Assembly: GCA_025361285.1 (NCBI GenBank)
Contig: JANYAP010000185.1
Coordinates: 1 to 37,742, forward strand
Reading direction: 5' to 3'
Length of the DNA: 37,742 bases
Source: Bacteroidales bacterium
GTDB lineage: Bacteria; Bacteroidota; Bacteroidia; Bacteroidales; JAAUTT01
The translations under genes were made by a program, and so were the position numbers. Positions 1 through 37,742 of the stretch are shown here, one piece after another (positions within the stretch are counted from its first letter, which is position 1; each line of letters starts with the position of its first letter). The notes below the pieces were generated by a model. The model was not told where the DNA came from and made no database searches. It saw nothing but the letters and a program-made list of their open reading frames with translations.

Positions 1-279
1 GATATCGATAGTTGTAGATATATCAATTTTTGTTATCATAAGCGGATGACTCAGAGGAATAAGCGAAGATGTACTTTTTGCAGCCTGAATTCCAGCAATT
101 TCGGCAACAGTAAGAACATCGCCCTTTTTCATTCCATTTTCTTGAATCAATCTTATGGTGTTGGGCTGTAGCCGAATAAAACCGGTAGCCTTTGCAATCC
201 TTATTTGATCGGGCTTACTGGCAACATCAACCATGTTAGCTTTTCCAAATTCGTTAATATGCGATAGTTTATTGCTCAT
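1..279 (-). CDS. moaC: MoaC, cyclic pyranopterin monophosphate synthase (partial, C-terminus beyond left edge)
   Basis: MoaC converts the GTP-derived 3',8-cyclo-GTP made by MoaA into cyclic pyranopterin monophosphate, the first stable intermediate of molybdenum cofactor synthesis. Only the first 93 codons lie in the window. The reading frame starts at the ATG read from 279-277 and opens with LSHINEFGKANMVDV, followed by KKGDVLTVAEIAGIQAAK and LIPLSHPLM, which are the conserved blocks of the MoaC family. It is the last visible gene of a minus-strand cofactor operon. It lies 67 bases downstream of moaA, and that gap carries a seven-base repeat array. The frame runs off the edge without a stop, so the remaining half (about 65 residues in typical MoaC) cannot be assessed. 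Confidence 0.95.
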   Translation of the reverse strand, partial: MSNKLSHINEFGKANMVDVASKPDQIRIAKATGFIRLQPNTIRLIQENGMKKGDVLTVAEIAGIQAAKSTSSLIPLSHPLMITKIDISTTIDI

Positions 280-297
280 TTTCAGTAATTTATAGTT

Positions 298-340
298 TGT
301 AATCTGTAATTTGTAATCTATAACTTGTAATTTTGTAATT
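298..340. repeat. Heptanucleotide array (TGTAATT/C) between moaA and moaC
   Basis: Seven-base units TGTAATC, TGTAATT, TGTAATC, TATAACT, TGTAATT run head to tail from 298 to 332, with a further TGTAATT at 334-340. The array begins seven bases downstream of the moaA stop codon (minus-strand sense). It is one of many such arrays in this window. Confidence 0.8.
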
Positions 341-346
341 TTCACA

Positions 347-1144
347 TTAACCTCCAATATTATAAAACTGGTGTGCCACACTGCCAGTACCCTTTTCGGG
401 TTTCATACGTAATGCTTTAAAAAAAGCTTCTTCTATGCCTAACTCTCTAATATTAAAGCCATAATTACTATGTAAACAGGGCTTTATAGTTCCGTCGGCT
501 GTTAATCGTAACCTGTTGCAAAGGCTGCATACGCCACCATCTCCCCCATCAACGGGGTAAAATTCGCCCGTTTCGAGGTTCATTTGCCGTATAAAACGCA
601 TTTGAATACCCTTATTGGTACAGAAAGTCTTAACCTCCAATTCATCAACTTCATTTACTGTCTTAATGCGCACAAAATTAATTTTCACAGGCATTAAATT
701 GGCCTCAATTGCAGCATCTATTCCCGCTAACGTGTCCAACAATTTCCCTTTGGTAATATTAAAAAACTTTTCGTGGTTAAGTGTGTCAAGACTAATATTC
801 ACCCTGTCTAAACCAGCTTCTTTCAATTGTTTGGCATACTTAGCTAAATGAGTTCCGTTGGTTGTGAGTCCCAATTCTTTAATTCCAGTTGTCGATTTAA
901 TTCGTTTAGTTAATTCGATAATATCATTGCGCAGAAGTGGTTCGCCACCTGTAAGCCTAATTTTGGTTATGCCGAGTGATGCTCCAATTTTTACTACTTC
1001 AACAATTTCATCGCAAGTTAAAATGCTCGTTCGATGCATCAGTTTAACGCCCTCGGTAGGCACGCAATAGCTGCAACGCAGGTTACACCTATCGGTGAGG
1101 GAAATGCGCAGGTAAGTAATGTTGCGGTTAAATTGGTCGAACAT
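347..1144 (-). CDS. moaA: MoaA, GTP 3',8-cyclase (radical SAM), compact form
   Basis: This radical SAM enzyme rearranges GTP to 3',8-cyclo-GTP at the start of molybdenum cofactor synthesis. The N-terminal cluster motif CxxxCxxC is at residues 20, 24 and 27. The radical SAM GGEP motif is at about 66-69. The second cluster site CxxC-x13-C is at 206, 209 and 223 and includes CNRLRLTADG, whose arginines bind GTP in the family. The protein ends in the Gly-Gly tail that the family needs for activity. It is 265 residues against about 330 for usual MoaA; the missing part lies just before the second cluster, where FIRQMNLETGEFYPVDGG runs almost straight into the cysteines. All catalytic landmarks remain, so it is probably functional and belongs to a short subfamily. 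Its start overlaps the moeA end by 17 bases. Confidence 0.92.
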   Translation of the reverse strand: MFDQFNRNITYLRISLTDRCNLRCSYCVPTEGVKLMHRTSILTCDEIVEVVKIGASLGITKIRLTGGEPLLRNDIIELTKRIKSTTGIKELGLTTNGTHLAKYAKQLKEAGLDRVNISLDTLNHEKFFNITKGKLLDTLAGIDAAIEANLMPVKINFVRIKTVNEVDELEVKTFCTNKGIQMRFIRQMNLETGEFYPVDGGDGGVCSLCNRLRLTADGTIKPCLHSNYGFNIRELGIEEAFFKALRMKPEKGTGSVAHQFYNIGG

Positions 1145-2303
1145 ACACTGTTTCTCCTTGTTTTATAATAGTGACATTTTCAGGCACTTCCATAAGTGCA
1201 TTTGCATAAGCCAACGCATTAATATGTGCCGATCCATGAAAATTAATTTCTTCTATAATATTGTTTTCTAATAAATTAACCGGTATAATGCCTAATCTAC
1301 CAGCTTTTTGGCGACAAAAATCTTTTGAAAGTGTTGCTTTTAAGCGCGGTGTTTGCCATGCACAATTCATGAGCTTATAAATAAACGGTTTAACAAACAA
1401 TTCGAACTGAACGAATGAAGAGACTGGATTGCCAGAAAGCCCAAAACAATATTTTTGGTTTTTTTTACTGAAAGTCATTGGATTGCCAGGTTGCACACCC
1501 GTTTGATCTACAAGTACTTCGAAGTTGTGTTTCTTGAGTATAGCGGGCACAAAATCGAAGTCGCCATTCGATGCCCCACCTGTAATAATAACAATATCGT
1601 TATTAGCTAGGCTTTTTTCAAAACTAACCGATATTTGTTCGAAATCGTCGGCAATGGTTCCTATGTAATTGTATCGAATACCCAGGGTTTGTAGTTGAGC
1701 CATAAGCTGATACGAATTACTGTTGCGTATTTGTCCCGCTACGGGCGTTTTGGACGGCTCAACCAACTCGGTGCCAGTAGCCATAATGCCAACAACGGGT
1801 GTTTTAGAAACTAAAATGGAGGTATATCCGGCACCAGCCATAGTTCCAATATGGGAAGGCGATATTTTTATACCTTTCTTAATCAAAAGGTTACCAAGCT
1901 TATAATCTTCGCCCTTATAACAGATATTTACCTTCGTTTGTAAATTATTGCACTTCACGGAATTCTCATTCAAAACTTGCGCATCTTCAATCATAAAAAC
2001 GCAGTTTGCGCCATCAGGAACTGCTGCCCCAGTCATTATTTTCGAGCATTGATTTTTGCCTATAGGTTTTGTTGGTAACCTTCCCGCCTGAATTATTTCG
2101 AGTACCTCCAATTCATTATCTAAATCCTCCTTTCTACAAGCATATCCGTCCATTGCCGATTTGTCGAATGGTGGCATGTTTATATCGGCAACAATATCTT
2201 CCTGTAATACCCTATTTATGGAGTTTAACAAGCTTACCTTTTCTGTAAACAGTATTGTTGCGGCCTGTTTAATAGTATCGATTACATTACTGTAAATTAT
2301 CAT
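1128..2303 (-). CDS. moeA: MoeA, molybdopterin molybdenumtransferase
   Basis: MoeA inserts molybdate into adenylylated molybdopterin to finish the molybdenum cofactor. The reading frame shows the N-terminal substrate loop PPFDKSAMDGYA, the sequence GEDYKLGNLL, the MPTT-like nucleotide-binding stretch IMATGTELV, the block IITGGASNGDFDF and the PGNPMTF / FGLSGNPVSSF region typical of MoeA. The frame is open to 2390, but I chose the ATG at 2303 (MIIYSNVIDTIKQA) because it matches the usual MoeA start and gives 391 residues, the normal size. The extra 29 upstream codons only restate the other frame of the previous gene. The start overlaps the mobAB end by 17 bases, so the two are probably translationally coupled. 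Confidence 0.93.
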   Translation of the reverse strand: MIIYSNVIDTIKQAATILFTEKVSLLNSINRVLQEDIVADINMPPFDKSAMDGYACRKEDLDNELEVLEIIQAGRLPTKPIGKNQCSKIMTGAAVPDGANCVFMIEDAQVLNENSVKCNNLQTKVNICYKGEDYKLGNLLIKKGIKISPSHIGTMAGAGYTSILVSKTPVVGIMATGTELVEPSKTPVAGQIRNSNSYQLMAQLQTLGIRYNYIGTIADDFEQISVSFEKSLANNDIVIITGGASNGDFDFVPAILKKHNFEVLVDQTGVQPGNPMTFSKKNQKYCFGLSGNPVSSFVQFELFVKPFIYKLMNCAWQTPRLKATLSKDFCRQKAGRLGIIPVNLLENNIIEEINFHGSAHINALAYANALMEVPENVTIIKQGETVYVRPI

Positions 2304-3408
2304 TTGGCGTTGAATTGATGGTGAAACAATTATTGCTAAATTGAATATCGGCAACGTTAATATCGGTAACGCCATTAGTGTATGTAACAATAATTGGGTT
2401 GAAGTTTAACACCGATTTTTTTTCGTTTGGAGTTTCTGTGCCTTTCACAAACAAAAATAAACTAGGTTTTATGTAATGATGCAGACCTCCCGACTCGCAA
2501 ACAACGGCGCAATGTTCAATTTCTGACGATAATGTACTAATGGCCTCTAGAAGATATTCCTGCTTTGCTTGAATATAAAACACCTTTTTTGCGCCTGCTT
2601 GCTTCATTCGCGAACTATCTTTATTGGAAGTTAGAACCTCTTCAATTATCTGATAATAAGCACTATTGAAAACAACCTTCTCGCCATTCTCAATCGGGTA
2701 AAAATGATGAGCAATTTTTATTCCAATTACTTTGTTTGTTTGCGATAAATGGCGAATTATATCACAGGCTAACAATGTTTTACCTACATTCTGACCATTG
2801 CCAGCAATGAGTAGAATGTTTGAGTAATTTATTAATGGGTTTGCAATATGGTTTATTATCAAATCATTAGGAGTATTAATATTTTTTAAAACACTAACGT
2901 TTTCAACAACAATATATTTGGTATTAATAGCTTTTAGCAGATTTTGAATTTTGTAATCGCCATTTTCTATTTGACTAACGATTATAGGTAGTATATCCTT
3001 TGAGTAATAGCCTGTTAAAGGTTCAATTTTACCATCCTTCAAAATAGGTACTACGGCATCGTAATTTTCGATATTGCTAATTATAGTTTTAAGAAATTCG
3101 ACATTCAAAAACGGTGTGTCGCAAGGAGTAATAAGGTTTTTGCGGGTTTGTGAGTGGCGTAGGCATGCTTCCAAGCCAGCCAAAGGACCCATGTTTTGGT
3201 AGTTATCTGGCACAACAGGTATGTTAAATGCGTTGTACGCTTGTGTATTTGCGCCTATTATTACGGTGCGGCATACTTCCTTCATGGCCGAAATGCCATA
3301 TTCTATCATTTTTTTTCCATTAAACGAAAGCATAGCTTTGTTGCTGCCCATGCGGGTACTTTTGCCACCAGACAAAATTATACCTGTTATGTTTTCGTTT
3401 ATAATCAT
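2287..3408 (-). CDS. MobA-MobB fusion, molybdopterin guanylyltransferase with GTP-binding adaptor domain
   Basis: Two cofactor-maturation proteins appear in one chain. Residues 1 to about 190 are MobA-like: the nucleotide loop GGKSTRMG at 14-21, PDNYQNMGPLAGLEACL, and the metal/acid motif PCDTPFL near 95-101, ending with NINTPNDL. MobA attaches GMP to molybdopterin. Residues from about 197 to 373 are MobB-like: a P-loop GNGQNVGKT at 203-211, KIAHHFYP where MobB has its KxxHH-type segment, and a C-terminal half rich in beta strands. MobB binds GTP and associates with MobA, so the fusion would place the partners together. It lies four bases after the MOSC-MogA gene and overlaps moeA, within one operon. 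The MobB half is more divergent than the MobA half. Confidence 0.85.
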   Translation of the reverse strand: MIINENITGIILSGGKSTRMGSNKAMLSFNGKKMIEYGISAMKEVCRTVIIGANTQAYNAFNIPVVPDNYQNMGPLAGLEACLRHSQTRKNLITPCDTPFLNVEFLKTIISNIENYDAVVPILKDGKIEPLTGYYSKDILPIIVSQIENGDYKIQNLLKAINTKYIVVENVSVLKNINTPNDLIINHIANPLINYSNILLIAGNGQNVGKTLLACDIIRHLSQTNKVIGIKIAHHFYPIENGEKVVFNSAYYQIIEEVLTSNKDSSRMKQAGAKKVFYIQAKQEYLLEAISTLSSEIEHCAVVCESGGLHHYIKPSLFLFVKGTETPNEKKSVLNFNPIIVTYTNGVTDINVADIQFSNNCFTINSTPNDNLQ

Positions 3409-3412
3409 GCCT

Positions 3413-4336
3413 CTAATGGTTGTCGATAGCGTAAAGCATATTAAAACAATGAAATATAATCTTATTTATTTCGTCCATGTATTCATCAACGGCCTTTGGG
3501 CTGCCCGGTATTGCAAATATAAGGGTTTTGTTTTTTGTGCCAGCAATAGCCCTGCTAATAAGTGCGTTAGACTTTTCCATTCCGTATTTCAAACGAACCA
3601 TATCCATAATACCCGGTATTTCTTTATCGAGCAATGGTTGTATGGCCTCGGGAGCTATATCGCGTGGACCAATACCTGTGCTGCCTGTAGTGATAATAAT
3701 ATCGTATTCGTTTTTAAACGCTTCCAATAGTTTTTCAGAAATCATATCGGGCTCATCGGGCAATATTTGCGCGTCTATTATATGTTTTCGGCCTTTTGTT
3801 TCCATTAGTGATTGTATTTTTTTAGCCACCAACGGTCCGCTGGCGTCTTTCGAAATGCCCGCAAAACATCGATCGCTAAGCGTAATAACCAAAATTTTAA
3901 ATACTTTGGGTTGAAGTAGTAATTCGCTGCCCGCATGTAGCTGTCCGCGTTGCAATACTCTACAAAAAACACCTTCTTTGGGCATCACGCAATTGCCAAC
4001 TTCGCGGTAAATAACACAATTGGTGCCGTGGCATTTTTTGCCAATTTGGGTTAGTTCCAGAATTACTTCACCACAGGTAAAGCGGTCGAGTACACCTACT
4101 TTTGTAGAATCGAACCCTTGCAAGGTAATATTTTCGGCAAATTCGCCAGGTTCAATAGGTCGTCCTAATTCGCTTGAGAACTTTTCGATACTTTCGCCAC
4201 CCAAAAGACTAACTTGACGATGCCATTTGCCTGCATGTGCATCGCCAATAATACCATTATCGTTCAATTCAAAACTTTTTACTGGAGTTTTTATAACCCC
4301 TTTCTTATCGGAAATATTAAGAGAAATTATTTTCAT
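3413..4336 (-). CDS. MOSC domain - MogA/MoaB fusion protein
   Basis: This is a two-domain molybdenum cofactor protein of 307 residues. The N-terminal part, to about residue 145, is a MOSC domain (GIIGDAHAGKWHRQVSLL, PGEFAENITLQG, IGKKCHGTNC, VMPKEGVFCRVL), the sulfur-carrier fold found in Moco sulfurase C-termini. The C-terminal part, from about 150, is MogA/MoaB-like (ILVITLSDRC, DASGPLVAKKI, ITTGSTGIGPRD, AIPGSPKAV), the domain that adenylylates molybdopterin before metal insertion by MoeA. I start at the ATG read from 4336 (MKIISLNIS), where the MOSC domain begins, rather than nine codons upstream. It is the first gene of the visible minus-strand operon. No clear TAnnTTTG box is seen before it. 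The upstream flank carries seven-base repeats. Confidence 0.88.
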   Translation of the reverse strand: MKIISLNISDKKGVIKTPVKSFELNDNGIIGDAHAGKWHRQVSLLGGESIEKFSSELGRPIEPGEFAENITLQGFDSTKVGVLDRFTCGEVILELTQIGKKCHGTNCVIYREVGNCVMPKEGVFCRVLQRGQLHAGSELLLQPKVFKILVITLSDRCFAGISKDASGPLVAKKIQSLMETKGRKHIIDAQILPDEPDMISEKLLEAFKNEYDIIITTGSTGIGPRDIAPEAIQPLLDKEIPGIMDMVRLKYGMEKSNALISRAIAGTKNKTLIFAIPGSPKAVDEYMDEINKIIFHCFNMLYAIDNH

Positions 4337-4352
4337 TTTTAAGGTATAGAAC

Positions 4353-4395
4353 GCAAGAATCAAGAGCCATCAAGCCAAGAACCAAGAGCCAAGAG
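4353..4395. repeat. Heptanucleotide array (CCAAGAG/A type)
   Basis: Related seven-base units GCAAGAA, TCAAGAG, then CCAAGAA, CCAAGAG, CCAAGAG lie head to tail with one irregular eight-base step. The same words recur at 36415-36456 and, in the opposite sense, at 19841-19867 and 23567-23608. Here the array lies 5' of the MOSC-MogA start rather than next to a stop codon. Confidence 0.75.
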
Positions 4396-4483
4396 TTGAT
4401 GAACTGTAAATTAGCGCGTTAAAATTAATATGTCAATTTAATTAATTCGTTGTATATAATGTGTTAAGACGTTGTAATGAAAT

Positions 4484-4668
4484 AAGTCATGCGTTTTAGT
4501 ATCATTCCAACGTAGGTCGCAATCCATAAAATAAAAAATACTAGGGATTGCCTTCGGCGAGCTCGTAAACTCGGTTCCTACCTTCGTCGGAATGTCAGCA
4601 TACTTTTATGGATTGCCTTCGTATAGGGTTTTGTAATTCAAACATTTGCACAACTTATTTAATTACAA
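4484..4668. repeat. Dispersed palindromic intergenic element, copy A
   Basis: This 185-base unit matches copy B at 13883-14068 (186 bases) over most of its length. Both begin AAGTCATGCG-TTTAGT and end CAAnTTGnACAACTTATTT-like followed by AATTACAA. Both contain outer inverted arms around TCATTCCnACGTAGGTCG and CGTCGGAATGnCAGCATA, followed by TTTTATGGATTGCCTTCG. The GC-rich module at 4546-4578 is 33 bases long and is the exact reverse complement of 13918-13950 in copy B. No open reading frame or transposase is associated. Confidence 0.85.
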
Positions 4669-4712
4669 ATCCTAAGGTGTAATAATACTATAATGAACAT
4701 CTTTCATTATTA

Positions 4713-4750
4713 TCCTCATTTCCTCATTTGTCATTTGTCATTTGTCATTT
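4713..4750. repeat. Heptanucleotide array (GTCATTT)
   Basis: Three exact GTCATTT units at the right end are preceded by CCTCATT-type variants. The array lies eight bases downstream of the stop codon of the minus-strand TauE-like gene. Confidence 0.8.
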
Positions 4751-4758
4751 CCATATTT

Positions 4759-5484
4759 TCAAATTATTAACAGCTTAACACTTGCAACAAATAGTACCAA
4801 GGCGAGAGCATACTTAAGTTTTACATATTGCCATTTAAAACTTCCGGCATACGAACCTGCCATGCCACCAGCAATAGCCATAAATAACGCAATAACCATT
4901 TCATTGTTCATTACAAACCCTGTTAACCCTAAGCCCACCAAGCCCGAAACGGAATTAAGCAATATAAACATAGCCGAAACTGCAGCGGTTTCTTTCATGC
5001 TAGCCCACCGAAAAATAATTAGAATAGGGCTAAGTATAATACCGCCTCCAATGCCAATTAGTCCCGACATAAACCCTAAAACGGCACCAATTGCTAAACC
5101 TACCCAAAAAGGCAATGGTTTGGAATTTTCATTTTCGCCACGGTTCATAAAAAGCATTCGAACTATGCCCAATAATAGACATACAGCTAAAATGCCATTG
5201 TACATCGATGGAACTATTTTAAGTCCAGCACCCAAATAAGCCATTGGAATAGAAGTGATTACAAAAGGCAGCAAAAGTTTCCATTTGAAATGCCCCCCTT
5301 TGTAAAATGAAATAAACGCGACAGATGAAACAAATACGTTTAGCATTAACGCCGACGATTTCATTAATGATGGGTCGATACTGAATAGCGCCATAAGTGC
5401 CAAGTATCCGCTCGCCCCCCCATGCCCTACCGAAGAATATAGAAAGGCAACTATTAAAATGAGAAGAAAAAAAACTATTTCCAT
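4759..5484 (-). CDS. TauE/SafE-family membrane permease
   Basis: This is a predicted integral membrane transporter of 241 residues with about eight hydrophobic segments. It shows the duplicated TauE/SafE signature: SSVGHGGASGYLALM near the N-terminus and GLIGIGGGIILSPILI in the second half. Family members export or import sulfite, sulfoacetate and other organosulfur anions; the substrate here is not shown by sequence. The ATG at 5484 (MEIVFFLL) begins exactly at the first membrane segment. The open frame extends upstream to 5637, but that part encodes a non-hydrophobic peptide and coincides with a structured RNA leader, so I reject it. The gene is preceded by a terminator hairpin that ends a few bases before the start codon. 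Expression is therefore probably controlled by premature termination. Confidence 0.9.
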   Translation of the reverse strand: MEIVFFLLILIVAFLYSSVGHGGASGYLALMALFSIDPSLMKSSALMLNVFVSSVAFISFYKGGHFKWKLLLPFVITSIPMAYLGAGLKIVPSMYNGILAVCLLLGIVRMLFMNRGENENSKPLPFWVGLAIGAVLGFMSGLIGIGGGIILSPILIIFRWASMKETAAVSAMFILLNSVSGLVGLGLTGFVMNNEMVIALFMAIAGGMAGSYAGSFKWQYVKLKYALALVLFVASVKLLII

Positions 5485-5489
5485 GTGTG

Positions 5490-5532
5490 TAAAATAAAAA
5501 ACACCCCTTAACACAATGGAAAAGAGGTGTTT
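5490..5532 (-). terminator. Attenuator (intrinsic terminator) in the leader of the TauE-like gene
   Basis: On the minus strand the arm AAACACCTCTT (5532-5522) pairs with AAGGGGTGTTT (5509-5499). This gives 11 base pairs with one G-U and a 12-base loop, followed at once by a U-rich run (5500-5490). The run ends only about six bases before the start codon at 5484. It is an intrinsic terminator placed between promoter and gene, the usual arrangement for attenuation. Confidence 0.85.
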
Positions 5533-5664
5533 ATATAATAAACACTTGAAACTCCTTTCCAAATAAGCCTTGTTTACCAAAGCTAGGGAGGACAGCAAGT
5601 TTCCCTGTCTATCCCATCGGTTTAGGTTTCGTGGCACATATGCTTTAGAAACCTAAACTCGGAG
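5527..5664 (-). promoter_or_regulatory. Structured leader, riboswitch-like, class not identified
   Basis: Read on the minus strand: a closing CTCC/GGAG pair (5664-5661 with 5555-5552) encloses three hairpins. Hairpin 1 is 11 perfect pairs, GTTTAGGTTTC with GAAACCTAAAC (5658-5648 and 5630-5620). Hairpin 2 is GACAG/CTGTC (5609-5605 and 5595-5591), extended by GGGA/TCCC. Hairpin 3 is AGCTTTG/CAAGGCT (5584-5578 and 5572-5566). Directly after the closing stem, GTGTTTAT (5545-5538) pairs with ATAAACAC (5534-5527). This antiterminator uses six bases of the terminator's 5' arm, so only one of the two can form. I could not match the core to SAM, TPP, cobalamin, FMN, fluoride or c-di-GMP consensus sequences. 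A molybdenum-cofactor class is conceivable from context but not shown. Confidence 0.7.
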
Positions 5665-5680
5665 AAATTGTACATTTTAT

Positions 5681-5811
5681 GAATTAGGCGTTAGGCTAGA
5701 GGCTGTAGGCTGTAGGAGCTTCGTTACAATCCATAAAATGCTGCAATAAATGCAAATTCGATAGATTTAGCTTTGATATGTGCTCTAGTCTACAGCCTAA
5801 AGCCTAAAGCC
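5681..5811. repeat. Inverted heptanucleotide arrays downstream of pgk
   Basis: Immediately after the pgk stop (minus sense) come GGCTTTA, GGCTTTA and GGCTGTA (5811-5791). About 75 bases further on, the complementary words GGCTGTA GGCTGTA appear in plus orientation at 5701-5714, preceded by TTAGGCG/TTAGGCT. The two arrays can pair as a long imperfect hairpin. The segment between them includes CAATCCATAAAA (5728-5739), a word also found in the dispersed palindromic element. Confidence 0.75.
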
Positions 5812-7074
5812 TTATCCCCGTATTGCCTTAATACCAGGTAGTTCTTTGCCTTCCATGTATTCGAGCATTGCGCCACCGCCAGTTGATACGTAGCTAACTT
5901 TATCGCCAAGCTTGTTTTTATTTATTGCTGCAACCGAATCGCCACCACCTATAAGACTATAAGCGCCTTTACTGGTTGCTTTGGCTATTGCGTGAGCCAC
6001 CGACGACGTGCCCTTTGCAAATTTTTCCATTTCGAAAACGCCCATAGGGCCATTCCAAAGTATGGTTTTAGAGTTCTCAATTACTTCTTCGAAAATTTTT
6101 ATCGACTCATTTGATATATCTAAACCCATCCAACCATCAGGTGTTTCATTAATTTTCGACGTGTTTATATTAGCATTTGCATCAAAAGCGTCGGCATTAA
6201 CTGCATCAACGGGCAAATAAACCTTAACACCTTTTTCTTTGGCTTTTTTAAGAATATCTAAAGCTAGGTCGAGCTTATCTTCTTCGCAAAGCGATTTTCC
6301 AATTTTCCCGCCCTGTGCTTTAATGAAGGTATAAGTCATTCCTCCACCAATAATCAGATTATCAACACGATTAAGTAAATTTTCGATAATCAAAATTTTA
6401 TCGGAAACTTTTGCTCCGCCCATAATAGCTGTAAAAGGTTTCTGTGGCGATAAAAGTACCTTGTCGATAGCCTTAAGCTCGCTTTCGATTAGGAAACCGA
6501 ACATGCTGTCGTTAGGGAAATAAGTTGCTATTAAGGCAGTTGATGCATGCGCACGATGGGCAGTTCCAAAAGCATCATTTACATAACAATCGGCATAGCT
6601 AGCTAATTGTTTCACAAAATCTTTTTGGCTTTCCTTTACTTTAGCCTTGCCCGCTTTCTTCTCATCATCGGTTGGGTTCTCGCCTAAATGATATGGTTTA
6701 CCTTCTTCTTCTTCGTAAAAGCGGAGGTTTTCGAGCAATATAATTTCGCCAGGCTTAAGAGCCGCAGTTAATTTTTTGGCTTCATCGCCCATGCAGTCGC
6801 CAGCAAAAACAACTTTCTTGCCAATATTTTTTTCAACGGCAGAGATTATGTGTTTCAACGAAAACTTATCCTGCACTTTACCATCGGGGCGGCCAAGATG
6901 CGACATCAAAATAGCCGAACCACCATCGTTTAAAATTTTGTTTATCGACAGTAAAGCCCCACGGATACGAGTATCGTCAGTAACTTCGAACGTTTGTTTG
7001 TTTAGCGGAACATTAAAATCGACTCTAACAATAGCTCTTTTACCTTTAAAATTGTATTTATCAATAGTTTGCAT
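5812..7074 (-). CDS. pgk: Phosphoglycerate kinase
   Basis: This cytoplasmic glycolytic enzyme transfers phosphate between 1,3-bisphosphoglycerate and ADP. The 420-residue length is typical. Visible landmarks in order: [13 protein letters not shown] near residue 15, the substrate-binding SHLGRPDG near 59-66, [45 protein letters not shown] and the nucleotide-binding C-terminal block [11 protein letters not shown] followed by [14 protein letters not shown]. Nothing essential is missing. The start ([14 protein letters not shown]) is the first in-frame ATG and lies 29 bases from a TAnnTTTG box. The gene is divergent from the DUF4143 ATPase. Confidence 0.98.
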
Positions 7075-7102
7075 ATATATTTTGTTTAAAATTTATGAAG
7101 AC

Positions 7103-7110
7103 CAAAATTA
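7103..7110 (-). promoter_or_regulatory. pgk promoter -7 box
   Basis: TAATTTTG on the minus strand matches the Bacteroidota -7 consensus TAnnTTTG, 29 bases before the pgk start codon. No matching -33 TTG is obvious upstream. Confidence 0.5.
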
Positions 7111-7191
7111 CACATTTTCCTGATAAAAATTAATTAGAATCGAAAACAGGCGATAAAAGTTAACAGCGATAAAATGAGGCAATTATAAAAA

Positions 7192-7228
7192 CGTACTATA
7201 AAAATTACGCGGTAATATTTATAGTACG
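7192..7228. repeat. Near-perfect 37-base palindrome between pgk and the ATPase gene
   Basis: The arm at 7192-7208 (CGTACTATAAAAATTAC) is the reverse complement of 7212-7228 except at one position, with a three-base GCG spacer. It has no T-run like a terminator and lies in a divergent intergenic region (7075-7378), so it may be an operator or cruciform. The rest of that gap is AT-rich with no gene seen. Confidence 0.75.
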
Positions 7229-7337
7229 ATATAAAAAATACCCAATTTTTTATGCATTTTATTATAAAAATTAAGGCGTAAAAATTAAAATATATTAATA
7301 AAAATAACTAATAATTTTATAATCATAAATAATGTAT

Positions 7338-7345
7338 TACCTTTG
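7338..7345 (+). promoter_or_regulatory. -7 box upstream of the DUF4143 ATPase
   Basis: TACCTTTG fits the TAnnTTTG consensus and lies 33 bases before the ATG at 7379. Confidence 0.55.
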
Positions 7346-7378
7346 TACACGTAAACTAATTATACATAATTGTAAATC

Positions 7379-8605
7379 ATGGTTTTAGTACGCGATGCAT
7401 ACCTCCAAATGGAACCCAACCTTCACGATAACGAAATAATCGTTATTCATGGGTCGCGCCAGGTTGGTAAGTCGTCGCTTATGGAATACATTCAGGAAGT
7501 AATTGCCCGCGATAACCAAACACTATTTCTCGACCTCGAAGAACCCGCAAACCTAGTATTGTGCAACCAAGGAGTGGAAAGCGTAATGAAATATTTGGCT
7601 TCAATTAACCTTAACCTAACCCGAAAAGTATATCTCTTTATCGACGAAATACAGTATTTAGATAATCCAAGTTCGTTTCTAAAGCTTTTTCACGATAAAT
7701 ACAAAGGTCAAGTTAAGCTAATTGTAAGTGGCTCGTCAACATTTGCAATAAAGTCGAAGTTTAAGGACTCGCTTGTTGGTAGAACCAGTCCTTTTGAGCT
7801 TTTTCCTTTAGATTTTGCTGAATTTCTGCTGTTTAAAGGAGAAAACATAAATTTAGATGCCGACATTTCGGAAATACTAATACCGAAGTTAAAACTGCTC
7901 TTTGCCGAATTTTGTATTTATGGCGGTTACCCAGCCATAGTACTCGAAAATTCGACCATGAAAAAGGAAAAGAAGCTGCAGCAAATAATAAGCACGTACG
8001 TAAAAGCCGACATAAGGGACTTGGGCAATATCCGCGATATTCAAAAATTTAATAATTTCATCCGTATTTTGTCATCACAAACTGGCGGACAATTAAATAT
8101 CAGTGAGTTATCGCGAACCGTGGGAATATCGATGCCAACCGTTGAAGAATATCTATTTATGCTCGAAAACACCTATATTATTCGCAGGGTTTATCCATTT
8201 TTTCAAAATGTACGAAGCGAATTAAGTAAAATGCCAAAAATTTTCTTCGAAGATACAGGCCTTGTTAACCTTATGGAAAACCTACGATTTTCGAGTAAAG
8301 TAACTGTCGAAATGTTCGAGAATGCCGTATTTTCCGAAATACGCAAAGTAATAAGCCTCGAAAACCTAAAGTACTGGCGCACAAATAAGCAGCAGGAAAT
8401 TGATTTTATAATCAACGGCGAAAACTTAATGCCAATTGAGGTAAAACTAAACCTTACTTCGTTTACTGGGTTAAGCAGTTTAAAGTATTTTCACGACAAC
8501 TATAAAACCTCAAAAGCTTATGTAGTAAGCCTTAGCAAGCCTAAAGAAACCAGCGAGTTTATCGAAGTTCTTTACCCTTGGGAAGTAAAAAAGCTGTTAA
8601 AATAA
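7379..8605 (+). CDS. AAA_14 / DUF4143-type ATPase
   Basis: This is a 408-residue P-loop ATPase of the widespread ATPase plus DUF4143 family, whose cellular role is unknown. The N-terminal domain has Walker A GSRQVGKS at 25-32, Walker B VYLFIDEIQYL at about 87-97 and a sensor-like IVSGSS. A linker with a winged-helix appearance (LNISELSRTVGISMPTVEEYL) follows. The C-terminal domain has QEIDFIINGENLMPIEVK, an acidic/lysine arrangement resembling the PD-(D/E)xK nuclease fold reported for DUF4143. It has its own promoter box and lies between pgk and holB. Copies of this family are often accessory and patchily distributed, so it may be a later insertion into a housekeeping region; that is inference. 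Confidence 0.9.
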   Translation: MVLVRDAYLQMEPNLHDNEIIVIHGSRQVGKSSLMEYIQEVIARDNQTLFLDLEEPANLVLCNQGVESVMKYLASINLNLTRKVYLFIDEIQYLDNPSSFLKLFHDKYKGQVKLIVSGSSTFAIKSKFKDSLVGRTSPFELFPLDFAEFLLFKGENINLDADISEILIPKLKLLFAEFCIYGGYPAIVLENSTMKKEKKLQQIISTYVKADIRDLGNIRDIQKFNNFIRILSSQTGGQLNISELSRTVGISMPTVEEYLFMLENTYIIRRVYPFFQNVRSELSKMPKIFFEDTGLVNLMENLRFSSKVTVEMFENAVFSEIRKVISLENLKYWRTNKQQEIDFIINGENLMPIEVKLNLTSFTGLSSLKYFHDNYKTSKAYVVSLSKPKETSEFIEVLYPWEVKKLLK

Positions 8606-8612
8606 TTCTGGT

Positions 8613-8620
8613 TACATTTG
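8613..8620 (+). promoter_or_regulatory. -7 box of holB
   Basis: TACATTTG matches TAnnTTTG, 18 bases before the ATG at 8639. The in-frame TTG at 8618 lies inside this box, which supports the ATG at 8639 as the real start. Confidence 0.6.
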
Positions 8621-8638
8621 CACGTAAAATATACAAGA

Positions 8639-9766
8639 ATGCTTTTTAAAGATATTATAGGTCAACAGCAAGTAAAACAGCGATTAATACAATCGGTAAA
8701 AGAAAACCGAATTGCACATGCGCAGCTATTTTTGGGGCCAGAAGGGTCTGGTAATTTGGCACTTGCTATTGCTTATGCCCAGTATATTAACTGTGCAAAT
8801 GTCGCCGAATTAGATTCGTGCGGCGTTTGTTCGTCGTGCTCTAAGTATCAGAAACTTATACACCCCGACCTTCATTTTGTATTTCCCGTAGCAACAACAA
8901 AAAGCATAACCAAAGACCCCGTAAGCGACGATTTTATTTCGCAATGGCGCAAACTACTACTCCAAAGCCCTTACTTTAATTTGCTGCAATGGTACGAAAG
9001 TATTGATATTGAGAATAAACAAGGCAACATTAGCAAGAACGAAAGTCAGGAAATTATTCGCAAACTTAACCTAAAAACGTACGAAGCTGATTATAAAGTA
9101 ATGATTATTTGGATGCCCGAACGCATGAATAACGTGGCAGCCAACAAATTACTTAAAATGTTAGAGGAACCACCCCAAAAGACTGTATTCCTGCTAGTTA
9201 CCGAAAATGCAGGTATGATGCTTCAAACAATCCTTTCGCGTACGCAACTAATTAAAATACAGAAAATTAATGCCGATGAAATGTTCTCTCACCTTAAAGA
9301 ACACACTAGCTACAGCGAGCAACAACTGCGCGACGCCGTTCACTTAGCCGATGGAAACTATGTGAAAGCTATGGAGGTGCTAAAAAGCGATGAAGACAAT
9401 TCGTTTAACCTCGACAGGTTTGTAAGCCTTATGCGATTATGCTGGACTAAGGACGTGCTTGGTCTTATGCAATGGTGCGAATCGATGAATGGCATCGGGC
9501 GCGAACGGCAAAAAAACTTTTTGAGCTATACGTTACGGATGATCCGCGAAAACTTTGTAATGAACTGCCAAGTGCCACAATTAGCACTTTTAACCCAAAA
9601 GGAATCGGATTTTTCGTCGAAATTTTTCCCATTTATCAATCAAAATAATGTATATCAAATGGTTGAAGAAGTAAATAAAGCTCAATATCATATCGAAGCC
9701 AACGGTAGCGACAAAATAATTTTTCTCGATATGTCGTTGAAACTGATAAAGTTAATTAAAAAGTAA
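8639..9766 (+). CDS. holB: DNA polymerase III subunit delta'
   Basis: This is the clamp-loader subunit delta', part of the replisome. The protein begins MLFKDIIGQQQVKQRLIQSV, the usual start of the AAA+ domain. It has GPEGSGN where active ATPases have GxxGxGKT, as expected for a delta' subunit that does not hydrolyse ATP. A zinc site C-x8-C-x2-C-x2-C (CANVAELDSCGVCSSC) follows. VMIIWMPERMNNVAANKLLKMLEEPP and LSRTQLI are the family's core blocks. At 375 residues it has the usual size. The reading frame is open to a TTG at 8618, but that codon is inside the promoter box. The stop codon falls within a palindromic heptamer array. Confidence 0.93.
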   Translation: MLFKDIIGQQQVKQRLIQSVKENRIAHAQLFLGPEGSGNLALAIAYAQYINCANVAELDSCGVCSSCSKYQKLIHPDLHFVFPVATTKSITKDPVSDDFISQWRKLLLQSPYFNLLQWYESIDIENKQGNISKNESQEIIRKLNLKTYEADYKVMIIWMPERMNNVAANKLLKMLEEPPQKTVFLLVTENAGMMLQTILSRTQLIKIQKINADEMFSHLKEHTSYSEQQLRDAVHLADGNYVKAMEVLKSDEDNSFNLDRFVSLMRLCWTKDVLGLMQWCESMNGIGRERQKNFLSYTLRMIRENFVMNCQVPQLALLTQKESDFSSKFFPFINQNNVYQMVEEVNKAQYHIEANGSDKIIFLDMSLKLIKLIKK

Positions 9767-9802
9767 GAAGTACTTAGTACTTAGTACTTAGTACTTCTTA
9801 CT
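9762..9802. repeat. Heptanucleotide array (TTAGTAC) folding as a hairpin at the holB stop
   Basis: TTAGTAC units are repeated about three times between two perfect 13-base inverted arms, AGTAAGAAGTACT (9762-9774) and AGTACTTCTTACT (9790-9802). The holB stop codon TAA (9764-9766) is within the left arm. An AT-rich stretch follows, so it may act as a terminator. Confidence 0.8.
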
Positions 9803-9822
9803 ATTTATATTTTACGTTTCAA

Positions 9823-9852
9823 TTGCAAATCATAGCCGTTTCATTATTTTTG
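9823..9852 (+). promoter_or_regulatory. Promoter of the PSP1-domain gene
   Basis: A -33 TTG (9823-9825) and a -7 TATTTTTG (9845-9852) are separated by 19 bases, fitting the Bacteroidota primary sigma factor consensus. The start codon is 33 bases further on. Confidence 0.65.
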
Positions 9853-9885
9853 CATAATTTAAATAAATTCCCTTACCCGAATTAA

Positions 9886-11163
9886 ATGGATAATAAATAT
9901 ATATGCTGCACCCGCGGATGCTTTAACCCTACAGGCGAATTGCCCGAAAAGGAACCTAAAGCACAGGTTGGCAGCAACAAACTCGACACAACTAATTGGC
10001 TAGCCGACTTGCCTCAAACAGGCTTGGAGACAGACATAATAGAAATTCGCTTTAAAAATACCCGCAAGGGATATTACAAAAACGTAAATAAATTGCGGTT
10101 GGTTAAAGGCGATATTGTTGCAGTTGAAGCTTCGCCAGGGCACGATATTGGTGTAGTTTGCCTTACTGGCGACCTTGTTATTAAACAGATGAAACGCACC
10201 AATTTTACTTATGCAAACGAGGACGAACTGAAAAAAGTTTACCGAAAGGCAAAAGCTGTCGATCTCGAAAAGTGGTATCAAGCCATAGAGGCCGAAACAA
10301 AAGCTATGCTTAGAGCCAGAGAAATAGCTATTTACCTAAAACTCGACATGAAAATTGGCGATGTTGAATATCAGGGCGATAAAACAAAAGCTATTTTCTA
10401 TTATATAGCCGAGGATCGTGTTGATTTTCGCGAACTTATAAAAAAATTCGCTGAAGAATTTAAGGTACGCGTTGAAATGAAGCAGATTGGAGCAAGGCAG
10501 GAAGCAGGTCGTATTGGAGGCATTGGTACCTGCGGACGCGAACTATGCTGCTCCAACTGGCTTACCAACTTTGTGTCGGTTACCACCAATTCGGCTCGTT
10601 ATCAGGAAATTTCGTTAAACCCAACCAAGCTGGCAGGTCAATGCGGTAAACTTAAATGTTGCCTCAATTACGAGCTAAAAACCTACCTCGATGCCCAATC
10701 GGATTTTCCAAAAACCGACATCCCTCTTGAGATATTCGACGGAACAGCCTACCACCAAAAAACCGATGTTTTCAGGCGTATGATGTGGTACACGTTCAGC
10801 AAAGACGGGGTATCGTCGCTTATACCCGTTTCGGTGGATCGAGTAAAAGAAATTATCGACCTCAACAAAAAAGGTACTAAGGCTAAAAGCCTAACCGAAC
10901 CTATTGCAGGAGAAGCTGTTAAGAAAAATCTCGATTATAGCAACCCTATCGGTGGCGATAGTATTACACGTTTCGAGGATCCTAATCGCGATCAGCGCAA
11001 AAAGAAGAAGAAAAATCGAAATCCGAATTTTCAAAGAAATCCGAACGCGAACCCGAATCAAAATCCGAACTCGAACTCGAACCCGAATCAAAAACCGAAT
11101 CAGAATCAGAATCAGAATCACAAGCCAAAACCAAATCCGCGAGGAAATGAAAACAAAGCATAG
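9886..11163 (+). CDS. PSP1-domain protein (RicT/YaaT-like)
   Basis: The PSP1 family includes RicT (YaaT) of Bacillus, part of a complex acting on RNA processing; the role in Bacteroidota is not settled. The 425-residue protein has a short cysteine cluster at the start (ICCTRGCFNP), the PSP1 core (VEASPGHDIGVVCLTGDLV, YYIAEDRVDFRELIKKFAEEF, IGARQEAGRIGGIGTCGRELCC), and a second cysteine pair LAGQCGKLKCCLNYEL. These cysteines could bind metal. From about residue 365 the chain becomes a low-complexity basic tail made of KKKKK followed by NPN/NQN repeats. The tail is encoded by near-identical six-base repeats at 11030-11120. The end of the gene overlaps gldH by 17 bases. Confidence 0.9.
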   Translation: MDNKYICCTRGCFNPTGELPEKEPKAQVGSNKLDTTNWLADLPQTGLETDIIEIRFKNTRKGYYKNVNKLRLVKGDIVAVEASPGHDIGVVCLTGDLVIKQMKRTNFTYANEDELKKVYRKAKAVDLEKWYQAIEAETKAMLRAREIAIYLKLDMKIGDVEYQGDKTKAIFYYIAEDRVDFRELIKKFAEEFKVRVEMKQIGARQEAGRIGGIGTCGRELCCSNWLTNFVSVTTNSARYQEISLNPTKLAGQCGKLKCCLNYELKTYLDAQSDFPKTDIPLEIFDGTAYHQKTDVFRRMMWYTFSKDGVSSLIPVSVDRVKEIIDLNKKGTKAKSLTEPIAGEAVKKNLDYSNPIGGDSITRFEDPNRDQRKKKKKNRNPNFQRNPNANPNQNPNSNSNPNQKPNQNQNQNHKPKPNPRGNENKA

Positions 11164-11623
11164 CTATATTTGTACGCTTAATATCATATTGTTAGCACTA
11201 GTTACAAGCTGCAATTTCGACAAGGTTTACGAAAAAACCGAAGATATTGTAAATAGTAAATGGAATAAAAAACAGGTTGTTAACTTCAATTTTAATTCGA
11301 AAGATACCATTAATGGGTACGATATTTTCGTTAACGTTCGAAACAACAACGAATACCGATACAAAAACTTATTTCTGTTTATAACTACCTTTTCTCCAAA
11401 TGGTTATACCAAAGGCGATACACTCGAAATTACCCTTGCCGACGACAAAGGAAAATGGCTAGGGCATGGCATTGGCGGCGTTAATAGTATCGCAAAAGCC
11501 TACAAAAAAAATATTCGATTCCCTGTTTCGGGAACTTATAAAATAGAAGTACTGCAAGGAATGCGCAACGACATACTCGAAGGTATTATGGATGTGAGTG
11601 TTAGCGTGGAAAAAGTTAAATAA
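11147..11623 (+). CDS. gldH: Gliding motility lipoprotein GldH
   Basis: GldH is an outer-membrane-linked lipoprotein first found as needed for gliding in Flavobacterium and retained next to PSP1 genes in many Bacteroidota. The ATG at 11147 gives 158 residues with a lipoprotein signal peptide ending LALVTSC; the lipid-carrying cysteine is residue 22. The mature part has the family look: VYEKTEDIVNSKWNKKQVVNF, a YKNLFLFITTFSPNGYTKGDTLE block and a C-terminal immunoglobulin-like end (FPVSGTYKIEVLQGMR). GAGG lies just upstream and may serve as a ribosome site. The longer upstream frame is only a shadow of the PSP1 repeat tail. Its presence, with sprE downstream, suggests a type IX secretion/gliding machinery. 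Confidence 0.88.
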   Translation: MKTKHSYICTLNIILLALVTSCNFDKVYEKTEDIVNSKWNKKQVVNFNFNSKDTINGYDIFVNVRNNNEYRYKNLFLFITTFSPNGYTKGDTLEITLADDKGKWLGHGIGGVNSIAKAYKKNIRFPVSGTYKIEVLQGMRNDILEGIMDVSVSVEKVK

Positions 11624-11639
11624 ATATTCGCAAATTAGA

Positions 11640-12350
11640 GTGGCAAAAAACAAGCTTAAAAAGTTTGCCGAAGTGGCAACTTTCTCAAATGTAATACAAA
11701 CCGAAATTGAAGAGGTTTTTCGGATCGATCATCCTATAAAAGGAAATTGGCATTCGCAGTTTTTTAAAAATAACAACCCTATTGTACTCGAACTAGGCTG
11801 TGGCAAAGGCGAATACACAACAGGATTAGCCACTCGATATCCCGAAAAAAACATTATTGGAATTGACATAAAAGGCGCCCGTATTTGGAGAGGCGCTTCG
11901 GATGCATTGCAAAATGGTCTTCTCAACGCTGGCTTTCTCCGAACTCGTATCGAGCATATATCGTCGGTATTTGCAAAAAACGAAGTCTCAGAAATATGGA
12001 TAACTTTCCCTGACCCACAGGAAAAACGCGACCGATCAACGAAAAGGCTTACATCGTCGCTGTTTCTGCCTTTATACAAGCAGTTCCTAAAACCTAACGG
12101 AGTAATTCATTTAAAAACCGATAACGAAATTCTATACAACTACACCAGCCGCCTATGCTTGTTCAATAAACTCGATGTACAATACCAAACGAACGATTTG
12201 TATAACTCAGGGTTAAACGATGAGCCTCTGCTGTTGATAAAAACACATTACGAAGCACTTTTTACGTCTAAAGGACTATCGATAAAATACATACGATTCA
12301 CAATCGACAATCATGACACATTCATCGAACCACCCAACAAAATCGGATGA
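11640..12350 (+). CDS. trmB: tRNA (guanine-46-N7)-methyltransferase
   Basis: TrmB methylates guanosine 46 in the variable loop of tRNAs using SAM. The SAM-binding motif is VLELGCGKGEYT. The catalytic/tRNA-binding segment is WITFPDPQEKRDRSTKRLTS, and GVIHLKTDNEILYNY follows, all standard for the family. I chose the GTG at 11640 (VAKNKLKKFAEV) because family members start with a similar KNKLKKF segment. A GTG at 11598 would overlap gldH and add 14 codons with no family match. With the GTG at 11640 the gene starts 16 bases after gldH and runs 38 bases into the next gene. Confidence 0.9.
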   Translation: MAKNKLKKFAEVATFSNVIQTEIEEVFRIDHPIKGNWHSQFFKNNNPIVLELGCGKGEYTTGLATRYPEKNIIGIDIKGARIWRGASDALQNGLLNAGFLRTRIEHISSVFAKNEVSEIWITFPDPQEKRDRSTKRLTSSLFLPLYKQFLKPNGVIHLKTDNEILYNYTSRLCLFNKLDVQYQTNDLYNSGLNDEPLLLIKTHYEALFTSKGLSIKYIRFTIDNHDTFIEPPNKIG

Positions 12351-12687
12351 CATAAATTTTTTCGAAATGGTTTACCAAGTTACGCGGCTTATTCCATTTG
12401 GCAGAGTAACAAACTACGGCGCAATTGCCAAATATTTAGGATCGCCACAATCGTCGCGAATGGTAGGCTGGGCAATGAACACGTGCCATGCTCAAAACGA
12501 ATTTGTGCCAGCACATCGTGTGGTTAATCGCAACGGACTTTTAACTGGCAAAATGCACTTTACAGGTCCCGATGTAATGCAACAGTTGCTTGAAAATGAA
12601 GGAATTGTAGTAGAAAACGACCAAATTGCCAGCTTCGCTAAATTATTTTGGGATCCGTCGAAAGAATTATCGCCAATAACTGAGTAA
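12313..12687 (+). CDS. Alkyltransferase-like protein (MGMT-fold, lacking the active cysteine)
   Basis: This is a small DNA-binding protein of the O6-alkylguanine-DNA alkyltransferase fold, 124 residues. Typical repair enzymes carry PCHRV with the acceptor cysteine. Here the motif reads FVPAHRVVNRNG, with alanine in place of cysteine, so it should not transfer alkyl groups. Alkyltransferase-like proteins of this type bind damaged guanine and direct it to nucleotide excision repair. The winged-helix region FGRVTNYGAIAKYLGSPQSSRMVGWAMN with the arginine finger is intact. The ATG at 12313 overlaps the trmB end by 38 bases; the segment INFFEMVYQVTRLIPFGRV agrees with family N-termini. It probably shares a transcript with trmB. 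Confidence 0.88.
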   Translation: MTHSSNHPTKSDDINFFEMVYQVTRLIPFGRVTNYGAIAKYLGSPQSSRMVGWAMNTCHAQNEFVPAHRVVNRNGLLTGKMHFTGPDVMQQLLENEGIVVENDQIASFAKLFWDPSKELSPITE

Positions 12688-12702
12688 TACAGCAAAAACA
12701 AT

Positions 12703-12710
12703 TATATTTG
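12703..12710 (+). promoter_or_regulatory. -7 box of mrp
   Basis: TATATTTG matches TAnnTTTG, 28 bases before the ATG at 12739. No clear -33 TTG is seen. Confidence 0.5.
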
Positions 12711-12738
12711 CGTTATTTAAATTTATTCTAAATTACTT

Positions 12739-13836
12739 ATGGATTATACTGTCGATCAGGTTGTAAGCGCACTGTCGCAAGTAACGCATCCTGGCTTTTC
12801 AAACGATATTGTGTCGTTAAATATGGTGAAAGACATTAATATCGAAGGCAACAAGGTAACTTTTTCACTCACGTTTCAAAAATCCACCGACCCACTAATA
12901 GGATCTATTCAAAAAGCTTGCCGTGTAGCACTTCAAACCAAGTTAGGCCCCGATGTTGAAATGGGCGAAATAATTATTCTTAGCACCTTTAAACCGCAGG
13001 TTAAAATTAGCACGCTTGCCAATGTAAAAAATATAATTGCTGTTGCTTCAGGCAAAGGTGGTGTGGGAAAATCGACTGTTGCCTCAAACCTAGCAGTTTC
13101 GCTCGTTAAGCTTGGATACAAAGTTGGGCTTATCGATGCCGACGTATATGGGCCGTCAATCCCCAAAATGTTTAATGTTGAAGGCACTAAGCCCGAACTT
13201 AAAGACCCCGACCTTATTATACCAGTTAACCGTTATGGTGTAAAACTTCTTTCAATAGGTTTTTTTGTTGAAGCTAAAGACCCACTAATTTGGCGTGGAC
13301 CAATGGCTACAAACGCTTTGAAACAATTAATTAATCAAGGCGATTGGGGTGAACTCGACTATTTGCTAATCGACTTACCTCCAGGAACTGGCGATGTGCA
13401 TCTTACAATTGTTCAGGAGCTTACCATTACAGGCGCAGTAATTGTTAGCACACCTCAAGATGTTGCTCTTGCCGATGCAATAAAAGGCATAAACATGTTT
13501 ATGGGCGAAAAAATAAACGTTCCTGTGCTAGGATTAATCGAAAACATGGCATGGTTTACCCCCGACGAACTACCTAATAATAAATACTATATATTCGGAA
13601 AAGAAGGTTGCAAACGCCTTGCCGACGAACTTTCAATTCCTTTACTGGGTCAAATACCCATTGTGCAAAGCATTTGCGAAGGTGGCGACGACGGAAATCC
13701 ATCTGCACTCGATGAGAACTCAATTGTAGGCAGTTCCTTTAAACATCTAGCCGAAAGGATGGTTGAAGAAGTAACACTACGTAACAAAACACTCGACCCA
13801 ACGAAAAGGGTGGAGATTATTAAGGGGAAGAAGTAG
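12739..13836 (+). CDS. mrp: Mrp/NBP35-family Fe-S cluster carrier ATPase
   Basis: Mrp/ApbC proteins carry or help assemble iron-sulfur clusters on client proteins in the cytoplasm. The N-terminal 80 residues form a MIP18/DUF59 domain (DQVVSALSQVTHPGFSNDIVSL). The P-loop ATPase domain follows with the deviant Walker A ASGKGGVGKST near 103-113, then IDADVYGPSIPKM, LLIDLPPGTGDVHLT and STPQDVALADAIKGI. The cluster-binding CxxC seen in many members after ENM is absent here (IENMAWFTPDELPNNKYYIFG); from memory, Bacteroidota homologues have similar non-cysteine sequences there. At 365 residues it is normal length. It is followed by nfu, an Fe-S scaffold, which fits a shared role. The stop codon abuts a GGAAGTC array. 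Confidence 0.92.
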   Translation: MDYTVDQVVSALSQVTHPGFSNDIVSLNMVKDINIEGNKVTFSLTFQKSTDPLIGSIQKACRVALQTKLGPDVEMGEIIILSTFKPQVKISTLANVKNIIAVASGKGGVGKSTVASNLAVSLVKLGYKVGLIDADVYGPSIPKMFNVEGTKPELKDPDLIIPVNRYGVKLLSIGFFVEAKDPLIWRGPMATNALKQLINQGDWGELDYLLIDLPPGTGDVHLTIVQELTITGAVIVSTPQDVALADAIKGINMFMGEKINVPVLGLIENMAWFTPDELPNNKYYIFGKEGCKRLADELSIPLLGQIPIVQSICEGGDDGNPSALDENSIVGSSFKHLAERMVEEVTLRNKTLDPTKRVEIIKGKK

Positions 13837-13838
13837 AA

Positions 13839-13875
<37 letters not shown>

Positions 13876-13882
13876 TGTAATT

Positions 13883-14068
13883 AAGTCATGCGATTTAGTG
13901 TCATTCCGACGTAGGTCGGAACCGAGTTTACGAGCTCGCCGAAGGCAATCCATAAAAATAAAAAAAACTAGGAATTCCGACCTGCGTCGGAATGACAGCA
14001 TACTTTTATGGATTGCCTTCGTGGAGCGTTTTGCAGCTCAAACAATTGTAAAACTTATTTAATTACAA
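13883..14068. repeat. Dispersed palindromic intergenic element, copy B
   Basis: The 22-base arms 13900-13921 and 13975-13996 are inverted copies with a single mismatch. Inside and beyond them, CGAAGGCAATCCATAAAA (13940-13957) is perfectly complementary to TTTTATGGATTGCCTTCG (14004-14021). The two pairings overlap, so alternative folds are possible. It matches copy A (4484-4668) end to end, except that the module 13918-13950 is inverted. It lies between mrp and nfu and has no coding capacity that I can see. Confidence 0.88.
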
Positions 14069-14104
14069 GTAGTAAGGTAAAAAAGAGTGTTAATATTTTA
14101 GTTC

Positions 14105-14350
14105 ATGACAGTAAAAAACGATAGCGAATTACTTAAACGAGTGAACGATACAATCGATTTACTACGTCCATACTTGCAATCGGACGGTGGCGACATTAAC
14201 GTGGAAGAAATTACCTCCGATTTTATTGTAAAAGTAAAATTAACAGGCACTTGCGAAACATGTCCGTTTAGTATCCACACCTTAAAAGCTGGTATTGAAC
14301 AAGCTTTAAAAAAGGCAATTCCCGAAATTAAGGAAGTGGTTGCGGTGTAG
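14105..14350 (+). CDS. Nfu-type iron-sulfur scaffold (NifU C-terminal domain)
   Basis: This 81-residue protein consists of only the NifU C-terminal domain. LRPYLQSDGGDINVEEI is the family's N-terminal block, and the cluster-binding CxxC is at residues 50 and 53 (GTCETCPFS). Such proteins bind a 4Fe-4S cluster and pass it to target enzymes. The gene follows mrp, another Fe-S carrier, and may be functionally linked, although copy B of the palindromic element separates them. It ends just before an intrinsic terminator. Confidence 0.93.
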   Translation: MTVKNDSELLKRVNDTIDLLRPYLQSDGGDINVEEITSDFIVKVKLTGTCETCPFSIHTLKAGIEQALKKAIPEIKEVVAV

Positions 14351-14370
14351 GTATTTACAAATGTCGATAA

Positions 14371-14418
14371 AAAAATGATGCTGAAATCTATTTTCCGATA
14401 GATCATTCGGCATTTTTT
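14371..14418 (+). terminator. Intrinsic terminator after nfu
   Basis: GCTGAA (14380-14385) pairs with TTCGGC (14406-14411) and ATCTAT (14386-14391) with ATAGAT (14398-14403), with loop TTTCCG. An A-run precedes and a T-run (TTTTTT) follows, closing 12 pairs with a two-base bulge. Confidence 0.8.
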
Positions 14419-14488
14419 GTTTTGAAATTGCAAGAATATAAATAATTTTAACGGCGCAAAATAAATATATCAATTTTTAGTTATTTAG

Positions 14489-17149
14489 TTGAATAAACAA
14501 CCCACGGTGAACCGAATATATAGCTTTTCGAAAATAATTCTTATACTGGTATTTGCATTCCTATTATCGTGTTCGCAGCAGAAAAACACCACCATATCTC
14601 GCACGTATCATGGCATAACTGCAAAATACAACATTCTGTTTAATGGCAGCGAAGGCTATAAAAAGGGTTTGAAGCAAATTGACGATACCTACAAGGACGA
14701 TTATTCGCGCATTTTACCCGTGTTTACTTATGGAAATAAGGAAATTGCAGGTGCCATATCTTCCAACATGGATATTGGAATAAAAAAAGCCTCGAAACTT
14801 ATTACCCTTCACTCAATTAAAGCTAAGCCGAAGGAAAAGAAGAGGAAAATGTCGGAAAAGGATAAAGAGTTTTACAACAAAAACGAATTTAACCGATGGG
14901 TGGACGATGCATATATGTTAATTGGCAAGTCGTATTTTTATAAAATGGACTATGTAAATGCAAAAGAATCGTTTAGCTTTATTACGCGCGAATTTCCTAA
15001 AGACCGAGTAAAGTTCGAAAGCTTAATTTGGCTTATTCGAATAAATTCGCAAAACGCTGAATATAAGGACGCTGAAAAGCAATTAACTACTTTGGAAAGC
15101 GATAAAAAATTTCCGAAGGAACTAACCCTCGATTTGCAAACAACGGGTGCCGACTTGGCCTTAAAGCAAAACCAATACGAGCGCGCAGCCAAATATCTCG
15201 AAAAAGCACTTTTAAAACTCCACACCAAGAAATTAAAGCTACGGTATCGCTTTATTCTTGCCCAGTTATACCAAAAAACTGGCAATTTAAGTAAGGCAAC
15301 CGAAATGTACACGTATATTATTAAGCATAACCCTCCTTACGAGATGACTTTCAACGCCCAAATAAACATGGCAGAATCGGTTGAGGCAGGCACAAAAAGT
15401 ACGCAAATGGTTCGCAGCAGGCTTAAAAAGATGCTCCGCGACCAGAAAAACTTCGATTTTCGCGACCAAATATATTACGCACTTGCTAATTTGGAGATGA
15501 AAGAAGGTAATCGAGAACAGGCAATAGAATTTTACAAGGAATCGGTAAAAGTAAGCACCACAAATACCGACCAAAAAGCACTCTCGTGCCTTACCCTTGC
15601 CGATATGTTTTATGCCGAAAAAAAATACGTTCCCGCTCAAGCATTTTACGATAGTACCCTCTTAAATATAGCTCAGGACTATCCAGGCATTCCAAACTTG
15701 AAAATAAAGGCTACAAGCTTAAACCGACTAGTTGAAGCACTAAACACCATTTCGTTCGAAGATAGCGTTCAAATTGTTGCCAAACTTCCTGAAGCCGACC
15801 AATTAAGACTAATAGATGGAATTATATACAATTTAAAAAAGGCTGAAGAGGAAGCCAAGGAAGCTGAAGTACAACGTTTACAGGAATACTATAACAATCA
15901 GAATCTTAAAAATAACGCAAACGATGCTTCGACCCAAGCAAAATGGTATTTTTACAACCCCGTATCGGTAGCGCAAGGAACAAGAGATTTTCAATTGCGA
16001 TGGAACAAACGTAAATTGGAAGATAACTGGAGACGGCGTAATAAAAGTGTAATGTCATTTGATGGCGATGTAGCTGAAAATGAATACTCAGATAAAAAAC
16101 TCGATAAGGACAAAAAAAAGAAACTCGATAACAAATCGCCAGAGTTCTATATTCAAAATCTTCCGTTAACCGTCTCAATGTTAACTGTTTCGAAACAGCG
16201 CGTGTTAGATGGCTATTTTAATGCTGGGCAGGTTTACCGAAACGAACTTAAAGATTTAAACGAGGCCGTGGCTATTTACGAAAAAATGATGGAACGGTTT
16301 CCTAATTGCGAATACAACACAAATGTTTATTACCAGCTATATACAATGTTTACCGAAATGGGAAATGCCTCTAAAGCAACGTATTACAAAAATCTTATTA
16401 TTTCGAAGTTTCCCGAAAGCTTGTATGCAAAACTGCTTTCCGACCCCGAATACTACAAACAACTAATAGAAAAAGAAAAGGAAGCCGACAACTATTACGA
16501 AGAAACCTATAATTTATATAATTCGAGCAATTTTACTCAAGTTATATCTAACGCAAACTCAGCCAGCACCCGTTTCAAGGGAAATGCGGTAATACCCAAA
16601 TTTGCACTTTTAAAAGCCTTGGCAATTGGCAAAACATCCGACCCAATGTCGTTTAGAAACGAACTTACTGAAGTAGCAAAAAACTATCCCACAAACGAAG
16701 TGGCAGTAAGGGCTAACGAAATAATTGGATTTATGAACACCTATAAACCCGAAACCAAGCAACTGGAGGACAAAAAGATAGCCGAGATAATTTATAACTC
16801 AAGCGATTCATCCTCATTTCTTGTGGCTTTGGTGGTCGACCGAAAAGAAGATATCAATCAGATAGTGTTCGACTTAATAAATTTTAATCTCGATAATTTT
16901 AGCAACGACCATCTCGAACTTAACAACGAGAATTTCGGCAAAACTTATAAACTCCTCATAATAAAGAGTTTCGCCGATAAAGATAAAGCCATGAAGTACT
17001 TCACTAGTTTAGCAGCTAAACCCGAAACACTAAAGAACATAAAAAGCGATACAAAACTTCAATTTGTTATTTCGCTTGTAAATTTGGAAATGCTTCGCAA
17101 ACAGGACAATGCAGACACTTACATGCAATTTTTTAAGAAACACTTTTAA
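14489..17149 (+). CDS. sprE: SprE/PorW-like TPR lipoprotein (type IX secretion / gliding)
   Basis: This large lipoprotein, 886 residues, resembles SprE of Flavobacterium and PorW of Porphyromonas, which are required for the type IX secretion system and gliding. The signal peptide ends FAFLLSCSQQ, with the lipidated cysteine at residue 28 (counting from the TTG). The mature N-terminus carries TYHGITAKYNILFNGSEGYKKGLKQI, a hallmark of the family. Many tetratricopeptide-like helices follow (for example YFYKMDYVNAKESFSFITREFP, QYERAAKYLEKAL, YRNELKDLNEAVAIYEKMMERFPN). A lysine-rich stretch of about 500-570 separates two repeat blocks. The start is uncertain: the TTG at 14489 or the GTG at 14507, the second giving a more compact signal peptide. 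It probably sits on the periplasmic face of the outer membrane. Confidence 0.87.
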   Translation: MNKQPTVNRIYSFSKIILILVFAFLLSCSQQKNTTISRTYHGITAKYNILFNGSEGYKKGLKQIDDTYKDDYSRILPVFTYGNKEIAGAISSNMDIGIKKASKLITLHSIKAKPKEKKRKMSEKDKEFYNKNEFNRWVDDAYMLIGKSYFYKMDYVNAKESFSFITREFPKDRVKFESLIWLIRINSQNAEYKDAEKQLTTLESDKKFPKELTLDLQTTGADLALKQNQYERAAKYLEKALLKLHTKKLKLRYRFILAQLYQKTGNLSKATEMYTYIIKHNPPYEMTFNAQINMAESVEAGTKSTQMVRSRLKKMLRDQKNFDFRDQIYYALANLEMKEGNREQAIEFYKESVKVSTTNTDQKALSCLTLADMFYAEKKYVPAQAFYDSTLLNIAQDYPGIPNLKIKATSLNRLVEALNTISFEDSVQIVAKLPEADQLRLIDGIIYNLKKAEEEAKEAEVQRLQEYYNNQNLKNNANDASTQAKWYFYNPVSVAQGTRDFQLRWNKRKLEDNWRRRNKSVMSFDGDVAENEYSDKKLDKDKKKKLDNKSPEFYIQNLPLTVSMLTVSKQRVLDGYFNAGQVYRNELKDLNEAVAIYEKMMERFPNCEYNTNVYYQLYTMFTEMGNASKATYYKNLIISKFPESLYAKLLSDPEYYKQLIEKEKEADNYYEETYNLYNSSNFTQVISNANSASTRFKGNAVIPKFALLKALAIGKTSDPMSFRNELTEVAKNYPTNEVAVRANEIIGFMNTYKPETKQLEDKKIAEIIYNSSDSSSFLVALVVDRKEDINQIVFDLINFNLDNFSNDHLELNNENFGKTYKLLIIKSFADKDKAMKYFTSLAAKPETLKNIKSDTKLQFVISLVNLEMLRKQDNADTYMQFFKKHF

Positions 17150-17167
17150 GATCGTTAAGCATAACTT

Positions 17168-17208
17168 CCCCCCCCCTACACTCCAAAATGTTTTTTTTGG
17201 CAGAAGTG
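17168..17208 (+). terminator. C9 tract and weak terminator-like hairpin after sprE
   Basis: A run of nine C (17168-17176) is followed by a hairpin with CCAAAA (17183-17188) pairing TTTTGG (17195-17200) and an outer CACT/AGTG (17179-17182 with 17205-17208). The T-run is inside the loop and stem, not after it, so termination is uncertain. Confidence 0.35.
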
Positions 17209-17241
17209 AGGTTTAATTTAAAATAATCTCCAAAAAAAACT

Positions 17242-17249
17242 TAACTTTG
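17242..17249 (+). promoter_or_regulatory. -7 box upstream of the Ig-like repeat gene
   Basis: TAACTTTG matches TAnnTTTG. The start codon lies 82 bases downstream, giving a leader of about 75 bases. No -33 TTG is apparent. Confidence 0.5.
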
Positions 17250-17331
17250 AACAAAAGGGCATAACCTTAATGATAATATTACGTTAGACAGATAAATATT
17301 ATCTAATAAAAATGTGTTAATATAGTTAATT

Positions 17332-19098
17332 ATGAGAATCATAGCTTTATCAAGTTTTTTAGCTTCGTTGTTTTTAGCATCAGCAACTGCTCAAATACAG
17401 TTACAACACGATAAAAAAGTTTACGTTAGTGCCGACAAAAAGGTGTATATCAATAAAGATCAACCAATTTACTTTCGTATATCAACATCGCCCGATGCGA
17501 ATGCTCCGTCGTACATACTTCCTAGCGAGCAAACGGCGCAATATGCCAACCCAATGTATTTCGATACAGAAGGTAGAAATACGCTCCGTTCGCCATCGGC
17601 AGTGGATTCAATAACAAAAAAAACAATCTTACCTAAACAAGATGTACAGTTTGATATGTATGCCGATGGTATCAATCCTGCAACAACAATGCATATAACT
17701 GGGTCTGATAAGCATATAAGCCACAATAAAATATACTACGGGCAAGGTTTGAAAATGGCACTTAAAGCAAAGGATGGCATTTCGGGTGTCGACAAAACCT
17801 ACATCTCGATAAACGAAACTCCATACACCGATTTTGCTGCAATTACTTCACCTTTTGAAATGCAGAAAGAATATACTATAAAATATTACTCTGTTGATAA
17901 TGTTGGTAATGTTGAAGTTCCTTTAACTATATCTTTCGAAACCGATTACACAGCACCATTAACTAACTTTAAAATTTTGGGCGAAAGTAAAGGTAACGTG
18001 TTGTCGTCCAAAGCTTCCATAAGCCTCACCAGTATCGATACCCTTTCGGGAGTTAAAGCCATAATGTATTCGATAAACGACGCTTCAGCAAAGGTATATA
18101 CCGCTCCTATCCCACTTTCGGTATTAAAAGATGGGAAATCGAAAATACGGTATTATGCAATTGATTACGTGGGTAATAAAGAAGAAGAAAGAATTATAGC
18201 AGCATCAACCGAAACTATGGGCGAAAACACCGATGCGTCCGCCTTTAGCTTCTATATCGATAAGGAAGCACCTACAATTTCGAGCGAAATTATTGGCGAT
18301 CAGCACAAAGGAAAACAGCTATACATCTCGGCACGAAGCAAATTTCAGATAAATGCAATTGATGAAAAATCAGGGGTCGACAAAGTTCTTTATAGCATTA
18401 ATAACAGCACGTTAAAAGATATTTACGCCGAACCCTTTACCCTAAACAATAGTGGAGCGCAGTCGATTTTTTTCGCATCATCGGACAATGTTGGAAACTT
18501 TGCATTGGCTAAAACTCAACAATTGTATGTAGATGCAAGTCAACCATCAACTAAACATGCATTTATAGGGAATCAGTATAAAAGTCGCGATACACTATTT
18601 ATAACCTCAAACACAAAACTATCGTTAACCAGCATCGATGCAGGCTCGGGTATATCAAGCATAAAATATATTATCGACGGAAAAACACCCGAAAATTACA
18701 CCCAGTCTATTCAGTTCGATCGGGAAGGCTTTCATTCCGTTGAATATGGTGCTACTGATAATGTGAACAATGCCGAAGAAACCAAAAAATGTACATTTAT
18801 AATCGATAACACACCGCCACAAATATTGTATCACTTTAGTGTAAAGGAAATTGGCGAAAAAACCGTTCGCAACGAAAAATACACAATATACCCTTCAAAT
18901 GCCATGCTTTATTTGGCTGCAACCGATAACAACTCGGGAAGCGAAAGTATTAGCTACCGTGTTAACGACCAAAAGGAAACACTAAACCAGATACCAATAA
19001 AAGGCTTTACACCAGGCAATTATCAGGTGGAAGTACTTGCTAACGATGTTCTTAAGAATAAAACATCTCTAATAATCAGGTTTTCAATAGAAAAGTAA
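17332..19098 (+). CDS. Secreted protein with repeated OmpL47/Ig-like beta domains
   Basis: This is an exported 588-residue protein. A Sec signal peptide (SSFLASLFLASATAQ) covers about the first 20 residues. The rest is four to five copies of a domain of about 95 residues with the pattern SGV-x-YSIN ... Y-x-P ... G-x-x-x-I-x-YYAxDxVGN. Examples are GISGVDKTYISINE ... YSVDNVGNVE, LSGVKAIMYSIND ... YYAIDYVGNKE, KSGVDKVLYSINN ... ASSDNVGNFA and GSGISSIKYIIDG ... GATDNVNNAE. This repeat is typical of bacterial Ig-like/OmpL47-type extracellular modules. No type IX sorting domain is evident at the C-terminus, which ends in a beta strand (SLIIRFSIEK). Ligand and function are unknown. The YfiR-like gene follows after 28 bases, suggesting co-transcription. 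Confidence 0.82.
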   Translation: MRIIALSSFLASLFLASATAQIQLQHDKKVYVSADKKVYINKDQPIYFRISTSPDANAPSYILPSEQTAQYANPMYFDTEGRNTLRSPSAVDSITKKTILPKQDVQFDMYADGINPATTMHITGSDKHISHNKIYYGQGLKMALKAKDGISGVDKTYISINETPYTDFAAITSPFEMQKEYTIKYYSVDNVGNVEVPLTISFETDYTAPLTNFKILGESKGNVLSSKASISLTSIDTLSGVKAIMYSINDASAKVYTAPIPLSVLKDGKSKIRYYAIDYVGNKEEERIIAASTETMGENTDASAFSFYIDKEAPTISSEIIGDQHKGKQLYISARSKFQINAIDEKSGVDKVLYSINNSTLKDIYAEPFTLNNSGAQSIFFASSDNVGNFALAKTQQLYVDASQPSTKHAFIGNQYKSRDTLFITSNTKLSLTSIDAGSGISSIKYIIDGKTPENYTQSIQFDREGFHSVEYGATDNVNNAEETKKCTFIIDNTPPQILYHFSVKEIGEKTVRNEKYTIYPSNAMLYLAATDNNSGSESISYRVNDQKETLNQIPIKGFTPGNYQVEVLANDVLKNKTSLIIRFSIEK

Positions 19099-19126
19099 TG
19101 TATTTAAAATAGAGCACAAATACGCT

Positions 19127-19633
19127 ATGCGAAAAATACTAACGTCTATTATACTTATAGTTACGTTTGCGTCAAATGCAAGCTCGCAGGAAGAGAATTT
19201 TATTGCTGCGTCGATATATAATTTTACGCGCAACATCGAATGGCCTGACAATACAAAAGGTGGCGATTTTATTATCGGTGTTATAGGTCATAAATCGGTG
19301 TACGACAAGCTTAAAGAAATTACCGAAGGTCGAAAAATGGAAAATCAAAATTTCCTAATTCGATACTTCGATACTACCAAGAGCATTACGCAAAGCCATA
19401 TTCTATTTGTAGGTTTTTGGCAAAGTAAAGATTTACAATCGATTTGCGAAAAAACTTCTAGTGCCCAAACTCTTATTATTTCCGAAAAAGATGGAATGAT
19501 AGAAAGCGGAGCAGCCATTAATTTCGTGGTTCGTAATGGCGTAATAAAATTTGAGATAAAAAGAAGCAATATCGAAAAACGCAAGTTAATTGTAGGTAAT
19601 GCACTAGTTAACCTTGCCTACAAAACATATTAA
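19127..19633 (+). CDS. YfiR/DUF4154-family periplasmic protein
   Basis: The 168-residue exported protein has a signal peptide ending ASNASSQ and the YfiR-like (DUF4154) pattern: AASIYNFTRNIEWPD at the mature N-terminus, FIIGVIGHKSVYDKL, HILFVGFWQSKDLQSI, TLIISEKDGMIESGAAINFVVRNGVIKFEI and a C-terminal NALVNLAYKTY. YfiR of Pseudomonas restrains a membrane diguanylate cyclase. In Bacteroidota, related proteins are commonly found next to sensor kinases or secreted proteins. No partner kinase or cyclase gene is visible in this window, so the role is unassigned. It probably shares a transcript with the Ig-like repeat gene. Confidence 0.82.
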   Translation: MRKILTSIILIVTFASNASSQEENFIAASIYNFTRNIEWPDNTKGGDFIIGVIGHKSVYDKLKEITEGRKMENQNFLIRYFDTTKSITQSHILFVGFWQSKDLQSICEKTSSAQTLIISEKDGMIESGAAINFVVRNGVIKFEIKRSNIEKRKLIVGNALVNLAYKTY

Positions 19634-19724
19634 TTTAAGACCTCTTGACTTGGTGTAAACTATATTGTCGAAATTATCTCCATAAATACAAGGTTAATAA
19701 GGTTTATTTAACTCGGTATATAAA

Positions 19725-19789
19725 TTTCTACTAAGGTTAACAAATTTAAAATAAGGTTTTTAACTATACTTCTTTAACCTTAGTAGAAA
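19725..19789. repeat. Perfect 16-base inverted repeat
   Basis: TTTCTACTAAGGTTAA at 19725-19740 is the exact reverse complement of 19774-19789. The loop is 33 bases and no T-run follows. Its role is unknown; it could be a terminator variant for the YfiR-like gene or a protein-binding dyad. Confidence 0.75.
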
Positions 19790-19840
19790 AAGTTGAGCCT
19801 TTTCAACCAACCTTGTTACCTTATTACCTTATTGCTACCT

Positions 19841-19867
19841 CTTGGCTCTTGGCTCTTAAATCTTGCG
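19841..19867. repeat. Heptanucleotide array (CTTGGCT)
   Basis: CTTGGCT, CTTGGCT, CTTAAAT, CTTGCGT: four seven-base steps. It is preceded by period-eight ACCTTATT-type repeats. It is the reverse complement of the CCAAGAG family seen at 4353 and 36415. Confidence 0.7.
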
Positions 19868-19924
19868 TTTTACATTTTTTTTCATAACAATACAAATGAT
19901 TAATTTATTTTTATCAGAAAAGTG

Positions 19925-19932
19925 TAATTTTG
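19925..19932 (+). promoter_or_regulatory. -7 box of the CoA-transferase gene
   Basis: TAATTTTG matches TAnnTTTG. The ATG is 79 bases downstream. No -33 TTG is evident. Confidence 0.45.
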
Positions 19933-20011
19933 CATTTTTAAAAAAACCAGCAAGCTTTATAATTAAATCAATCAAATAAGCAACATTGGCTTATTATTAA
20001 ATATATTTCAA

Positions 20012-21508
20012 ATGGCACTACGTTTTATGACTGCCGAAGAGGCGGCTTCGATTGTTAAGCATGGCGACAACCTAGGATTTAGCGGCTTTACGCCAGCTGG
20101 CTCCCCAAAAGAAGTACCAACAGCTATTGCCGAAAGGGCTATGGCAGAGCATGCTAACGGCAAACCGTTTAAGATAGGTATGTTTACTGGCGCATCAACT
20201 GGCGATTCGCTCGATGGCGCATTAGCCCGCGCCAATGCAATAGCATTTCGCACTCCATATCAAGCGAATAGCGATTTAAAAGAATTGCTCAATTCGGGAG
20301 ATGTTAATTATTACGACATGCACCTTTCGCAAATAGCCCAAGAGCTGCGATATGGATTTCTGGGCAAAGTAGATATTGCAGTAATTGAAGCCTGCGACGT
20401 AACCGAAAATGGCGAAATTTTCCTTACAACGGGTGTTGGCATTTCGCCCACTCTAGCTCGGTTGGCTAAAAAAATTATAATCGAATTAAACCATAAACAC
20501 CCAAAATCACTTAAAGGTGTGCATGATATATACGAGCCTCTCGATCCACCTTTCCGCAAGGAGATACCTATTTTTAATGTAAACGACCGAATTGGTAAAG
20601 AGTTCATAAAGGTTGATCCATCGAAAATAATAGGGGTTGTTGAAACAAACCGAGCCGATGAAGTTGGCGGATTTGCCCCAATAGCGCCAGTTACAGCTAA
20701 AATTGGCGAAAACGTAGCAGCCTTTTTAGCTAGCCAAATACGTAGCGGAGTTATTCCTAAAGAATTTCTCCCAATTCAATCGGGCGTAGGAAACATTGCG
20801 AATGCCGTGCTGGCGTCGTTAGGAGCGAACCCCGATATTCCGCCCTTTAAAATGTACACCGAAGTTATTCAAGATTCTGTTATCGACCTTATGAAGGATG
20901 GAAATGTTACATTTGCAAGTGGCTGCTCGCTTACAATTAGTCCAACCGTACTCGAAGAAGTTTACAACAATTTCGATTACTTCCGTAGTAAATTTATACT
21001 TCGTCCTCAGGAACTTTCAAACAACCCCGAGGTAGTTCGCCGGTTAGGCTTAATAACCATTAACACAGCGCTTGAAGCCGATATATTTGGAAATGTGAAC
21101 AGTACACACGTTCTCGGAAAACACATGATAAATGGCTTAGGCGGTTCTGGCGATTTTACCCGTAACAGTTTCTTCTCCATATTTACATGTCCTTCGATAG
21201 CCAAAGGTGGCAAAATTAGTGCTATAGTGCCAATGGTAAGCCATGTGGATCATAGCGAACACTCGGTAAAGGTAATTATTACCGAACAAGGCATAGCCGA
21301 CTTGCGCGGAAAATCGCCTATTCAGCGCGCTCAAACCATTATCGAAAATTGCGTACACCCTAGTTACAAGGAAATGCTTTGGGATTACATTAAACTCGAG
21401 GAGAAGGTACACACTCCTCAGTCTCTAGCCGCTTGCTTTGGCATGCACGTTCAGTTTGCCAAAACTGGCGATATGCGCGAAACTCAATGGGGCGATTACA
21501 TAGGGTAA
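20012..21508 (+). CDS. Acetyl-CoA hydrolase/succinyl-CoA:acetate CoA-transferase family protein
   Basis: This 498-residue cytoplasmic enzyme belongs to the Ach1/AarC/ScpC family, which moves CoA between short acyl groups such as succinate, acetate and propionate, or hydrolyses acetyl-CoA. Visible landmarks are GDNLGFSGFTPAGSPKEVP at the start, MFTGASTGD, SGVGNIANAVLASLG at about 257-271, the likely catalytic glutamate in MYTEVIQD (E284) and the acyl-CoA loop INGLGGSGDFTRNSF. ITEQGIADLRGKSP occurs near the C-terminus. The length and conserved glutamate favour transferase activity, a common way for fermentative Bacteroidota to form acetate, propionate or succinate end products. The exact acyl specificity cannot be read from sequence. 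A strong terminator follows. Confidence 0.93.
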   Translation: MALRFMTAEEAASIVKHGDNLGFSGFTPAGSPKEVPTAIAERAMAEHANGKPFKIGMFTGASTGDSLDGALARANAIAFRTPYQANSDLKELLNSGDVNYYDMHLSQIAQELRYGFLGKVDIAVIEACDVTENGEIFLTTGVGISPTLARLAKKIIIELNHKHPKSLKGVHDIYEPLDPPFRKEIPIFNVNDRIGKEFIKVDPSKIIGVVETNRADEVGGFAPIAPVTAKIGENVAAFLASQIRSGVIPKEFLPIQSGVGNIANAVLASLGANPDIPPFKMYTEVIQDSVIDLMKDGNVTFASGCSLTISPTVLEEVYNNFDYFRSKFILRPQELSNNPEVVRRLGLITINTALEADIFGNVNSTHVLGKHMINGLGGSGDFTRNSFFSIFTCPSIAKGGKISAIVPMVSHVDHSEHSVKVIITEQGIADLRGKSPIQRAQTIIENCVHPSYKEMLWDYIKLEEKVHTPQSLAACFGMHVQFAKTGDMRETQWGDYIG

Positions 21509-21534
21509 TTTAATATACTTTTAAACAACATTAT

Positions 21535-21572
21535 AAGAGCCGAAAGTTTAAGTAAACCTTCGGCTCTTTTAT
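21535..21572 (+). terminator. Strong intrinsic terminator after the CoA-transferase gene
   Basis: AAGAGCCGAA (21535-21544) pairs with TTCGGCTCTT (21559-21568), with a loop of about 14 bases and a TTTTATTATT tail. Confidence 0.92.
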
Positions 21573-21619
21573 TATTGCGCCTTACCGCTTCTGTTTTATA
21601 AATTTAATAACCTAATAGC

Positions 21620-21648
21620 TTGAAAAACCAAACATACATGTATTTTTG
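21620..21648 (+). promoter_or_regulatory. tadA promoter
   Basis: A -33 TTG (21620-21622) and -7 TATTTTTG (21641-21648) are separated by 18 bases, close to the Bacteroidota consensus. The ATG is 37 bases downstream. Confidence 0.55.
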
Positions 21649-21685
21649 TAAGATATTTAATAGTACTGATATACTATAACTTAAT

Positions 21686-22126
21686 ATGATATTTACGCAT
21701 CAATATTTTATGAACGAAGCCTTAAAAGAGGCTCGTAAAGCTTTAAATAAGAACGAAGTACCTATTGGAGCAGTGGTAGTTTGCCAAAATACAATTATTG
21801 CCCGAGCTCATAACCTTACCGAAACACTAAACGATGTTACCGCTCATGCCGAAATGCAGGCAATTACATCGGCGGCCAATTACCTTAACGGGAAATACCT
21901 CGACCAATGCACTTTGTATGTAACTTTGGAACCATGCCCAATGTGCGCAGGAGCATTGTATTGGGCGCATTTAGCCGAATTAGTTTTCGGAGCATTCGAT
22001 ACAAAACGAGGATACACAACAATAAAAACACCATTCCTTCATCCTAAAACCAAAGTTGAAACAGGTGTGCTAGCCGAGGAAGCTTCGCAATTATTAAAAG
22101 ATTTTTTTGCAAAAAAAAGAAATTAA
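21686..22126 (+). CDS. tadA: tRNA-specific adenosine deaminase
   Basis: TadA converts adenosine 34 to inosine in the anticodon of tRNA-Arg(ACG). The 146-residue protein has the cytidine/adenosine deaminase zinc site: HAE at 54-56 and PCPMC with cysteines 84 and 87. GAVVVCQNTIIARAHN and GAFDTKRG match the TadA subgroup rather than cytidine or guanine deaminases. A homologous fold appears again in the dCMP deaminase at 27152. The stop codon is followed within a few bases by a 7-8-base repeat array. Confidence 0.93.
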   Translation: MIFTHQYFMNEALKEARKALNKNEVPIGAVVVCQNTIIARAHNLTETLNDVTAHAEMQAITSAANYLNGKYLDQCTLYVTLEPCPMCAGALYWAHLAELVFGAFDTKRGYTTIKTPFLHPKTKVETGVLAEEASQLLKDFFAKKRN

Positions 22127-22132
22127 AAATGG

Positions 22133-22210
22133 AAAAATGACAAATTACAGATGTGCAAATTACAAATGAGGAAATGACAAATGTGAAGATGTGAAAATTA
22201 CAAATTATCA
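22133..22210. repeat. 7-8-base repeat array (GACAAAT / TACAAAT)
   Basis: Alternating units GACAAAT, TACAGAT, GTGCAAAT, TACAAAT, GAGGAAAT, GACAAAT, GTGAAGAT, GTGAAAAT, TACAAAT run between the tadA stop and the next gene. This is a mixture of seven- and eight-base periods, less regular than the other arrays. Confidence 0.65.
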
Positions 22211-22238
22211 ATAAAAAATAGCCCATAAAAAATAAAAA

Positions 22239-23531
22239 ATGATTATTGAGATACTTATAATATTGGGATTGATAGCGCTTAACGGACTTTTTGCTATGGC
22301 CGAAATTGCAATGGTATCGGCACGCCGTTCCAAACTAGAGCATTCGGCGGCAAATGGCGATCGAAAATCGGCGCAAGTGCTGTCGATACTTAGCAATCCA
22401 GGTAAGTTTCTTTCAACCGTGCAAATAGGAATGACCTTTGTTAATGTGTTTACCGGTGTTTATTCCGGAGCATCTATTGCTAATAAAGTAGCTATTTGGT
22501 TCGATCAATTTCCAACAATACAGCCATATAGCCATAGTATTGCTATTACCTTGGTAGTTGTACTTATTACATTTTTTACGCTCGTAATTGGCGAACTTGT
22601 GCCCAAGCAAATAGGTATGATACGATCCGAAGGTATTGCCCGAAATGCTGCCTTTCCCATGAAATACTTCTCCATATTTGCCTTTCCGCTAATATGGTTT
22701 CTGAGTATGCCTGGCGAAAAAATTGTTAAGCTTCTGAAGATAAAACCTTCACACGATTCGAAAGTTACTGAAGATGAAATAAAGGCTATAATTAACGAAG
22801 GACGGCAAGATGGCGAAATTCAAGAGATTGAACAGGATATTGTAGAGCGTGTGTTTCATCTTGGCGATCGTAAAGCGGGGTCGCTTATGACTCATCGCAC
22901 CGATCTCGATTATTTAGATATAAGCAATACCGAGGAAGATATTAAATCGAAAATAATTTCGGGGCTGCATTCAGTATATCCAGTTTGCGAAAATAATCTC
23001 GATAAAGTACTTGGCGTAGTTCTTGTTAAAGAATTGTTTACAAGTCACTTATTAAAAGAACCTATTAGCTTAGCTAAATACCTAAAGGAACCTTTATACA
23101 TTTTAGAAAGCAATACAGCCTATGAAGTTCTCGAAAAATTTCGCGAAGTTAAACAACATCATGGTTTAGTTGTTGATGAATACGGGTCGGTAGTTGGGTT
23201 AATTACGTTAAATAATATTTTGGAAGCACTTGTAGGCGAAATTCCAAAAAGCGACCAAACCGAATTCGAAATTGTTGAGCGCGAAGATGGTTCGTGGCTT
23301 GTAGACGGCCAACTGCCGTTCTTCGAATTTGTTCAGGAATTTGACATTCAATATTTCGATAAAACAAAAATTAAGTACAACACACTTGGAGGATTCGCTC
23401 TATCGCACCTACGTAAGATTCCTAAAACTGGTGAGAAGTTTTGGTGGCGCGAGTACGAATTTGAAATTGTTGACATGGACGACAACAGAATTGATAAGAT
23501 ATTGGTTAAGAAAGTCGGAAGTCGGAAGTAA
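22239..23531 (+). CDS. CNNM/CorC-HlyC family membrane protein (DUF21 and CBS domains)
   Basis: This 430-residue inner-membrane protein has the CNNM layout. Residues 1 to about 200 are a DUF21 transmembrane domain (ILGLIALNGLFAMAEIAMVSARRSKLE, VGIGELVPKQIG-type motif as VIGELVPKQIG). Residues from about 200 to 335 are a pair of CBS domains (RVFHLGDRKAGSLMTHRTDLDYLD, HHGLVVDEYGSVVGLITLNNILEALVGEI). The rest is a CorC/HlyC transporter-associated domain. Relatives take part in magnesium or cobalt export; GldE of gliding bacteria is also in this family, but I cannot assign that name from sequence. Oddly, the last residues (VGSRK) and the stop codon are encoded by the GTCGGAA heptamer array, so the C-terminus may have been created or reset by repeat growth. 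Confidence 0.9.
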   Translation: MIIEILIILGLIALNGLFAMAEIAMVSARRSKLEHSAANGDRKSAQVLSILSNPGKFLSTVQIGMTFVNVFTGVYSGASIANKVAIWFDQFPTIQPYSHSIAITLVVVLITFFTLVIGELVPKQIGMIRSEGIARNAAFPMKYFSIFAFPLIWFLSMPGEKIVKLLKIKPSHDSKVTEDEIKAIINEGRQDGEIQEIEQDIVERVFHLGDRKAGSLMTHRTDLDYLDISNTEEDIKSKIISGLHSVYPVCENNLDKVLGVVLVKELFTSHLLKEPISLAKYLKEPLYILESNTAYEVLEKFREVKQHHGLVVDEYGSVVGLITLNNILEALVGEIPKSDQTEFEIVEREDGSWLVDGQLPFFEFVQEFDIQYFDKTKIKYNTLGGFALSHLRKIPKTGEKFWWREYEFEIVDMDDNRIDKILVKKVGSRK

Positions 23532-23548
23532 GAAGTCGGAAGTCGGAA
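23514..23548. repeat. Heptanucleotide array (GTCGGAA x5) crossing the end of the CNNM gene
   Basis: GTCGGAA, GTCGGAA, GTAAGAA, GTCGGAA, GTCGGAA lie without gaps. The variant GTAAGAA supplies the stop codon TAA (23529-23531). Confidence 0.9.
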
Positions 23549-23566
23549 GACATCGTATGAGCATTG

Positions 23567-23608
23567 TTCTTGGTTCTTGGCTCTTGATTCTTGGCTCTTG
23601 ATTCTTGC
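23567..23608. repeat. Heptanucleotide array (TTCTTGG/CTCTTGA x6)
   Basis: TTCTTGG, TTCTTGG, CTCTTGA, TTCTTGG, CTCTTGA, TTCTTGC: six exact seven-base steps 18 bases after the previous array and 36 bases before the phosphatase gene. Confidence 0.9.
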
Positions 23609-23644
23609 ATTCTAAATACACATCTGAGCAAAAAACACTTTAAA

Positions 23645-25345
23645 ATGAACTTAAAAAACATAGTAACTGCAATCTTATTATCAATGGGTTTATTTACTTC
23701 GGCAACCTCGCAGCAGGAAAAAAAAGTAAAAAACGTAATAATGATGATACCCGACGGAACAAGCACTAGCGTTTTATCGCTGGCACGCTGGTATAAGTAT
23801 GGCATTTGCCCTGCCGACAGTGTGTGTTGGTTAACCATCGACAAACTTATTTGCGGACTTGTAAAAACACACTCGTCCGACGCTCCAATAGGCGACTCGG
23901 CACCTACTGGTAGCACGTATGCAACAGGTTATCTTTCGCAGTCGGGCTATGTAGCTACTTATCCCAAATCGGCAGGCAAAGGCAAAGACCTAGTTTATGT
24001 CAATCCTAAAAGAGCTTATCAACCTTTGTTTACAGTACTCGAAGCAGCAAAAATTAATCGTAAATCGACTGGTTTAGTTGTAACATGCCAATTTACACAC
24101 GCCACCCCTGCCGATTTTTCGGCGCACACCCACGAGCGCGATGAGTTAGATTTAATTGCTAAACAAATGGTTTATAATAATATAGACGTTGTTTTTGGCG
24201 GAGGAACTCAATACCTCGATCCGCTTAAGCGCAACGATAAGTTGGATTTGGTTTCCATACTTAAAAACTTCAATTACAAGTATATTAATAAAATGCACGA
24301 TTTTAAAAGCCTTAAGCCAACCAATAGTAAGGTGTGGGGGCTTTTTGCCAACGGCGATTTACCTTTCGATATCGACCGTAACAACGACTCTGTTCCGTCG
24401 CTAGCGGAAATGACAGAAAAATCAATCGAAATACTTTCCAGCAATCCCGAAGGTTTTTTTCTAATGGTGGAAGGCAGCAAAGTGGACTGGGCAGCGCACA
24501 ATAACGATCCTGTGGGTGTAGTATCGGAATTTGTGGCATTCGACAAAGCGGTGCAAGTTGCACTTAATTTTGCAAAAAACGACGGCAATACAGCCATTGT
24601 AATTTGTCCCGACCACGGCAATAGTGGTATAAGTATAGGTAATGAAAGGTCAAATAAAAGCTACGACACACTTTGTATAGAAAGTTTAATGTCTCCGCTA
24701 ACCAATTGCAAGTACACAGCCGAAGGTATGGCCAAAATACTTAATTCACTTACCGATATTAACAGCATACCCAAAGTATTCGCCGAAAACACCAATATAA
24801 AATTAACTCCGCTAGAGCTATCAATGTTGAAGGAAACTGTTAATAAAAATTTCAGAACTCTTACCCAAAAAATAGCTAAAATATACACCGATCATTCGTA
24901 TATTGGCTTCACAAGCATGGGGCACACTGGCGAGGACGTTATGCTTGCAATGTATCATCCACGTAATTATAGGTTATCGGGCATTGTTAAAAATACCGAG
25001 GTTAACACTTACTTAAAAGACATTCTTGGTGGCTACAACCTCGACTCGCTTTCGAACCAGTATTATTGTATCGACACGTTAGCACTTAAAGGCTACCTTT
25101 GGCAAATAAATGCAAACCAAACCTCGAAAAATTATTCAACCTTAGTTATTCGAAAAGAAGCTAAAGCTGCCAAACATGCCGAAATTGAAGCATACACTAA
25201 TTACGTTACCATTTATAATAACATGGAAGTGGTTAAGAAAATAAACCTAAATAGTATTGCAATATACGTATCGGTACCCGATGAAAATATAAGTCGTTTC
25301 TATATACAAAAAACTATTGGTGAGATACTTGAAAAGGAAATTTGA
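23645..25345 (+). CDS. Alkaline phosphatase, PhoA superfamily, exported
   Basis: This is a periplasmic or surface phosphomonoesterase of 566 residues with a signal peptide (IVTAILLSMGLFTSATSQ). The metal and catalytic motifs of the alkaline phosphatase family are present. MMIPDGTS has the metal aspartate at 37, and GDSAPTGSTYATGY has the nucleophile serine at 85. THATPADFSAHTHER, MVEGSKVDWAAHNNDP, ICPDHGN and SMGHTGEDV follow in the usual order. The long C-terminal part (after about 430) is less conserved. The ATG at 23645 is chosen because the signal peptide starts there; the open frame extends upstream to a TTG at 23591 inside a heptamer array. Function is phosphate release from organic phosphate; no Pho box or regulator is visible nearby. 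Confidence 0.92.
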   Translation: MNLKNIVTAILLSMGLFTSATSQQEKKVKNVIMMIPDGTSTSVLSLARWYKYGICPADSVCWLTIDKLICGLVKTHSSDAPIGDSAPTGSTYATGYLSQSGYVATYPKSAGKGKDLVYVNPKRAYQPLFTVLEAAKINRKSTGLVVTCQFTHATPADFSAHTHERDELDLIAKQMVYNNIDVVFGGGTQYLDPLKRNDKLDLVSILKNFNYKYINKMHDFKSLKPTNSKVWGLFANGDLPFDIDRNNDSVPSLAEMTEKSIEILSSNPEGFFLMVEGSKVDWAAHNNDPVGVVSEFVAFDKAVQVALNFAKNDGNTAIVICPDHGNSGISIGNERSNKSYDTLCIESLMSPLTNCKYTAEGMAKILNSLTDINSIPKVFAENTNIKLTPLELSMLKETVNKNFRTLTQKIAKIYTDHSYIGFTSMGHTGEDVMLAMYHPRNYRLSGIVKNTEVNTYLKDILGGYNLDSLSNQYYCIDTLALKGYLWQINANQTSKNYSTLVIRKEAKAAKHAEIEAYTNYVTIYNNMEVVKKINLNSIAIYVSVPDENISRFYIQKTIGEILEKEI

Positions 25346-25412
25346 CGCACGATGAGTAAAAATAATCTGAAACAATAACAAATTAGATACTTTTACCCTA
25401 TTCCTTCAAAGG

Positions 25413-25617
25413 AACTGCACCAAATTGACTTGTTTGCCCTATTCCATATTTGCAACTGCACCAAATTAACTTGTTTGTCCTATTTTATATTTGAAACTAC
25501 AACGAATTGACTTGATTGTCCTATTCCATATTTACAACTTCACTAAATTGACTTGTTTGCCCTATTACATATTTACAACTGCACTAAATTGACCTGTTTG
25601 ACCCTATTCCTTCAAGC
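25413..25617. repeat. Tandem repeat, 5 copies of 41 bases
   Basis: Units start at 25413, 25454, 25495, 25536 and 25577, each exactly 41 bases apart. The pattern is AACTGCACCAAATTGACTTG, then TTTGCCCTATTCCATATTTnC, with scattered substitutions between copies. CCCTATTCCTTCAA occurs on both sides (25397-25410 and 25602-25615). The array fills most of the 326-base gap between the phosphatase and MFS genes. No coding frame runs through it. Confidence 0.9.
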
Positions 25618-25627
25618 AAAAAGGAAG

Positions 25628-25657
25628 CCGAAAACCTGTCAGAATTATTTACGAAAT
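25628..25657. repeat. Fragment of the nested palindromic element
   Basis: CCGAAAACCTGTCAG (25628-25642) is identical to 35779-35793, and the following TTATTTACGAAATT closely matches the next bases of the element there. Only the right part is present. Confidence 0.65.
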
Positions 25658-25671
25658 TAATCACCTTATAA

Positions 25672-26907
25672 ATGAACAATTCCAATTCGCCAAAACTTTT
25701 TAATATTGTAGTAATAGTAGCTGCCTTAGGGTATTTTGTTGATATTTACGACCTTATATTGTTTGGAATTGTAAAAAACCCAAGCTTAATCGATTTAGGA
25801 ATAACCGATAAAGCCGAACTATTCAGTAAAGGAAACTACCTTTTAAGCATACAAATGGCCGGAATGCTGCTTGGCGGCATTGTTTGGGGAATTATGGGCG
25901 ACAAGCGTGGGCGGCTATCTACATTATTTTTTACCATTCTAATATATTCTCTAGCCAATATTGCTAACGGTTTTGTTCAAACTATTGAGCAATACGCCTG
26001 TTTACGGTTTATTGCAGGTTTTGGACTTTCGGGCGAGCTAGGCATTGGCATAACGCTCGTTTCGGAAGTAATGTCGAAAGAAAAACGAGGCATAGGCGCA
26101 AGTATTGTTTCGGGAATAGGGATTGCGGGTGCTGTACTAGGCTTTTTAGTTGCCGAAAAATTTAATTGGCGAATAGCTTACATCACTGGTGGTGCATTGG
26201 GCTTGCTATTATTATTTCTGCGAATGTCGGTTTACGAATCGGGCATGTTCGAGAAAACAAAGACTTTAACAATTAGCAAGGGAAACTTTTTTTGCTTGTT
26301 TACCAACACGAAGCGATTTAAAAAATTGGCGTTTTGCATATTATTGGGACTACCAACCTGGTACACTGTTAGCGTGCTAGCCATTAATGCACCTTCGCTG
26401 GCACAGGATGCTTTGCATATTTCTGGCACAATTAAGGGTTCTACATCGGTAATGATGCATTACATAGGGGCAGCAATCGGCAGTTTTTTGTTCGGATATA
26501 TTTCTATAAAATTACAATCGCGCCGAAAAGCCATTATAATTGCAATATTGAGTATAGCGGCATTTACCGCAGTTTATTTTTCGTTGTTTGGCGCAAGCAA
26601 TACCGTTTTTTACGCCACCATTCTATTATTGGGCATTCCGATGGGTGGTTTGTGGACAATTTTTATAACAACTACTACGGAACAGTTCGGTACCAACATT
26701 CGGGCAACTGTAACTACATCGGCACCAAATTTTGTTCGTGGCGGCACTATACTAATAACCTATATGTTAGCACTTTTTACACCAATAGTAGGGTTATGGA
26801 TGTCGGGGGTTATGGTAGGCGTGCTAATTATAGTAGTGGCCTTGCTTGCAGTGTTTTTTACCGAAGAAACGTATGCGAAAAATTTGGATTATATTGAAGA
26901 TGTGTAA
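25672..26907 (+). CDS. Major facilitator superfamily transporter
   Basis: This 411-residue membrane protein has about 12 hydrophobic segments. The signature between helices 2 and 3 is GIMGDKRGRL. The sugar/aromatic-acid transporter type motif RFIAGFGLSGELGIGITLVSE follows near helix 4, and REK-like MSKEKRG next. DIYDLILFGIV in helix 1 resembles the metabolite:H+ symporter group, which takes up organic acids, sugars or osmolytes. No substrate can be assigned. The gene begins 12 bases after an AT-rich end of the palindromic-element fragment. No convincing promoter box is seen. Confidence 0.88.
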   Translation: MNNSNSPKLFNIVVIVAALGYFVDIYDLILFGIVKNPSLIDLGITDKAELFSKGNYLLSIQMAGMLLGGIVWGIMGDKRGRLSTLFFTILIYSLANIANGFVQTIEQYACLRFIAGFGLSGELGIGITLVSEVMSKEKRGIGASIVSGIGIAGAVLGFLVAEKFNWRIAYITGGALGLLLLFLRMSVYESGMFEKTKTLTISKGNFFCLFTNTKRFKKLAFCILLGLPTWYTVSVLAINAPSLAQDALHISGTIKGSTSVMMHYIGAAIGSFLFGYISIKLQSRRKAIIIAILSIAAFTAVYFSLFGASNTVFYATILLLGIPMGGLWTIFITTTTEQFGTNIRATVTTSAPNFVRGGTILITYMLALFTPIVGLWMSGVMVGVLIIVVALLAVFFTEETYAKNLDYIEDV

Positions 26908-27077
26908 CATATTAAGCTATTTGCCCTTTTTTTACAAAATATTATATAATTTTAGCAAGATATTAATAAACCAACTAGAAGTAAGCCATATTTAAGCCAT
27001 TTTATGTTGTTATTTAATAGTAGCCATGTCGTTATTTTGTAAATATAAAACGTACTAAAAATGCCTACCATCAATTG

Positions 27078-27108
27078 TTGTCGAGTGTTAATAAAACCAA
27101 TATCTTTG
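27078..27108 (+). promoter_or_regulatory. Promoter of the dCMP deaminase gene
   Basis: A -33 TTG (27078-27080) and -7 TATCTTTG (27101-27108) are 20 bases apart, an excellent match to the Bacteroidota consensus. The start codon is 43 bases downstream. The rest of the gap 26908-27151 shows no gene. Confidence 0.65.
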
Positions 27109-27151
27109 TGCGATTAGTTTTCGAACCATTTATGCTACTAATCTCGCTAAG

Positions 27152-27607
27152 ATGCCTAATGATAATTCACTTCCAATCAATAATAAGCAACATCAATTCG
27201 ATTGTCGGTATCTCGAAATGGCTCGAATATGGGCTCAGAACTCGTATTGTAAGCGGCGGCAAGTTGGAGCGCTGCTTGTACATGGCAAAATGATAATTAG
27301 CGATGGTTACAATGGCACACCATCGGGCTTCGAAAATATTTGTGAGGACGAAAGCAACACTACTCTTCCGTATGTACTTCACGCCGAGGCTAATGCAATA
27401 ACCAAAGTAGCCAAATCGAACAACAGCAGCGAAGGAGCCACATTATATGTAACTACTTCGCCGTGTGTGGAATGCGCCAAACTTATAATTCAATCGGGTA
27501 TTCGAAGGGTTGTTTTTTGCGATAAATACCATAATCAGGACGGATTGCGCCTTTTAGAACGCGCCTGTGTTGAAGTTGAATTTATTGATATTGAAAATAA
27601 GTACTAA
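27152..27607 (+). CDS. dCMP deaminase family protein
   Basis: This 151-residue zinc deaminase most likely makes dUMP from dCMP for thymidylate synthesis. The zinc ligands are His77 in HAEANAI with the proton-shuttle Glu79, and Cys105/Cys108 in SPCVECAK. RQVGALLVHGKMIISDGYNGTPSGFEN, with its GTP/dNTP-binding asparagine, is the dCMP deaminase/ComEB signature and distinguishes it from TadA. The stop codon lies within an AAGTACT heptamer array. The S41 protease gene starts 19 bases downstream, so they may be co-transcribed. Confidence 0.9.
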   Translation: MPNDNSLPINNKQHQFDCRYLEMARIWAQNSYCKRRQVGALLVHGKMIISDGYNGTPSGFENICEDESNTTLPYVLHAEANAITKVAKSNNSSEGATLYVTTSPCVECAKLIIQSGIRRVVFCDKYHNQDGLRLLERACVEVEFIDIENKY

Positions 27608-27619
27608 GTACTCAATACT
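27599..27619. repeat. Heptanucleotide array (AAGTACT x2 plus CAATACT)
   Basis: Three seven-base steps include the stop codon of the dCMP deaminase gene (27605-27607). The words are those also found at 9762-9802 and 31160-31194. Confidence 0.75.
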
Positions 27620-27626
27620 AATTTTA

Positions 27627-29249
27627 ATGAGCATTTATAATAAAAAATCGGTTGTTTTATTTCCTATAATTTTGGCCTTGGTGCTGGTTTTAGGAATGTA
27701 TTTGGGTGTTAAATTGAACAAAACTGGCATAAGCGAACGATTACTTATATACCCACGTGTTGATAAGGTAAATAGCGTTTTAAACCTCATCGAAGATTCT
27801 TATGTCGATTCCGTGTCGCGTGGACAACTGGAGGAGGTAGCCATCAATTCGATACTTCAAAAGCTCGACCCTCATTCGGTTTACATTCCTGCCGACGAAC
27901 TACAAGCCTTGAACGAGCCACTTGAAGGCAATTTCAGCGGGATAGGGGTTCAGTTTAACTCGCAAAACGACACCATTATTGTTATTTCTACTGTTGCCAA
28001 TGGTCCATCGGAGCGTGTTGGCGTAAAAGCTGGCGATAGAATTATAAAAGTAGGCGATTCGCTGGTTGCTGGTGTTAATATGCCCACCGATAAGATTATT
28101 AAGAAACTAAAAGGCAAAAAGGGTTCCATAGTAAAAATATCGATAAAACGAAATGGGTATAAGGAACTAGTTAATTTTCAAATTACCCGCGATGTTATTC
28201 CTCTATATAGTGTAGATGTATCGTATATGATTGCGCCACAGATAGGTTATATAAAACTTAACAAATTTGCCAAAACCACTTTCGACGAGTATATGTCGGC
28301 TGTTAGATTGCTTCACGCAAAGGGAATGAAGAAGATGGTACTCGACTTACGCGGCAACGGTGGTGGTTTGCTGGAATCGGCCATTAAAATTGCCGACCAG
28401 TTTTTAGACAATCGCCAGCTAATAGTTTATACCCAAGGTCGCACCCGACCTCGAACAAACGCTTATTCTACCGCTGGAGGCGAATGTTTAAAAGACTCGC
28501 TAATAATTTTGATGGACGAATACTCGGCGTCGGCAAGCGAAATTTTAGCAGGTGCTTTGCAGGACAACGACCGCTGTTACATAGTTGGGCGCCGTAGTTT
28601 CGGAAAAGGATTAGTGCAAGAACAATCGCCGTTACCAGGTGGAGCAGCTATGCGCCTTACCATTGCAAGATACTACACACCAACGGGGCGGAGCATTCAG
28701 AAATCATATACCAAAGGAACCAGTAAATATTACGAGGAAGTACACGACAGATATGTGCATGGCGATATGGCTGCCGCCGACAGTAATAAATTTGCCGATA
28801 CGCTTAAATTTATTACCCCCAAAGGGCGTGTTGTTTATGGCGGTGGCGGCATTATGCCAGATATGTTTGTGCCTATCGACACATCGGCATACTCATATTA
28901 TTATTACCACGTTCGCGAAAAGGGTTTAATTTACAAGTTTGCATTTGCATACACCGATGCAAACCGAGAAAAGCTAAGTAAATTTAAAACATATAAGCAA
29001 CTTAGCGCATACCTAAAAAAGGTTGATATTCTTAAACAGTTTATAAGGTTTACCGACAAGCAAGGAATTGATAAATACCCGAACGATTTAAAAGTATCGA
29101 GCAAAGCTATTGGTAATCAACTAGAAGCATTTATTATACGTAACTTTTTCGACAATAACGGTTTTTATCCAACGATAAACACAATCGATAACACTGCAAA
29201 TAAAGCACTTGAGGTTTTCGAGAACCAAAAAAGCCGACCCAAAAAATGA
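27627..29249 (+). CDS. S41-family C-terminal processing protease (PDZ)
   Basis: This is a membrane-anchored or exported serine protease of 540 residues. A hydrophobic segment at about 9-29 serves as signal or anchor. The N-terminal helical part is followed by a PDZ domain (about 100-180, GNFSGIGVQFN ... GVKAGDRIIKVGD). The S41 core contains MVLDLRGNGGGLLESAIKIAD, the nucleophile serine 302 in EYSASASEI and the base lysine 327 in RRSFGKGLVQ. The 25-residue spacing is that of CtpA/Tsp enzymes. The substrate is unknown; family members trim envelope proteins. The ATG at 27627 fits the anchor; the longer frame from 27567 overlaps the previous gene. Confidence 0.93.
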   Translation: MSIYNKKSVVLFPIILALVLVLGMYLGVKLNKTGISERLLIYPRVDKVNSVLNLIEDSYVDSVSRGQLEEVAINSILQKLDPHSVYIPADELQALNEPLEGNFSGIGVQFNSQNDTIIVISTVANGPSERVGVKAGDRIIKVGDSLVAGVNMPTDKIIKKLKGKKGSIVKISIKRNGYKELVNFQITRDVIPLYSVDVSYMIAPQIGYIKLNKFAKTTFDEYMSAVRLLHAKGMKKMVLDLRGNGGGLLESAIKIADQFLDNRQLIVYTQGRTRPRTNAYSTAGGECLKDSLIILMDEYSASASEILAGALQDNDRCYIVGRRSFGKGLVQEQSPLPGGAAMRLTIARYYTPTGRSIQKSYTKGTSKYYEEVHDRYVHGDMAAADSNKFADTLKFITPKGRVVYGGGGIMPDMFVPIDTSAYSYYYYHVREKGLIYKFAFAYTDANREKLSKFKTYKQLSAYLKKVDILKQFIRFTDKQGIDKYPNDLKVSSKAIGNQLEAFIIRNFFDNNGFYPTINTIDNTANKALEVFENQKSRPKK

Positions 29250-29259
29250 ATCGGCTTTT
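29229..29259. terminator. Bidirectional terminator between convergent genes
   Basis: AAAAGCCGA (29229-29237) pairs with TCGGCTTTT (29251-29259). The S41 stop codon lies in the loop. A and T runs on both sides let it serve both the protease gene and the convergent zinc-ribbon gene. Confidence 0.85.
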
Positions 29260-29281
29260 ATTTGTTTTATATTGATAATGA

Positions 29282-30049
29282 TTAGTTTACAACAGCTTCG
29301 CTATCGTCAACTAAAATACGACCGCAATACTCGCAAACAATAATTTTCTTGCGGCTTTTAATGTCGAGTTGGCGTTGAGGTGGTATTTTGTTAAAGCAAC
29401 CACCACAAGCGTCGCGTTCAACAGTAGCTACAGCTAATCCGTTGCGAGCATTTGTACGAATTCGCTTATATGCGTTAAGCAATCTAACTTCGATAACCTT
29501 TTCAATATCAAGCGATTTATTGATAAGACCCTGTTCTTCCTTTTGTGTGTCGGCAACAATATCTTCCAGCTCCTTCTTTTTGTTATTCAAATCGAGCTTA
29601 CGTTCTTCGAGCAATTTTGAAGCTTGTTCTATAGATTGCTTTTTTTCATTCGACTGAGATGTAAATTCTCTAATACGTTTCTCGCATAATTCAATTTCTA
29701 GCCTTTGAAATTCAACTTCCTTGGTTAACGAATCGAATTCTCTATTGTTACGTACATTATTTTGCTGTTCAGCATATTTGGTAATCAACTCATTTGCACT
29801 AACAATCTCATTTTTTTTGTTGCTAGCGGCTGTATCAAGTGTTTTAATTTCATCCTGATAATTCTGAATACGAGTCTCTAATCCAGCTATTTCATCTTCT
29901 AAATCCTGCACTTCGAGTGGTAATTCGCCACGTAAAATTTTAATTTTATCGATACCCGAATGAACTTTCTGAAGCTGAAATAATGCGTTGAGTTTATCTT
30001 CAATAGAATATTCTGAAACGTCTGTTGCTTTGCTTTTGTCCGATGCCAT
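29282..30049 (-). CDS. Coiled-coil protein with C-terminal C4 zinc ribbon
   Basis: This is a 255-residue protein of the family often annotated as zinc ribbon domain protein (DUF164). Residues of about 30-190 are a long charged coiled coil. The C-terminal ribbon has two cysteine pairs, CGGCFNKIPPQRQ and VCEYCGRILVDD. The role is not established; nucleic-acid binding has been proposed. It begins three bases after the Nif3-like gene, a pairing commonly seen in bacterial genomes, so the two probably work together or share expression. Confidence 0.88.
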   Translation of the reverse strand: MASDKSKATDVSEYSIEDKLNALFQLQKVHSGIDKIKILRGELPLEVQDLEDEIAGLETRIQNYQDEIKTLDTAASNKKNEIVSANELITKYAEQQNNVRNNREFDSLTKEVEFQRLEIELCEKRIREFTSQSNEKKQSIEQASKLLEERKLDLNNKKKELEDIVADTQKEEQGLINKSLDIEKVIEVRLLNAYKRIRTNARNGLAVATVERDACGGCFNKIPPQRQLDIKSRKKIIVCEYCGRILVDDSEAVVN

Positions 30050-30052
30050 ACT

Positions 30053-31150
30053 TTATAAATAATTTATTGGATTAGTTTTTACTTTTGTAAAACGAATTGC
30101 AAAATTAGAGAAATTTTTTACAAGTAAATCATAAAAAATTTCGAGGGTGTATTGTTCGCTTTCGTAATGACCAATATCTGCAATGATAATCGACCTTTCA
30201 GCGTCGAAAAACTGATGATATTTAAAATCGGAGGTAACAAATGCATCGGCTCCAGCCTTTTTCGCATCGGTTAATAGAAAACTTCCGCTTCCCCCGCATA
30301 GTGCCACTTTCAGCACATTTTCCTTCACAATTTCGGTATGTTTTATTACAGGTGTGCCGAAAATTGTTTTAAGTTTTTGAAGAAATGTTATTGCATCCAA
30401 AGAATTTTCGAACTCGCCAATTACGCCAGCGCCTACATTATTCTGTTTATTGTTTAAAGGATAGATATCGTAAGCCACTTCCTCGTATGGATGAGCCTTT
30501 AACAATGCATCAATAATTTTATTTTCAAGATGTTTTGGAAATATTGTTTCAATGCGTGTTTCGGGCTCGTTATGAATGGTGTTTTTAGAGCCAACAAAAG
30601 GAGTAGCCGATTCCAATGCCCTGAAAGTTCCTTCGCCCTGCAAATTATAACTACAGCTATCGTAATTGCCTATACAGCCAGCTCCGGCCAAAAATAGCGC
30701 ATTTCTAACAATATCGGCATGTTTAATAGGTGCAAATGTTACCAGCTTAAGTAAGTTACCTGTTAAAGGCTTCAATACATGCATATTGACAAGCCCAAGC
30801 TTTTCGCCCATTTTAAAACTAACGCCTTGCGAAATGTTGTCGATATTAGTATGGCACGAAAATATTGAAACGTCGTGTTTTATTGCCTTTACAATAGTTT
30901 TTTCGATATAGTTGTTCCCTGTAAGCCGCTTTATTCCGCTAAAAATTAATGGGTGATGCGAAATAACAAGATTGGCTCCGATTGCAACAGCTTCATCAAT
31001 AATGCTTTCGGTAACATCGATACATAGCAGAATACCTGTAACTTTGTTACTAGCATTGCCAACTTGCAAACCACTGTTATCGTACGATTCTTGATAACTT
31101 GGCGGCGCAAAATTTTCGAAAAGCTGAATAATGTTACTTACTGAGGGCAT
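30053..31150 (-). CDS. Nif3-like dinuclear metal-centre protein
   Basis: This is a 365-residue member of the Nif3/YbgI family, sometimes annotated GTP cyclohydrolase I type 2; a biochemical role is unproven. Metal-binding blocks are visible: the start SVSNIIQLFENFAPPSYQESYDNSGLQVG, LVISHHPLIFSGIKR with the paired histidines, CHTNIDN, and near the C-terminus DAFVTSDFKYHQFFDAE and IADIGHYESEQ. The middle insertion (about 125-240, with KAHPYEEVAYDIYPL) is the PII/CutA-like domain of the longer bacterial form. It lies between merR and the zinc-ribbon gene in a minus-strand cluster. Confidence 0.93.
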   Translation of the reverse strand: MPSVSNIIQLFENFAPPSYQESYDNSGLQVGNASNKVTGILLCIDVTESIIDEAVAIGANLVISHHPLIFSGIKRLTGNNYIEKTIVKAIKHDVSIFSCHTNIDNISQGVSFKMGEKLGLVNMHVLKPLTGNLLKLVTFAPIKHADIVRNALFLAGAGCIGNYDSCSYNLQGEGTFRALESATPFVGSKNTIHNEPETRIETIFPKHLENKIIDALLKAHPYEEVAYDIYPLNNKQNNVGAGVIGEFENSLDAITFLQKLKTIFGTPVIKHTEIVKENVLKVALCGGSGSFLLTDAKKAGADAFVTSDFKYHQFFDAERSIIIADIGHYESEQYTLEIFYDLLVKNFSNFAIRFTKVKTNPINYL

Positions 31151-31159
31151 GAAATAAAA

Positions 31160-31194
31160 AAGTAAGAAGTACTGAGTACAAAGTAATAAGAAAA
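31160..31194. repeat. Heptanucleotide array (AAGTAAG/AAGTACT x5)
   Basis: AAGTAAG, AAGTACT, GAGTACA, AAGTAAT, AAGAAAA are five exact seven-base steps. The array begins seven bases past the merR stop codon (minus sense), in the 51-base gap before nif3. Confidence 0.85.
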
Positions 31195-31201
31195 GACTCG
31201 C

Positions 31202-31543
31202 CTACGTCTCTAACTGCTGTTTAAGCTCTTGTAATGATTGTTTTATCTCTTGGAGAGTTTTAACTATTTCGAAGTTATTTTCTAAGTCTTCGCGGTTATC
31301 TTTAAGTTTCATTTGCGCGCCTTTAAGCGTTAACCCGCGTTCGCGAACCAAATGAAAAATAAGATGAAAATTTTCGATATCGACCTTGGTAAATAATCGA
31401 TTACCTTTTTTATTTTTTTTAGGTTTAATAATATCGAATTCCTTTTCCCAAAAGCGTATAAGAGAAGTGTTTACGCTAAACATTGCGGCTACTTCGCCTA
31501 TGCTGTAATATAGTTTCTCTACTTTTTTATCTTTGTAAGGCAT
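31202..31543 (-). CDS. MerR-family transcriptional regulator
   Basis: This is a small 113-residue DNA-binding protein. The winged helix is YYSIGEVAAMFSVNTSLIRFWEKEFDIIKPKKNKKGNRLFTKVDIENF, where the RFWEKEF segment is the hallmark of the MerR recognition helix. A dimerisation coiled coil follows (EIVKTLQEIKQSLQELKQQLE). It lacks the C-terminal ligand domain and any metal-binding cysteines, so no inducer can be suggested. It lies between the M23 peptidase and nif3 genes on the minus strand. From memory this order is common in Bacteroidota. Confidence 0.92.
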   Translation of the reverse strand: MPYKDKKVEKLYYSIGEVAAMFSVNTSLIRFWEKEFDIIKPKKNKKGNRLFTKVDIENFHLIFHLVRERGLTLKGAQMKLKDNREDLENNFEIVKTLQEIKQSLQELKQQLET

Positions 31544-31590
31544 TGCTGTAACAAATATGTAAAATACAGTAGTTTAAATGCTTGTAAGTA

Positions 31591-32568
31591 TTAATCGAAT
31601 GTTTGTCCGCTTCGCGACGATATATCTATCATCTGGTCGAACTGTTCGGGAGTTAAATCGTTGGCATAGAAATATGCAGGATTTTGAGTATTTCCATTTT
31701 TACGAACTTCGTAATGCAAATGCGGAGCGGTAGATAGACCTGTACTTCCAACATATCCAATTACATCGCCTCGTTTAACAGCTTGTCCAAGTTTGGCTTT
31801 AAAGCCGTCCATGTGTCCATAAATAGTTTTATATCCAAATCCATGATCGATCATTATCATTTTGCCATATCCCTGACCATAAGGATTATGCTCTAATTCA
31901 GCAACTATTCCGTCGGCGGTGGCATAAATATCGGTTCCTGTTGGTGCAGTAAAATCCATTCCTTCATGAAATTTCCGTATTTTATATATAGGATGAATGC
32001 GCCATCCAAAGCCCGATGCGGTGCGTGTAAGGTCTTTATTCGAAATAGGCATAATAAGCGGAGTGCATTTAAGCATAGCCTCCTTGTTAAGTGCCTTTTC
32101 AATTATTTCGTCGTACGATTTCGACTGAATATATAATCGCTTGGAAATGATATCTATTCTACGTGCTGTATTAACAACCAACTCCGAATTCGTGTTTTTT
32201 TCAATCTCGTCGTACCTGTTAACACCACCAAAGCCTGCCTGCCGTACAGCTTTCGAAATAGGTTCGGCCTCAAAAATAGTTCGGTAAATGTTATCGTCGC
32301 GTTGCTGAATGTCGTCGAGAACCGATTGAACTTGATCGAGCTTTTTGCCCATAATTTCGTATTGTAAAACCAATTGGCTTTTTTCGCGAATAAGCGATTT
32401 TTCCTTTGGAGAATCGAAGAAATACGAAAAAACTACGTAGTATATAATCGAAATAACTATACTTGCAGAAAAAAAAGTAAACGATTTTAAAATCCAAATT
32501 TTAAAGCTCGTCCTTACTTTATCGAAGCTAAGCGACTCAGGGTTAAATCGGTATTTTACTTTCGCCAT
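31591..32568 (-). CDS. M23-family (LytM) peptidase with membrane anchor
   Basis: This is a 325-residue cell-wall or envelope metallopeptidase. A single membrane segment lies at about 28-50 (ILKSFTFFSASIVISIIYYVVFSYF), followed by a coiled coil (about 55-160). The catalytic M23 domain spans about 185-295 with zinc ligands His201 and Asp205 (HEGMDF), and His283/His285 (APHLHYEV). The start is the ATG at 32568 (MAKVKYRFNPES); the open frame continues to 32661 but through a palindromic non-coding leader. All catalytic residues are present, so activity against peptidoglycan cross-links is likely. Confidence 0.93.
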   Translation of the reverse strand: MAKVKYRFNPESLSFDKVRTSFKIWILKSFTFFSASIVISIIYYVVFSYFFDSPKEKSLIREKSQLVLQYEIMGKKLDQVQSVLDDIQQRDDNIYRTIFEAEPISKAVRQAGFGGVNRYDEIEKNTNSELVVNTARRIDIISKRLYIQSKSYDEIIEKALNKEAMLKCTPLIMPISNKDLTRTASGFGWRIHPIYKIRKFHEGMDFTAPTGTDIYATADGIVAELEHNPYGQGYGKMIMIDHGFGYKTIYGHMDGFKAKLGQAVKRGDVIGYVGSTGLSTAPHLHYEVRKNGNTQNPAYFYANDLTPEQFDQMIDISSRSGQTFD

Positions 32569-32625
32569 AGTGTTCTTTGTATTTGATAATGTTATTATTA
32601 CAAATACAATACTTCGGTAACCTTT

Positions 32626-32702
32626 TTTCAACTTGTTAATAATTAACAAGTTGAAATACATGGAAATAGGTTGAAATATTTTTATATTTCTATGTATTTC
32701 AA
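32626..32702. repeat. 31-base perfect palindrome followed by an 18-base inverted repeat
   Basis: TTTCAACTTGTTAAT (32626-32640) and ATTAACAAGTTGAAA (32642-32656) are exact inverted copies around a single A. Overlapping the right arm, TTGAAATACATGGAAATA (32651-32668) pairs with 32685-32702 with one mismatch. The palindrome lies 58-88 bases upstream of the M23 start codon. Confidence 0.85.
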
Positions 32703-32840
32703 CGTTTTACAATTATATTGGAATTGTAAAAATTAAAAGTTTTCCGAACTATTGAAATAAGTTCTGTACGCATAATGAAACCAGTTAATTTGCAGTGATT
32801 TATAAATATACTGTAATACATAAAAATATTTCTTTATCGC

Positions 32841-32870
32841 TATGTATTTCTGTGTATTTCTGTGTATTTC
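32841..32870. repeat. Ten-base direct repeats (TGTGTATTTC)
   Basis: TATGTATTTC, TGTGTATTTC, TGTGTATTTC lie head to tail. ATGTATTTC also occurs at 32692-32700 and its complement at 32653-32661, so the motif recurs five times in this gap. Confidence 0.75.
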
Positions 32871-32959
32871 AGCATATTAACAATAAACAACGTAACATAA
32901 ACAGCAAACGTACTAAACTATTGTAAACAGTAGTAGGCAACAAATCTAATTGAAAATAT

Positions 32960-32967
32960 TAATTTTG
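32960..32967 (+). promoter_or_regulatory. Probable -7 box of alaS
   Basis: TAATTTTG matches TAnnTTTG, 74 bases before the ATG. No -33 TTG lies at the right distance. Confidence 0.4.
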
Positions 32968-33041
32968 CAAAATATTTGACCAATATTATAAATAAATACA
33001 CCAAATAACATAAAACAATCATAAATAAATCAAAGCATTAT

Positions 33042-35666
33042 ATGAATTCGTTTGAAATTAGAGATTCGTTCCTGAAGTTTTTTGAGTCGAAAGGTCATAA
33101 AATTGTTCCGTCGGCTCCATTAGTTGTTAAAAACGACCCAACGCTAATGTTTACCAATGCTGGCATGAACCAGTTTAAAGACCTTTTTTTAGGAAACGAG
33201 CCTGCCAAATATACACGCATTGCCGACAGTCAGAAATGCCTACGCGTTTCGGGTAAACATAACGATTTGGAAGAAGTTGGGCACGATACCTATCACCATA
33301 CAATGTTCGAAATGCTTGGCAACTGGTCGATTGGCGACTATTTTAAAACCGAAGCTATCGACTGGGCTTGGGAATACCTTACTGATATACTGAAGATTGA
33401 CAAAGACCGTTTATATGTTACTGTTTTTGGTGGCGATGAGTCGGAGAAACTCGACCGCGATGATGAAGCCGCTGAAATATGGGCTAAGCACGTGCCAATT
33501 AATAAGATAATAGACGGATCGAAAAAAGATAACTTTTGGGAAATGGGCGATCAGGGGCCATGTGGGCCATGCTCCGAAATACATATCGACCTTCGTTCCG
33601 CCGCCGAAATAGCAGCATCGCCTGGCCGAAATTTGGTAAACGAAAGTCATCCGCTGGTAATTGAAATTTGGAACAACGTGTTTATTCAATATAACCGTAA
33701 AGCTTCAGGCGAACTCGAACAACTACCTAATAAACACGTAGATACAGGAATGGGCTTCGAACGTCTTTGCCGTGTAATTCAAAAGAAGGAATCGAATTAC
33801 GATATCGACCTTTTTCAGGTAATTATAAAAGAAATTGAACTGGTAGTAAATAAGCAATATTCTAAAAACGAAGATGTTAACATAGCAATGCGCGTAATTG
33901 CCGATCATGTTAGGGCTATTGCATTCGCCATTGCCGATGGGCAAATACCATCGAACAATAAGGCGGGTTACGTAATTCGTCGGCTACTGCGCCGTGCTGT
34001 TCGCTACGGTTTTACGTTCCTCAACATGCGCGAGCCGTTTATATATTCGTTAGTACCATCGCTAATTAGAGCCATGGGCGACGCTTACCCCGAACTTAAA
34101 GCCCAACAACAACTTATACAACGAGTTATTAAAGAAGAAGAAGCTTCGTTTTTGCGAACACTCGAAACCGGAATTAAGCTTATCGAACAAATAATGCAGA
34201 AAACTAAAGCCGAAGGATCGCTAGTTGTGAGCGGCAAAGCGGCCTTTGAACTATACGACACTTTTGGTTTTCCGCTCGATCTTACCGAGTTAATACTTCG
34301 CGAAAATAACCTTTCGCTAAACAACAACGAGTTTAACTCGGAAATGGAAATTCAGAAAAACCGCTCGCGGGCTGCTGCCGTTGTCGATACCGAAGATTGG
34401 GTAAATATTTCTGGTTTCGAAACATCGGAATTTGTTGGCTACGACACCACCGAAACCGACATTACCATTACCCGATACCGCAAAGTTACTTCCAAAAATA
34501 AGGTTAACTTTCAGTTAGTGTTCGACAAAACTCCATTTTATGGCGAAAGTGGCGGACAGGTTGGCGATATAGGATGTATTGAGTCTGTTAATGAGCGCGT
34601 TGAAATTATAAATACTGTTCGCGAAAACAACCTTATAATTCACATTGCCGATAAATTACCAGAGAAACTCACTGGAAAATTTACTGCCATTGTCGATATC
34701 GGCAATCGATCGCAAATACAAAATAACCATTCGGCCACGCACCTACTGCAAAACGCTTTACGCGAAGTACTTGGCGCTCACACCGAGCAAAAAGGATCGC
34801 TCGTAAGCCCCGATTATCTGAGGTTCGACTTTTCCCATTTCCAAAAAATGACTTCAGAGGAAATTCAAAAGGTTGAATGTCTGGTGAATGCAAAAATACG
34901 CGAAAATATTCATCTCGACGAGAAACGCAATTACCCGATAGAAGAGGCTAAAAAGCTTGGCGCGATGATGCTTTTTGGCGAAAAATACGGCGAAAACGTA
35001 CGCGTTATCCGTTATGGCGAATCGATTGAACTTTGTGGCGGAACACACGTTAAGGCCACTGGTAACATAGGTTTCTTTAAAATAATATCGGAAAGTGCCA
35101 TTGCAGCCGGAATTAGACGAATTGAAGCGATTACAGGTTTGAAGGTTGAAGAATATATTAGTAATCAAAACAATACGCTGAAAAAAGTTAGCGATTTACT
35201 TAAAAACCCAGCCGACGTAATAAAAGGGCTCGAAAGTTTTATCGAAAACAACCATGCTTTGCAAAAACAAGTTGAACTATTGCAAAAGGAACGTAACTTA
35301 CAAATTGTTAAAGCATTAATAACAAAACAACAAACAATAGGAGGCATTAATTTTATTGCCGAGAAAGTAAATACCGATTCGGTTCAAAACCTAAAAGATT
35401 TGGCTTATGCGGTAAAAACCGAAGTTAACGATTTGGTGCTTGTTTTAGCTGCCGAAATTGATGGAAAAGCTAATTTAGCTGTTGCCATATCCGACAATCT
35501 GGTAAAGGATAACAACCTTAATGCTAACAATATAATTCGCGAAATAGCTAAGGAAATAGACGGTGGCGGTGGCGGACAGCCAAGTTTTGCAACTGCTGGC
35601 GGAAAAAAACCTCAAGGCATTGATGCAGCCTTAGCGAAGGCGAAGAAAATGATGACTAATGGCTGA
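33042..35666 (+). CDS. alaS: Alanyl-tRNA synthetase
   Basis: AlaS charges tRNA-Ala. The 874-residue length is standard. The class II core begins [21 protein letters not shown] with [17 protein letters not shown]. The editing domain shows the zinc motif [11 protein letters not shown] and [15 protein letters not shown]. The C-terminal oligomerisation/C-Ala region ends [24 protein letters not shown], then [11 protein letters not shown]. All expected parts are present. The last codons and the stop codon (TGA, 35664-35666) overlap a GACTAAT heptamer array. No T-box or other leader structure is evident upstream. Confidence 0.98.
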
Positions 35667-35688
35667 TTACTAATGATTAATGACTAAT
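35654..35688. repeat. Heptanucleotide array (GACTAAT x5) at the alaS stop
   Basis: GACTAAT, GGCTGAT, TACTAAT, GATTAAT, GACTAAT lie without gaps. The alaS stop codon lies within the second and third units. The last unit overlaps the left terminal repeat of the next element. Confidence 0.88.
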
Positions 35689-35837
35689 TAGTGTCCATTC
35701 GCTATGTGTAAAATCCTGACAGGTTTTGTATACTATAAAACTTCGGTAATGTATAATTATCAGAAAGTCTACTTATTACCGAAAACCTGTCAGGATTAAT
35801 TACGCAAATTTTCGACATTAGGGATGGACACTAATTA
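35685..35837. repeat. Nested palindromic element with 14-bp terminal inverted repeats
   Basis: Ends: TAATTAGTGTCCAT (35685-35698) and its exact complement (35824-35837). Inside: AATCCTGACAGGTTTT (35712-35727) with an exact 16-base partner at 35782-35797. Innermost: TTCGGTAAT (35742-35750) with ATTACCGAA (35775-35783). The 153-base element could fold into one long interrupted hairpin. It has no coding capacity, so it resembles a miniature non-autonomous mobile element or a REP-like unit. A partial copy is at 25628. Confidence 0.85.
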
Positions 35838-35879
35838 CAAAACTCAATTACAAACATACTTATTCATAAAGGAACGCCA

Positions 35880-36413
35880 ATGCGAATTTTTTTAATCGGA
35901 TTTATGGGAAGCGGAAAATCGACCCTCGGACGACCATTGGCTGCAAAGCTTGGATACAAATTTATTGATCAGGATGCATTAATTGAAGAACGCTTTAAAA
36001 TGAGCATCAACGAGGTTTTTGCAACTTATGGCGAAGCTCAATTTCGCGAAGCAGAACACGAAGTATTAAAATCGTTCGAAGCATCCGACAATTTGGTGAT
36101 TGCAACAGGTGGTGGAGCTCCTTGCTTTTTCGATAACATTCTTGTAATGAACAATATTGGCTTTAGTATATATTTAAAAATAGAACCTAAAACATTAGTA
36201 AACAGACTAAAAACCTCATTCACATCTCGACCATTAATAGCAGGTAAATCGGAAAAAGAACTTTTGGAATATGTAACAGAAAAACTAACGGAACGAGAAC
36301 CATTTTACAACAAGGCAACTGTAAGCATTAAAGCACTAGACATAAAGGTTTCCGATATAATGCAGGTATTAAACCATTGTTTGAATCTGCAACTAAAAAC
36401 AAATAATATATAA
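35880..36413 (+). CDS. aroK: Shikimate kinase
   Basis: This enzyme phosphorylates shikimate in aromatic amino acid synthesis. The 177 residues carry Walker A GFMGSGKST at 7-15, the shikimate/magnesium pair FIDQDALIE (Asp30, Asp32), the substrate arginine in FREAE (Arg56) and ATGGGAP at 75-81 for shikimate binding. TSRPLI is in the lid region. All are intact. A stand-alone gene, it lies just after the nested palindromic element; no promoter box is obvious. The stop codon is followed one base later by a heptamer array. Confidence 0.95.
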   Translation: MRIFLIGFMGSGKSTLGRPLAAKLGYKFIDQDALIEERFKMSINEVFATYGEAQFREAEHEVLKSFEASDNLVIATGGGAPCFFDNILVMNNIGFSIYLKIEPKTLVNRLKTSFTSRPLIAGKSEKELLEYVTEKLTEREPFYNKATVSIKALDIKVSDIMQVLNHCLNLQLKTNNI

Positions 36414-36414
36414 C

Positions 36415-36456
36415 GCAAGAATTAAGAATTAGGAACAAAGAGCCAAGAACTAAGAT
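36415..36456. repeat. Heptanucleotide array (GCAAGAA/TTAAGAA x6)
   Basis: GCAAGAA, TTAAGAA, TTAGGAA, CAAAGAG, CCAAGAA, CTAAGAT are six exact seven-base steps. The array starts one base after the aroK stop. The bases after it (AATGAACTTACAGTTAGTGTG) resemble those after the array at 4353-4395 (GATGAACTGTAAATTAGCGCG). Confidence 0.88.
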
Positions 36457-36540
36457 GTAATGAACTTACAGTTAGTGTGTTAAAAATAAACGCGTCAGGA
36501 TAATAAATTAGTAGTTTATAATATTCAAAAAACTAACTAT

Positions 36541-37488
36541 TTAACCCTTCTTTCTCCAGCGCAAATGCACAATATCGCCTGTTTTTACATTATCAGTTTC
36601 CGAAAGATGGTTTAAACGGAGTAAACGACTGCTTTTTACACCATAAAGTTGTGATATTGAATATATTGTTTCGCCTTCCATCGCAGTATGCACATCTTTT
36701 CCACGTTCCGCACGGCGGTGTTTTGGCTGAAGAAATAAAATTTGACCATCGTGAATTACCGAATCCTTAGTTAACTCGTTGTATTTTAGCAATTCCCAAG
36801 TAAACATATCGAGCTCTCGCGATAATTTTTCGAACCCATCGCCATTTTTTGCTACCACATATTCAATGTTATTGCGTTTAAAAACTGGGCGATTAAGGCT
36901 AATGGTAAAATCGCCTTCCTTAGAATTGGATTTTGCCTTTTCGAACTGTTTATTTTTGCTTCGTTTACTGGAAACAAAATCTTGGTCGTATTGATGAAGT
37001 TTATTTTCGTTAATAAGCTTAATAAGCAAATCGGCATACTTTGCGTTTGTGGCATAACCGGCACGTTTTAAGCCTTTTGCCCAGTTTTTATAATCGGTAG
37101 TTTTATATTCGAAAAGAGAACTATAACGCTGGCGAGTTAGCAAGAAATCGGTATGATCGCGAAACGATTCGTTGGCCGATTTGTATTTGCGGAAGCACTC
37201 GTTTTTCGCGTCATCGTCTATATATATACCATCGCTGCTCCAATTGTGGCATTTTATGCCAAAGTGATTATTACCATCTCGAGCAAGCCTACTATTTCCA
37301 TTATCGGATTCGAGCATTCCTTGCGACAACGTAATGCTTGCCGGAATGCCGCTTCGTTTCATCTCGGTAATGGCTGCATCTTTGTAGGCATAAACATAAT
37401 CGACAACCGAAATGCGTTTTTTTGATTGCGCAAATGCTTGAACTGCAATTAAATGTAAACTTATCGTAATCCATAAAATTAATCTCAT
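36541..37488 (-). CDS. Exported glucosaminidase-domain protein with LysM modules
   Basis: This is a 315-residue secreted cell-wall hydrolase. The signal peptide is ITISLHLIAVQAFAQS. The glucosaminidase (FlgJ/LytG-type) domain spans about 28-165. It shows IPASITLSQGMLESDNGNSRLARDGNNHFGIKCH with the catalytic glutamate in ML-E-S, CFRKYKSANESFRDHTDFL and WAKGLKRAGYATNAKYADLLI. Two LysM-like peptidoglycan-binding modules follow (about 205-255, YVVAKNGDGFEKLSREL ... GQILFLQP, and 262-312, HTAMEGETIYSISQLYGVKSSRLLRLN). It should cleave peptidoglycan glycan strands during growth or division. It is convergent with aroK. Confidence 0.92.
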   Translation of the reverse strand: MRLILWITISLHLIAVQAFAQSKKRISVVDYVYAYKDAAITEMKRSGIPASITLSQGMLESDNGNSRLARDGNNHFGIKCHNWSSDGIYIDDDAKNECFRKYKSANESFRDHTDFLLTRQRYSSLFEYKTTDYKNWAKGLKRAGYATNAKYADLLIKLINENKLHQYDQDFVSSKRSKNKQFEKAKSNSKEGDFTISLNRPVFKRNNIEYVVAKNGDGFEKLSRELDMFTWELLKYNELTKDSVIHDGQILFLQPKHRRAERGKDVHTAMEGETIYSISQLYGVKSSRLLRLNHLSETDNVKTGDIVHLRWRKKG

Positions 37489-37555
37489 GTAAAGTTATAT
37501 ATTGGTTGTTTTTTTCAATTTGCGTAATTAATACTGACAGCTGGGGTGTTTAAAA

Positions 37556-37741
37556 TTAGGGGGTAAGGCATTTTTTTCTTCGCTCCATTTTTAGCGATGC
37601 CCTTCTTTTTTTTGTTTGCGTATCCCCTATGTTTAAGGTACTCCACTCTTTAATTTGTTTTATTTTTACATTTTCCATGGCTTTTAGAACTTCCCCTTGC
37701 TCTAATTTACTATTAAAGGCAGGTATAGATAAAGCCAAATC
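37556..37741 (-). CDS. Unidentified reading frame at the right edge (possibly the end of a longer gene)
   Basis: The frame is open from the window edge to the stop at 37556, about 61 codons, ending in a very basic tail (TKKRRASLKMERRKKCLTP). It has no in-frame ATG near the edge except an internal methionine, so it may be the C-terminus of a gene starting outside the window. I recognise no domain, and it may not be a gene at all. Confidence 0.25.
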   Translation of the reverse strand, partial: DLALSIPAFNSKLEQGEVLKAMENVKIKQIKEWSTLNIGDTQTKKRRASLKMERRKKCLTP

Positions 37742-37742
37742 T

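Follow-up and report, generated by a model that had tools for sequence, protein, structure and literature searches.

The closest described counterpart of the RNA considered here is the molybdenum cofactor (Moco) riboswitch of Rfam family RF01055, represented by the E. coli moaA leader (Regulski et al., 2008, PMC2408646) and treated in that organism also in the available text of PMC12121620. As described in the accessible portion of the former paper, the class has a characteristic core sequence and the helices P1, P2, P4 and P5, known members carry a GAAA tetraloop on P4 and stand upstream of Moco genes, and some use an intrinsic terminator; all of these features recur in the leader described below. 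RNAs without the P3 helix, the 'Tuco' form, are there assigned to the tungsten cofactor, and the absence of P3 is likewise common to the present RNA. The abstract of that paper names gamma- and delta-Proteobacteria, Clostridia, Actinobacteria and Deinococcus-Thermus, with Bacteroidetes not among them; newer distribution data for RF01055 may already include Bacteroidota. A Moco riboswitch also marks a molybdate transporter within the Moco locus of Caldithrix abyssi, although the available text identifies that transporter as MOT1 (PF16983) rather than a TauE/SafE protein and places the RNA 1130 nt upstream (PMC5317091). For the TauE family itself, the accessible part of PMC11535334 describes TK06_RS10770, which shares the family name with the permease discussed here and imports a tetrahedral oxyanion; the likeness is one of description, and the oxyanion is sulfate, not molybdate. 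From the known form of RF01055 the present RNA differs in lacking P3, in carrying an extra hairpin on P5 and in preceding, as its first gene, a TauE/SafE permease.

The window, by which the whole analyzed stretch of 37,742 nt is meant, comprises positions 1-37,742 of contig JANYAP010000185.1 (assembly GCA_025361285.1) from a Bacteroidales bacterium (JAAUTT01). The genome (G000) is of draft quality (202 contigs, 97.7% completeness), and absences reported from it are for that reason provisional. The best explanation of the locus, to which a probability of roughly 0.8 may be given, is a P3-less RF01055 riboswitch acting as an OFF switch over an operon for molybdenum uptake and Moco synthesis; the computed part of this explanation consists of the class membership, the covariation, two mutually exclusive folds with their energies, and the gene content.

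RF01055 is the sole Rfam family to exceed its gathering score anywhere in the window (E = 2e-12; Infernal, Rfam 15), and the leader RNA is a member of this known class (Table 1). Weaker matches of PyrR, Yfr10, rimP and mir-4766 to the leader lie far under their gathering scores and were set aside as chance. Aligned to the Rfam model, the window RNA lacks the P3 helix, and its P5 carries a 24-nt stretch holding the extra hairpin. The leader folds with z = -4.87, and none of 200 shuffles folded as well. A first-pass annotation of this DNA had described a short closing stem and hairpins of 11, about 9 and 7 pairs; the stem and the outer two hairpins are present on the minus strand as drawn, while the middle one is present with 10 pairs, 6 + 4 around one bulge. 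It had also regarded the core as matching no common class, a view that the full-length RF01055 match overturns, and had proposed an Infernal comparison with Rfam models, RF01055 among them, which returned a score well over the gathering score. Of the ligands it considered, a sulfur compound or small anion finds no support as a ligand of the RNA, and Moco or tungsten cofactor agrees with the class.

Within the order, 33 of 393 genomes match RF01055, of which 32 exceed the gathering score and contribute 33 aptamers; the remaining genome (G365, 29.1 bits) was dropped from the aptamer set and from all counts of riboswitch genomes. The covariation that the same annotation had suggested looking for among relatives' leaders is strong in these 33 aptamers: 23 of the 28 pairs show changes on both sides (17.6 on average after shuffling, and as many in 0 of 500 shuffles), with a covariation score of 0.527 against 0.183 for shuffled alignments. 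P3 is absent from all 33, its place being taken by a linker of six alignment columns. The GAAA loop is found on P4 of the window RNA and in 31 of the 33 aptamers, and 27 have CTAA in the 5' strand of P2; the opposite side of the putative tetraloop receptor in P2 fits a loose pattern in 20. The first gene behind the aptamer is a TauE/SafE permease in 20 cases, a TonB-dependent receptor in four, mobA in three, an unnamed membrane protein in three, and moeA and MOT1 in one each; the last aptamer (G120, L049) has no assigned target, its contig ending 356 bases downstream. A phylum-wide sample yielded matches in 20 of 375 genomes, 18 over the gathering score, and among the genes that follow are those for MoaA, ChrA-type carriers and a MOT1-like protein; P3 appears by eye to be present in three of these RNAs (L191, L195, L202).

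The platform between aptamer and permease can adopt two exclusive folds. In the ligand-free minimum-energy fold of the leader (-62.0 kcal/mol, ViennaRNA), GGAAAGGAG, which is the aptamer's own 3' strand, forms nine pairs with CUCUUUUCC around an inner hairpin, giving an antiterminator; when P1 is enforced (-57.4 kcal/mol), a terminator forms instead, ending just before the permease start codon. The 8-bp antiterminator of the first-pass annotation corresponds to the inner hairpin, the real element being larger by the nine outer pairs, and the 11-bp terminator that it placed near the start codon is present and shares bases with the antiterminator as stated. Its general idea of a riboswitch with transcription-terminator logic before the TauE/SafE permease is borne out by both folds and by the RF01055 match; the permease is indeed the first target, but Moco genes also lie behind the switch. 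An overlap of antiterminator and terminator arose in none of 200 shuffles of the window platform. Among 32 order leaders (L058 was excluded, its 3' strand not being recognized), an overlapping pair occurs in four (the window, L039, L041 and L051) against 0.04 expected from dinucleotide shuffles, and terminator-like sites occur in 10 against 2.1 expected; the overlapping switch was not seen by this analysis in the other 28, which may act on translation. An initial tally of terminators that relied on mononucleotide shuffles (13 of 33 against a 13% control) was crude and picked up the window's antiterminator, and the dinucleotide test supersedes it. Complementarity to GGAAAGGAG alone is weak evidence, since 387 of 2000 shuffled versions of the U-rich platform also give nine continuous pairs (G-U allowed). 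A generic terminator scan, which allows loops of up to 8 nt, did not list the window terminator, whose loop exceeds that length.

A terminator switch in the window leader is likely on these models, and ligand binding would drive the change between the computed folds. With no ligand, GGAAAGGAG would pair with CUCUUUUCC, block the terminator and leave the operon to be read (ON); with ligand bound, P1 (CUCC/GGAG) would be held, CUCUUUUCC freed and the 11-bp terminator formed before the start codon (OFF). To turn the switch OFF, ligand binding would have to contribute about 4.6 kcal/mol. Abundant cofactor would shut down the operon for molybdenum uptake and Moco synthesis.

Six genes follow the riboswitch, encoding the TauE/SafE permease, a MOSC-MogA protein, MobA, MoeA, MoaA and a partial MoaC, and in the window as in its order relatives the RF01055 RNA stands before genes for Moco synthesis, transport or Moco enzymes. 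Because a gap of 422 bp separates the permease from the MOSC-MogA gene in this genome, co-transcription of the whole set is presumptive. The rest of MoaC was found at the starts of contigs C4 and C99; window positions 1-141 are identical to the start of C4, and C99 also begins inside moaC, a pattern that reads as either an assembly fork or strain variation. Imperfect inverted repeats, which may be small repeat elements, occur upstream of the riboswitch (window 5683-5711 / 5787-5815) and in the gap after the permease (4519-4531 / 4604-4616).

Table 1. Coordinates and supporting matches of features in the window (positions 1-37,742) and, where a locus prefix is given, in related loci.
Feature	Position	Strand	Basis
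Moco/Tuco riboswitch aptamer, RF01055, P3-less	5535..5676	-	60.9 bits by cmscan against a gathering score of 36; model positions 1-135
P1-closed aptamer core	5552..5664	-	ViennaRNA fold and Rfam alignment
P1	5664-5661 / 5555-5552	-	CUCC pairs with GGAG
P2	5658-5648 / 5630-5620	-	11 pairs
P4	5614-5604 / 5599-5590	-	10 pairs (6 + 4, one bulge)
P4 loop	5603-5600	-	GAAA
Extra P5 hairpin	5584-5578 / 5572-5566	-	7 pairs
Antiterminator	5518..5560	-	ligand-free MFE; GGAAAGGAG 5560-5552 with CUCUUUUCC 5526-5518 around 8-bp inner hairpin
Antiterminator inner hairpin	5545-5538 / 5534-5527	-	8 bp
Terminator, U-rich tail to 5491	5491..5532	-	11 pairs (5532-5522 / 5509-5499); forms if P1 enforced
Permease start codon	5484-5482	-	ATG
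TauE/SafE permease (241 aa), a candidate importer of molybdate	4759..5484	-	PF01925 112.6 bits, cut-off 32.6 (run without first codon)
MOSC domain and MogA/MoaB-like domain	3413..4336	-	PF03473 and PF00994 over cut-off
MobA with weak MobB-like C-terminal part	2287..3408	-	PF12804 over cut-off; PF03205 slightly short of its cut-off (26.2 vs. 26.6 bits)
MoeA	1128..2303	-	PF03453, PF00994, PF03454 over cut-off
MoaA, 265 aa, shorter than 336-position model	347..1144	-	TIGR02666 270.9 bits, cut-off 284.05
MoaC, truncated by contig end	1..279	-	PF01967 94.2 bits
TonB-dependent receptors	L038:389-2431, L052:2131-4395, L056:6908-9169, L057:595-2856		39-60% identical to L052
Unnamed membrane protein behind riboswitch	L031:8133-9863, L042:2120-3776, L048:431-2096, L040:2952-4700, L056:5707-6810
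Short chromate-transporter-family protein	L190:1685-2513, L194:2011-2532; by eye also L199, L204, L207		PF02417

The window permease matches PF01925 alone in Pfam and nothing in NCBIfam; neither collection gave a match to the ModB or MOT1 family models, and a comparison of its profile with solved structures, by sequence, gave none at E up to 1. Homologues at E <= 1e-25, all at least 47% identical, occur in 19 of 247 order genomes, every one of which carries MoaC, as against 110 of the 247 overall (p = 8e-8), and 16 of the 19 have the riboswitch. The other three carriers gave no riboswitch either by Rfam or by the model built in this analysis. In G128 the permease precedes moeA, moaA, moaC and a MOSC-MogA gene and follows a gene that by eye is molybdenum-hydroxylase-like; in G229 it adjoins a gene without an NCBIfam match whose product shares 40% identity with the window MobA-MobB across 136 aa, and two TonB-dependent receptors of the L052 type lie near it. 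The most diverged homologue, that of G103, has neither riboswitch nor Moco genes within 11 kb. Separately, the gene following the riboswitch-controlled permease of G206 (L043:8076-9080) encodes a ferredoxin-type membrane protein, not a Moco protein, which is NapH-like at 39-40 bits, well under the cut-off.

Among named genomes 573 relatives were confirmed, of which the best 80 comprise 75 from Bacteroidota, three from Chlorobiota/Chlorobi and one each from Saccharibacteria and Gammaproteobacteria. Together with the loci of G128, G229 and G103 these make 83 permease loci, some of which duplicate contigs of the order set (L093 = G070, L122 = G233). Moco genes are found at 63 of the 83 and were not seen at 20. 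The riboswitch stands just upstream of the permease at 14, a count from which a match in L127 (20.2 bits, E = 0.052, other strand) was excluded, and a ModE-like gene is present at 14 further loci, mostly adjacent but in L160 at a distance of about 3 kb. Comparison with ModE_repress gave 84.0 and 83.8 bits for two of these ModE-like proteins, against a cut-off of 98.5, and the other 12 calls rest on similarity to the first. Riboswitch and ModE-like gene occur together at none of the 83 loci, a separation that is not significant by itself (p = 0.11).

Judging by this context, a role for the first-gene permease as a molybdate importer in place of ModABC is moderately favored; a search of the draft genome found no ModABC permease over threshold. 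Riboswitch genomes with mobA or moeA first all have ModB over cut-off (4 of 4), as against 1 of 19 of those with TauE first (p = 6e-4), a split that was noticed before it was tested and in which two of the four genomes share a genus. Mutual exclusion of permease and ModB does not reach significance across MoaC-positive genomes of the order (1/19 vs. 11/91, p = 0.69), in those without a ModB-like permease under cut-off (0/10 vs. 5/21, p = 0.15) or in those without AOR (PF01314; 0/9 vs. 3/11, p = 0.22). The MOT1 molybdate transporter occupies the slot of the permease in one relative, L051; MOT1 is both over cut-off and behind the riboswitch only in G171, and weak matches just over cut-off lie elsewhere in the genomes of G085 and G188.

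Three other explanations bear on these assignments. That the leader belongs to a new, unassigned riboswitch class is exceedingly improbable: the missing P3 and extra P5 hairpin do make its core look unlike the consensus, but it matches RF01055 over the full length of the model, no other family in the window reaches its gathering score, and Moco genes lie downstream. The same riboswitch and operon might instead respond to the tungsten cofactor, as the lack of P3 would suggest, given that, in the available text of PMC2408646, P3-less RNAs come from 19 organisms of which 17 hold genes indicative of Tuco metabolism. Of the two marks of the Tuco subtype, the window RNA shows the absence of P3; tungsten-cofactor genes are not found in the draft genome, where the tungsten-enzyme search with PF01314 (AOR) gave no match and no Wtp-like permease was seen. 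No ModB exceeds its cut-off there (best 61.3 bits), MOT1 was not found, and a molybdenum-enzyme search that covered PF00384 gave one match, a DmsA-like protein (492.8 bits against a cut-off of 777.7) beside a DmsB over cut-off. Since AOR and a ModB-like permease were not found in this genome and its one PF00384 protein resembles DmsA, Moco is the likelier ligand. In the order, moreover, AOR is not enriched among riboswitch genomes (13/32 vs. 151/393), and MoaC-positive genomes carry the permease less often when they have AOR (10/90) than when they do not (9/20; p = 0.001). A ModB-like permease under cut-off (128-141 bits) occurs in exactly the 13 of 32 riboswitch genomes that have AOR; in G056, the one of the 13 in which its identity was examined, it is WtpB-like (269.6 bits, cut-off 340) and stands beside AOR and a WtpA over cut-off. 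The locus of that genome, L088:1991-8771, offers an example of AOR together with a Wtp-like tungstate permease. Tungsten cofactor is on balance an improbable ligand for the window RNA, and Moco quite probably the true one.

The remaining alternative leaves the riboswitch as described and concerns the cargo of the permease, which might move a sulfur oxyanion (sulfite or sulfate, exported or imported) rather than molybdate, perhaps serving sulfur transfer to molybdopterin. The family name of PF01925 speaks for it, as does the TauE homologue reported, in the accessible text of PMC11535334, to restore sulfate uptake in E. coli without cysA, and the G103 homologue has a sulfur-like gene context by eye. 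Weighing against it are the ModE-like genes at 14 of the 83 permease loci; the presence behind the same riboswitch of MOT1 and, in other classes, of ChrA-type carriers; and the 20 MoaC-positive, AOR-negative genomes, each of which holds exactly one of the permease (9), ModB (3) or a ModB-like permease under cut-off (8). Transport of a sulfur oxyanion seems rather unlikely on this evidence, and molybdate import the preferred reading. Beside the permease of G103 (L185:5027-9693) lie genes that by eye encode a cysteine synthase, a DsrE-like protein and a sulfide-quinone-reductase-like protein.

Other putative uptake proteins also stand behind the riboswitch. A family of TonB-dependent receptors is the first gene in 4 of 33 order loci and is a candidate outer-membrane route for molybdenum; two relatives also lie near the permease in L187 (L187:5054-7402). 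The unnamed membrane protein is in several loci accompanied by a THEP1-like NTPase (PF03266) or joined to it in one protein, and relatives of about 200 aa are found behind the riboswitch in seven loci of the phylum sample (L188, L192, L193, L196, L197, L198, L200). Pfam hits under cut-off, its only such indication, suggest that it is possibly ECF-like; its structural model has a mean pLDDT of 72.7, and a fold search with this model returned nothing at E < 0.001, the top rows having TM of about 0.15. Outside the order, the short chromate-transporter-family protein is found behind Moco riboswitches, preceded by a carboxymuconolactone-decarboxylase-family gene.

A link of TauE/SafE proteins to Moco riboswitches or to ModE was not found in the literature searched, and the available text of PMC6147048 and PMC12758843 does not mention TauE; subscription journals were thinly covered, and the novelty evidence from this negative is weak for that reason. 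The RNA class is known, and the useful new point is that the permease is probably, judging by sequence and context, a molybdate importer in many Bacteroidota. A broader proposition stands at about even odds: that this TauE/SafE subfamily is an unrecognized molybdate importer of Bacteroidota placed under P3-less Moco riboswitches in certain lineages and under ModE-like proteins in others, that the P3-less RNAs of these bacteria sense Moco rather than the tungsten cofactor, and that the riboswitch marks further uptake by the TonB-dependent receptor, the THEP1-like-linked membrane protein and ChrA-type carriers. In the accessible text of PMC6147048, 278 of 3683 Mo-utilizing bacteria have no known transporter. 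The riboswitch may serve as a label for a secondary transporter that could supply molybdenum without ModABC, WtpABC or TupABC, and the window RNA would be a case against inferring tungsten from a missing P3.
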